From Desmodesmus armatus (taxonomy: Eukaryota; Chlorophyta; Chlorophyceae; Sphaeropleales; Scenedesmaceae), in contig VIIQ02000005.1 in assembly GCA_007449985.2 (NCBI GenBank), forward strand, positions 682,001 through 746,000: DNA of 64,000 nt. Reading direction: 5' to 3'. Below, in pieces: positions 1 through 64,000 of this stretch. Made by a program: the position numbers and the translations under genes. The notes under the pieces are model-generated. The model made no database searches. It was not told the DNA's origin and saw nothing but the letters and a program-made list of their open reading frames with translations. The first letter of the stretch is position 1, and each line of letters opens with the position of its first letter.

Positions 1-611
1 AACCCAAGGGGCCATAAACCACAGGTTTATTGATGATGACAACGTCGACGGCGCTGATGGGGATCACTACTGCACGATCCGCGCGAGATGTCAGTCATTG
101 CCTGCTAGTACATGTACAAGGGGACACACTTGCACATCTGCTGATCAGGATCATGTGCACCTGCTTCCATCAAGCATAACGCGTTTCGTCTCCTTCTGAA
201 GTTCTTGAATGTTGTACTGGGAGAGAATCTGTCCTTGATGCTAGTCACAGACAGCTGGCTGGCTCTGGGCATGGGCCTGCCAACCAGGATAGCAACACTT
301 TACAACCTGCTGCTGCTGGCACACAGTGGCAAGAGGCGAGTATAGCAACAGGTGGTGATGGATAGAAACGGAGCCCAAATCACTGCGTTGGCAGTTGTTT
401 CTCTAGATGCATAACAGAGAGCCTACTGCACAAGCACTGAGAGGAACCTCAGTGAAAACTTTAGTGGAGACCCGTGCTGGCATGACCCACCGCCATAATC
501 CAAATACTCACTGCCTGAAGTGTGCCGGCTGTACAGAAATCAGATGTCCAATTTGAACACAAACACTGCCAAGAGCAAACGCATCAAGCAACACAACAAC
601 GAATGTCCTAG
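1..611. other. Non-coding flank, probable 3' UTR of the leftward 7-TM gene
   Basis: No coding exon could be supported here. The leftward gene that ends at 612 should have its 3' UTR in this stretch. A TGTAA on the minus strand (TTACA near 300) is a candidate poly(A) signal. Confidence 0.4.
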
Positions 612-2258
612 TCAACCAAAGCTCAACTCCTGGGCGTCATCAAACACACCAGCTTCCCTCATCTCCGAGTAATACAACAGGTCCATGTCCAGCTGCTCGT
701 CACTGAAAAAGTCTTGCAGGAAAGTGAAATACACCAATGGTGGGTAGCAGGAGAAGAAGAGCCAGATGGCGGTGCCATACACACAATAGCCCCCAATAAC
801 CTTGGAACCCACCAGGATCGACCCCACTGCCATCGTAATGTACAAGCCCAGAAGGCAGAGGGCGTAGCTATAGAAAGATGCCTTTGCAGGCAACAGCTCA
901 CGCCATGGCGTGAAGGGCAGCACCACAATTGTGACATAGCACAGCACTGCAAGCAGTGCATGCATCAGCCAGAAACTCCATTTGCTCCAGGCCATGTCAC
1001 CAGATGGATTGTACAGGAACAACGGCACATGCAATGCAGTGATGTACAGGACCTTTACAAGCATGTCGGCCAAAGCTGCGCCACCAGACAGCACCAGGGT
1101 GTTCATCAGGGCCTGCACGCAAGCAGACAAGCAGCACCACTGTCAGCATTGACAGCCTGCAAAGCCATCCATGGAGCCTGGCTACATGGTTAGCTGCTGC
1201 AAACTGCACTTCTGGGGCCGTCCCCACAGACGGTTGAGCTCAAAGAACTTCACGTCACCATGCACTCACCTTCCGGCCTGAAGCTGCATGCCCCTGCAGC
1301 AGATACACCACAACGCAAGCCTCCAGCATAATCATGCCTGCAGCAGAACAGAGGCACAGACAGTCAACACTGTCATGGGCACGCTTTCACATACTGTGCG
1401 TGGTGCAGTCAATGCTGATCCCCTGGCCTCTGAAACACAACAGTGCCCACCAGAGTGTTGCCTGCAGCATGATGGTGCTGATGAAGTGCCAAAGCTAACG
1501 ATGTGCAGCATCTACGGGTAGCCACTTGCCTCCCCCAACCCCCACCCCTGTGGCAGTGCCCCTCCAACTGTGTGCAGCTGGTGTGTGTAGTGTACAAGCC
1601 AGGCCCCATGTAGCCCCCAACATTGCTGATAGTGGTACCTACCAAAACGCGTCAGAAGCCAGAACGCATTCCACAGGGATGCGTGGGTGCTGCTGGTGCC
1701 AGTCCTGGACATCTGCAGGATGCACCTGAACAGGTTGAGGATGGTGATAGCCCACAGGAAGCCGTAGTAGGTGCCCATGATGAGGGAGCGCGACCGCTGG
1801 AGCTTGCGCAAGCTGGGCTTGAGCCGCCATGCCTGCAGGACGACAGCAAGGCAACAGCCACTGAAAGCAGTCAATGCACGTGCTGAGCTGCCTTACAGCG
1901 GCTGTGCGTGCATGCCAGGGTGAAACGAAGATGTCACATGCTGTTTAGTGCACTGAAGGCACTACTGTCGGCTGCATCTGGCGCACAAAGTGCTTGCTAT
2001 GGTGTGGCTGCTGCTGCAATCTGTCGAATTGCACCCCAATCTGGCTCAGTGCACCTACCAGGAACACCAGGAAGGCGAGTGCTGGCAAGCCCACAGCCTG
2101 CAACAGCACAATTAGGCCAGGGGAGGATGGCAACAGCAAACAGAATGAACACGGGCACTTGGAAATGCAATACCAGCTGGGCGAAGGATGGAGACATGAT
2201 GCTGCCAATGGACACACCAGATGCTCACCAGGTCATAGAAAATCTCCCTTACGCCTGG
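612..2258 (-). CDS. TPRA1: 7-TM protein of the TPRA1 / plant CAND (candidate GPCR) family, 5' end unresolved
   Basis: Five exons join in phase: 2229-2258, 2059-2097, 1643-1832, 1270-1337 and 612-1112. Recognisable family blocks are GVREIFYDL, then a hydrophobic segment, the loop RSRSLIMGTYYGFLW, the block WNAFWLLTRFG, and the last exon with four more membrane segments and the block YGTAIWLFFSCYPPLVYF. This order matches animal TPRA1 (adipocyte-associated) and plant candidate G-protein-coupled receptors. The family is an integral membrane protein of poorly known function, and a receptor role is only suggested in the literature. The short acidic C-terminal tail follows the last membrane segment. 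The first coding exon with the start Met lies upstream of 2258 and I could not place it. The gene is head to head with RAD51D. Confidence 0.75.
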
Positions 2259-2742
2259 CTGAGGGCTTACAAAGTCAACACATATGTGCACCATCAGCAC
2301 CAGTCAAGCGACGCCGCAGCTTCAAAGGCAGGCTGGTTGCTAGCAGAGCCTTCACGGGCCTGTGCGTGTGTGCTTTCAGAACAGCAAGTCAAAAACTTGT
2401 CATTGAACCGCCATGGACCACAGCACATGAAGGGGAGGGGCACAGCCCCATCTGTCTGCTGTAGTATATAACAAACACAGTGTGCAGACAAGCTTGTACG
2501 ATCTCGGACCAGTGCCTCGGTTGGAAGTATGCTTTTTGTTGATATGAAAGGCAAATGACGAGCAGCAAAACTGTTATTTGGGTTTTGGGTTCTTGTGATC
2601 AGGTCCTGATCACGATGTTCAAACTTCTTTTTGGTAGAGGTAGCGGTTATTTGGGCAATATCTTGCACATGCAAGACCTGTTTCCTATTTGTCTGCATCT
2701 ACGAGAGGACCTATTGGGCTGTGCACAAGGCCAAACACCCAG
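2259..2742. promoter_or_regulatory. Divergent intergenic region between the 7-TM gene and RAD51D
   Basis: About 480 bp separate the last recognised exon of the leftward gene from the RAD51D start. It must hold the promoter of RAD51D and the unplaced first exon and promoter of the 7-TM gene. I see no clear TATA box or tRNA. Confidence 0.35.
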
Positions 2743-5425
2743 ATGGTTCGCTTCGAGTCCCTTGGCCTTGAGGACCCTGACGGCAGCATGCATGCCCACC
2801 TGCAGCCATTCGGCACAGGTGAACTGCTCAACCTCCTCCATGCACGTTCTTCTTTCCTCTGTGGGAAGAGTGTTCCTCAATCGTACCTCCTGTTTTGTGC
2901 AGTTGACAAGTACTTGACAGCTGTGGCAGAGACCCTCCCATACTTCAAGCAAGGGGCAGAGGCAGATGAGGTGGGTCAACCATGCCAAATGCCAAAACCA
3001 GCTCCACCAACCTCATGGCACAGCTCAGAGTATGACTGAAGCAGTGTGTGCTGCGGCTGTGCAGGCCGCTGGTGGTGTGCCCCAGGTTGGGCAGCGAGCG
3101 CATGCAGCAGTCCTGCAGCAGCTCAGCGGACGCACACCACAGTTTGAGGACGGCACTAAGCTATATGAAAGGGTTGAGGCCACCAGGCTCATGCCACTGG
3201 GCTGCAGCAGGTATGTGTGGAATACCCACATGACTGTGTATGCATATGCATGTTAGGTCGCCTAAACGACTGGCATGAGACTTCTGCACCATGTCATGGT
3301 GTTGTGAGCCCTGTCAGTCGTGCATATGAGCTGTGAGGCCACCGCTGCTGTGTGATATGCTTTGCAGCTTGGATGCCATGCTGGGTGGAGGCCTCAGGGA
3401 GACCACTGTGACTGAGATCTCAGGGGAGACCTGCTCTGGCAAGACACAGGTACCAGCTTGCCCCATGCTGTGCTGAGAGTGCAGTGTGCCGCACCAGCCA
3501 CGTTTCAACATTGAGTCTCCTGTGCACAGAGCCACTGTTGGCAGACAGTTGAGGGTTGGCTGGCCTCAACGGCACGACGGCACAGGAGAGTATATGTGTC
3601 TGCACATTTGTCAGGGACAAGTTGTGGCTGACATTTGCTGCTGCTGCTGCTGCTGTATCTGCCGCATGTTGTGCAGCTGTGCCACCTTGCTGCCGTCACC
3701 ACTGCACAGCGCTCTGAGCGTGTGGTGTACTTTGACACCACAAACTGCTTCAGTGCCGGCCGTTTACCCCAGTTGATTGAGGCACCAACACCAGAGGTGG
3801 GGCCATCACATCACCTTGCAGCAGCTGGTGGTTTGCACAGGCAGGTCATCTTGTGCATCAAGTCCTACTTTGCAACAGTGCTGCAGAGCAAGCCGGCTGT
3901 CAATGAAGTTTCCCAGCCCTACTGGTTCTTGTAGGCCTGGGGATTGTACAGCAGTAGCGGTGGCAGTAGCGGTGCCAGATGTCAACCTTGTGCTTTGCGT
4001 TAGTCCTCTCTGGTGGCCCAGCCATCACTGACAATTTGATGGTTGCGGCTGCTCTGTGTGTCGCAGGTTGTGGAGTGTGCTATGCATAACGTCACTGTGG
4101 TGCCCTGCCACAGCATACATGCACTGCTCAGCAGCCTTGATCAGCTGGCACAACAGGCAACCGTGGAGGTGAGACCACCCTGGCTGCCGTGTGTTGGAAG
4201 TGCGCTGAAAGACTGAAAGATCTACTTGAGTTGCTGCTTACACAAGCCATCACATTCAGCACACAGGTTGCCATGCCAAAGCTTGACCATCAACTGGATA
4301 CCACAACTTTGGGTACTCAAGTTGCTTGATGGGTGCGCTTCGAATGATGGCAGCAGGGCTGACCAAGTCACTAACCATGGCACTGGGCAATTCGGTTTGA
4401 TGTTGGTCATTCAGCTGACCATAGCCCTGTGACCACCAGTACCACCTGCCATGATGCCTGCAGGCACCGGACAGGTGGCCCAAGCTGGTGATCATTGACT
4501 CCATCTCTGCCCTTCTTTCCCCTGTGATCGGAGCCGCTCAGCACAACCAAGGTATGACAATGCAGCAGTGTGCCAGCAGTCGGCATCACAGGCAGGCTTG
4601 GTCAAAGAGCTGCTGCTGTACTGGAGCCCCCATTTGCTTGTGCCAGCTGCATATTCAGTGCTTCAGGCTGTCAGCCTTGAATGGTGCAACACACATGCTG
4701 ACGGCATGTGAAAGGCATCAATGCTTGTGTTACAGCCATCCGTGATGACATCACTGTGCTCGCACTGCAGTCGTTGCAATGACTAAGTAGCAATCCCAGC
4801 AGTCACATTGCAATGCATGTGAACCTCCTCTCCGTGGCTGTGCAGGCCATGTGATTGTTGCTGAGACGGCCAGGCTGCTGCGGCACACAGCAGACGCCCT
4901 GCAGTGCAGCGTTCTGGTTACAAACCACGTGGTGGGTGCTGGTGGGGGCTTTGCAGCAGGCCGGGACGACCGTAGTGCTGGCAGTAGCAGCCGCAGCGGT
5001 CCAGGTGGTGTCAACCTGGCCTACAAGCCAGCACTGGGGGAGCAGTGGAGAGGAGCCGCGCATGTGCGCCTGCAGCTGTCGAGGGCTGGCGGTGACCTGG
5101 TGGCAGCCACTTTGCTCAACCACACCTTCAGGGTGAGTCATGCCGGGCAGCTACCGAAGTCAGGCATCCCACACTGCCTGCTTGAGCAAGGGGTGCGTTG
5201 AAGTCCCTGTTCAACACACCCCTTGCTCAAACACTTCTGCTGTTGCTTGCAAAGTTGTTGTGATACGGTAGTTGGGCTGGTCCTGGGTCACCTTGATCAC
5301 TGTCTATGTGGCCTTTCTTCAATGTCAGTGTGTTTGTCGCATGCTTGTGACTGCAGGCGCCGGGCATGCAAGCCTGGTTCCGCCTGGGCGAGCAGATAGA
5401 GCCAGAGGGCCAGCCTGGCTGGTGA
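2743..5425 (+). CDS. RAD51D: RAD51 paralogue RAD51D, homologous-recombination ATPase
   Basis: Exons: 2743-2970, 3065-3210, 3368-3449, 3677-3796, 4067-4168, 4464-4551, 4846-5132 and 5357-5425, giving about 373 aa in one frame. The Walker A motif GETCSGKTQ follows the block SLDAMLGGGL typical of RAD51 paralogues. VVYFDTTNCFS and KLVIIDSISALLSPVIG (Walker B) match RAD51D, as does the late block NLAYKPALGEQW, the counterpart of LKPALG in the family. RAD51D works in the BCDX2 complex with XRCC2, RAD51B and RAD51C to load RAD51 at damaged or stalled DNA. Exon 1 could contain an in-frame 81-nt intron (2820-2900), because the sequence before 2901 ends like an acceptor and both forms keep frame. The start at 2743 is the first Met in frame with the N-terminal domain. 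Confidence 0.85.
5182..5230. repeat. Long near-perfect hairpin in the last RAD51D intron
   Basis: A 14-base arm starting TTGAGCAAGGGGTG at 5182 has its exact reverse complement at 5217-5230. An inner pair GTTGAA/TTCAAC extends the stem. The loop is 7 nt. Confidence 0.8.
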
Positions 5426-6092
5426 CGCCAGGTAGGTGTGGTGAGGTTCTGTATAATGAGGCCTGGCTGTCAGTGGATAGCAGGCAGGTGCCTGGCCGAA
5501 TGCAGTGTGGTGGTGGTGTGTTCCACATTGCCACTTTTGCACCTGTGACAGTTCAAGTTGCTATTGTATGGGCCCTCAGAGCCCAGAGTCATCGTATACC
5601 TTAGTTCCACTGATTTTGTGGAATTTTCATCCTTCAGTGTATGCCCTCAGGGCTTGTAGGTCTACATCATTGTGTGGCTGATGGCCTGCAGGTGCAAACC
5701 GGCCAGCCTGGCATGCAGCTGCAGGCTCGCTGCCAGCCTGTCACCCAGCACTGCATTCACTACATCACACTGCTTGATACTGAACACTTTGTCTTTACGT
5801 AGTGCTGTGTATAACAACGACGAGCCTTGAAGTCGCCTGATCTGGGGTCAAACATTGGGTCACAGTGGGGCTTTGCCTCTGCAGTATCGAACCGGGCGCC
5901 TAGAATCGAACTGTGCAGGCTGTCTGCAGAAGAGTCATCTTAGACTGCTCAAAGTCTGCGTTTATGGCTGTGTTCTCTTCGGAACGGACACCTAACCCGC
6001 ATGAACACCAATAGCTGTTTCATGCAGTGCAGAGCGGGTGGCTGATGCTGAATGTCACGCAACAGTCTCACCCCCACAACATGCTCTCGTAA
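5426..6092. other. Intergenic, RAD51D 3' UTR and apyrase promoter
   Basis: No coding exon was supported. An in-frame TAA sits directly before the apyrase ATG at 6093, which supports that start. Nothing else stands out. Confidence 0.4.
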
Positions 6093-9000
6093 ATGCATCG
6101 TGCGAAGTCTGTGCTATTCAGCAAAGTTCAGTACAGCACACCTGACAACAAGCTGGACAGCACCCAACTGGACATTCCTGATGTACCATACGACAATGCA
6201 AAGTTGAAGAAAGGTCGAATAATGCAATGGGTGCAGCAACAGTCACTCCAGCAGCGTTTGAGAACCCTGCTGCAGCTGCTGCTGTTGGTGGGGGTGGTTG
6301 GCCTCTGGGCGCTTCACATCAATGTTCAATTCCAGGTGAGGGGTTGTGTCTTGTTGACACACAATTACTTGCAAGTTCCTCTGGTGCTGACAGCTGGTTC
6401 CCTGTGTGTGTGCAGGCGGCGCAGCCAAGGCACCTGGTGGTGCTAGACGCAGGCAGCACAGGCACGCGTGTGCACGTGTTTCAGTATGCAGCGGATACCA
6501 GCAGCAGCTATGCAACACTGAACTTGCCGGAGCCCAAGCTGAAGGTCCAGCCTGGGCTGTCAGCATATGCTAATGATGCCGCTGGAGCAGCTGCCTCGTT
6601 GCAGCCCCTCCTGCAGTTTGCAGCCCAGCACATACCCGCATCACAGGTTCCTCGCACACCGGTGTACCTCATGGCAACAGCAGGCCTCAGACTGCTGCCA
6701 ACTGCAGCTGCGGATGGCATTCTGATGGAGTGTCGCAGCGCCCTCCGGGCCTCAGACTTCATGTTTGAGCCAGACTGGGCTCAGATCATCAGTGGGACGT
6801 ACGAGGGGCTGTATGCCTGGGTGGCAGCAAACTACGCAGCCGGGCACTTGCAGGTGAGAGTCACTATCATACACAGGTTATGGTGTGCATGGTGGCGTTC
6901 TGGCTGCGTGGGTGTAGTAGGGTTGTACTCAACCAAGCTGCTACTACTGCGCTTGCCGCACAGCCCAGTTTGTCATCAGCAGCAGCATGCTGTCAGGTGC
7001 CCTGTAGCTGTCCCAGCACTTCAAGGGCATCCTGTAGCATATGCTACATTAGCCTGTTGAACAACTTGCACATCTTGCTGCCGTCACTGCTGCTGCAGTC
7101 TGCTGCGGAGGATGCTGCCCACAGTCGTAAGGACCTGCACTCAGGCCACATGGGCTTCAAGGCCTTGCTGGAGATGGGTGGGGCCAGCGCGCAGGTGACC
7201 TTCATGCCTGACCCACAATGGCACAAGCACTCCACAGGCAGCAGCAAGCAAAGGGTTCGGTTGAGATTGCCAGGTGAGGCTGGCCCTTTGTTGCAGGCTG
7301 TCCTGGCCTCTATGGAGGTGGTTTAGGCAGCGGGTGTGGGTACCGGTGTTGGTGGAGGGGCCCACAGCCAACCAGCACCTCCCATAGTGCATGCTGCATG
7401 TCCTCTTAGGGGTTGTGTGCTTGGGTTGGATTCAGTTATGATTGCATCCAGTTTTGTTTGTCGCCCAGTCTTGACGTAGGCAAAACTGCAGTGTTGCCTG
7501 CATGGCTGGCAACACCGAATGTCCACACGCATAAGTCCAAAAAACATGATGATGACGTCAAGTAACACGTGCTTGCCGGGTGCATTGCTGCTGCATGTTG
7601 GCAGGTGTGAACCATCCTCTGTGGTCTCACAGCTACTTAGGGTATGGGTTTGATGTTGTACAAACAAAGGTAAAAACTTTGGTCAAGCAGCTTGCACTGG
7701 TGAATCCGTCAGAGGCCCTTCTTCACCCGGCGCAGTTGTCAGCAGCGCTGGCGGCAGCACACAGCAACAGCACAGCAGCAGGGCAGCAGGAGGCAGGAGG
7801 CGCTAGCAGCACACAGCCAGGCAGCCTGCAGCACTCTCAGATGCCGGCTGTGCATTTGGGTGAGGATGGCGTGGTGGACCCCTGCCTGCCTGCTGGCTAC
7901 CAATCCGAGGATGGTAGGGTAGGGTCCGGGGTGTGGCAGCAGTGTCAGCAGCTGGTGGAGGCTGTCATTGACCCTGCCTCCTGCAGGCCACTTGAGGAGA
8001 CACCTTGCCCTGAGCTGCCGGACAACATGCCGAAGCTGACAGGTGCGCAGCAGAGAAAACCAGCTGTTGCTGAAAGCCCCTGCATCAGGTGGTTTGTCTG
8101 AAAGTCTAGCTCTTGGTGGCAGGGCTGCTTCGGTTTTGGGTCTTGCCCAAGACCCAAAACCATGACACCGATATTTTGACAAATCAGGAAGGAGGAGGCA
8201 CCTAGCAGCAGGCACCTAGCTCGCTACCCAGCACACTGAGCAGTACCCTACACGGCAGCGCACGTACACCATGCATGTGACTGTCTTGCTGGGCAACATT
8301 GATGCCACATGCGTCAAGGCAGCTTCAATATGTGTATTGCTCGGTGTGTATGTTTGCTGCAGGTGACCTTCTGGCAATTGAAAACTTTGCATACACAGCA
8401 CAGGCGCTGGCACTTCCAGCCGTTGCCAGCCTCGGGGACTTCGCCACAGCAGCTCGGCAGTTCTGTTCGCGGCCATGGCCACAGACCCTCATGGCCCATG
8501 GTCAGGAGCCTGAGCAGCAGCAGTACCTGTGGCGGTACTGCTTTGGGTCTGCCTTTGCTTGGACCCTGCTGCACCAGGTGCTGCGCATTAGTGAGGGGCA
8601 GCAGCTGCACTTTACAAACGCCTTGGTGCGTGAGGATGGGGCGGAGCTGGGCCTGGACTGGGCCCTGGGTGCAGCAGTGCTGCAGCTGGCCAACAACAGC
8701 GCAGCAGAAGGTGCCAGGTTGCAGCAGCAACGGCACTTGCAGCATGTGCTCCTGTTTGCTGCCGTGGTAGCAACTGTGGTGCTTGCTGTCACAACAGCTG
8801 GGGCAGTGCAGGCAGCCTGGCGTAGCGGGTGGTTGACCCAGCATCCGGTTTGGCTGACAGTGCGGATACCAGGGGGCAGCAGCAGTGGGGCCAGTGGCAA
8901 AGGTAGCTGGAGCAGCATGGCTAGCAGTGCGTGGGCCAATGCTGCCAGCAAAGCAAACGTCAAAGCGGGGTACACCCTGGTGCCACAGCAGATACGCTGA
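6093..9000 (+). CDS. Apyrase, GDA1/CD39-family nucleoside phosphatase, membrane-anchored
   Basis: Five exons (6093-6335, 6416-6853, 7099-7273, 7605-8042, 8363-9000) give 643 aa with all phases matching. All apyrase conserved regions can be seen: DAGSTGTRVHVF (ACR1), ATAGLRLL (ACR2), GTYEGLYAWVAANY (ACR3), LLEMGGASAQVTF (ACR4) and WALGAAV (ACR5). A hydrophobic segment LLQLLLLVGVVGLWAL lies about 65 residues from the N terminus, and a second one lies near the C terminus (LLFAAVVATVVLAV). This two-TM layout fits Golgi or ecto-apyrases that hydrolyse NTPs and NDPs to NMPs in the lumen or outside the cell. Insertions rich in Ala, Ser and Gln sit between ACR4 and ACR5. The start is preceded immediately by an in-frame stop. 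Substrate preference cannot be told from sequence. Confidence 0.92.
8132..8161. repeat. Perfect 14-bp snap-back hairpin in apyrase intron 4
   Basis: The arm GGTTTTGGGTCTTG at 8132-8145 is followed after two bases by its perfect reverse complement at 8148-8161. Confidence 0.9.
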
Positions 9001-11355
9001 GAAGCCTGCCCTGGTTGTTGCATGTCCTGTGTGGTATCGTTTGTACTGCCTAGTATGGGGTGTGGATCTGTCCTGTATCCATGGCTGCACAGCTTTTCCC
9101 GCTTCACATTACCAGCTGCAGAAGCTGCGTTGCGACAGCGTCGTCAGGCAAACATGGCAGAGGTAGTGCCAACGGCTGTTATCGTTGTGGAGCAACGTTG
9201 TCAGCAGTGCACGCTGCTTCACACTGTGGTTGACAGGGCCATTTTTTTGCAAGCATCACACAATGTGTGTCTCTATATTGCAAGTGCAGCAGTAGCAACA
9301 CTGCAAAACCCGCAAGCAGGCAGTTCAACATATATTTGTATGCCTCAATTTTCATGGTCAGCATGTAAGTGGGGGTGTTACCATGATCAGAGACCACTGT
9401 GCTGTGCCACATTGTAGCACTCCAGCACACCTTACACTCTACGCTCATAGTACTTGCCAACCCACTGCGTAACCAGCCGCATGTTGGGCTGATGCGCCAA
9501 AAAAAATGCATCTCAGGCATCATGCTTTGCACCCTTGCAACGGCAGCAGCTCCACCCAGCTGCCGACACAGGCTCAGCAGGGTGCACACAGACTAAAGTG
9601 CAAAAATAACTCTTGGTACAAGTCAAGGCTACAAGCCCTGTGTGCCAGTCGGCTGCAGGGGTAGGTGGGGGTTGGCCAGCACAACACAACTGCAACCAGA
9701 TCACCACAGCAGGCAGTCCCAGGCAGGTGGCAAGGCACCAGGTCTGAAGTCCCCCTGCCCAGCGGTATCATGGCTGTGCGGCACAAGGCAGCCGTGCACG
9801 CTCACATGCATGCTCATATACACTGCAGCAGGAGCTGCAAAACAACAAACCCATGGGTGATGCCCAGGGATACCACACACTGTGCAAACTTGCCAAGCAC
9901 ACACACAGTACCATGGTCAACACGCATGTACTGGCAGCACCAAGCTGTGACAAAAACACTGCGTGCAACAAACAAACAGCGTCGCGGCCTGCTGGTCGCT
10001 TTCCACCACTGCTGTGCACCAGCCGTGTTGCTCAGCACCTGAAAGACAAAACCTGGTCGACCGCCTGGCAAGCAACCAGGCATGAAACCTGGTTAACCCC
10101 TCCACACACCCCTGTAACAACATAGCTGGCATGGTAGCTGTCACAGCCGCACACATGTGTCTATGTTCAGGCATGTGTGGCCGCCGAAGTCGCAAACGCT
10201 GCACAGCAAGGCTCCAGTGGCCCCCGAATTCAAAATGTCATGTGCCTGCCACAACGTGCTGGCAGCACGGGACACGTCCATCCTGCTGCAGAGCAACCAA
10301 CCCAAAAAAACAGCCAGTCGATGCCCACGCTGTGCCTGCAGCATGACACTGAGGCAAACACAGTTGATACACCCAAGACCAGCAGACAGTGACACATTGA
10401 GCCCCCGCAAAGGACCCTCTCCTGACTCCAGCAACCCCCTAGAAGATCTGTGTCGGGGGCTCAGGTGGCCATGGGATAGCCCACGCCATCAGACCAACTG
10501 CCAGTGTCCAGCAGTAGGTGTGACGAGACAAGCCTGCTGGTGCTGTTTGCCCCCCAGGTGCATTCATGTCCCCTCCTTCCAGATCCAATGCCATGACACG
10601 CTGGACACCAAAGCAAACTGTAGGTGTGCTCAAGTGCAACCCCTCAGAACCTCTCCACGACAACAACACGTTCACTCACCCATCCCCTCCTCTGCTCAGC
10701 GCAGGCAAGCGTGCATGCATGACAGCTACTGCACCACGCAGTTGCTTGCTGCTCACAGCCCAAGCAGACACACTCATGCAGCAGCAGTGCCAAGCTCAAA
10801 CACCCAACATGAAGACACCGACCAAAACTCCTAAACAAACGAACCCACTCTGGACTCCCTGCTGCCTATGTAGCTACAGCACTACCAAGGCAACAAAGTG
10901 TGACAGTGGACCAACGACAGTGTGTATATGTGCTTCTGTGCAGCCACCGCCCGACAAACACAGCCGGGGCAGAAGCAGTGCATGCGAAGACCAGCCCAAC
11001 CCTCCTGTACACGGAGGGAAGCTGAGGGTGCTGTACAGGGCAATCCGGTTAGCCGCATGCATGTTGTACAGCGGATGGGCCCAAAGGACCTTGAGCCGCC
11101 TGCTGACAGCTGTTGCAGACAGGGCTGATGCAGAAGGACGGCCGATGGCAGCAGGCACCTCAGCTGTGGCCGCAGCTGCTGCTGCAATACGCATTGTATT
11201 GGTCCTGGACACACCACAGCCTATCCCCATCAGCCCACAACTTGCTGCTGCAGCCAAGGCAGCAGCAGGCCGGCTCCAGTGCAGAACCGCAGTGCTCTCA
11301 GCACGCCTGCTGCTGCTGCCCTGTGGGCGTCGCTGTCCTGCAGGTCCCCTGCTTC
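9001..11355. other. 2.35-kb convergent intergenic region
   Basis: The apyrase (+) and the phosphatase (-) end towards each other here, so both 3' UTRs must lie in it. Open frames in this stretch, including a long one at 10566-11453, are low-complexity and lack family resemblance, so I call no gene. Confidence 0.5.
9364..9368 (+). terminator. Candidate poly(A) signal TGTAA for apyrase
   Basis: TGTAA lies about 365 bp after the apyrase stop. TGTAA is the usual chlorophyte polyadenylation signal, but the motif is short and could be chance. Confidence 0.35.
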
Positions 11356-13583
11356 TCAGAAATCCACCATGGCCTCCTCATCATATGTGCCCAAGAAGCT
11401 CTCGTTCAAGATCTGGCACACCACCTCGCCGCCCTCCTCCTCTGCTGGCTTGATCTCCAGCACACCCACGGGTGCGTTCAGCACCCCAGACGACATGCCC
11501 ACATCCACACGCCACACCTTGCCATCACACTCGCAGTTGACACCCCGCAGCTGCGGCGTGTGGCCCACCACCACCCGCTTGGCGCCAATGCGCGCCAGCG
11601 CCTGACCAACCATGTTGCAGGCGTGGAAGCGGTCGATGGGGTTGGCGTAGCTCTCCCGGCTGAGCTGCCTGTTCCACATCACGCTGTTGCCATCACCCAT
11701 GGCTAGGAAGGGCGGGGAAGCAAAGCCCTCGCCGTCTGGCAGGGCATCCCGCCGCATCCATGCTGCCACCTCTGCATTCATGCGCTCCAACCCGTAGTTG
11801 ACTGCAGCGGCAGCAGTGCAGGGGCGGAAGGCAGGGCGGGGAGCACAGGCAGCAAGGGAACGTTGATACAGCATGCCAAGAGTTGTGCCAGTCAAACTGG
11901 CTGCTGTGATTTGACCGCGCAGGGCCAGGGTGCCTGCATTGCATCATCCTGCACGCCTTCCTGCTGTAGCAGCAGTCTCAGTGAGCAGTGCCTTCAGTCC
12001 GTCATGCTGACTAAATGTACAAAGATGCCGCCGTTGCCCGCGTACCCTGCAGCACTTCCCCACGGGTGTGCCCGAGCCTGCTTACCATGCGTGGGCAGAA
12101 GGCCGCCATGTGCAAAGGCTGTCTCGTTCACCACCAGCACTGTGGGGTTACGACTGAGCTCCTTGGCAATGCGGCCGCCAGGCAGGTACAGCGCTGCACG
12201 TGCCTGAATGCAGCCCTCCCAGTTGCGCATGGCAACTTCACGAGGGATGCCAAACTCCTCAGCAGCCTCAATGAAGGCACCTGGGGTGACATACCTGACA
12301 GCAGGATATACAGGACAGCCCACGGCACAGCAGGTCAGCAAGTGCACACACAAACACAGAGGCACAGCTGCACACCCTGGCACAACTGCACACCCGCGTT
12401 GCGCTGGTGCCCTACCGATCCAGCTGCAGCAACAGTAAAGGTGCCATTCGACAAGGCACTGTACATGCATGCGGCCAGCCTCCTCAGCTGCTGCTCCACG
12501 GGGGTGCGGCTGCGGTGCTCGCTCACTGGCTGCTGAAAAAGGCCCGCTGCCCGCTGCAAAATAACCTGCAGGCCTGCCCACCTGAAGTCACCGCACACAT
12601 TCAAGCTTTCATGGTTGCCATTCAACATGTACACTGCACCGCCCTGCTTGCGCGCCTGTTTGTCAAGGTCCCTCAACAAACGCACGATGCCTGCGCAGGA
12701 TCCACAAGAGCCGACCAGCAGACAGAATTGAGGTATTGTGGGTACTTACAAGATCAATTGTGCAGCTAGCACGTGCTGACACTCGGGGGAGCAGTAACTG
12801 GTTTGCGATCTGACCTGAGCAGTAGACTGATTGCAACAGTGCTGTGCACACATGCACTGTGCTGCTGCTGATCACAACAGGCTTAACTTCAAGTCACAGG
12901 TGCCATGTCCGACACACCTATCTCACAGTCCCCTCTGTCCAGCACGTCCCCCAGTTGCACCACGACGGTGTCACCGCCAGTCCACACCAGCTTGCCACCC
13001 TCCTTCTCTGCAGCCACCCGAGCTAGCTGGAAAGCCTTCTTCGCTTTTTGCATGTCCCCATGCAGATCACCAACTGCAGGCACCACCAGAGGAGCAAAAC
13101 ATGAGTTGATCAGAAGGCTGTGCTTGCAGGCACCCCAGTGCTTCCACCAATCAGCAGCACCCAGCACTGAGCTGAACACACCAACAGCAGCAGCACCAGC
13201 ACTGGCCTAAAGCAGGCACAACCCTGCAGGCACTCACTCGCAATGATCCGACCAGTGGCTGTGACGTATGTTGGTGGATCTTCAAACGGCTCAACCCCGT
13301 CCTCAATGACCAGCTCGGAGGAGAGGCTGGTGATGGAGACCTCATGGTAAATGGCCGTGGCCGAGGCCTTGGCAATGTGCTGCCATGGTAGTTGTCCATA
13401 TAAAAGTGCTGTGCTAGCACCCAGCAGCTGCTGACGTCTGCTGCATTGCTGTGGATTTGCGTGCAAGTTGGTGCACTGGCTGTTCCGCAGCAAGCACGGA
13501 GAAGCAGTCCTTTGATGTCGGGGAACGATTGTATGGCCCGTGTGTAGGGTCTGCAAGCTGGAGAAAGCCATGCCGGAGCACAA
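11356..13583 (-). CDS. SLP1: Shewanella-like (SLP) PPP-family protein phosphatase, probably chloroplast
   Basis: Five exons (13238-13583, 12918-13073, 12582-12690, 12086-12294, 11356-11801) sum to 421 aa in frame. The PPP catalytic motifs are in order: GDLHGD, GDVLDRG, GNHE, FAHGG and VVGHTP, with the metal ligands Asp, His and Asn in place. The shape (GDFR after GNHE, the block WNRQLS, no PP1/PP2A C-terminal features) fits bacterial-like SLP phosphatases found in plants and algae. The N-terminal 90 residues are rich in Ser, Ala, Arg and Thr and start MCSGMAFSSLQTL, a plausible chloroplast transit peptide. Translation could start at 13583 or at the second Met at 13571. SLP1-type enzymes dephosphorylate Ser/Thr in plastids, but their substrates are largely unknown. 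A C-rich block that could form a G-quadruplex on the gene's sense strand lies about 280 bp upstream. Confidence 0.88.
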
Positions 13584-13852
13584 AAAAGTCCAGCGAAGGC
13601 GCTACACAAGGTTCGCCTGCAAGTGGAACTTCAAACGCATCTACAAGCGCTAAGGAAACGTATCAAATGGTCTTGCACCGAAATTCCGTCCGTGGTTCTT
13701 AGGGGGGGATCGGGTTTTGGTTCAGGGTTTGTGACTGAACCTGTCGGTTAACACTACCAGTTAAGCGGGGGGCATGACACACGCACCAATTCAACATGTT
13801 TCAGCCTACCTGACCTCTGACCTCGATGCAACACCCGCCCCCTGTCAAAGTA

Positions 13853-13874
13853 CCCCCTCCCCCCTCCCCGCCCC
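13853..13874 (-). promoter_or_regulatory. G-quadruplex-capable tract upstream of SLP
   Basis: Runs of five, six, four and four C separated by single bases appear on the plus strand. The minus strand, the sense strand of SLP, is therefore four G-runs with one-base loops. A regulatory role is inference. Confidence 0.4.
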
Positions 13875-14214
13875 GGGTTACACCCCCTCCCCTTGAAACA
13901 GTCCGATCCCCTTGACACAGTTGCAGTGCTGGGGAGCTACTCGCCTTGTTCAGTGAAGCAGAATACGCCCCACTGCATAAGCTGTCACCACCCGGCCCCT
14001 GTGCCAAGGCACCAATTAGACAAGCATGCTTGGATTGCTGCAAAACTTGGCCTACCGCAAACTGTGGCCCCACACACACGCAAGCCACTCATGCTGACAA
14101 GCTACCTGTTCCCCTCTTATGCCGCCTGATGTGCACGCGATTCACCCACACATCCCCGCCCACCAGCATGTGGTCACTCAAACTGGGTGGCCCCCAACCA
14201 AACCAGCAAAGATA

Positions 14215-14219
14215 TTACA
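14215..14219 (-). terminator. Candidate poly(A) signal TGTAA for FLVA
   Basis: TTACA on the plus strand lies about 800 bp past the FLVA stop. The distance is long, so the assignment is weak. Confidence 0.25.
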
Positions 14220-15013
14220 CAAACCACGCGGTCAACAATAGCACAGCTCACATTCAAAAGACGGCATAGTACATGAGCCACTCAGGGGCACACATGCAAA
14301 GCAGCACCTGCTTGGTTGCAATGGATACAGCAACCAGCAATGTGCCTTCCACAACAGCCAAAACTGGATGGGGCGGTTCTTGCAGCTCCCTCCTGGTATG
14401 CAACAACACGCAGTTCTCAACTCCTCAAAAAATGGTACAAGCCTTTTGTCAGCGCAATAGCACCAGCAACACACAGGTAACAAGCCGCCGCTGAAGTTGG
14501 CACAGCATGCACCTACGCGAGGCCCACACAAGCTGCTATCACAAAAGAAGTGTGGCAGGCGAACCCAGTGTACAAAAAGAGCACAGCCTTGCCGACTGCC
14601 CAGCACAGGACGCAGGCACCAACACCACCAAACATACCAACAATGCATGCTGACCCAACCGGCCCGTGGCACGAGTCCCTTCAAGGCAGTGGCATGAGTG
14701 TCAAAAAACCCTCTGCTTGGAAACCATCCACACAACGCAGTGGCCTGCAGACCAGCAATCCTCTCATGGCTTGGGCGGGTGTACCCGCACCATACCCAAA
14801 TGCTGCAATCACTCCTGTGACGCTCTCACTCCCTGGTGGCTGCGCATGACCTCACTCTGGTGCCGGTGCCTCACTCTCTGCTGTTACTGGGCAGCTGCCA
14901 GGAGGCCCGATTGCCCAACAGCCCATTGCCACCACGCTTGGGGTGCAGCAACTGTGCACAGCAGCCTCACCCTGCTGTAAGAGATGTAGTCAAGAGGTGG
15001 TGTGCTGCCCCCC

Positions 15014-18000
15014 TCAGTAGTGGTTGCCGGCCTTGCGGTGCATGACTGCCGTCAGCTCCTTGTCGTTCTGCAGCTGTCCGTCCTGCACGTAGCCATACAC
15101 CACCCAGTGGTCACCCGCCTCCATGCGGCTCACCTGCAGCGGCAACAGTTAGGAACACATCAATCAAATGTGCGTGTGATGCAGACGAGCCACCGTGACA
15201 AGTTGCGGGAGGGATGAGTGCGACATAACAGGGCGCAATTGCCGTTGCCTTCACAGGCAAAGGGTCGCTCCAGACTAGGCAAGGCGGCTGTGAGCAGAAC
15301 ATGGCTTTGTCTTGACCGAAATCAAACCAAACCACCCTAGCCAGGACTGACGCAGCTGAGAACTGCGTGCACAGGCCACCACCCTTGCACACACTTACCA
15401 CCGTGCAGTCCAGGATGGCGTTGGAGGTGTCCAGCACGGGTGTGCCGCTGATAGGGCTGGGGTGTGTCCTCAGATTGGCCAGCCGGTCTGCTCCCGGGTG
15501 AAGGGCTTGCTCATGATCTGCATGCAGGGCAGGACAGGGGTGACACAGCAACCAGGCACAGAGCATGCACAGTGGTGTCTTTGCAATGTGCAGTCTGTCA
15601 GCTGTGGCACAATGCAGCACACACAGGACTGCAACATACACACCAACATCATGTGTGATACTATGTAGCAGCTATAATCCCAGCTGAGCAGCAGTGGGCC
15701 CTGCCTGCAAACCACATCTCCCTTGAACATATAAGAAGGATTGCACCCCACTTGCCGAGCCGCAGCAGACAGTTGACACCTAACCCAACACCGACACTAG
15801 CCTTGCCGCCTTACCTTCCTGACCCTCTTTGCCTGTGACTCAGCCACCATGCTGATTGCAAAGGGGTTGCCAGGCATCAGCATGGTCTCCAGGGTGCGGC
15901 TCTTCCTGATGGACACCGTCACACCTGGTGGGTCAAACGAAGCCTGCAGCAACAAATGAAACATTTAACAAACACCACACATGGCTCAAGTGTTCAACAC
16001 GACCCGCAACACCAACATCAGACTGTCCTTGTGAGATGAACTGGCTGGCTGCAAGTCATATGTCAACTTTGCCAGAAGCAGCCATAGCACCTGTAGAAGT
16101 CTGCCGACAACACATTCAGCACACATGCGGCCAGTGCAGGCAGCGCTTCTCTCTCTCCCACTCATCGTCTGCCTGTGTGCCAAGCGGAGCCTGCATTGCT
16201 GGTTGGCAAACCGCAGCACAGCTCTCACAAGCCCTTACATGGTGCGCTGTACCCCATGCCGCCTGAGCCCCCGGTGCAGCCTCACCTGTGATACCCAGCT
16301 TGCCAACATGCCTGTGGCATAGTCCTCATCCTTTGCCGTGACCACACACAGCGAGCTGACCACCCGCCCCATGGCCAGCTGTGGGCCACTGGCTGTGACT
16401 GCTGCCATGCTGCCCATGGTGCCCTGCTCCTTGGTCTTCTGCCTGCGCTTCACCTTGACGGCCAGGGCAGTGCCAGACTGCTCACAGGTGGACAGGTCCT
16501 GGGGCAGGCAGTGATACGTGACAGCAGGCAGGTCAAGGCGGGCACACGAAGGGAGGGACGCCTGATGTCAGCACACAGGCGCAACATGATGAGAGCAGTG
16601 AAAAAAAGCACGTCGACGGTGCAGTGAGATTGCACTGGAACTGCATACTGCCGCACAAGGTGCACCATGTTACAGTGGTGTGAGCAGGTTGCACTGCTTG
16701 CCGAGCCGCCCATCAGACTGACCACCATGCCTGTCACCCATTGACATGTGCTGATTGCGCCAGAGGGCCCTACCTTGGGTGTTGGCTTGAATTTGACCTT
16801 GATTGGGTCGTACGCAAAGCTGTAGCCACCATCCTTCAGCTTGCCCTCCATCTCATCCACAGCCTCACCGGACCAGCCAAAGCTGCCAAACACACCGCAA
16901 GGCAGCTCACGCGCGTTGCCCTGGCGCAGGATGGAGCCCAGGGCCAACTGCAGGCAGCCAGTGGGGATGTGGTAGCAACACAGCAAATGTTTGCAGCAAC
17001 ACAGCAAAGAGTGGGTGCAGCCGATCGCAACCCTGTGGACCATGTGATGCCGGTGTGCCATGCCCGCCATGCAGTAGGGGAGCATGAGCCTACATACGGT
17101 GCTGTAACAGGACTTGGCGGCCATGAAGGCAGGGCGGGGGTGAAGCTGAATGCCCTTGTGCATAATGCCCGCCACACGCAGCATGCCAACTGGCAACTAG
17201 AAGTGACACCCATGTCGGCCTTCTGGCCTGTGTACTGACAATTTCTGAATGGATGCAGGGCATCACACGCCACGGTGCAAAGTGCCCTGCAGGCCAAGCC
17301 AAGGTGAGGGAACTGCATTGTGAAGCTGTGTTATGTCTGTACGCACCTGCACAGGAGTGGGCATGTGGCCGCCCAGTGTGGGGCTGCCGATGCTGAAGCC
17401 ATCAGACTCCTTGACTGCCTTGACCACATCATCCAGCGAGGCCAGCTCCAGGTTGAGTGTGTCCACTGCAACACCAGCCTTCACCACGCCCCTGCTGATC
17501 GCCTGGGCCAGGGCAGCGGTGTTGCCATAGGCGCTGGCATACATCACCAGCACCTTGCTGGCCTTGGCCTTGTCAAGCTGTGAGGCAGCAAGCAAGCGCG
17601 CGGCAGCAGCACAGGGTTTGGATCAACCTACTTGCAGCAGGGTGCCAAGCACTAGCACAGGGTATGGCTGAAGGCTAATCAGTGCCACCAACCCCGTATC
17701 GCCCGTTGGACGCGAAACCGGTAGTTGGAACCCCCGCTGAGCATCCATTCCAAGTGGCCAGCCGCACCTGGCTGGATCCGTGGCTGCCACCCGGCCCACA
17801 GCAGCCCACCATTTGGACCTGGCTCCCAGCAGGACAAAAGCCCCACCCACCAGCCACAAAGCACAAAGAGGCAGCAAGCACGGCAATGCAAGGCAGAAAC
17901 TCGTCAAGCAAGCGGCAGGCTCACCTGGTCCTGTGTCCAGCTCCTGTACTCAGCAGCCAGGTTGGACAAGCTGGTGCGAATAACGGGGCCGTGCTGGGGT

Positions 18001-20720
18001 GCCAGCGCATACGCAAACAGCCGCGCTGCCGAGCTCTTTGCCGGCGCCTTGGCCACCTCCTTGCTGCCACGAGTCATCTCTGACACCATGGCTGACCACG
18101 AGCTGATGACAGAAGATATGAACTTTGAGGGTGTATCCATGGATGCGCGTGGGGTGGCTGTCACTGGCAGCTTCTCCAGGGCAGACTGGGTCTGTGAGGC
18201 GGTGGGGGCCAGCATGCACTCAAAGAAGTAGCGCCAGTGGTCGCCGTAGGTGTCCCAACCGCCCACGTCAAAGGCGTTGTCCTTGGCCTGCAGGGGATGC
18301 GACAGCGGGCGAGGGACGTGAGGCAGGAGGAGAGGGCGCCTGATTGAAATCAAGGGGGCTGGATGGAGCGCCTGCGTGTGGCTTCTGGGAGAAGGTGGAT
18401 TGAACTCTGCTTACATGAATGTACCAGTGGTGACCAGAAGTTTGCTGTGCACGAGGCAACACCTACTGGAGGGCTTTGTGCCCATGGGCAACCGTAGCGC
18501 TTGCCCACCGGGTGAATGCACCACCCCCAGGCAGCAAACATGACCACCTGCTGCAAACCGGAGTCTTCTGAAACGTTACCTTATCTGAGACACTACTACT
18601 GCCCTATGAACTGGAATTTGCTGCTGAGAGGGGCTGTCAGACGCGGCCTTGATCCTTCAATTCTTCAAAGAAGTCTGGGCTATCAGTTGGCAGTACCAGC
18701 AACATGCTTGGCTGCTGCCACCACGCCCTGCGAGTGACCTCACCTTGCTGTTGAGCAGGCCCGGTGCCACATGTGCACTGAAGAACTTGCTGGTGAACAC
18801 CACCTTGCTGGCGGGGTCGATCACACACATGGCATCAGGCCAGCGGGGCGTGGGTGTCAGCACGGCTGTCATGCTGTAGCTGTCAGTGATGGGGATGGTG
18901 CCCTCAGCCTTGGGCACAACCCACTCAATGGCAGGGCCAGCGGCATCCAACACATCTGCAGAACAACAATACACAGCAACGACACACAGTCGGCACCAGC
19001 AGTCCATGTGCACAGACATGAGACTGCACTGCAGGTGCATGGCGCCACTGCAAGTTACGGCACATGCGCCCACTGCAGCATGAACATGATGTTGCCAGCC
19101 CACAGCATGTGGTCGTTCAGCAAGTCTTGCCCCAGCAGCGAGACGCTGTACCATAGCGTGCAAGCTATGATTACTGTCTCTATCCTGGTGCACGTTCTCA
19201 TGGGTTACAGGCATGGGTTGCACGTGTGCAGTTGAGTAGTCAAGCAGTCTATCGCCATCCTCAGTCTGTGTAGAGTAAATGGCAGCTGCCCCCGCCCCCA
19301 CCTGCCAGGCCCTTCTGCAGTGCCACCTTGGCTGGGTTTGTGACCACCAGCTTGAGGGGCTTGCCAGCAGGGCGGCCGGCCACTGCTGCCTCCAGCACAG
19401 CCTTGAGGGTGGGGAAGCGGTTGGGGCCCAAGTGGGTGATGATGATGTGGGTCAGCTGGTTGGGTGCGACCTCCTGGCTCAGCACAGGCACTGGTGGCAG
19501 GCGATACCCAGGCAGCAGCAGCAGCAGCAGCAGAGTGGTGTGAGGGACTCCATGTATTGCCGTTGATGAGTTCTACAGGTTGGCTCCTGCTGCTTCCAGC
19601 ATCAATGCTGAGGGTGCTCTCAACCAAAAAGAGCTCGCAAGGTCCCACATGGGGAGTGTACGTGTGCCTGCACTCTGCCTGTCAACAGTGTTGGGGAAAG
19701 CTGCGGTGGGGTTCAGCATGCAGCTGTGCAGGGTGCTGTATAGTGATGGCAGTAGTGGTGCTGGTGTGACTCACGAAACGCATCTGAGAAGACCTTGAAA
19801 GGCACATCAATTAGTACATTGTACTTCTGGCCGTTGCCACCCTGCAGACACAACACACAGGGGTTGAACTACGCACTGACAAGTGATATGAACACACCCC
19901 TGCTTCTTCCCCATTGCCTGCCTGACAACAGCTGTACGGACCCTGCAACAGCTAGGAACCCATTTAGTAATTGGCCTTGAAGGGCCCCAAGAACACAAGC
20001 GATGGGTGCCTTAGCAGCTGCTGTGCCTGGTTGTCTACTCACACTCAGCAGGTAGCTATTCTCGCTTGTGCCCTTCTTCAGGCTGTACTCCACTTCGTAC
20101 TTGAGGCGCTCATTGCACACGCCACGCAGGCACTTCACACCATTGGTCACCGGCAGGCACACCACACCCTCGATGTTGATCTTGGGGTCGGGGGGTGGTG
20201 TGGGCTGTAGGACAGAGTCAAACGCAAACGGAGGATATGTGTCATCTGGGTGGAGGTCAGGTGTGCACGGCTATGTGTTGCATGCACACACCAGCCAAGG
20301 CACCATGCTGCATTGAAACTGCTACTGCAATTAGCCAAGGCTAGCCGCGGGCAGCTGTAATACAAGAAACTTGGCAGGAGCGGAGAGATTTGCTGCAGAA
20401 CGACGATGCAGCAAATGTATGCAGGCCTGGCCATGCCCAGGATCACCCCGTATGCGCATCACACTGTACTGTTGTACCTGAGGGATGCCGATTTCGGACT
20501 GCAGCACGCCAGTTGCTGCTGCCTGCGCCAAGATCCTGCAGGTCTGGCGGTTCCTGATCGGCTGAAAAGCCGTCACAGCTGCTGCCTGCTGCAATGGCTG
20601 CCTGGGGGCCCTGGCATGCACACGCCTGGCAGTGGGGACCCTGTGCACTGTTGGTGGGATGGAGTGGGAGGGCGCACATCTGCACCTCCCGACATCAGAA
20701 AGCTGTCCTAGAGGGGTCAT
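15014..20720 (-). CDS. FLVA: Flavodiiron protein of the FLVA type, chloroplast O2 photoreduction
   Basis: Twelve exons: 20478-20720, 20043-20204, 19775-19841, 19302-19490, 18744-18955, 17925-18287, 17347-17577, 16774-16947, 16286-16498, 15815-15943, 15399-15517 and 15014-15133 (about 740 aa). An 80-residue Arg/Ala/Gln-rich transit peptide is followed by a lactamase-like domain, a flavodoxin domain (VLVMYASAYGNTAALAQAI, then GVFGSFGWSGEAVD) and a flavin-reductase domain (SFDPPGVTVSI, ending TAVMHRKAGNHY). Photosynthetic FLV heterodimers pass electrons from PSI to O2 without making ROS. The canonical diiron ligand block HxExDH is replaced by HLGPNR, as expected for Flv1/FLVA-type subunits. Exon 11 is 119 nt and leaves the frame one base short. 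An in-frame alternative acceptor at 15509 would shorten it to 111 nt. The gene is head to head with LSM1. Confidence 0.88.
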
Positions 20721-21212
20721 GACCAGCGCGTGACCACTGGATTGTGGCTGTGTGTGTTGGTGGATCCGTGTTGGTGTTGGTGTCGGTGGTGAAAGTCGTG
20801 ATCAGGCGTCGTTAATGCAGGAGGAGCCGAGCCTGAGCGAGGCTTGAGGTAACAACCAGCCGTTGCAACTGCTCTGAATTCCCCTCCTTCGCCTTAGACC
20901 TCCGACAACCGACAGGTTGTCCATGTGTGACCCCTCACACACACACAACCACCGAACGAACAGAATGATTTTGCTCTCCCCTCCTACTTCTCTGTATCAA
21001 GTCTGGTTCTGCTTCAGCTGCCCTACATCTTGCTTCATTGCCTCCACCCCAGAAACACAGCAGCCTGCCATCCCTGCACAACAGCTGCTGTGCACACCCA
21101 ACCACCGCACGCAGTAGCAGGTTGCCGAGTTGTCAGGTCACACACCACGAGGCCGATGATACCAGACAGTTTGGATCACCAGGCGCTCAGCTAGGCACCC
21201 TTCCAGCACAAT
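20721..21212. promoter_or_regulatory. Divergent promoter region FLVA / LSM1
   Basis: About 490 bp separate the two start codons. No intervening exon was recognised and no clear TATA box seen. A CA-rich stretch lies near 20935-20955. Confidence 0.4.
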
Positions 21213-21789
21213 ATGGAGTACCCGCCACCAGGCACAGCGCTGGTAGAAGAGCTTGACCAGAAGCTCCTGGTACAGCTCAGGGATGGGCGCAAGATCATCG
21301 GCGTCCTGCGCTCCTTCGATCAGTTCGCAAACCTAGTTCTGGAGCATGCAGTAGAGCGCATCATAGTTGGTAACCTGTTCTGTGACATCCCGCTGGGCAT
21401 CTATGTGCTTCGGGGTGAGAACCTGGTGCTGATGGGGCAGGTGGACCCTGCCAAGGAGGTGCCGCCAGGCCTGACAGCAGTCACAGAGCCCGAGATACGG
21501 CAAGCAGTGCGTGCTGAGAAGGAGGCAGCACGCCTAAAAGGCAGCATGCTGGCGCGCTTTGACTTCCTGGTGGGTGCTGCTGCGGCTGCAGTGGGTGGAG
21601 TACACTGCGGCGATCTGCTGGCTTGCGTTGCAGCAGACTGGACGCTGTTGGGTGTGATACAATGCCGCAGCACCCAAACTTTGTCGCTGACCTACAGATG
21701 TTCAGCATGGCAGGGTTGCAGCTGTGGATTGGTGCGCCCAGTGCCCTGAGCTTCTCTTTTGATGTTGCCCACCGCAGGACTTGGACTGA
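21213..21789 (+). CDS. LSM1: LSM1, subunit of the Lsm1-7 mRNA decapping activator
   Basis: Exon 21213-21569 encodes 119 residues. A 12-nt last exon at 21778-21789 adds DLD and the stop, for 122 aa. Sm1 and Sm2 motifs are clear: LLVQLRDGRKIIGVLRSFDQ and then IPLGIYVLRGENLVLMGQ. The tail with charged helix RAEKEAARLKGSM and the C-terminal FDFLDLD matches plant LSM1 proteins, which end in a similar acidic triplet. LSM1 defines the cytoplasmic Lsm1-7 ring that binds 3' ends of deadenylated mRNA and, with Pat1, promotes decapping. Without the micro-exon the reading frame would run on into unrelated intron sequence, so the splice model is well supported. Confidence 0.95.
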
Positions 21790-23000
21790 TTGCTGTGGGG
21801 CTGCAAAGCATCAGCTGCTCAGCACTCAACAGCCGGAGCTATACATGACCCCACTGGACTGCAGAGCAGAGGGGGTGGGCATGCGTGAACCTTAAGCAGA
21901 GCTGAATCCACAATGCACGACAGTGTGCAGTTGCCGGCGGCACACGGGGCCAGGGGATGCTATGTCCCTGACTGAGGGGCTGCTGCTGCAGCTACAGAAG
22001 GCAGCTCCAGCCTGCAATGGGGTGGCTGCTGTAGCAACGCAGTTGGCAAGCCTGCTTGAGTGCCTGCATCGGCAGCAGTCAGGCAGGTAGCCAGGAATTT
22101 TTGCCTGGCGCGGCAGCAAGTTGCCGCAGTCGGGTGGTTACATTTCACTATCCTCAGCAGTGTCGGCGAGTGTTAGGGCACAGTGATGTGCTTGATATGT
22201 TGCTTGGCAACTTCATGGATAAGTGCTCTGCTTTGACATTGTACTGAGGCCATTGTTCTGTGGCACTGGACTTTTGGACTGTTATGGTGGCTGGTGCCCC
22301 AAGTCTGTGTATGTGACAGCTGGCCTCAAGTTTATCACGTACAAGTGTCTATTGCATGCTGCCTGTATCAGTGAACTCATTCCAGCCACCCATCAATCTT
22401 AGGAGCAGAGCAGTCAGTCAACTGGTGTGCATGATACTGAGGTCATACCAGCCCAGAAACTCTCAGTGCTGTGCTCGAGCGCAGCGCACACCGCATGGTA
22501 CGTCAACAATCTCTCCTTGCTGCATCCGGGAAATGTCCGTCTTGAACACAAGGAAGGGAATACACCCACGTATTGCATTCCACAAGCAGCAGCAGTCTGG
22601 CTTTACAACTGATCTGGGCAGCCAGAAAGGAGGCAGTGGCACTAGGTGGCTCTCTGTGTGGCGCTCTGTCACAACATGGCGTAGACACACAATGTACGGC
22701 AGCAGCCGTGCGCGGCATGCCACTTGACAGGCAAGACGGTGGCAAGGTAACCATGACTTGTGGTGGTCACACTGACAGCATGACAGTGACAGAAAATGAA
22801 TATGTCCCCCAGCAACACTGACAGCTGGGACAAGCCCAAGGTTTGAAATGAAGAGCAACCCGCAGAGCACCAAACAACGCATTGGAGCACACACCATGAT
22901 GATGAGTCATGCAGCTCAGCTGTCAAGCTGAAAGCCGACCAGTTATTGCAACCTGCTGCCATTTGCAGCACTGGTCCCAAGCAGCCATCGCCCACACTAA
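21790..23000. other. Convergent intergenic region LSM1 / Cys-rich lumen gene
   Basis: This 1.2-kb stretch lies between two convergent genes and should hold both 3' UTRs. Short open frames are present, but none shows family similarity or splice-supported structure. Confidence 0.45.
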
Positions 23001-24684
23001 TCATCTTCTGCTTGGCACAACAAAGTCATGCGCCTTCCCGCTCTTTGTGCATTCGTAGGAGCAGGAGTGCCTGCAGTTCTTCAGCACCCGCTGCCGCTCT
23101 TTGCTGTCTAGCGTGAGCCCGGTTTCAGCAGTGAGGCGGGACTCGTATGCAACCAATGCTGCCTCACACGCGCTGCCACATGACTGCTTGCAGGCCACCT
23201 TCAGGTCGGAGCCTGTGGCACGTTTGCACAGCAGGTCCTCCCCAGCCTCCACCTGCAGCAGACAACAGCACGGATTTGCAGAACAACAAACAAAGCAACC
23301 TTAGCGCCCGTAAGCATTTGCCTCAGTACATGAAATGCAACGAATGATGTGCCAGCCCCTCATGTGCTCAACACAGCTTGTGGACCACTGTACTACTGTA
23401 CAAAGCAGGCAGCGCAGCACATGATCAAGCCACCCTGTTTGATGTACGCATCTCCGATCTGTTCTGCACGACAGCTGCCTCCAAAGGCACTGGCATGGAC
23501 CACATGCCATTGCTTGGTCCCATACCATGCGCGTTGGCACTGCAAACAATCTTGCTGGCAGCAATCAGAGGCTGCATCAGAGGCTGTTCTGTTCAGCGGG
23601 AACAGGCCACCCCGCAACTGCACAAGCTGCACAGACCAATGCACACCTTGGCCCCTGTGGACATGCCGTTGAACATGGGTGTCTCTTCACTGGCCGTCTT
23701 CCCACTGACGCATGTGTCCACAGTGAACCCGCGCGACCTGCTGACCACCTTCTCTCCCTGCATCTGCTCTATCTCGTACTTTTTGCTGTTCAACATTGCA
23801 GTCAGCCACGCAGCGGCGGTGGCGGCAGCAGCAGCAGCAGCATGGCAGCATCACAGGGTGGCACTACTGTAGTACAACAGCTGCCAGTCCTGGAGTTAAT
23901 GGGCGTCAGGCTGGCAGAGCCGGCTCATGCCCACAGCATGGCCGCATGTGTCACACAGAACCACGCTCGAAAGTTGGGTTGCTGGGTTTTGCTGCCAAGG
24001 CCGCGTTGCTGCTGTTGTTGTAATGTCTCATGCTGCAGGCAGGGCCAGGTGGGAGGGCTCTGAAGCTTTACTTACAAGTTGGTGCCATATAGCGTGAATG
24101 GATCCGTGGGGTCCGCATTGTCAAAGAAGCCAGCCAGTTCTGCCAGCGGCTGCACCAACACAGGCAGTTGCCACCGCTGTGCGGTGTGCTGCTGCTGCTG
24201 CTGCTGTTGCTGCACCACGCTCTGCAGCAGCAACGGTGGGACAGTACAATGCACAGAAACAGATATTTGCTGGTGCATTGCTGCTGTACCGTACTTCTGC
24301 ACCAAGACAAGTAGTGGAGCAGCCCAGCAGCACAGTAGTGTCAACCATTTCGTATTAGCGTCTTCAACATGCACTGCACATGCAATGACCTGCTGTACTC
24401 TCAGCTGCACTTACTGGTTGGCTGGGGCACAGCGCTGGTTGCTCTTGCGCAATTGCAGAGCCCAGTGCCACAGAACTTTGAAGGGCAAGAGCAACAGCCA
24501 CTGCCGCTGCTGCACTGGAAGCTGCTTTTTGGCATTTCAGCCATCCCTCCGGAGGGTCTGCTGGCCTCAGGCTCAGCTGGTGTTGTGACCTGCGCCACAC
24601 ACAAGCAGGTGACTCTGCAGCTGTCCACCAGCATGGGTCATGCAGATCGTGGTCCGCAGGAGCCTAAGTTGTCCACCTGAGCAT
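23001..24684 (-). CDS. Cys-rich protein with predicted thylakoid-lumen targeting, function unknown
   Basis: Proposed exons are 24677-24684, 24415-24589, 24076-24221, 23647-23785 and 23001-23252. All phases agree, giving 239 aa. The first 50 residues end in an Ala-rich hydrophobic stretch followed by GSAIA, which looks like a lumen-targeting signal with an AxA-type cleavage site. A poly-Gln run follows, then the mature part with DPTDPFTLYGTNFKKYEI. The last exon holds two copies of a CX3CX3C pattern (CKQSCGSAC and CRHSCSYEC) plus one further Cys. I do not recognise a named family. The layout is reminiscent of plant chloroplast proteins of unknown function. The Cys pattern could form disulfides or bind a metal. 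The 8-nt first exon is inferred from phase and is the weakest part. Confidence 0.6.
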
Positions 24685-25622
24685 ACCTGATGGAGCTCAC
24701 GGAATTGATACTGCGCCCTTGCAGTGCCTGCATAGTCCGCATCGACCACCTACTGCTACTGCTAGATCTGAGACGACTGGTTTGAACAAGACTGTCACTA
24801 CAGGATTAACGCTGCGACCAAGAGCTTCAGGAATATGCTTTATAACGAACAGCTACACAATGCGCCATGTACACGCTGTTGGAGCAGCTGCAGCGGTGTT
24901 GTACTCTGAATGTCATTTTTGACCCAGTTTCAACTAGCAAATGAATGTGAACAAAGGCTCTATTTTTACAAAGAGATGTTCCATGCGAAACTCTTTTGCA
25001 CCCACCACGCAGTTGTGACTGCCACAACGGCAACGGCATATCAACCACACTGCGCTCTGGGTTGCATCTCAGCAAGCAGCACTGACATGGCAACAAGTGC
25101 CAGGCCCGCACATACGCCTGCCTGTCAAGCAGTCAACAGACAGGGGCCGGGAGCGCTGCTGAGCACAAAAACTCAGCCACCTCAACAACAACACCATACA
25201 TGATGCTGTCTGGAAATGGCACGTGCCTCGGGCATGTGGATGGGTGAAATGTCATGTGCGCCCTTGGGGGCTATGCTGAATGACCAGGTGTCAAACAACA
25301 ACCAAGCACGACCAAGACTCCAGCCTTTGCAGGATGGGACTGCAAACCGCAACTGCTGTGCTCTGCGCCAGGGGCCAAAGCCACAACACAGGCACGGCGA
25401 ATTAATGTGGCACGTGCAGTGTGGTAGAGCTGCTAAGCAACTGGCCAGCAACAGTACCATTTGGTACTGCTGACCGCTGGAAGCTAGGCAACTCTGCCAG
25501 CCTCCGCGCAGCCCAAATGGTGTGAGTATATGGAGCAGTGGTGTAAGGGCATGGAGCACCACACTGCACGGGGTGGGTTGTGTGTCCGTCTGTATGTCTT
25601 TTCCGGTGCTGCACCTGCACGC
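24685..25622. other. Intergenic, NIP7 3' UTR and promoter of the lumen-protein gene
   Basis: No coding exon was found. A minus-strand TGTAA (TTACA at 24966-24970) about 650 bp past the NIP7 stop is a candidate poly(A) signal. Confidence 0.4.
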
Positions 25623-27023
25623 TCACAGCTCGTCCTCAGCCCGCAGGTACTCCCCCACGTCTGCCTGGTGCAGCACCACAATGCCTGCCGGCTCCAGGTT
25701 CCTGCACTCATTAGTGCTCTTGGCTGCCACGCCGAAACCCAGGGGCACATCAGACATGCTGTACACGACTACCCCAGTGTAGGTTGGTGTGTTCTCTGTG
25801 ATGCGGCCCAAGCCTGACTTGACGACATGGTTGCCGTAGAGGAACTGCATCTCTGCAGATGGCTTCAACCAAACCTGCAGCATCGGGACATGGCAGTGGC
25901 ACAGGGACAGATACAAGTACTGGGAACATTTGCTGACAGCTGTGACTGGAGGTGCAGCATGGCATCATGACCACAACACTCAGTGCTCGAGTACTAGGCA
26001 GCACAGCACAAGGTGTCCTCAGTTGGAGAAAGATGTGTCTTCACGGTTAATCAGTACTTGAACTGAAGACTATCTTTGTTTTTCATCAAGGGACACATGC
26101 CACAACGGTGCTTCCACCATGACCCGGCAAAACAAATGCATGACCCGGCAAAACATATGCATGAGAAGACAGGGAACAACACACAAAGAGCCACCAGCAA
26201 AGGACCTCAGTGGAAAGATGAAAAAATGGTTGCACTCTCAGGGGTCAAGTGCGGGTGTTTTGTCGTCCTTGGTCCAAGCCAGGTCAGGCACACAAGACAG
26301 CTTCCAACAACCCGAACGCAGACGACAGCCACCACAAAGTACAAACCCTAACCCAAACGCAGACAGCAACCGCTACTAAGTGCTACTCAACAGACCATGG
26401 CGCCGCTGCAGGTGAACCGATGCTTGCTGCCGGCTGCGCCGCACCCACCTTGTGCTTTGCATATCTGCTCAGTACGTCCAGGGCGCCGACAGTGAGCCGA
26501 AACTTGCCAGAGTGTGTAAGCTTGCCGACGGGTGTGCCCAGGCTGACCAGCTTATCACGGGCAACCTGCACCGCAGCGCAACAACATGCACAAGTCAAAA
26601 CACCGTCACTAATCAGTGGTTTGTAGGCAGGACAGGCTAGCGTCGGTGACAACTCTGGTGTGCTTGAAATGTTCAGCTACATTACGCTAAGCTACGCAAC
26701 AGCAATGACAGATGCGACTGCTCACGTTTGTGGCCTTCTTCATGAGTGCCTCACTGACGTAGTACACCCTGTTCTTGTGCAGGCGCAGGCAGTAGTGGCC
26801 CTCAGGGCGCTCCATCATGCTTTTGATATCTTTTCCGATGAACTTGTAAAGCTTCTCAAACACCATCTTGGTCTCCTGCACAATTTCAGCCACAGCAAGC
26901 GTCAGCAATGTGGGTCAGCTGTGCTGCCGCTACTGCTGCCGCTGCAGCCGGCCATCCTGCCTGCAGCACTGCCCGAGGGACGCTGCATGTGCAGCTGCTC
27001 ACCTCTTCTGTCAGTGGCCTCAT
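25623..27023 (-). CDS. NIP7: NIP7, 60S ribosome biogenesis factor with PUA domain
   Basis: Four exons (27003-27023, 26726-26875, 26449-26565, 25623-25874) give 179 aa, the length of human and yeast NIP7. The protein starts [19 protein letters not shown], the family's signature N terminus, and this fixes the 21-nt first exon. Later blocks are [20 protein letters not shown], then [16 protein letters not shown] (start of the PUA domain), [10 protein letters not shown] and [20 protein letters not shown], ending [19 protein letters not shown]7 binds pre-rRNA through its PUA domain and is needed for 27S pre-rRNA processing in the nucleolus. The gene sits head to head with PUM3, another 60S factor. 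Confidence 0.96.
26119..26160. repeat. Two tandem 21-bp repeats in NIP7 intron 3
   Basis: ATGACCCGGCAAAACA followed by A or T and ATGC is present twice back to back, with one mismatch. Confidence 0.8.
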
Positions 27024-27326
27024 TGTTTAGGGGACTGGAATAGCTCAGGCAGCTCAGCTGCTTCTTCTGTTCCTGATGATCTGTGGCAGCAGTGTGCCGG
27101 TGCTGGCTGCAGAGCAAGCTGACGATGGTGGCTGTAAGATACTCTTTGCAGCTGACGTTTACGACAATCTTCGAATGAAGACAAAGCGAGTTGTTGTCGA
27201 TAGCAGCCAAGGCTTGCAAGTGACAGTTACAAGAACCGACACTGGGAATTCCCGTCAAAGTCAGGGATAGCGCGATGTGTTGTGTTTGATATCACGGCAA
27301 CTCAGGGGCATCCAGCCACACTTAGG
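27024..27326. promoter_or_regulatory. Bidirectional promoter NIP7 / PUM3
   Basis: Only 303 bp separate the two start codons of divergently transcribed nucleolar ribosome-biogenesis genes. No TATA box is evident. Shared control is inferred from the spacing and matching roles. Confidence 0.55.
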
Positions 27327-30300
27327 ATGGTGGCTGATCAAAGCAAGCGGAAACGTCCTCGGGACGACGCGCCAGCAGCCAAGCGGCTCAAGCCGGACGC
27401 AAAGGGCAAGAAGCCTTTCAAGCAGCCCGAGAAGCAGCCTGTGAAGCTGCTGAGCAAGTAAGCAGGCGCAGGCGGCAGCAGCAACAGCAGCAGCAGCAGC
27501 AACAGCAGTAGCAGCTGCAGTGTCTTTGGGGTTGCACCTGCCATTGCTGCATGTATCTTCAGTGGTAGACTGCTTATAGTACTTCATGTTGGTGCTTCAG
27601 GCGTGAGCAAAAAGACGCCAGGAAGGAAAAGAAGCTCAAGTTTAAGCCGAACTATGCCACCATCCAGGTAGGGACCGGCACACCCACTTTGGTGCGGCAG
27701 GGAGCCTGCAGCTGTTAAGGCTCAAATTGAAGTACACGGTGGTTCGTGCCTCTGTTTCTCTGTTTGTCGGCATGGCGTTGTTGCAGCTGTCAAGCTGGCA
27801 GGGGGCTCCTGAGGTGCACCCTGCATTGTCACACCCTCCTGGATGCGGGGCTGCCTGTTGCAGTCAAGTTCACTGTGTATGATGTGCTGTGCCTGTTTGC
27901 GTCTACAGGAGACAGTGCTTCTGTGGGAGGAGCTGCGCCCCAAGCAGACCACGAAGGAGCAGAAGCAGCAGCTGGTGGCACAGATCATCAAGAAGGTGCG
28001 GCGGTGGGTTCCATGACTGGGCGCATCCCTCATAAGGTCCTGGAGTCTACAAAGCAGTAGAGGCCCGTAACCATGCAGGATTGACTAGCACTGACCTGGC
28101 CGGCATGCTGGTAGCACTGACCTGGCCGGCATGCTGTGGTGATGAGTCCCAGGCACAGCACTCCCTCACTGCCCTGCACTCTAAGACCCTGACTCTTGGA
28201 CCCTGACTGTGCTGCTGACTGCAGCTTGTAGGCAACGTCATGGGTTTGGCCAACCACCACAGCGCCTCACGTGTGATCCAGTGGTGCATGAAGGAGGGCA
28301 CTGACAGCGACAAAGCCAAGCTGACGAGTGAGGTGCGGGCCAACATGGTGCCCCTCAGCAAGTCCAAGTATGGCCGCCATGTGGTGCAGAAGCTGATCAA
28401 CATAGCCCCCAAGGAGGAGGTGCCAGGTGGGTGCAGTTGACCAGCACAAAGGGGTTTGGCGGTGGGCGTGTAGTGACACTGAGAGTGTGTGAGCAACTGA
28501 ATGCAAAAGGGGGGGGGGGGGGTAAAGCAGCAGCAGCACCATCAGGGCAGCTGGGGAAAAGTGAGCGACCTGGTAGGGCTAATGTGGACCAGGCCTGGTG
28601 TGGCCTGTTGATGGGGTAATGCATTTGATAAAGCTATTGAGTACATATGTCATGTGCACCCAGGCTGTTCTTATCTGCTGCAGCCAGCAACTCGGCACTG
28701 AAGTGCAGTGGCATGACATCGTGACATCACGCTGCAGCCTTCCATGCTGCGGTGTGGTCATGGCCCTGCATACAGCAAGCCCAGCAGGAACTTCACACCG
28801 TGCACACGCCCATGTGTGTCCGGTTCTTTCACTCCTGTACACCTCCCGCTCATGGCTCATGACACAATTGTTGGCAGTTCACTCTTGTCTTGCCCGCCAT
28901 GCACACCATGCTCACTTGCTCTCATCTCCCAACCTTTCTCTGCCGCTTTGACCATCCTCCAGATTAGGAGCTTCCACTGCCGTCTTGACCAATACTTATC
29001 ATATATCAACCAAAAATTGCTGACAGCACAATCTTGGATGTGCTGCTGCCCTGCAGACCTTGTGAAGCTGTTCAAGGGGCATGTCGCAGAGCTGCTGCGC
29101 CACCCCTGCGGGGCTGACGTGCTGGACGACCTCTACAACGTATCACCTGTGCCCTGCCGCAACGCGCTGTGCGCTGAGCTGTATGGGCGGGAGTTCAGCC
29201 TGTTTGGCGGCGTCAGCACGCCCGGGGACTCCATCAGTCACTTGAGCCAGCTGCTGGGCAGTGTGGACAGCAGCAAGAAGCAGGCAGTGCTGCGGTCGCT
29301 GTTCAAGGGGCTGGCCCCTGTGCTGGAGAAGGCGCTGCTGCACCCTGCCATGACCCACAGGCTCTTGAGGGAGCTGCTTACTGAGGCACCAGGGTAAGTG
29401 TGCAGTGCAATGCATTGGCAGCGCTGTAGCGCGCTGGTGGGAGTGGCAGCACAGTGGCAGATGGTGTGGGCTGACACAAATGGGTCTTGCGTATTGATTT
29501 ATGTCGCAGACACTTCATGTGTGTTGTTGTTGGTGGGGAGGGGTCATGGGAAGGCAAAGTGTGTTTGTTGGTGATGGGGACGGTTGTGGAGGCAGACGTG
29601 GATTGAGACAGTTGTGATGATCTGCTGTTGTTTGAGCTCTGTGATGAAGTTTTTGACGACGGGCGGACTGATTCCTGTGATGAGTGTCGTCCGCTCACAA
29701 GAGCACCACTGAGAGCTAGTTGTTGATATCTTTGCTGTGCGCTGTGAGCCTGCTGTGCTAGGAGCATGCCTGAAACTATATGGCGCACAAGGAGAATTGC
29801 CTGTTATATGTGCAGTATGTAAGCATCCGCTGCATGTATGCGTGTGTGTGTGCCAGTCAAGCATGATCTCAGGCTACTCACCAACATGGACCCACACTCC
29901 ACTGCCGCCCTCCGCTGTGTTGCCTTGGGCCCGCAGGTCTGTTGTTGCTGACGTCATTGACACGCTGGCAGCAACAGGTGGCAATGCGCTGAAGCTGGTG
30001 CACACCCATGATGGTGCTGCTGCGGCAGCCATGGCGCTGGCGTATGGCACACCCAAGGACAGGAAGCGGCTGGTGAAGGGCATGAAGGGTGCGCAACCAG
30101 CACTCGCTGCCACAATACAGCAAGCAAGGGCAGCAGGTTGTGGCTTATGCTGTCTGCAGCTCTTAAACGTGTCAGGGTGGTGTTGAGGGGACAGCAGACA
30201 TATCTGTCATGTTGACCCTCGTGCGGCATCAGTTGACTCCGAAGTGGTGGTGCCTGTACAGTCCCTGAACATCAACGACGCCGCCTCCTCTCATCATTCA

Positions 30301-32671
30301 TGCAAAAAATTGACTCTGCCTCCCTCACCCTGGCCCGTTTTTTTTTTGGCTGCCTGCTTGTGTGCAGGCTTTGTCTGGCAGACCACTGAGAACGAGTGGG
30401 GCCATGCTGTGGTGGCGACGGCACTGTCTGTTGTTGATGACACATCCCTGACCAGCAAACTCATCCTGGGCGAGCTGAAGGTGGGTGTGCTGCTGCTGGG
30501 TCACTGGGTGGCTGAGGCAGGGGGTTACAGGTGCCGTTTTGTGCAGCTGCTGTTGGCCTCGGTGTTTTGAGGGTCTCTTGAGGAAGGAGCTGAGTAGCGG
30601 GGTATGCGTTGATGTTGTCATGCTTGGTCCTGCTGAGATTGCTATGCTTGGTCCTGCTGATGATGTTGACAAACTGCGTTATCTTTCTCGAACGCCTCTA
30701 CCACGGTGGGGGTGGTCATGAAGCCTCATTCTTGTGTGAAGCAGACCAAAGGCGTGGTAGTGGGAAGTATGTGCTGCATGTGATGTATTTGGCAGCCGTC
30801 AATGTGTTGGATGACCTGTTATATTGCTGGCTTTGCTCAAAGCCAGGCTGGTGTTGCAGCGTGATCTGGCATGCCCTGTATGGCATCTTGAGCTGCATGC
30901 TGAACAGGCGTCCACATGCTTTGTCATCTGTGCGTCCCCTGCAACAATGGACAGCCCTTTCGTCATGCTTATGATGCCTCACAACTGCGTTATCTTTCTC
31001 GAACGCCTTCACCACGGTGGGGGCGGTCATGAAGCCACCTTCATGTGCTGAAGCATGGTTGGAAGTGGCGGTGTTGTTTTTGGTGTGTTAAGACGGCATA
31101 GAATAAGTGTGCATTTGTCTTCAAGCGGAATGGAATCAAACCTGCACTTTGTACCCACTGGGTGTGCTCGTGCTGTGCAATTCAGGGGTTGGGTGTGGGT
31201 GTGCAGGCACCGGCAGTGTCTTGTGTGCATGTGTGTCTAGCTGCGTAGCTCTGTGATGAAGTATTTGACGACGGGCGGACTGATCCCTGTGATGAGTGTC
31301 GTCCGCTCACAAGAGCACCACTGAGAGCTGCAGCCTAATTGATTGACTGCGCAGACTGTGCAGACCAACGCATTCCTGCTTATAGCAACTGAGTGACAAC
31401 ACTATGGGTTTCCTTGGTGACAGCAGCGCAGAGCTAACACCGTGCTGTGCTGGTTTGTGTTTTTCCTGCTGCAGGGCCACCTTGAGGAGATGCTGACCAA
31501 CAAGCACGCCCACCGTGTGCTGATGCAGCTGCTGGCTCCAGACAGCCACCGCTACCTCCCGCCAGCCATATACGAGATCATCCACCCAGCAGCCAAGACT
31601 GTCATGGTCTCAGCAGCAGCTGGTGCAGGGGGTGCAGCGGGCTTGGGTGAGGATGAAGAGCCAGACTTCATGGATGCAGAGGGAGGGGAGGGAGGGGGGT
31701 CAGATGGTGAGCAGCAGCAGGAACAGGAGGAAGATGAAGGCGACGAGGGTGAAAGTGAGGAGGAGGAGGAGGAGGGGCAGGAAGGCAGCGGCAGCGAAGG
31801 GGAGGATGAGGCAAACGGGCAGGACAGTCCTGCTGAGCAGCAGGGCGCTGGAGAAGCGGCCGCAATGGTGTCAAAGCAGCTGGGTGAGAGCAAGAAGGAT
31901 CCTGCGGTGCGGCGGCAGGAGCTCCTTGGCAGTGGGCCTGACAGCTTGGGCGCGCAGCTGGTCAGCTCGTGTGCTGAGCACGCGGTGCAGCTGCTGGCTA
32001 GCCCAGTGGGCAGCGAGGTGCTTGTGGAGGTGGCCAGGGGTGCTGCGGGTGGGCTGCTGTGGCAGCAACACCAGGCAGGCGTCCAGGCAGTGCACCAGGC
32101 GCTGCTGCAGCAGCTGCAGCAGGACGTGGCGGCACTCAGCAGCAGCGGCAAGCAGCAGCCGAAGCAGCAGAAGCAAAAGGGGAAGAAGGGCAAGGGCAGT
32201 GACAGTGGTGAGGAGGCAGCAGGTGCTGCTGAGCCGCTGCTGACTCACTACTACGGCAGCCGTGCGCTGCGGCGGTTGCTGCTGGCAGCTGGCAGTGAAG
32301 GAGAGGAGGGCGCTGCTGCGCGGGCGTTTGCTGAGCAGCTGTGGCAGCAGGTGCTGCAGGGGCAGTGTAAGCATGTGGTGGGGGGCCATGCGGAGAAGCT
32401 GCTGGCTGGGCTGCTGCACTGCAGTGTGCGGCCTGTGGAGCAGGCTGTTGCTGCCGAGCTGAAGCCGCTGGTTGGTGGTGGTGATGTGCAGCAGTGGGCA
32501 GCGAAGTTCCTGGGGCCGCCTGGGGGACAGCCACAGGGTCACCAGCAGCAGCACGGCCGGCGGCAGCAGCAGCAGCAGAGTGGGGAGCAGCCGGCAGCTG
32601 CTAAGCAGAGTGGGAGCAGCAGTAAGCAGCAAGCACAGCAGCAGCCGCTGAAAAAGCACAAAAAGCGCTAG
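27327..32671 (+). CDS. PUM3: PUM3 / Puf6-type Pumilio protein (CPL domain), nucleolar ribosome biogenesis
   Basis: Eight exons (27327-27457, 27601-27667, 27909-27995, 28225-28426, 29057-29393, 29937-30088, 30368-30480, 31475-32671) give 761 aa in frame. The N terminus is Lys/Arg-rich (SKRKRPRDDAPAAKRLKPD), like a nucleolar signal. Puf-like helical repeats follow, for example HHSASRVIQWCMKEG, SKYGRHVVQKLI and NEWGHAVVATALS, and then the CPL-type region around NKHAHRVLMQLL and RYLPPAIYEIIHP. The long last exon continues with a strongly acidic Glu/Asp/Ser/Gly tract and a Gln-rich basic tail. Yeast Puf6, human PUM3 and plant APUM24 act in pre-60S maturation. Introns 5 and 7 host C/D snoRNAs. A candidate TGTAA poly(A) signal is at 33030. 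Confidence 0.92.
28086..28136. repeat. Two tandem 25/26-bp repeats in PUM3 intron 3
   Basis: TAGCACTGACCTGGCCGGCA followed by TGCTG occurs twice in tandem. Confidence 0.85.
29635..29717 (+). ncRNA. snR70: C/D box snoRNA, snR70/SNORD43-like, copy 1 (PUM3 intron 5)
   Basis: A terminal stem AGCTCT / AGAGCT encloses box C GTGATGA (29641-29647), box D' CTGA (29668-29671), box C' GTGATGA (29677-29683) and box D CTGA (29709-29712). The 10 bases CGACGGGCGG just upstream of D' are antisense to the universal 18S rRNA stretch CCGCCCGUCG. By the D+5 rule the methylated base is the C in ACACCGC, the site that yeast snR70 and human SNORD43 modify, as I recall. The guide before box D is conserved between both copies but I could not assign its target. 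Confidence 0.85.
30672..30725 (+). repeat. First copy of a 54-bp dispersed repeat in PUM3 intron 7
   Basis: This segment, beginning AACTGCGTTATCTTTCTCGA, recurs at 30983-31036 with three mismatches. A box-C-like TGATGA lies just upstream, but no clean box D follows, so it may be a decayed snoRNA copy. Confidence 0.6.
30964..31057 (+). ncRNA. Candidate C/D-type snoRNA in PUM3 intron 7
   Basis: A 7-bp terminal stem CATGCTT / AAGCATG brackets a box-C-like ATGATGC and a box D CTGA (31048-31051). The core is the 54-bp repeat shared with 30672-30725. No rRNA target was recognised and internal C'/D' boxes are unclear, so this is tentative. Confidence 0.4.
31247..31329 (+). ncRNA. snR70: C/D box snoRNA, snR70/SNORD43-like, copy 2 (PUM3 intron 7)
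   Basis: This copy differs from 29635-29717 at only two positions over 83 nt. Both differences lie outside the boxes and guides. It has stem AGCTCT / AGAGCT, box C at 31253-31259, D' at 31280-31283, C' at 31289-31295 and D at 31321-31324. The same 18S guide is intact. It ends about 145 bp before the exon 8 acceptor. Confidence 0.85.
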
Positions 32672-33029
32672 ACATTGAAGCAGAAAACAAGCGGCAGTGC
32701 TGCTGATGCTGTTGAAAGGTTGGTTCCTCGTTTGAAAGGTTGATGTTGCACAGCATATGGATGGCAGTGCACAGTGGTTGCTACTGCACGTCCCCTAGCT
32801 GAGCCGGTCCTAGGTCCAGAATGGTAGACCTGCAGTGGCTTGCTGTTGCTTCAGATCAAGTGGCCACTGTAAGCTGAGGCCAGCAGGTGAATCACCATCT
32901 CCAAACAGAGTTGGGCTATTTGTCAAGGTGCAGCATGTGCTGGTTTGCATGCCTGTTGTGCGGGCATGGCCTGTTGCAAGCGATTTTTTTTTGTGCAAGC
33001 GATTGACACTGTGATCCTAGCACACAGGC

Positions 33030-33034
33030 TGTAA
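33030..33034 (+). terminator. Candidate poly(A) signal TGTAA for PUM3
   Basis: TGTAA lies about 360 bp after the PUM3 stop in the correct orientation. Confidence 0.4.
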
Positions 33035-33686
33035 GGGCTGAAAATTTGCACTGCTGTCAAGTATCATGGTCAGCAAACACAAAATGCGTAGTTACATTGT
33101 GTTCTGTGTTCCCATCTTTGTGTGTTCCCAGTGTCTCCACAGGAAATCTTGCTACCTCCCCGGTTCCGGGCACTGTCTCACAAAAGGCGTAGCTGCCCGC
33201 TTGTCTGACACCACATCCGGGGGCGCTGCACCACGAAAAGTGTACCATACCATGCCATGATATAATCGCGAAGGAGCCTGGGTGTCCCCAGGAGCCACCA
33301 TGCAAGCACCTGAGGACTGCACACCCACAGTTGGTGCCATCAAACCAGCATGAAGCACGGCGTGCAACACAGCTTGAAGTAGCCAACCACCAATAACTGG
33401 GCCAGCCCTGTCGGTTCTGATGTCACAGCTGCGGCCTGCGCCAATCAGGCAGTGATCTCTGACTGTACTGCTGCAATGAGCAATGATGATCTGCACCCAA
33501 TGTGGTTCAGAGGACAACTCCCATGGTGCGGACGTACTTGAGGTGGCCAAGCGAATGCAATTCACCGATGAATTCCTTAGTCAGTGACAGCAAGCGTGTG
33601 TGTTCCCCGCATATGGTTGCCAACTGTGATTACCGCCAACATATGAAAACTCGGTTTGTGGGGTGTGCGTTGCCTCATAATGACGC

Positions 33687-33693
33687 TATAAAA
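33687..33693 (+). promoter_or_regulatory. TATA-like box of the thioredoxin-like gene
   Basis: TATAAAA lies 58 bp upstream of the proposed start codon at 33751. Position and sequence are suitable for a core promoter if the 5' UTR is short. Confidence 0.4.
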
Positions 33694-33750
33694 CATTCTT
33701 TTTGACTTTTGAATTCGTGTTGGCGGAACTGAGACAAGGCACGTTTTGCC

Positions 33751-35203
33751 ATGGCTGTTCAAAGTCAGCTGGCATCAGAAGCAGACTTTGCTGCCAGGCT
33801 AGCTACTGGAGGGTGCAAAGGTGCCCACAAATAAACAGTTAGCTGTCGTCTTTCGTTGCCGCAATTCACGTTCGAAATCCACTGGCTGTGCACACCACGC
33901 TGCTTGCTGGGCAACTGCGATGTGCTGCTGCAGTTGTTGAGGTCTTCTCAGAGTGGGCTGGGCCATGCAAAAGCATACTGCCAACAATCAAGAAGTTACG
34001 CCTGGAGGGAAAGGATGAGGAGTAAGGACACTGACGCTGCTGGCCAGTACCAATTGCAGCATGGGCATTCAACCATATGCAGACCCAGCATCCACCATGC
34101 AGCTTACCAGCAGGGAACTGTGATTTCGAATGAATTTGGCATGCTAGTCAGCACTGCATGTTTTCATGGCTGCAGGATGTTGGGGTTCTTCTTGATATCA
34201 GCAGAGGCCTGCTCACACCATGAACAGCTGAGGGAACACCAGGGCAAGTCAGAGCCGCTGTTCCTGGTGTACAGGGTAAGCAGCAAGGACCTCGCAGCGC
34301 TGTGCACCACAGCCCTCCGCTGGCTCACCTATATAGCTGCACAGTTCCTTGCATATGGTCGTTTTGCCACCCACCTTGTTCCTGCCTAGCAAGCGCATGC
34401 AGTGGTAGGACGCAGGCAGCACACCTTGGCTAACCGTCCGAGTACCGTGGAGTACGGTACTCCAGAACACAGCAGGTAGCCCTCTTGGCATGGCTGCAGG
34501 CGCACTTGTCTGAGCACACGTTGTGAGCAGCCGTTGATGTAGTCTGTGTCACATGAATCACACTGACGGTCAGCAACTGCAAACAAAGGGACCAGGTGCT
34601 AGACATATAGTCAACAGCAATGCATGACGAGCCGTTGCGTCCTGTATGTTCATGCAGAACGGGACACTCAAAAACAAGGTGCATGGTGCCAACATCCCCA
34701 GCCTCCTGGAGAGCTTGTCAGAGTGGGTAACACCCCTGCCAGGATTGGATGACCTGGAGGTACGCCGCGGCCTGCTTATGTGTGCTGGGGCCACGAGCAC
34801 GTCATGCCTACAATACACCCGTTGTGTTGGCTGGCGATGAAGCAGTGGACCCCTAGCGTGCCTCAAGTACCGGGGGGCGCGGGGAGGATATGGCCACTGC
34901 GGTGCAGTTTCACACTCCCCCCCCCCCCCGACTGAAGCAGTGCGTCTGGCATTCCGCATCATCTCACTCTCTCGCAAGCAGTGGGCCTTGCGCCACCTTT
35001 AGCACGTGCGATCCAGCTGTCTTGCAAATTTGACGCCGGTGCTCCGTGCGCCCTGCCCCCTGTGCTACCGCCTGACCCTGGTGTATGACTCATCCCTGCT
35101 GCTGTAGGAGAACCCCTTCTATTTGCAGGCCAAGGGCGAGAAGGATGGTGCCAGCAAAGATGGGAAGCGGGATAGCAAGGCCTCTGGCAGCAAGAAGAAG
35201 TGA
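33751..35203 (+). CDS. Thioredoxin-like protein with variant WAGPC site, possibly axonemal
   Basis: Five exons (33751-33820, 33934-34021, 34176-34275, 34658-34759, 35108-35203) give 151 aa in frame. The fold markers are VVEVFSEWAGPCKSI, where the first active-site Cys is Ala, a beta-strand FFLISAEA, and EPLFLVYRNG followed by GANIPSLLE, the block seen in TXNDC3/TXNDC6 and outer-dynein-arm thioredoxins. A Lys/Ser-rich tail follows (NPFYLQAKGEKDG, ending SKKK). With a single Cys it cannot act as a normal dithiol oxidoreductase. A structural or monothiol role is more likely. There is no NDP-kinase domain in reach. The axonemal assignment rests on remembered similarity and is inference. Confidence 0.72.
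34440..34462. repeat. 8-bp perfect hairpin in intron 3 of the thioredoxin-like gene
   Basis: GAGTACCG at 34440-34447 pairs with CGGTACTC at 34455-34462 across a 7-nt loop. Confidence 0.7.
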
Positions 35204-36554
35204 CTGGGCGATCAGTGGCTTGGCTGGCTGCAGTGCACTTGGCTTTGGGCAAACAACGTGGCGCATTTTGAAACTGGCTCACACCCAACCTTTTACCCAG
35301 AGCAGACAGGCCGTCATGTTACAATTTGGTAGCGTCGCTAACACAGATTGCTACAACGTTCAGGGCTCAGTACCTGACTTCACCCCCAATACTTCCAGCT
35401 GCTGCAGCATAGTCAACACTTGGTGGCCAGCAGAAACACAGTGCGCAACAGAACCCTGTGGCAAATCATGGCAGGTGTGGCTACGTGCACCCTGCTGGGT
35501 GTGATGCAGCTGTCCGGCACCCTTCACAGTAGAATGCATGGCCAATTGGGATGCAATAAACCTGTGCCAGCTTCAAGCCCAGGAGGCAGCTTCACCTCAA
35601 GCTTGGCACGTGCGGCAACAACAAACAAGATAGCCCCGCCACTTAGATAACGCACAGGACAATTGTGCTGGGCACTTGTATGATCAGGGGCTGAGCGCAC
35701 GGGACGTAATGTGTTTACATACTGACATCAGCCCACAATGAAGTGTCTGGTGGCGAGGCATGCCCCAGCAAAGCTGCAATACTACCTGAAGCCTGGAAGC
35801 AAGCGCCGCTCACACAACGGATGCCTGCCGTAAGACACCATCAAGACACATGTGCTGGCAGCATGCAGGCACTACTTCACCGGTGCATGTACCCAGCAAA
35901 CATGCGCTCCGGTGCCGACCTGCCTGCACTGGCTGCAGTGAACTCAGGCACACGGCACCTCGCCCACCCTTGTCTGAACGAACCCATGCTGCACAATACT
36001 GCCGATGCCGATCACTTTCCCACCAAGCAGCAACAAACGTTGGGCATCCCACTTTTGCAGGAAAAACACAAAACAGCATCACAGCGATAACCCAGACCGC
36101 GGGCCTGGCACATGCTGTTGCATATGATATTGGGTCTCGCCACCCCCCCCTCCATGTAACCTGCTGTGACTGTTGGATTCGCTAAACCACTCGAGGTGGC
36201 CCTCAGACAGGCACACATGGAAGGCACATGCCAGCACACCCGAGCACTCAGGCCAACAACCCACAAACCGCCCAGCTGGTAGCAATGTGAGACAACAACG
36301 TCTCCTTTGCTTTGTACAACTGTACACCTTCAAAACAACTCCCAGTTCTTGGTTCTTGCATGCCCCAGCCTGAACAGTATTTCGTGTTGTGCTAACATAC
36401 ACAGCAGCACCGCCTGTGTGATCACCCTCATTGCATTACAGCACCATCATGCACCACAGCTGCTAATGCTGCTCCTGAGCTACTCTGTACAGACACCCTG
36501 CTGCGGCAGGGCGGTAACTGCTGCAACATCTCTAGCAAACAAGGCGGCAGCTGC
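35204..36554. other. 1.35-kb convergent intergenic region
   Basis: It lies between convergent genes. No exon is supported. Minus-strand TGTAA motifs (TTACA near 35332 and 35717) and a plus-strand TGTAA near 36156 are possible poly(A) signals. Confidence 0.4.
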
Positions 36555-38595
36555 TCAGCGCACATAGCCAGCCAGTGTGCGCAGACCGGAGTTGGTGCGC
36601 AGACTGCCAAAGTCGCCGACAACCTTGTTCTTTGCGTACGCTGTGAGGCTGCCGTAGAATGCTGTCCGCCGCTCCTCGGCACTGCATGAGTGCAGATTGG
36701 GGGTGAGGGGGCGCTGCACCACGAGCTGCAGCAGCAAGGACAACAACAGCAGAGCAGGTGTCAGCACAGTCCCAGGAAGGGTGTGTGCAGGCAGCAGAAA
36801 CGTGCTGGGCACTGCCACATCTTTCAAGCAGTCCTGGCAGTGTCGGCCCGGCGATGCAGCCCTGTGTGACAAGCCTGACAGCTTGCGAACAAACTGGCAA
36901 AACCAGCCAATTAGCATGACAGCAAGCACTGTGCAGGATACATACCTTTGGCGCCTTGGGCTCCGTGGAAGGGTCAGACATGCGGTGGCGCAGGGCACTT
37001 GCTGTTGAGCGGGGCTCGGGTGCCACACTCCACACGAGCTTCTTGCTGTTTGACAGCAGCTGCTGGGGTGGTGCCGGGGCCTGGGGGTTGAAGGCCAGCG
37101 TCTGCACCATCTCCTGGCTCAGCCCGTGGCCGGGATTGGCAGTGCCACGTCCGCGCCAGGGCTTGTGGGGCTCCTCCTGCAAGTCACAAGTGGACAGAGC
37201 AGCATGAGGATCAGCGGCATTGTGGCGAGAACTGCATGACGAGTTCAAACCATGCTAGCTGCCTATTCTTACCATACTTTGCTGGCTCATGCACTGCCCT
37301 TGCAGGAAGACACATGCTGCTCGTTCCTGCCATCACCCTCCTGGTGGGGAAAGGGCCAGCCATAGGCCGCCGGCACAGCCCCGACAGTAGGCCAACATCG
37401 GTCTCACCTCAGCGACCACATTGACGCCCGCGCCCTTCATGCTGGATGTGTTGCTGCGCCCTGAGTAGGTCTGCAGGGCCCTCTGGTGGTTCTCGTCCAG
37501 GAACATGCGCGTGCCGCCGGCAGGCGCTGAAGCTGGCCGGGGGGAGGGGCACAGCAAGTCAGACCTGCAGGCACAGACAGCATAAGTTGCATCGCGGGTC
37601 AGGGTTGGCTGCATTGCTGACCGCAGCCTCAGTCCGTGGACAGTGCACAACCCACTTTGACTGCAGGGTCGCCACCAGCATGCCAATGCAGCTGTGACAA
37701 GTTGTTGCAGCTGTGCTGCCTGTCACCAGCAGGCGGTATAGTTGAGCATAGAAAGACAGACGAGTGCATGCAGGTGCAGGGCAACTCACTGGCTCTGGAA
37801 GCTCCTGTTGGGTACAATGCGCCTGCCTTGCATCCTTATTTGCATCCCCTCCTGGTCATCACGAGGAGGTATGCCCTTGCCGAGGCGCAGCACACGCTGG
37901 CCGTGGATGGAGTTGGCTGCAACAGCAACAGACAGGTGGGGCAGCAGTTCAACGCAAACGCTAGGTGTGGTACTGCTGATATGAGGGTTGTCATTGTGGG
38001 TGGCTACCAGGACACAACAGCTCACTTGACATGCAAACCCCCCAAAGAGCATGCGGTTGATGGCTTGGACATGAAAGGCACACCAACAGCTGGCCCATCC
38101 AACAGGTTCCACCCCAAGCATCTGCTGTGCGACCCCCCCCCCCAAGCCACCACTGCCTGCATGCACAGCTGCTGCTGGAGGTATCAATGTGCAGACCAGC
38201 TTGAGGTCACAGTGTGCTATGCTGTCCAGCCTGCCTGCAGATACTCACGATGCTGGTAATTCTCAGGTGGGCCCTGCACTTGCTTCTTGATGCGCCTGCT
38301 GGTCTCCCAGTGGTACAGGAACTCCACATAGCGGTTGCTGTATTTGCGCTCCGGTCTGGAATCTGAGCATGAAAGAAAAAGACAGACTCCGGTGTGATGC
38401 AACCTTGGCAAAGTGAGCAAGCAGGGGGGGAACAGTAAGCTGCTGCCAGGTCACCATCCAAAGCGCCCCACTACTGCCATGCAGAGCTGTATAGCAAACT
38501 GGAAGCACTCGTAGACATCATTTGCAGCTGGCCGGGCCTCTGTGAGCGCTAGTTGGCGCACCTTGCATCTGTCCGCCAAAATCATTGCGCGCCAT
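36555..38595 (-). CDS. Unknown basic 224-residue protein
   Basis: Exons 38562-38595, 38249-38362, 37408-37532, 36946-37176 and 36555-36725 join with matching phases to 224 aa beginning MARNDFGGQMQ. The start is supported by this phase agreement, and an acceptor just upstream (38616/38617) suggests a 5' UTR intron. The protein is rich in Arg, Ser, Pro and Asn with no membrane segment, signal or known domain that I can see. Blocks worth searching are SNRYVEFLYHWETSRRIKK, NHQRALQTYSGRSNTSS, PWRGRGTANPGHGLSQEM and KNKVVGDFGSLRTNSGLR. Short aromatic/Arg motifs in a disordered basic protein resemble microtubule inner or flagella-associated proteins, but that is a guess. It is head to head with the SEC14-like gene. 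Confidence 0.6.
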
Positions 38596-39303
38596 GTGGC
38601 TCCGGAGTGCCTTCCGCTGCACAACAAAAACACACACTCAAGAACAGTGCCAATGGAGCTGTCCTGCAGGCTGCTGCAATCCTTTCGTGACACGGTGGCA
38701 GAAGGGGGATGCAAAAAGCTTGTTGTGAATATACCTGAGGAAGCTGGAAGCTGCGAACTGCTCTTCAGATGTCTCTTATTGTTCCAAATGGCCCAGCTGA
38801 GCTGCCTATCCACCTAAGAGTTACTGAGCACTAAACTAAAAATGACAACTGCTTGCGGAACGTATATACAGATGGCTATATACAAGAGAATGTATGTACA
38901 GGCTTCACACTGAATGCTGCGCTTGCACCTCTGCTCCATCTGTTGGGGAGTCGGTGAGGGAGACAGGGCAAAAACCTGTCATGTGGGGCATGGTGGTGGA
39001 CGCAAGGGGTCAGCTGTTTCATGCCGTTTCGTGCATGTGTGTCTTGGTCAATTGTTCGTGGACCCCCTGCTTGCCTTCCTGCTTGTGTCTCAGTCTCCAG
39101 CTGTCCATTCAAGCTACAACAGCACCTCAGCTCTCACACAGAGCCCAGCATGGGATGCCACATCAGATGTGCTGGTTACAGCTTATGTTCTTTTGTTCTC
39201 TGATCCTCAGCTCTGCCAAGGAGATCAGCATTTCAACTCACAGCATTTGCAACTCCAAAGTGAAGCAGCCACCAGCAGCCAAACTTGAAGTTTCAGGGCC
39301 ACA
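38596..39303. promoter_or_regulatory. Divergent region between the unknown protein and the SEC14-like gene
   Basis: About 700 bp with no supported coding exon. A TATA-like stretch (TATATACA near 38863 and 38877) is present but far from both starts. Confidence 0.35.
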
Positions 39304-42300
39304 ATGACTAAAGAGTCTATATCCTCGGCCCCTGTCCACAAGTTCCAGGGGCACATGCCCTACCCCCCAGAGGACAGGATCGATGACTGGGGCCTCAACG
39401 TTGAGCAGCAGGCAAGGCCGCAGTTGCCGTCACATGGCTGTCCTAGCTTATAGTTCCAGCATTGAGAACACTTTCAGGCGTTGCTGTGCCGCCCCTATCG
39501 CAGCAGAGCAGCAGCAGGCAGTTTCTGCTCCTTCAGAACGCCCTGTTGGTTGCTGCTGCAGGAGAGTGCTGTGGAGCAGTTCAGGCAGGAGTTGGAGGCA
39601 CGCAGCGCTTGGCGCAAGGATGATCATGGTGAGGGAAGGCAGCAAGTGTTGCATGTCATGATCAGACGAGCCCCTTCAAGCAGCAGCATCAGGCCAGAAT
39701 CTGACACACTGTGGGGGTTGACGAACACCTCTCAACAGCCTACTGGCATATCATGGTCTGGGGTTGGGTCCTTGGGGCGACTGATGCTGTGCTGCCCCTT
39801 GTAAGCCCACTATGCAGTTGGAGACTTCAATTCATCCTGCTGTGCTGGTGTGTTTGGGGCCCTGCCACAGACTACTATACGCTGCTGCGGTTCCTGCGTG
39901 CGCGCAACTATGAGTTGGACAAGGCCATGAAGATGTGGCTGGACACCTTGGAGTGGCGCACAGAGTACGATGTGGACGCAATCCTGGATGCCTTTGTGTT
40001 TCATGAGCGGGAGCAGTTCCTCATGGCATACCCGCAAGGGTACCACAAAACAGACAAGCTGGTAAGCACACAGACACCAGGGACAGGAAAGCAGGGGAAC
40101 AACACACCAGCAAGGCTGCCTGAAGCTGGGGCTTTCGAGGTGAAAGCGCAGGATTCCTTAGCCCAGCAATGCCACTCCACAGCTACAGCAGGGCTGTATG
40201 CAACCGTCATCAGCACACTTGAGTTTAGTCACAAGATCATGTCCATGTCAAGAGGCTGGGGTGCTCTGCGCGGGTGTATTGGGGAGTATGTTACATGGAC
40301 ATTTTCGCCAAACAACAATGGCATTCATCTATTGCTGCTGTAGGGCCGGCCTGTCTACATTCAGCTGCTGGGCAAGATCGACATCAGCACACTCAAGCAG
40401 ATTACCACGGAGGAGCGGATGATCAAGTTTCACATACAGGAGTATGAGCGCTGCGGCAAGGTCATCATGCCCATCTGCAGTAGGCTGGCAGGCCGGCAGA
40501 TAGACCAGACCTTTGGCATCATGGATGTCAAGGGTGAGTGGCAGGTGGTTCCTGGGGCGAGAGGGGCACGTTGGAGGATTGACGCGTGAAGATGGAGCAG
40601 AAGCCGTGCAGCCTCATGCAGCAGAGTTGGCGCGCGCTGCAAGAAGCAGCAGTGGGACAGCGCACTGTTGGATTTCCATGCATGTTTGCATGAGCAACAG
40701 CGTTCATAACAGCAGCAGTTGTCGCTCCTGCCGCCCCTGATGGTGTTGTCGATGGCAACGTGGCAGCAGTGCAGCGTGCGGTAGCAGCTGCATTGTGGTG
40801 CAGCAGCAGGAAAGTCACCATGCAGCTGAGCAGCAGGCAGCGATAGGACTGGCGCGCGCTGTGCGCAGCAAAGCCTGAGTGTAGCGTGCTGCAGCAGGCA
40901 TGTTAAATGCTGCTGCATGGTGCACATGCGCAACTGCTGTTCGTTCATGCCGTCTCTCCTGCAGGTGTTGGACTGAGCCACTTGTCCGGCGAGGTGAAAC
41001 GGCTGATGAGCACACTGACGAAGTATGACCAGGACAATTACCCTGAGATGCTGGGGCGCATTTGTATCATCAATGCGCCCATGGTGTTCAAGGCTATATG
41101 GCAACTCGTCAAGCCACTGCTCAACCCACGTACGCTGTCGAAGATACAGGTGTGTGAAGGTCAAACAGCAGGGCATGCGGTGCAGGGCATGCAGCAGTGT
41201 CGAGTTGTGGACGCATCCCGCTGGGCATTGCAAGACTGCTGGCTGCCTAGCGGCACGCACGGTGTCTCCCATTGGCGCTGACTAAGCAGCAGGTCAAAGA
41301 GGTGAGTTGCCGCGTACTGTTGTTCCACATTGGCGCTGCTGCTTGTGCAGATCTGTCAGTCGGACTACAAGAAGGACTTGCTGCAGTGGATCGAGCCTGA
41401 CAACCTGCCTGATTGGCTGGGTGGGCGGTCCAAGGGCACACTGCTGGATGACGTGGGGCCATGGAGCGACCCAGAGGTGCTGCGGCGCATGGAGGGACAG
41501 CTCAACGTGGCAGCCAAGGCACTCAAACGCATGAGCACGCTGCCGCCAGTGCCAGGGGACGGGCAGCTGGGGGTCATGGACGAGGTGGCAGACGGCTACC
41601 ACTCACCCAGGTGAGCAAGTTCACGGTCACCTGTTCAATCTCGATGTATCTCATTTTCATCGTCTGCATGGCATTCCTGCCTTTGGTGAAGACACGCTTG
41701 CGTTATCAGCAGCGGCGATCGCCCGAGGTAGGCCTGATCGACCCTCGTCGCGGAGTTCCGCCACTTGCATACTCGGCGGAAGGTCGATCAGACGTTCAAT
41801 ATTGTTGCGACTAAGCTAACCGAAAGACCACGTATTGCTGTCACGGCGGCTTCACAAAACATCTGGGTGCACTGGGGTTGTCCTTAGTGCCTTCTTCATC
41901 TGCCAGTCAACGCAGCAGGCAGCTGTTCACCCTTCCAACCATGTCTGAACATTGTGGGGTGCAGGAGCCTCAGGAGTAGAAGGGTACGTTGTCTGGCCGC
42001 TTGCCTGCATAATGAAACATCCTATGGCATGCCCTGAGTGAAAATGTTCATGCTTGCTTGTCTGCCCCTTGCTGTGTTGACAGGTCTGAGGCGTCTTTTG
42101 TGTCAATCAGCAGCAGCACAGCGCCGTCAGATAGCAACAGCATGCCCCTCTTGTCGCATGCGGGCTCGGGCGTGTACCAGCAGCAGCAGGTGCAGCGGGG
42201 CCCCAGCGTGACAGGGGACGACAGCGCCTCTGTTGGTGCAGCGGACAGCCCCCACCATGAAGCCAGCATAACAGCAGCGCCGGGCAGCACTGTGCTGACG

Positions 42301-43216
42301 ATAGCAGCCATCAATGCACACAAGTAAGCCAACCATTGAAATTTTTTTGGGGGAGGGGGCTGTCAATGCTGCTGCCTTTGATAATCCGTTTGCTAGTGCT
42401 GGCCTGTACCTGTTTTCAAATCCGGGTCCTGTCAGGCATGCTGACCAAGCACAATTGTTTGCTTTCTTGATGCCTTGGATGCCCTGTAGTCGGTCAGCAG
42501 TTGTTCTTGTGAGAGCGGGATTGGCGCGGCTGCACTGAGACTGTGTTGTGTTGCACATTGTTGATTTTCCAGGCAGCGCAATCTGCTGGAGCGCATGGGG
42601 GCGCTTGAGGCGGCGTACGCAGAGCAGATGCAGCGTCTCAAGGGCTACATGCCCGCCAGCGCATTCAGCCGGTTGCGGGGGCGGCTCAGCAGCGGCGTGG
42701 GTGCTGGCGGCAGCGTGATGCAGCGCATGGAGCTGTTGGAGGAGGGCTTGGAGCTGCTGCTGCGAGCGCAGGAGCTGTCTTGGCAGTCGGAGCAGCAGCA
42801 GAAGCGGCGAGACAGGTGTTGTGGTGGCTGCACAATATGTTGAGTCGTGGGGGTTCTGGGGCAAGGTATTTATGAGCAGCCGGCTTGTATGGCGCGGGTT
42901 GCTGCTCACGTGTGCTGCATGTGTATGCAGACTGACGTGACATGACTAATCATGGGGGCGGGGGTATCAAGCACAGGTCCACAGTGCAGGCTCGGTTTTG
43001 CATGGCTAGTCAGACCAGCAAGGGAGTGTGTACATGGAAGGTCGTGCTTCTTGCATTCAGGCGTGTACTATCTGCCTTCACAGGCTGCCGAGGCTCCTGG
43101 TTGGCAAGCATAGGGTGCTGCCGTTGACTCAGCTGTTCCTGCAGGCAGTGGCCTGGCCACTCTGGCCATCTTGCAGGCAAATGCAGCTGCATGGCATGTC
43201 CCAATCTGCATGGTAG
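39304..43216 (+). CDS. SEC14-like (CRAL-TRIO) phosphatidylinositol/lipid transfer protein
   Basis: Nine exons (39304-39411, 39562-39628, 39871-40061, 40344-40533, 40965-41149, 41351-41610, 42084-42323, 42573-42815, 43084-43216) give 538 aa in frame. The CRAL-TRIO N domain is seen in YYTLLRFLRARNYELDKAMKM, and the lipid-binding domain in GRPVYIQLLGKID, FGIMDVKGVGLSHL, YPEMLGRICIINAPMVFKAIW and KPLLNPRTLSKI. The final GGRSKGTLLDD is at the usual end of the domain. Sec14 proteins exchange phosphatidylinositol and phosphatidylcholine between membranes and steer PI4P synthesis. A Ser/Gln-rich linker, a predicted helix with ERMGALEAAYAEQMQRLKGY and a hydrophobic tail follow, a layout like plant SFH proteins. 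Intron 1 begins GC rather than GT. Confidence 0.9.
41734..41791. repeat. Two-part hairpin in intron 6 of the SEC14-like gene
   Basis: CTGATCGACC (41734-41743) pairs perfectly with GGTCGATCAG (41782-41791). Inside, TTCCGCC pairs with GGCGGAA. A 12-nt bulge separates the two helices on the 5' side. Confidence 0.8.
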
Positions 43217-44375
43217 CTATCCGCATCTGGTTGCTGGATGGTCAGGTTAGGTATCCTTTGTATTTACTTTGTCGTTTCTAACAAGGTGTGCTTGCCCCAG
43301 GCATGTGAGGCGGTTGTGCTGCCCGCAGCACACACAAAGCCCGCCATGTTTCCCATCATCGCTCAGCAGCTTGTGCTGGAGCATCTGTTCTTTTGATGGT
43401 AGCCGGGATGGCCATGTACGCTGTTGAACGCTGGCCTAATCAATGCCTCAGTCAGTATACAGCCGTGGGTGGTGTGTGTGTCTTCACACCTGCGGAATCG
43501 GCCAGTGTGTGTGCCAGTGTCTGGTGTAGAGTGAGAGAGTGGCCTTCGTGCTGCCACCACTGCATGTGTTTGCTGTGTTGAACGTGTGCAATCCTGTGCA
43601 CCGCATGCGGTGCACAGGGGCTTCTTTGTACCACCCTTTCAGTGGTGGCAAGGGGAGTGGCATGTGCTGGCGGCTGTACCAAACGCTGTTGAGTGAAACA
43701 CATGTTGATGTGCTTATCAAAGCACCCTGCAGGTAATGCATCAGTGTGCATGCTGCAGTCTTGTTGGTGGGGACCCGCACAGCTTCACATGTGCCGGTGT
43801 AACTGCCTGAATGTTGATGAAGCTATGGCACTGACTTCAATTGCATCATGCTGGTGCCTGCGCCATTGACCTGGTCGTCAGACGCCTGTGCATGGCGACA
43901 GCAGAGCGGAGCAGAGCAGAGCACAAACCCCAGCTCAACAACCAGCGCATGTGGGTGCATCGCTTACAGCACCACAAACAACATACGGCGCCTGTGCACC
44001 TGGCAGGGTTTGATGCAGAGTGAGGCTTGCGAACAGTTCGTGTGCCCCAGAGAGCAGCATGGCATAGTATATGACATGCACAAGGAGACCATGCGGGATG
44101 TCGATGTCCTATCTAATGCACATGCACAAACAAATCCTGGTGCAATGCAGCAACATACATTAAGATGCTGCTCAGGATGGGGATCCTTGCAACCATGGCT
44201 GACAATATACAAAAGAACAACTGGGTATACCAACACAAAAAAACTCAGTACAACAGTTGTGCAGGTTGGCCTGTCCTGCAGCAGGGAGCGCATGCCCTGC
44301 AGTGCAATGGTGCCGCAGTGCATTTTAGCACGGCATGATCACACTACAGCAACCACACTGCTGAAAAACACACTG
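43217..44375. other. Convergent intergenic region SEC14-like / primase
   Basis: It should contain both 3' UTRs: TGTAA at 43798-43802 (+) and TTACA at 43964-43968 (minus-strand TGTAA). I searched it for a helicase domain continuing the leftward primase gene and found none. Confidence 0.5.
43798..43802 (+). terminator. Candidate poly(A) signal TGTAA for the SEC14-like gene
   Basis: TGTAA in sense orientation lies about 580 bp past the stop codon. Confidence 0.3.
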
Positions 44376-46724
44376 CTACAGCTTGTGGGCTTGTCCCACA
44401 AAGACCTGCAGGAAAGCAAAGCCACACACCCTCAGGACATCATTCGCATCCTTGCAGCTACTTGCGGCAGCTAGGTCTACCTCAATGCCATGCTGAGCAG
44501 CCTCTGCTGCTGCCCTCGTCAGGGTTGCTTCTCCGCCTGGGGCTGTGGGCCAGGGCAGGAGCCACAGCTGCTGCGACTCGCGCGTGGCACCAGGCTGTTG
44601 CGAGGAACACTGCAGGGACTTCAGCTTCAGCCGCAATGCCTCCGCAGTCGCCTGACCGGGTGCATCCCCATCGACCGCGATGATGATGTGCTGCAGCTGT
44701 GACAGCTGCCCAGCTGCCGCATCCACGCAGGCTAGCTTCCTGCTGCGAGGATCGGGGTTGCCCTGCGGCACTGCTCCTGCAGGAAGGCTCAGCACAGCTG
44801 TGCCCGCATCGTCTGGGTGGTCCAGGGCAGTGTCTAGGGCCAACTTGTCCATCTCACCCTCAACGATGATGGCAGCACTCGCTCCCTGAACACACCACAG
44901 CAGCACAAAGCATTTGCAAATTGGTGGGTGACATGACCACTCAAAAAGCAACAGGGACAAAATGCTGTGTCAGCTGATGTGGCAGAAAGCAGTTCGACCA
45001 GCTTCCGTTTGGCCAGCTGTCGGCAGGGTCAGCCCTTAGTGCCGCCCATAGCAGCCAGCACACCATGTAGCATGCTGGCACTGTTGACAGCAGCCATGCC
45101 TGTGGCACAATGGGCGCCACTACTAGGCCAGCAGCAGGTTACTTTGCACTCCAAATCCCCCCACCTGTAGGTCATTGAGGCCGTAGAACACCTGCTGTCC
45201 GTTCTGAACCTGCCAGAAACTCTTCTCGAGCGACCTGTACTTGATGTTGACCAGCACGTCTCCCCAGTAGTAGGGGAAGGCGATGATGGGCTCCCGCTGT
45301 GGTGAGGGCTGCACCATGCTGACACGGCTGCGCTGCAGAGCTGAGGAGCTGATGCCGCGCTCGCTTTGAAACCAGTCCACCAGGCTATTTGACAGGGGCA
45401 ACAGCTCCGCAGCCTTGTGGGGTGCAACAGAGGCAGGCAACACCTGCATGCGGAGCGGCGGTAAGCAGTGGTGAGGTAGAGCGGTGAGCAAGCCTTTGGT
45501 CGGGATGGCCCTGGCTGAACTTTGACAGTAACAGTCAGGGGATGGATGTCTGGTGGCGTGTGTTGAACAAATGAGTTGCACCAGGTTGTGTGATATCCTG
45601 ACGAACAGCATTTGGAAGCTCCTGTGCTCTGCAAAGCCACCCTGGCTACTGCACATGATGGGCTGCAATGAGTGTATGTGATGGAAGCCATGAAGCTATG
45701 GTAGGTTGATTTGCCCAACAATTGGTGACACTGCTGTGTTGTGGCAGTGCCCCTACATGATATAACAGCCTGTGCACCTCAACATAACTGATCCAGCGTG
45801 TGTCAGCATTGGGGCTGGCAGAGACACAAACACAACAGGAAGATACAAGCAAACTGCTCACCGGCTCAGCTGACACGCCACCGACCCTCTCTGTGACGGT
45901 CCTGCTGCTGCCCCAGCTGCTGTCATTGGTGCTACTGCTACTGCTGCTGCTGCGCCGCCGCCACCTCCCAGGCAGATAGAACGATCCCTGCCAGCTGCAC
46001 GTCGCTCTGAAGCATTTCCAAGTCACATACCCGCTCTGGTTCACCCTGAGCAACAGGGAGTTTTCTGCGCTGCTGCCACCTTCACACTCAGGGCACATCG
46101 GGCGCTGTTTGCCAACATGCAGCCGCGGCAGCGGCTCAAAGCCGTGCTCAAGCAAGCGCTCCTGCACCCGCAGCAGCAGCTCCTGCTCTGTCTGCCACCC
46201 AGCACTGCTGGTGGCTGGCTGATGGCAGGGCTGCGAGTACCTTTGAGTGGCAGGGTTGGTGCTGCTGCTGCTAGGTCTGGAGCCCCTGCTACTTTGTACC
46301 AGTTGCAGAGGCTCTGTCTGAGCAGCTGCAGAAGCAGCAGCAGCAGCAGCAACAGAGCCTGCAGTGCTGGCATCACTGTGCGCATGGTGGCCAGGCTGCA
46401 CAAAGGCATGTTGTGGTGCTGCTGTGTTGGGTGCAGCGCTGGCGCTGCCTGCTGCATTGATGCTGCGTGTGCCGCGTGGCCTGCTGTCCAGACTGCTGCT
46501 GCTGCTGCTGCTGTTAGGGGTGCTTGAGCTGCCATCTATGTAGGTTCTGCTGCCGCTGCCCTGCACGTCGGCTGGCAAGGGGCTGTGAATGTCGGCACTG
46601 ACTTGCCTGCTCTTGGAACGACCACCGCTGCAGCTGCTGCTGCCTTCTGTGACTGTGGTGGATCTGCGCCTCCTGCGCCCCATGATGAAGCTTTCCTGCA
46701 GCTTCCCACTGGTTGGGATGCTGC

Positions 46725-46761
<37 letters not shown>

Positions 46762-47568
46762 GCCGCCGCTGCTGCTGTGAGGAGCTTCCACCACAGGCTC
46801 TGACACTGCCTGTCTTTCTGCCACCATGGCCTGCAGGGCAAAAAAAAGCTTGGGGTAGCTGCCCGTATAGCTGCGGCCTTCGGTCCTCAGAGCTGGCAGC
46901 AGCCCTGTGCTTGATGCCTTGGCGCGCTCAACTTCCGCAGCCAGCCGCTTCGGTGGCAATGCTGCCACCTGCGCTTCCAGCTGCTGCAGCTCAGGAGGGA
47001 TCCATAGCTGCTGTGGGTCAACAGCTTCAGGGGTCATGTAGGTGAAGTGGCGGGTGAGCTGGAACCCGCCTGCAGGTGTGAGGGCTTCTGGGGCCCGAGG
47101 CTGATTTGCCCTGGAACTCAGCTGTGGCTGCTCTGCCTGCAGCTGGTGGCCAGGCCCCTGTACGGCCTGTTGCTGCTGCTGGTGGTGCTGCTGCGCCTGA
47201 ACAACCTGACGCTGCTGCTGCTGCTGGTGCTGCTGCCGCCGGTCAACACGCGGTTGCTGGAGCAGCATCGTTCCCAAGGGTGTCCTGGTGAGAATGGGCT
47301 GCTCAGGTTGCTGCAGTAGCTGTGTCCCCAGGTATCGATGAGCTGGCTGTACGGGCTGCAGGACACTTTGTTCGCCGTAGGTAGCATGGCCTTCACTGCT
47401 GCCGGTGCTGGTGGTGGTGCGCCTGGTCAAACGTCGTGTGGGGCGCTGCTGTGCCTGCTCAGGTCCTGGCCCATGATGGCTCAAGGCGGCAGCTGCCAAG
47501 GCCACTCTGGGACGTCCCTGTCCAGAAGCCTGGCTGCTGCCAGCACAAGAGGATGCCGGCCTCAGCAT
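44376..47568 (-). CDS. Primase-only Twinkle paralogue: zinc finger plus TOPRIM, no helicase
   Basis: Three exons (45862-47568, 45165-45443, 44376-44885) give 831 aa in frame. The N-terminal half is low-complexity (Gln, Ser, Arg) and may carry organelle targeting. The zinc-binding domain reads CPECEGG with a second Cys pair in WKCFRATC. The primase fold follows: IAFPYYWGDVLVNIKYRSLEK, then FYGLNDL. The TOPRIM domain has IIVEGEMDKLAL (catalytic Glu), IIAVDGDAPGQ (Asp pair) and KDANDVL. These match plant Twinkle, a phage-T7-gp4-like primase-helicase of plastids and mitochondria. The protein ends about 20 residues after KDANDVL, just where the linker and helicase should begin. The neighbouring divergent gene encodes the helicase half. 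The start at 47568 is the first ATG in the open frame. Confidence 0.87.
46726..46760. repeat. Pure GCT/CTG microsatellite coding poly-Ser in the primase gene
   Basis: About 35 bp of uninterrupted GCT units sit in the low-complexity N-terminal half and encode a Ser run on the minus strand. Confidence 0.9.
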
Positions 47569-48097
47569 TCGCTGGTGCAGCCTGTGTAGTGACCAAGGAA
47601 GGAAGCACTGCAGCACCAAGACCGACTGGCCCACAAGGGTTAGGATACCTGTTGCCGATGCAGCAGCTAAAGGATTCTTGCAAATCTTACAACCTGATAT
47701 TGAATGAGGAAGTGAAGAATGGAAAGAGGGTCTTGATAAAAACCGCGCGTCAGATCAGCTCTGATCATTGCACTTTCAAACTATGGCTTTCAATCCCATA
47801 GCCGCGGTACCCTTTGGGCTTGACAAGATTGATCACATTGGATATTTTGGCTTTCGCTGCCGCTGAGGTCTATGCTCAGAGCAGCAGCAGCAACAGCACG
47901 CATGCTCTCTAGCTGTGCTCGCCTTTGCTGCACCCACTGCTCACCAACGAATCACCCGCATCTTAGCCACAGCTTGACACGCCGACACACACGAGGCAAA
48001 GGTCGCCTCCTGCCCAAAGGACATGCAGCTACATGGTGAGGTGCTGCTGCCACCTTGTGTTACATGTGTTACATGTTGATCACGCATTGCAAGGGCC
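47569..48097. promoter_or_regulatory. Shared promoter region of the two Twinkle paralogues
   Basis: About 530 bp lie between the two divergent start codons. It includes an AT-richer patch near 47690-47800. No other exon was recognised. Confidence 0.5.
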
Positions 48098-51000
48098 ATG
48101 CACGACATCCATGTGCCGCATGCCTCTTGCAGGGATCTGAACCGGCCTGCTAGTCTATGGTCAGCAGTGTTCCAAGGGCACCTGGGCCAGCCACAGCTGT
48201 TCCTTGCAGCATCCTGCCACACAGGAGTAGTAGCAGCGGCAGCAGCTGGGCAGGAGGGGTCCGAGGGTCAGTCCCTGCAGAAGAATGCAGTGCTCAAACC
48301 CAAGCGTGGGCCCCCACGGCCTCCAGTTCACAGGAGCAGGAGTTCCAGTAGGGCCAGCACCTCTGCTGACCCCACGGACAGCAAACCACCACCAGGGGGT
48401 GACGCTGCTGGTGGCAGCAGCGGTACCAGCAAAGCAGGTGTTCAACAGGGACGTTCGGGCAGCCGTGCAACGGAGCGCCTGGGCGCAGCATTGCTCTACC
48501 AGAACCAGAGGGTGCAACCACGGCAAGCGCAGCAGACACCACCCCAGCAGCAGCTGCAGCAGCAGCTGACGCCAGCGTCGCCCCCGCCGCCGCCGCCGCA
48601 GCAGCAGCAGCAGCAGGTGGCGCCACAACCACCGTGGCCTCAGCAGCAGCAGCTGCCGCAACCTCCACAGCAGAGCCTTCACCAGCAGCAGCAGCAGCAG
48701 GGCGGGCAGCCACAAACAAAGCAAGCTCCCTGGGACGTGTCACGCCCCCAAACAGCTCCTGACGCCACCAGCAGCCAAGGGCCTGGCGCAAACGGTGTGC
48801 ATCAACTTGACAGCAGCAGCAGTAGCACCAATACCATAGACAACAGCAGCAGCAGCAGCAGCAGGGGCGCACCTGTGCCACCTCCCTCAGCAGTGTCAGA
48901 GGCCCCACTGGAGCCCATCCTGGTGCAGCAAGGTGCAGATGTTGGGCTGGCTCACAGCCTCGTCCCCCCTAGCCAGGCTGTCAGCGAAGATGCCCTGGAC
49001 TGGGTGGCCAGCCTGGACCTCCAAACAGAAAGGGATCATTGGGTGTGGTGCTGGGCGAGTGGAGGGCAGGCATGGCCACAGCCACACACCCCTTCACCAA
49101 GCAGCAGGTCAGCAGGAGAGAGGCAGGCAGGGAGAGGGGAGAACGGGGGGCAGCAGGCGCGCGCCTAGGCGCGTATTTTGCTGAGCAGGTAGCGCGCGAT
49201 AGGAGCTGCAGTACAGTGTACATGTCTTGCATCCGTTGATTGGGATGTCAGTCCGCTTGGCTATGCTGTTGGTGTTTTGTGAATCAATGAACAGTTGTGT
49301 ACCACAGCGCAATGCAGCGGACAAGCAGCGGCTGCGTCCTGCATAGCAACATGCAGCAGCCCTTGTCGCTGCCACCCTTCAGTACCCTGCTGCCAATCCT
49401 CCAAGATGGGCATTTTAATTTTTTGCGTTACCATGATGTGGATATTTCCCTGTCTTGTGTGTAGGTTGAGGTGCTGGCGCTGCCGTACTACCGCCACGGC
49501 AAGCTGGTGGACATGCGTTACCTGCATCTGGTGGATGGCCGGTTGGAGGCGAGCTGGCTGGCAGCACAGGCTGGACAGCCCTACATGGTGGAGGAACACC
49601 TGCAGGTGCGCAGGCACGGACCTGGCGCTGACATCATGTAGTCTGCGTGCCCTGTCGACACAAGACAAGCGTTGATGCATGTTGACACAGGACTTGCAAC
49701 CAGCCATGTCAAGTCAGCACGACAGTCAGGATGTATCTTGCGTTGGGGGGCTGGGGACTATTCGACTAGGGGGGTTGCGCTGCTGGCTGTGGTTCTGAGT
49801 GCGCCGCCAGCAGCATTAATGTGAGGGTAGGACTCTCCTGCAGCATTGAGCAGAGATGCTGCCTTTGTACCTGTGGCTAAACAGCTTGGAACCAACAGCA
49901 TCATCACCCTCTGCTGCTGCCACTGCTGCATGTTTCTATCCACTCGTGCAGGGTACAACGCAGGTGGTGTTTGTCTGCAGTGAGCTAGAGGCCCTGCTGC
50001 TTACAGCCACACAGCCAGACTGGGCTGTAGTTGCCCTCACCCCACAGACCCCCCAGTGGTTCCCCTGCGACCCCCAGCAGCAGCTTGCCCACATGCAGCA
50101 GCAGCAGGAGCAGCTTCCCGAGGACCCACGGCGACGCTTGTTAGCCTTACAGGATGAGTTGCAACGGATACGGCAGGAGTATGAGCTGGGGCAGCAGCGG
50201 CAGGCAGCAGCAGCTGCATCAGCAGCTCGTGAGCAGGGACTGTTGGTGTCCGAGGTTGCTGCTAGCAGCCCCACAGGGCTGCAGCTGCTTGTCAACCATC
50301 TGCCCTACCAGGCTGCTGCAGGCAGCAGCGGCCCTGGCCAGCATCAGCATCAGCAGGGTGATCAGGGGGACATTGTGGCTGTCATAGCAGTGCAGGAGGG
50401 TGACAGCATGCAGCCGCTAGCAGACGCCCTAGCGCTGCTGCTGGGGGAGCTGCACTGCAGGAAGGCATTCTGGCCGAGCTACCGGTATGCCAAGCCTGCT
50501 GACGTGGCCGCGCAAAGCATGGCAGCAGCAGCACAGGCCGCAGCAGCAGCACAGGGTCAGGAACTCCCAGCCCTGCAGCTGGCAGCAGCCCTGCAGGCTG
50601 CTCCCATAGGCCGCAACCCCCTGCCGTCAATCCTCGATGCCCCGGCCTGGCAGGAGCTGTTGGGTGATGTGAGCTCAGCACAGTCGCCGCCGCCTGAAGG
50701 TTTGTTGCAGTGCCTTACTCTAGACAACCTGGCTGGGCCTGGGGTGCTGTCAGGCTGGAGTCTGCTGTCAGTGCACTTACTGAGGGGCGTGCTGAACCAG
50801 GCTGCAGTGGCGGCAGGTGATGTGGGGCTAGCGGAGCACCAGGGGGTCGAGGAGTGCCTGAGGGATGCTACGGTGTGGCCACTGAGTGGTCTGGAGCGCT
50901 TTGCTGACTACAGTGGGCTGCTGCTGGAGTACTGGGATGAGACCAACAAGGCGCAGAAGGCGCGCAGCACTGGCTGGCCCTCACTGGACCAATACTACAA

Positions 51001-54000
51001 GGTGACAGGAGGGCTAGGGTTGCGCAGTGATGCCAGGGCTGCTGCGCGCATTGTGTCTGTGAACGCTTGTTGACATGCGTATCGTTTTCTGCTATGTGAA
51101 GAGGCTAGCAGGGGGGTTGAGCAGAGTGGGTGGGTGGGTGGGTGGCTGAAGGTGTCAGCTTGGCTTTTGAGTCTGGCAGAACAGGTCATTGCCATTGTTG
51201 GCCAGTCTCTCGTGCCTGCGCAAATGGTGCATTGCCAGCTAGCTGCCTCAACTACTTTGTCAGTGTGACGCGGGTGGTAGGCCTATGGGAGGGCTAGGGC
51301 TGAGGGCGTGATGCTGGGGCTGCTGCGCGCATTGTTCCTGTGGTTGCTTGTTGACATGCGCACCAATTTCCTGTTGTTGGGGGGGGGGGGGGGGCGGCAG
51401 GGAGGCTGGGCAAATTGGTTGGGTGGGTGGGTGGCTGCAGGTGTCAGGTTGGGGATTTGAGGCCGGCAGAGCAGGTCGTCACCATTGCTGCTCAGTCCCT
51501 GGTGCTTGCGCTGGTGGTGCTTTTCCAGTCAGCTGCCTTCTGAGTTGCCAACAGTGTTAGTGTGATACGCGTGTTGCTTTTGTTGAATGACCGATGACAT
51601 CACCACGTCCTGCACCTTGTCTGTTCTGCCTCCCCTGTCCACCACCAAAACCCTCCGGGCCATACCCCTGGCCTGCCTGCAGGTGTGTCCTGGCGAGGTG
51701 ACTGTGGTGACTGGTGTGCCCAACAGCGGCAAGTCAGAGTGGCTGGACGCCCTGGCCGTCAACCTGGCCCAGTCCCGGGGCTGGAGGTTCGCCATGTGCA
51801 GCATGGAGAAGCGGCCCAGGGACCATGCACGCCAGCTGCTGGAAAAGATTGAGGAAAAGCCCATGTTGCAGGCAGACTATGCACGAGGGGTGGGCCAGAT
51901 GAGCGAGGCGGTGAGTGGGACTGGCATTTTTGCCCCCGGGGGGCCCGGCAGCAGGGGTTGGTGGGAGGGGACATAGAGCGCCCCTGTAGGCATCAGGGAA
52001 GTGCGCACCAAGGGTAGGGTAGGGAACAGTGCAGGTGGGTTTTGGGATCAGGGCTTGTGACTGCTGCATATTCCGGCAATGGTACGGTGTGTGACGCAGG
52101 GCAGTGGCTGCACATTGGCATGGCGTGCTGCGCACCACTCCCTGTGGGGCCAGCATGGTGCTGCCATCCTGTCGCTTGCAGTGGATGCTATGTGTTGTGA
52201 CCTTAGCAGCGGCCTGCACTCTCACCAATCGTCTGACTGACTACTTTGTGTTTGCCGGCCTGCCTGCCTACCTGCTTGCCTGCCTACCTGCCTTTGTGTG
52301 CCCATTGCGCACGCGTCCACAGGAGCTGAGCGAGGCGTATGAGTTCCTGTGCAACCACTTCTACGTCATTGCTGCGGGCGAGGGCAGCATGCCCAGTGTC
52401 AGCTGGGTGCTGGAGAAGGCACGCGCAGCCAAGATACTGTGAGACACACGGCAACCTCCTGCAGCCATTGCTGCAGCACATGCCTTCTTTGTACTGTCAC
52501 CAGGCCTCCTGGTATTGCAACTGCGCACAAAAGGCTTTCAAACCTGGGGCTCAGGCTTTCATGACCTCTGACACCTGCCAGTACCACTCTTGGGCTGGTC
52601 CTGCGGATCTGTTGTTGTGCACCCCTTATTTTTGTTACCAACATCAGCCTGTGTTCATGTGGTGTGCAGGTACGGCATTGATGGGCTGATCATTGACCCC
52701 TACAATGAGCTGGACCCGTCCCATGCACCTGGCTTCAAGGAGCACGAGCATGTCAACCAGACCATGGCTATGCTCAGGAAGTTTGCAAGGGACCACAAGG
52801 TCAGTATCAGCGCACTGTGGGCGGCCTGATGCAACTCAGGCGTGAGGATCTTCCTGTGCAGCGTGCTGAGCGCTTTGATGCAAGCAGCGCTGGCAGCAAT
52901 GCAGAGTGACTCTGTTGCAGGAAGCTCGGCTGGTTGCACCCTTGCTGTGTGTGTTGGTGCATCGTGTGCTTCCATGTGTGTATCATATTGCGCGGGCATG
53001 GTGGTCAACCAGGTGTGCGTGCAAACCCCCTTTCCCCAATCTCCACACTGTGCCCTTCTGCTGGCAGGTCGCCGTATGGCTGGTTGCGCACCCGCGCCAG
53101 TTTGCGGCGCAGTGGTCTGGTCAGCGTCCTGGGCTGCAGGACATCTCTGGCGGCGCCAACTTCGCCAACAAGGCCGACAATGGCATCGTGGTGCACCGCA
53201 ACTGGGCGCGGCTCAAGGAGCTGAGGGAGAGGGCCGCAGCAGCCAGCGGCAAGAGCCTCACACAGGGCGGCAGCAGGAGGCACAGCAGGGCAGCACGCGG
53301 CAATGGTGCTGGGCAGGATGGGGAGGAGGAGGAGGTTGATGTGCTGGCTGACCTTGAGGTGGAGATATATGTGGAGAAGGTGGGTGGCATGCACAATGAT
53401 GGTGATGCACAGGCAGGTGGCAACGCAACCCATGATCCCATCGGCTGGCCCTCGTCACTTTGTCAGGGCACACCGATAGACACCCCTGGAGCCAGGCTTG
53501 TGCGATCGCTAGTGTGTGGTGTGCGTGCTGTCTCAGCTCAGATTTGTGGTTGCAAACCACCAACTGGGTGGGTGGTGGTTTCGACTGTGGGGTACTCCTG
53601 CTTTTGTTGTTATGGAATTATGCTGGGCGGTTTCCAGTGTTGCAGTGACGTACACGCAGGCAGAGTTGCCAAAGCGAGGCCGCACTGCCTGCACGGGTCG
53701 TGGCAGGTGTGCCACTGCTGCTCCCCTTACTCAGTGTCTGTGTGTATGCTCTGTGTGTGCTGTGCTGGTGCTACAGGTGCGCAACAAGAGCACTGGGTCT
53801 AGAGGGGACTGCAGGCTGTACTACGACAGAGCTACGGGCTGCTACTTTGACCCTGCTGATTCTGAATTCCAGGGTTGGCATGCGGGCTTGCAGTCTGTGG
53901 CCAAAGCAGGCCTGTCGTCAGCACAGCAGCGGCAGAAGCAACAGCAGCAGCAGCATTCAGTCACGACGCCATCTGGCGGACCACCGCCAGCCAGCAGCAG

Positions 54001-54178
54001 CAGCATCAGCAATAGCCACATGGACAGGGAGGCTGGGGCGCCCGGCCCACTGCCCAATGCTGCCCTTGAGCAGCAGTGGCTGGAGGACGAGGAGAAGCGA
54101 GCAGCCATGCAGAGGCAGTATTCCTCAGGCCTGGAGCTGTCACCGGGCTCCTCTGAGCCCATACCATCAGGAGACTGA
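48098..54178 (+). CDS. Helicase Twinkle paralogue with degenerate primase half
   Basis: Exons: 48098-49107, 49465-49605, 49952-51001, 51683-51910, 52323-52438, 52670-52799, 53068-53379 and 53777-54178. The helicase core is intact: TGWPSLDQYY linker end, GVPNSGKSEW (Walker A), CSMEKRPRDHARQLLE (H1a), GLIIDPYNELD (Walker B), VWLVAHPRQ (H3), DISGGANFANKADNGIVVHRN (H4) and VRNKSTGSRGDCRLYYDRATG with the Arg-finger region. The primase half is eroded: no CxxC zinc finger, VEVLALPYYRHGKLVDMRYL remains, EGEMD is CSELE, and DGDAPG appears as EGDSMQ. The N terminus is Gln/Ser/Pro-rich. Exon 1 is one base short of phase, so a frame break or missed splice lies before 49107. The role is probably unwinding plastid or mitochondrial DNA. 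Confidence 0.85.
51011..51573. repeat. Diverged tandem duplication with G-rich runs in helicase intron 3
   Basis: A unit of about 270 bp starting GGGCTAGGGT (51011-51276) is repeated at 51291-51573 with clear but diverged similarity. Each copy has the GCTGCTGCGCGCATTGT block and a GGGTGGGTGGG run. A 16-base G run is at 51379-51394. Confidence 0.75.
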
Positions 54179-55344
54179 CGTCTCTGTTGATGGTTGATTA
54201 CACATGGTTGAAACCATGTTACTGATTCAAAGTTGGAATCGCTGTTGCCATTGCTGCCTAAGGATGTTGAAGCAAACATCTGACTTGAGAAGCACTGTGA
54301 TCTGTATCAGCATGGGTACAGGAGTGCCAGTGTAGCACCGTGCACTATCATAGGCGTTAGGGAAGGACGTTTGACGGGGGCAGGTGCAATCGTTGTTACA
54401 GGGGCCCAGCCGTGTGCATGCGCACTCAACGGTTCACCAGGTGACCCTGCACCCGGCCTTGCTAGTGGTCAAAGCCCACACGCATGCGTGAATGGCAGAG
54501 CTGGTGCACATACAGCCCCAGGCTATCCCTCAACGAGACTGCCCCCACCCCCGTTGTTACCATGCTGCAGACCCAGACTGGTAGGGTGCAGGTTGGACAG
54601 GCCCCCTTATCACTCAGCACCGCCCAAGGCTTTTGGTGCACCACACGCACACTGCACCCATCCCGAGCAGTGGATGCTCAGCTGAGCTAGGCGATTCACT
54701 CCCTCTTCCCATGCAAGGATGCCAAGTCTTCAGTGCCATTGCCAACAACAAACTCCACGCACAGCACTAGAAATATGCCCCAATCCGCTGCCCAGGCACC
54801 CTGGGACTAAACTACCCTCAGTAACAACCAGCACTGTAGCTTCTGCTGCGGCCGCAGTGCCCTGACGGCTCCTTCGCGCTTCTTGAGGCGGTTGGCAGCG
54901 ACGTCAACACCATCACTATGTAGTGCTGAAGGGGCGAGGTTCTGAGCTTGATTCGAGACCTGACGTTGCCCCTCTTGCTGCATGCCTGGCAGTTCCTGGT
55001 GGGCCTCCTGGTTACGTGGTAACTCCCTACCCTTACTAGGTATCCCCCCCCCCCAAATGCTCCTTTCACGGCCCCTTCCCTCTGGTCTCCATACCCACTG
55101 TCTGGTGCAATTTCGAATCACTGCATTCCATTGGATGTTTGTCTCGTTTCCGCTCCGGAGCGGGGATCCCCTTTTGGGGTGGGTTTAGTGGCTTTCAAAG
55201 TTTGAGAAATAGCAACGCCATTCCCCCTGCACTCACCTACTTTCTCCTCTCAGATCCTGCATTGAGCGAGAAGGTTAAACTTGCTGAATCGATCCGTTGG
55301 GGGCGAGGCAGTGAGGGCCGGCAGGCATCGAGGCATCTGGTCTG
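54179..55344. other. Intergenic, helicase 3' UTR and promoter of the surface-protein gene
   Basis: No supported exon. A minus-strand open frame at 54818-55121 is Lys/Arg/Ser-rich but unrecognised. Three tiled palindromes occur at 55150-55179. Confidence 0.4.
55150..55179. repeat. Three overlapping palindromes upstream of the surface-protein gene
   Basis: CCGCTCCGGAGCGG (55150-55163), GGGGATCCCC (55162-55171) and CCCCTTTTGGGG (55168-55179) run into each other without a gap. Confidence 0.85.
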
Positions 55345-58232
55345 ATGGGCTGCTCCAGGTACGCCCTCGGGTGTGGGCTCAGCCTGATCATGATAGTGCA
55401 TGAGCTACAAGCATATGGACTGCTTGATCGGCGCGTGCAGCATCAGGTTGCGATCGCCTTGCTCACCTGGCCCACTTCGCTCCTATGTGTTTGTGCCTGC
55501 AGGCTTTGGCTTGGCCTCAGTAGCCCGGCTGTAGGCTTGCTGTGGTGCTTGTTGGTGGCCTCTGTGCATGCAGCTGGCGAACAGCCCCCAGCCTACTGCG
55601 TGGTCAGCGTGCGTGGCTCAGGGTCTGCTGCAGTCGGGCCCATCCAGTCCTTCAGCTGGTCCTGCACCAATGGCAGCAGCATGCTTACGGTGGGCGTGGA
55701 CAAGTCGATGGCAGCTTTGAAGTCCCGTGCTGAGGGCATCACCTTCAGCAACAGCTGCACCAAGCCAGGCTGCCTGATCACAGTGTGTGGCAGCACACCC
55801 CTGGTGCTGTGGTTCAGCAGCTTCACAGGTGTGTACGTGCCGGGGGTGGAGTCCGTGCTGTGCGCGGCTGACAGCAGCTCGGTGACCATCAGCAACAGCA
55901 CCACCTTCAGCGGCAACAGAGCCCGTGCCATCCAGGCGCGCGACGCTGCCAATGTCACCATCACAAACAGCAACATTGTAGGCAACGTCCTGCCACGAGC
56001 AGACGGTGGGGGCGTGTGGCTGGGCGCTGGTTCCCCTTCCCTCACCATGCTCAACAGCACGGTCAGCGGCAACAAGGCCAGCTCCGGTGGCGGCCTGTGG
56101 TTGGGAGGCAGCGCCACAGCAGTGATCAACAGCAGCAGCATCAGTGGCAACCACGGCATTGCTGTGCGCAGCACTGGCGGGCTGGGTGGTGGGCTGATGG
56201 TGACTGACAATGCCACCGTGGAGCTGGGTGGCAGCACCACGGTGGACAGCAACACCGCTGGGACCAGTGGTGCGGGTGTGTTTAGTGCTGGCAATGCTGC
56301 ACTGATTGTTTCTCCTGGTGTGAAGTTTGGGCTCAACCAGGTTGTCAACAAGTCGTTTGGGTATGATGTTGCTGCATCAGGTGCCAGTCGCCTTGACCTG
56401 CCACCTGTCACCTTTGCAAACTACACCGCTGCTGCTCTAGCTGGCATCTCCAAGTGCAGCAAGGGTGTTGCCCTTGAGCGGAGCCCCTGTGGTGTGGGCG
56501 AGTTCAGGGACAACAGGACTGGTGTGTGCATGTGTTGTCCTGAGCGCACGTATAGTTTTGATGCATCTGGCACTTGCCTGGCTTGCCCCGAGCGTGGGGC
56601 GTGTCCCGGGGGTGACGCATTGCAGCCTCTGCCAGGGTACTGGCGCTCATCTAACCAGAGCACCCAGATGCACTTGTGTCCGCTCGGCAAGGTGTCTTGC
56701 GCTGGTGCAGGAAAGTGTCAGCAGGGGTACACGGGGCGGCTGTGTGCCAGTTGTGACAGGGGCTATGGCAGCAGTGGGCCTCTTCGCTGCAGCAAGTGCC
56801 TGAACCCCAGGCTGCAGTTTGGCATTTACATCTTCCTAAGCATGGTCACAGTCGTTTTGTGGCGATCACGGTGCACTTCACATACGCAGACAACGTTGAG
56901 GGCAGCAATGAACTGCGCCCCTCCGATCTGATCAAGATCCTTGTGTTGTATGTGCAGCACCATGCTATCATCGGCTGTGTGAACCTCCCGTGGCCCCAAT
57001 TCTACGCCAACCTCTTCAGGGCGTCTGACAGTGTGTTTGGTGTTGGGGCAGGGTCGTCTCTGTCTCTGCAGTGTTGGGCACAGCAGATTGCTGGTAGGCC
57101 CCGGGACAGGTTGCCCAATGCCATGCGAATGCAGCTGGTGATGTTCATGACACCTGTGCTGGTGTTTGCAGCTGTTGTCGTGTTTCGGCTGCTGTGGTGG
57201 GTGTTCATGAAGGGCATGAACTCTGCACTTCGGAACACCAACAGCGAATGTGTGACCCCCGGTTGTGTGAAGTTGTTCCAACCCTCAACACTGCGCGCTT
57301 TGGCACGCAAGCTGCCTGTCACGGTGCTCGTGGTGCTGTTCTATGCCTACCCCACCCTGTTGCGTACGGCCCTGCGGTTCTTTGCCTGCCTGCCCATTGA
57401 CTCTGCCAGCCCTGGCAGCTTGGCGAAGCTGCTGTCGCACAAGGCGGGGTACCTCATGGTTGACCTCAACCAGGAGTGCTGGGTGGGCTGGCACAGGGCC
57501 TGGGCATTGGGGTTGGGTATTCCCTCTGTTCTGCTCACATATGTGGTGATTCCTGTGGGCCTGTTTTGGCTGCTGAAGGCCAACCAGCACCGTGCCGGTG
57601 ATCTGAGGTTCAGGGAGACCTTCGGGTTCCTGTTCCGCAACTACAAGCCAGAGTTTGTATACTGGGAGTCTTGTTGGACTGTTCAGACAGTCGTCCTCTC
57701 GGCTATCGCGGTGCAACACTTCGCCCTTGGCGCGTACCAGTCGATCCTGTTGATGTCCCTCGTGTTCTTTGTGTTTGGATGTCTACAGTCGATGTGCAAG
57801 CCCTACGCCATCCGCAAGTTGCACCAGGTCCACTATGGCGCGACCGTGGTTCTATTCCTGACCACCATGTCCGCGTTGGCCATGTTCCATGTAGAGGGTT
57901 CAGCCCCTCCACATGACACGGCTCGCAAAGTTATTGGGGTCCTCACGTTGGGGTTGAACATCTGTTTCTCGAGCTGGTGCCTGTATGAGGCTGCCGTGTC
58001 CTCAGGGAAGAGTGTCAAGGCGGTTGCCGGCAAGGTGGTGGGGTGTGTCACCTGCAAGCCTGCCAAGCAGTCCAGTGTGGGACGTGTTGGCAGGCTGGAA
58101 GAGGTGGTGAATCAGGGATCAGGTGTATCAGAGTGCCCCAGCTGGACCACAGGCTCGTCATCGGGCATTGCTGTGGTAGACTCTGCACAGCAGCTCAACA
58201 AGCAGCTGAAGCCCAGCTGCCGTGCCTCTTAG
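55345..58232 (+). CDS. Surface protein: beta-helix repeats, Cys-rich module, multi-TM C half; one frame break
   Basis: A 14-nt first exon (55345-55358) splices to 55503, giving a signal peptide (VGLLWCLLVASVHAAGEQ). Next come repeats of the NSTVSGNKASSGGGLWLGG type, typical of right-handed parallel beta-helix or polymorphic-outer-membrane-like proteins. A Cys-rich EGF/GCC2-like module follows (GVCMCCPERTYSF, CQQGYTGRLCASCDRGYG). The C-terminal half holds several membrane segments (ILLMSLVFFVFGC, TVVLFLTTMSALAMF). The frame changes once between the module and the membrane half, at about 56850-56870, where one extra base would join the two open frames into a protein of about 914 aa. Similar architectures are common in green algae as presumed cell-surface sensors or adhesins, with function unknown. 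It may be a pseudogene, but long open frames on both sides favour a sequence error or recent lesion. Confidence 0.7.
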
Positions 58233-58712
58233 GTCAAACTGGTTGTCCTGCAGCCTACGCCAAATTACATGTCAAGGCCTTTGTTTGCGTTGTTGGTGAC
58301 TTGTTGCTGTGGTGTTTTAGGGTTGACGGAGCTGCCGGTGACATGGCATGGTGTGCTGCCTGCCTATGTTGTTTGCTAGCTGAGCGGCTTGTTGTTGTTG
58401 CTGCTGCTGTTGTCCAGGTCCATATTAATTTGTTTGATGCATCGCTGCCTCCTATTACTTCAACACTGTGTGTGCCTGTGCACAAACATCAGAGGAGCTT
58501 CTGGCTTGGCGGTGTGCGTCAGCAGTGACAGGGTTGCTGTTGAACAAGGAGTGATCTGACTGTCACAGTTGAGTGCTGCTTAGAGTGCTTATTTTGTCTT
58601 ATTTGCTGTTGATGTAGCAGTGGTATCGCTGTCCTGTGGCTGCCATTGGTGGGTGGGCTGTCTCTTGCCCCCACCTAAATCCACAGGCGGCACATGAAAG
58701 AGGCTGCAAGGC

Positions 58713-58717
58713 TGTAA
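58713..58717 (+). terminator. Candidate poly(A) signal TGTAA for the surface-protein gene
   Basis: TGTAA in sense orientation lies about 480 bp after the stop at 58232. Confidence 0.35.
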
Positions 58718-60667
58718 CAGGCTCCTGTTCGGCCACCTTGCAAGAGGTGAAGAGGCCAACCACCCTCGTCGTGTGGGGGCCTGCTTACTTTGGGAGACTG
58801 TCATTGCTGCAGTCCTTTATTGTTTGTATCTTTACACATATCTTTGTGTGTGGGTACCAGGGCAGAGTGTGTGTATGAGCGCGTGCTGTGAGCTTCTGCA
58901 AGTAGTATCACTCAAGGAGAGTATGACCCATGCATGGAGACATAGTTGCTGTTGTGCTGCAGTAGCAATACTGACCAGCTTTTGTAGTCTTAGCAACACT
59001 GTTGGAGTTGTGGGGTGATGTCCTGCTCGTCGGGTGTTAATGCCGGCGTCAGCTACACCTCTATTTTGGCAGTGCTGTGCTGTGACCCCCCAGTCTGGGT
59101 GATGTGCGGTGTTCAGCAGCTCCTGGATTGTGTCGTGACTACTGGCCGAGGTAGTCAGCAGCGTGTTGGCATTGCTTGTGTTGCCTTTGCCTTGCCATGG
59201 GTCAGTTTGCCAGCAGGAAAGCGTAAGTCAACACAACTGTGGCGCGCATGCACACCACGAAGTGCATGGTGTGCACTGTATGTGTTGCCCAACAGCCACT
59301 GGCTGCTGTATTTCCAGCCTGCAGGCTAGTGGTACATGAAATTTGTTGGTTGTGTGCATGAAGGTCAATCCTGAGCAGTGCTGGCTGAAGCACAGCTGAC
59401 GAATGCAACCTGGGCTGTCAGGAAGCTGGCCAACTCAACCTGGGTCCAAAACTTTGTGCTTGAAGCAGCACACATTTGAGTGCTTGGTGCAGGGTATATA
59501 TTATGTTGGGTTTGATTGGAGAACCCTGTGCCGTGTGAAGGCAGGCATGCAGGCAGGCGTGATCCTGAGGACGAACCTGCACTTAGCGAGCCCAGGCGCT
59601 GCTGGCACACAGCAAGCCATGATAATCCTTGTTAAGACTGGCTGTGGTGTGGGCATGAGGTCTTGTCGGTCTCTCATATTTTTTGAACGGGGTAAAGGAC
59701 CAATTTGGTGCTGATCAGGGGCGGTTGCTTGCCGACAGTTTTGGGCGTCAGGCAGCAGACATGTGGTGGTGGTGGCCGGCCTCAAGCAGTGTACGTGCGT
59801 GTGGTATCTGGGATAAACCAGGGCCATGTGATGCGCATTGGCAGTGGAGAGACAGTGATCTGTGTGGCATGACGCTTCTGCAAATGGGGCATGTTGTGTG
59901 CTGTGTCGCTCTATGTTAGTGATGTTGGTAAAGGACAGGTTGTTGGGTGACCTGGGTACATGCTTGTTACGCGAAGCTGGCAAGGCATGGGCATGCTGCT
60001 TGCACGTGCTTGCCGTGCACCATGGCATAGCACTGAGGGGCATGTGCATTGCTACAGCCGTTGCTGGCCTGTGGATGGCGCTTTCAGAGCAACGAAAGCC
60101 TGGCAGTGGGTGCTGTTGCGCCCAGCGAGTCCCAACAGAGCCTAGTAACGCACTAGCTGGCACCGGCCGGCCAGCATGTGGCTGGACAGGCTGGGTGCAT
60201 GCACTGTATGTAATAAGGCACTGGCTCTCTTTGGTATGTGAGAGGTTTGCGGCATGCTTGCAGGCTCAGAACCCTGCATGTGTGTCTGTTACAGTAGCAA
60301 CAGCAGCAATAGTGATGCTTTACAAGGGGTTGTCCACCGGGCCAGCTACATGTTAACACAAGGGGTGCCCGTGTGCCTAGCTGTAGTCGCACACTGTCCT
60401 CTGCCAGATGCGGCAGGTACTTTGGAGGCCCCTTCCCACCCCCTGGTCAGCTACAGACATTCAGTGTTCAGGCAAGCCAAAGTTTGTGGCGGGCGTGGCT
60501 GGATGTCCTGGTTGCAGCATGCAGGCTGCCATCCAATGTCGAACCCACTGATGCAGTTGACCTGACAAGCTGCAGCCACTGCATGCCTGCCCTGAGGTGG
60601 GATATGTAGCTGTGCGCAAATATCCAGCCCAAGATGTTTCATCAGACATGTGACCAGGCACTCCCCA

Positions 60668-60688
60668 ACTTTCAGAGGGGCTGAAAGT
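60668..60688. repeat. 8-bp perfect hairpin, 5-nt loop
   Basis: ACTTTCAG at 60668-60675 and CTGAAAGT at 60681-60688 flank AGGGG in gene-free sequence. Confidence 0.7.
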
Positions 60689-61217
60689 ACAGTACTGCAG
60701 TTACAGAAAACGGGCTGTTATGGATGATGTGGGCGTCGTGCTGTGGGGCGTTGGCCCATTTACATGCACATGGCTGCATTACTAAACCCCTTGTACGTGA
60801 CTCGAAACCGCAACATCAACAGGTGTGAAACACTCGGCAACCAACCTATTTCCCTTTGACCTCAGCCAGCTTGCAGGGCATCTTCACCGGCTAAGCTCTC
60901 AGACCTGTAAAATTCTGTCCTGGTCCTGCCCCACTTCAATGAAGAAGCGCCGTGATTCGCAAGTAGCTCGTCAAGTGTGTGACCGTCACCTATGGCTATC
61001 CACAATCGTCCTTTCGCCACACCACCAGCAGCACCAGAGGCTCACAACAGCAGCGGCCTGCCACCTGTTGTTTGCTTCCGGCTTCAGGTGGGATGTTCAA
61101 GACCATCAGCATCATGGCATGCATATGCCACATCGTTTTGTGTTGCTTGATAACATATACCTGCTGCACTCAAAGTGCCAACTTACCATGTGACTTCGAC
61201 ACACTGACCCAGTGACA

Positions 61218-62877
61218 ATGACTGCCACTTGCAGAGTGCCTAAGCACGCATGCACGCAAACTGGGCACCAAGTGTCGCCAAAGAGGCGTAGGCTACACCA
61301 CACGCAGCTCCCAAACACATATGCTGAGCCCCCTTTGCAGCAGTTGCAGCGGGCAGCAGCAGTTGCTGACATTGGCAAGGTGGGTTGTGCAGGGGCCCTA
61401 TCACAAAACAGCTGGCCTGATCATGCGGCCCAATTGGCACAACAAATATAATACCTCATGTTACACACACACCACACTTGAGCAACCTGGCTTTGCTGTC
61501 GATGCTGCTCCTCACCATCAATTTCACACATGTGCTTGCGTCTGTGTTATCCCGTGTGCAGTTGGAGCAGCTGTGCTCCTGCAAGGGCGAAGGCGTCGAT
61601 GTGAATGCCCCCTGGGGCACCAATGGTCGCACCGCTTTGCATGCAGCAGCAGAAGCTGGCAGTGCTGAGAGCGTGGAGGTGCTTCTGCGCTTGGGTGCAG
61701 ACAGTTATGCTGCTGACAATGGCGGTGCATCACCACTCATCCTGGCCGCTGCAGGGGGCCATGCAGCATCTGTCAAGGTGAGCGACTCTGCAAGCATTCA
61801 GGTGTTCTGCTCACACTTCAAACGTGCAGCGTGGTACACCAAGCCCTATCATATGTGTGGAGCACTTGTCTGCAGTGCAGCTTTATACAGCCTCAACAGG
61901 GTTGTGTTGGCAACCACCCTTACTTGATCTTCTTGGCTGGAAGAGCAGCTGACAAGTACAAGTCGCCATGCTATGCTTGATTGTGCAGGTGCTGCTAGCA
62001 GCAGGCGCCGACCCCTTCCATGTCGACCATGGGGGCGTCAACCCACTGCTGTGTGCGGCGCGTCTTGGCAGTGCGCCCTGCATGCAGCTGCTGCTGGATG
62101 AGGGTGTGGATCCCGACTATGCCAACACAGACCTGGGCGCAGGGGAGCACGCCTTGCTGCTGGCTGCAGAGAGCGGCAGCGTGCCGGCTGTCAGGTTGCT
62201 GTTGGCTGCTGGGGCCCGGCTGAACAGAACCGACAGCGCAGGACGCACAGCTTTGTGGGCTGCAGCAAGGTGCGCACCGTAGTCGGCTGCATCACTGCCA
62301 GGGTGTCTTTACCTGTGTGAGAGCTTGTCAGGCGTTGGGCAGGCAGCTGATCTCGGGCCTTGTTGCGCAAGCTTGGCATGGGACCTGCATGTACATGGAT
62401 GGTGGGGTGCGCACAAATGCTTTCGCGATTGGCGGCAGGGACAAGGGTCAAGCTTCTGACACACCCTGCATTGCTGCTGCACGCAGGCATGGCCACGCAC
62501 TTGTGGTGCAGCTACTGCTGTCGCAGCCAGGCATCAAGCACATACGCAGCTACTGTTGCCGCAGCACCACGCCACTACAGGAGGCGCACGCAGCACACCA
62601 CACCACCTGTGTGGCACTGCTGTCAGCACATCTGCAAGAGCCAGGGCAGCAGCAGCAGCTGGCAGTGCAGCAGCATGCAGCACCAGACGGCAGCAGAAGG
62701 GTTCAGGAGTTGCATCCTCAACAGCAGCATGCAGCATCAGAACACAGCAGAAAATCTCAGCAGTTGGTTCCAAAGCACACGCATAACCAGCAGCAGCCGC
62801 CGCCTTGCCGCCAGCGCCAGCCGCACACAACAGTGGTGCCTGGCGCCATGCCTCGGCTTCGGGTGGTCAAAGCATAA
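61218..62877 (+). CDS. Ankyrin-repeat protein, start uncertain
   Basis: Exons 61218-61379, 61562-61777, 61989-62269 and 62487-62877 sum to 349 aa in frame. Ankyrin repeats are clear: TALHAAAEAGSAESVEVLLR, SPLILAAAGGHAASVKVLLAA, NPLLCAARLGSAPCMQLLLDE, HALLLAAESGSVPAVRLLLAA and TALWAAARHGHALVVQLLLS. After the repeats comes a Gln/His/Arg-rich low-complexity tail. Ankyrin repeats mediate protein binding. No catalytic or RING domain is visible, so no specific role is assigned. The start at 61218 is the first ATG of the open frame holding the exon, but upstream exons are possible, for example the N-myristoylation-like MGQFASRKA exon at 59197-59222. Confidence 0.75.
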
Positions 62878-63774
62878 TCTTAGCCCCGCCAGCAGATGGA
62901 GCTGTTGACCAGTGGTGCATTGATGTCTGACGGGATCAGGCATCAGCGGCCAGGCTTGCAGCAAGTCCTGAAACATGGGCCTGTTTCAGTAGCCTAGCAA
63001 AGTTTTAAGGGCTCCACGGTGTGCCCTGGGCATGACAGCGTGCAGTAGGGCCACCATGATTGTTTGCAGAGACACGGCATCTTACATCCAATGTGATGAA
63101 CCATTGAATGACTCAGAGCGAGCCAGTGCCATGGCAAGTAGAGCAGCATTGAAGGCCCTCATGCCTACTACACACGGCTTATCCATAATTGCCGTTGGCG
63201 GAAATCGACCCACCCCCTGCCCGGGCCAGGTTTGCAGTTCAGTGAGAAGTTGTTAATCAAGAGTCCTTGCTGAGCAGCCAGTGCTGCAGTGGTGGCAGTC
63301 AAGGCATGGTCCATCCAAAGGGCTTTGCAATACACTGCAGCTGCCCTTGCTCAAGTACCACTATTCTGTGCGTGAAACCGCATGCAAACCCTGTGCCAAT
63401 CCCACCCCTAGCGCCTGCCTTGCACCATGATGCTGGGGTGACTGCTATCTTGAGTATTTGCATGGACGTGCTTGAGTAACTGCATGGACTGCCAATAGTG
63501 CTTGTGAGCTGTGAAGTAATGGATGCACATGATGCAGGGACGCTTGATGTTACTCAAGCCATGCTTGCCAGCAGATGATGCCAGCAGACAACAACCAAAT
63601 TTACATGGCCACAGTACCTGTGGCTCAGCACACTTCTACTGCCTGATTGATGCAAGACACCCCTACTTTTTATGGTGCAAGACTACTCCCTACCCCACAC
63701 AGCCTACAACCTTAACTGCAAATCAATGATCACTTCCGACACATCTGTGGACCTGGCACGCTCTGCTTGCTGCT
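62878..63774. other. Convergent intergenic region
   Basis: It lies between the ankyrin gene (+) and the leftward partial gene. No exon was recognised. Confidence 0.4.
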
Positions 63775-64000
63775 TTACTTGCTGAACAGGCCACCAAACC
63801 AACCGGGCATGCCGGGTTCCTGGCCCCTGACTGTGACGCGCTCGATGCGCCACTGCATGTCGCGGCACAGCACCACATCGTAGTCCACATCGTACTCGTT
63901 GCTCCAGCTGCTGCCCTTCTGGCCGTCAATGCCCCAGGTCTCTGCTTTCTCCCCAATGCGTGCTGTCACCACCATCCTGAGGCCGGAGCTGCTCTGAGCC
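63775..64000 (-). CDS. C-terminal part of an unidentified protein, cut by the window edge
   Basis: The frame is open from the window end to a stop at 63775, encoding about 74 residues ending GMPGWFGGLFSK. The block EYDVDYDVVLCRDMQWRIERVTV, with alternating beta-strand pattern and a central Trp, resembles the C-terminal strands of Tim44/ARC6-like (NTF2-like) domains found in plastid proteins, but this is a weak impression. The real exon may start beyond 64000. I do not assign a function. Confidence 0.5.
   Translation of the reverse strand, partial: AQSSSGLRMVVTARIGEKAETWGIDGQKGSSWSNEYDVDYDVVLCRDMQWRIERVTVRGQEPGMPGWFGGLFSK

Follow-up and report, generated by a model that had tools for sequence, protein, structure and literature searches.

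The window, a stretch of 64,000 nucleotides from the green alga Desmodesmus armatus, carries two genes placed head to head which both belong to the Twinkle family by descent, as each matches Twinkle proteins significantly over the parts present. The left gene, on the (-) strand, reads in one frame from a presumed start at 47568 to a stop at 44376 and encodes 831 amino acids in three exons. The right gene, on the (+) strand, is modelled from 47872 to 54178 with nine exons and 1150 amino acids, and all introns of both genes are GT-AG. With the start of the right gene placed in the first exon at 47872, the gap between the genes is 303 bp. The spacing of about 530 bp in the original prediction holds as the distance to an ATG at 48098 (530 bp) but not for the modelled upstream start, both starts being predicted. 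The shortness of this gap makes it a candidate for a shared bidirectional promoter, such as the original prediction proposed for balanced expression of the two genes. The leftward neighbour of the primase gene, on the + strand and convergent with it, looks SEC14-like by eye.

Table 1. Features of the head-to-head Twinkle pair, with positions in the window.
Feature	Position	Strand	Content
Primase gene exon 1	45862..47568	-	Presumed start codon 47568, presequence, low-complexity stretches, Cys4 zinc ribbon CPECEGG...CFRATC
Primase gene exon 2	45165..45443	-	N-terminal part of the RNA polymerase (primase) fold, IIAFPYYWGDVLVNIKYR
Primase gene exon 3	44376..44885	-	TOPRIM: EGEMD, DGDAPG, KDANDVL; stop codon 44376
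Intergenic space, candidate shared promoter	47569..47871	.	303 bp between presumed start codons
Helicase gene exon 1 (model)	47872..48035	+	Amphipathic presequence MLRAAAATARMLSSCARL
Helicase gene exon 2 region	48133..49107	+	Low-complexity N-terminal part without zinc ribbon
Helicase gene exon	49465..49605	+	Primase fold N-terminal part, decayed (ALPYYRHGKLVDMRYL)
Helicase gene exon	49952..51001	+	Decayed TOPRIM without first Glu, DxD and KDAN; linker to helicase
Helicase gene exon	51683..51910	+	Walker A GVPNSGKSEW; next motif CSMEKRPRDHARQL
Helicase gene exon	52323..52438	+	Gene model, profile matches
Helicase gene exon	52670..52799	+	DPYNELD motif
Helicase gene exon	53068..53379	+	VAHPRQ; DISGGANF...DNGIVVHRN
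Helicase gene last exon	53777..54178	+	KVRNK...YDRATG motif, C-terminal tail; stop 54178

The left gene contains a Cys4 zinc ribbon, a primase fold and an intact TOPRIM domain, without a helicase. Its motifs are CPECEGG..WKCFRATC, IIAFPYYWGDVLVNIKYR, VEGEMDKL, VDGDAPG and KDANDVL, and the chain stops 18 residues past the last of these, where the linker begins in complete Twinkles. The Pfam families Toprim_4, Toprim and Toprim_2 all match the protein above cut-off. Profiles built on 17 Twinkle proteins that carry primase and helicase motifs were run against the six frames of the window; the primase profile matched the left gene significantly in three reading frames (E 8e-26 to 6e-15). The helicase profile, run over the six frames of the whole window, had its significant matches in the right gene and revealed no exon of this kind downstream of 44376. 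Motifs, Pfam matches, profiles and the 831-residue frame thus agree with the earlier description of this gene as a primase that stops at the linker and has no helicase exon beyond. The left gene keeps the active-site residues, ends at the linker and has no helicase, the features by which a Twinky-type protein is recognised. A sequence search with the left primase gave no matches among PDB chains at E up to 1. In structure comparison, Foldseek alone placed mostly the TOPRIM domains of topoisomerases and RecR at the top, with DnaG at rank 6, and a second structure alignment ranked DnaG, gp4 and Twinkle first.

The right gene retains every helicase motif, and its primase region lacks the zinc ribbon and the TOPRIM metal residues. 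DnaB_C and AAA_25 match its protein above the Pfam cut-off, and no Pfam match to a TOPRIM family was seen at E up to 0.1. The Twinkle helicase profile gave significant matches in five reading frames of the gene (E 5e-36 to 1e-7); the primase remnant reached E 0.085 at best against the primase profile. Two Cys4 patterns, run over 47572-49950 in its three forward frames without splicing, detected no zinc ribbon; the broader pattern recovers the zinc ribbon of the left gene. Pfam, the Cys4 search and the profiles agree that this gene is, as originally predicted, a helicase with an eroded TOPRIM and no zinc finger. Neither gene in the window encodes a chain that combines all four domains, from zinc ribbon and primase fold to TOPRIM and helicase. 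Sequence matches of the right gene to PDB chains were weak (DnaB E 0.0014; Twinkle E 0.02 and 0.022). Structure comparison of its relative P0003 mostly aligned the helicase domains and few rows span the primase remnant, so the support for the fold consists of the model confidence and those rows; we judge from this predicted structure that the primase part of the right gene probably retains its fold despite the lost residues. The second exon is modelled to end at 49042, but relatives (by-eye comparison with P0002 and P0003) imply an end at 49107 in a different frame, which points to a short intron or a base error at about 48.92-49.03 kb.

The same genome also encodes an intact Twinkle. At C108:30009-35048, on another contig than the head-to-head pair (which lies on C4), zinc ribbon, primase fold, TOPRIM and helicase are found in one frame. 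An exon boundary before IIVEGE is common to all three genes, and boundaries before VVPGE and before YGI.G are common to the right gene and the full-length gene. Because the latter has all four domains, a split primosome replacing the fused one is unsupported, and so is the claim that the pair as such is the organellar primosome of this organism; the alga instead has the pair as an additional, divided Twinkle set next to an ordinary one. The original prediction had named a complete Twinkle elsewhere, together with an untranscribed pair, as evidence against itself, and the first half of this is what we find. Six-frame searches of the genome for a DnaG zinc domain or DnaB-type helicase genes of the cyanobacterial kind, with PF03796 and PF01807, gave no match at E up to 1, although PF03796 also misses the helicase exons of both known Twinkle helicase genes, so that genes with split exons can escape searches of this kind. 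PF13481 likewise missed both genes, and its one match, below cut-off, lies on contig C5. Rfam models gave no matches in the whole window at gathering thresholds.

Relatives of both genes show the same two states. Five relatives of the helicase gene, two of them from Sphaeropleales algae, are without the same TOPRIM residues, and among named relatives the nearest to the window helicase come from green algae. Two relatives of the primase exon (P0237 and P0238) keep the active site and have a near-identical end point, which is the end of the predicted proteins and not a stop codon in DNA. Judged from these sequences, neither state is an artefact, since each recurs in relatives. In the tree of the primase part, the left and right genes are not shown as sisters (support 33/0, bootstrap not settled), and a pairing of the left or the right gene with the full-length gene is not rejected (p-AU 0.52 and 0.49). 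Both trees comprise non-animal sequences; long branches met in the first, and the second was therefore built without P0004 and P0017. In these two proteins the TOPRIM motifs are decayed in other ways. An EGEDD in P0109 lies outside the TOPRIM part and was not counted as a TOPRIM motif, being a chance occurrence.

These observations lead to the hypothesis that a second Twinkle locus has probably become two specialised genes, a stand-alone primase and a helicase with a dead primase part, serving an organelle. The proposed duplication with specialisation is supported by the active sites, intact in one copy and decayed in the other, also in relatives. The two proteins most likely work on organelle DNA, one as a primase and the other as a helicase in separate chains. 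Both would enter an organelle, where the right protein, a ring helicase, would unwind DNA. Its primase part, stripped of zinc ribbon and metal-binding residues, would have a structural or DNA-holding role, which has also been proposed for human Twinkle. The left protein, with zinc ribbon, polymerase fold and TOPRIM, would supply the organelle DNA polymerase with primers in trans; the primase module of Arabidopsis does so in vitro when isolated. The least certain elements are joint action of both proteins at a single fork and a role of the intact Twinkle in a different compartment or task. Against the hypothesis count the tree, which does not pair the two genes, the left presequence, the frame question near 49.0 kb and the lack of a listed primase-only relative in two algae with helicase relatives.

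A serious competing possibility, somewhat short of even, is that both genes are specialised for unrelated uses and share only the promoter region, the left being a Twinky-like extra primase, for example of the plastid, and the right a helicase of another organelle or of repair. Arabidopsis Twinky is said to be chloroplast-located (unpublished data cited in a passage of PMC4166229), and the two presequences differ, the right one being amphipathic by calculation and the left one not clearly so. Furthermore, Scenedesmus sp. and Raphidocelis have helicase relatives, and in that same database no primase-only relative from either was found among the matches listed (120 of 610; 120 of 354); perhaps such a pair is not widespread, or the primase gene there lacks annotation or exceeds the length limits at either end. 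Against this, the head-to-head placement and the complementary loss and retention fit joint use, without proving it.

It is rather unlikely that the full-length Twinkle does all the work while one or both window genes are decaying into pseudogenes. The existence of that four-domain gene and the frame question near 49.0 kb would fit such decay, and whether Arabidopsis Twinky itself is active or a pseudogene is described as an open question in a passage of PMC6843274. But the left gene and the right helicase both retain intact catalytic motifs, and relatives of both families have matching motif content, one helicase relative carrying the name of a transcriptome ORF. An assembly inversion that split one bifunctional gene, to which the head-to-head arrangement might point and which had been raised as a possible objection, is highly improbable: both genes contain a primase fold and a TOPRIM of their own, the left version intact and the right one decayed, and so are not the halves of a single gene; relatives from other sources show each state separately.

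Our preferred reading of two specialised genes can be compared with known systems. No description of a primase-only and a helicase-only Twinkle as a pair was found in the open-access literature searched, and no relevant passage on green algae in PMC12230644; 'undescribed' thus applies to the pair but not to its parts, which are known separately. According to passages in PMC3610141, PMC6554949 and PMC6843274, Arabidopsis Twinky (At1g30660) is primase-only, containing just the primase part and ending near the linker, like the left gene. It adjoins the full-length Twinkle At1g30680, whereas the algal primase gene adjoins a helicase-only gene and the full-length gene lies on another contig. The human Twinkle is helicase-only (passage in PMC9860392), and the right gene resembles human and animal Twinkle in state only, with helicase motifs intact and zinc ribbon and TOPRIM metal residues lost. 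In human mitochondria, according to the same source, POLRMT primes, whereas the alga has a Twinkle-type primase gene next door. Bifunctional plant and algal Twinkle and T7 gp4 have the same domains and motifs, but both activities in one chain rather than two. For a further chlorophyte, Chlamydomonas reinhardtii, Table 1 of PMC4166229 lists two TWINKLE genes, namely Cre12.g503150 (pt) and Cre12.g514950 (pt, mt). Red algal plastid DnaB and DnaG also keep organelle helicase and primase separate (passages in PMC3914683 and PMC4166229), but those are of cyanobacterial origin and the window pair is of Twinkle origin.

The combination suggests, tentatively, that one organelle of a green algal lineage might use a two-chain, all-Twinkle primosome, in which a dead-primase helicase ring and a trans primase come from head-to-head genes; the bifunctional Twinkle would work in the other organelle. 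If true, a T7-like fused plan would have reverted, independently, to a divided one like that of DnaB and DnaG. The same cell has a plant-lineage helicase seemingly without priming, like that of humans, a stand-alone primase and an intact fused enzyme. The pair and the intact Twinkle together offer a natural experiment on the reason for the fusion of primase with helicase in Twinkle, and it becomes testable whether trans priming is enough for an organelle and whether the two organelles differ in their primosomes.

The original prediction placed the primase parts of Twinkle in the leftward gene of the window and the helicase in the rightward gene, and our profile and Pfam matches divide accordingly. 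The search profiles came from 17 Twinkle proteins bearing primase and helicase motifs, three of which (P0039, P0118 and P0144) have no zinc ribbon as annotated, and were run on all six frames of the window. The helicase profile matched five reading frames significantly, all within the rightward gene, and the primase profile three, all within the leftward gene; the primase remnant of the rightward gene reached an E-value of 0.085 only. Pfam assigns TOPRIM families to the leftward gene and DnaB_C and AAA_25 to the rightward gene, consistent with the Twinkle profiles. Two Cys4 zinc-ribbon patterns, the broader of which does recover the ribbon of the leftward gene, found no match when the forward frames of 47572-49950 were searched without splicing.

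An eroded TOPRIM in the rightward gene and an intact one in the leftward gene had also been proposed, and the same loss and retention of metal-residue motifs recur in their relatives. We compared residues in 28 proteins: the left family (the leftward gene and the database proteins P0237 and P0238), the right family (the rightward gene, P0001, P0002, P0003, P0092 and P0109) and 19 others. EGE.D, DGD and KDANDVL are retained throughout the left family (3/3), whereas in all six right-family proteins the leading Glu of EGE.D, the DxD pair (one Asp is still present in P0003) and KDAN are gone. Walker A (GVPNSGKSEW), DPYNE and VAHP are intact in all six, which also have D(I/V)SGGANF in common at the site of DISGSAHF in the 19 other helicases. 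No zinc ribbon is visible in any of the six, but this absence is firm only for the rightward gene and, as annotated, P0002 and P0003, because P0001 starts within the primase fold, and two others, P0092 and P0109, lack an initial Met and are possibly incomplete. EGE.D, DxD and KDA are kept in 17 of the 19 other rows. The exceptions, the Twinkle-like P0004 and P0017, have TOPRIM motifs decayed in other ways, with the ribbon still present in P0017, and hint that priming may have been lost repeatedly among Twinkles.

The right family forms a single clade in the helicase tree (25 rows, support 100/99) and the primase tree (28 rows, 100/100), and the left family a separate clade for the primase part (100/100). 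The closest named helicase relatives among the matches listed (best 120 of 444 proteins) come from two algae of the Sphaeropleales, Scenedesmus sp. NREL 46B-D3 and Raphidocelis subcapitata; P0001 is a transcriptome ORF by its name. No primase-only protein of Scenedesmus or Raphidocelis is among the matches listed for the primase searches (best 120 of 610 and best 120 of 354). P0237 and P0238 are exon-like, and their predicted ends lie 20 and 22 residues past KDANDVL, compared with 18 in the leftward gene.

With the modelled starts, 303 bp separate the two start codons; the gap of about 530 bp originally given holds if the rightward gene starts at the ATG at 48098, but not with the modelled start. 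The end of exon 2 of the rightward gene at 49042 is probably wrong, since by-eye comparison with P0002 and P0003 implies that GMATATHPFTKQQ precedes VEVLALPYY, and these residues lie in a different frame from the model and end at 49107. The frame change in exon 2, at about 48.92-49.03 kb, is probably a very short intron or an assembly base error, and it leaves the conserved parts unaffected.

Twinkle-type genes and neighbouring features in the D. armatus assembly (831 contigs, 115.8 Mb); positions are those of the window, which spans 682001-746000 of contig C4, unless a contig is named
Feature	Position	Strand	Description
Leftward primase gene	47568-45862, 45443-45165, 44885-44376	-	3 exons, GT-AG introns, 831 aa
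Rightward helicase gene	47872-54178	+	model with 9 exons, GT-AG introns, 1150 aa
Bifunctional Twinkle gene	C108:30009-35048		nine exons, one frame; start/first exon provisional; region examined C108:28000-37900
CPL (NUC119) domain reading frame	31421-32668	+
SEC14-like gene	39289-42840	+	convergent with primase gene; identified by eye from exons
Right-handed beta-helix and DUF7630 reading frames	55315-58232	+	downstream of helicase gene; also a TRP-channel match under its cut-off

An intact bifunctional Twinkle, named originally as part of what would count against the split, is present in the same genome. Own-genome searches located this second locus on contig C108, where zinc ribbon, primase fold, TOPRIM (EGELD, DTDGPG, KDASEVL) and helicase lie in a single frame. 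Its helicase sits on a long branch in the tree. A search of the genome with the C108 protein (E up to 10) gave 19 matches, 18 of them in C108 and the window's contig and the remaining one in C720 (E 2.57); three Twinkle-type genes at two Twinkle loci were thus found in the genome. DnaB_C and the DnaG zinc domain had no match in the genome, but these absences are weak because the DnaB_C search likewise failed to recover helicase exons from either of the known Twinkle helicase genes. An exon boundary before IIVEGE is common to all three genes, and boundaries before VVPGE and before YGI.G are common to the rightward and C108 genes, which suggests a common intron-bearing ancestor.

The split had been thought undescribed. 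Excerpts of the open-licence literature yielded no description of such a primase/helicase pair, or of a helicase-only Twinkle in green algae, but each half has a known counterpart: Twinky is primase-only, like the leftward gene, and human Twinkle is helicase-only, like the rightward gene with its decayed primase part. Two TWINKLE genes of C. reinhardtii appear in Table 1 of PMC4166229.

The presequence of the rightward protein is strongly amphipathic (moment 0.53, reached in 3% of shuffles); that of the leftward protein is not (0.24, 68%). For comparison, the corresponding values are 0.40 (26%) for P0003 and 0.62 (4%) for the algal Twinkle P0016. Excerpts of published work describe an isolated Arabidopsis primase module whose primers are used by the organelle polymerase and whose two parts function when separated (PMC10557236), and a human Twinkle N-terminal domain that has lost priming, yet binds DNA and assists the helicase (PMC9860392). 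By analogy, the leftward protein would be able to prime alone, and the rightward protein to unwind with its dead primase part as support. The ribbon residues described as reading the template, N163, R166 and K168 (PMC10557236), correspond by motif reading to K, R and T in the leftward gene versus N, R and K in the C108 gene, so the two primases may differ in template preference.
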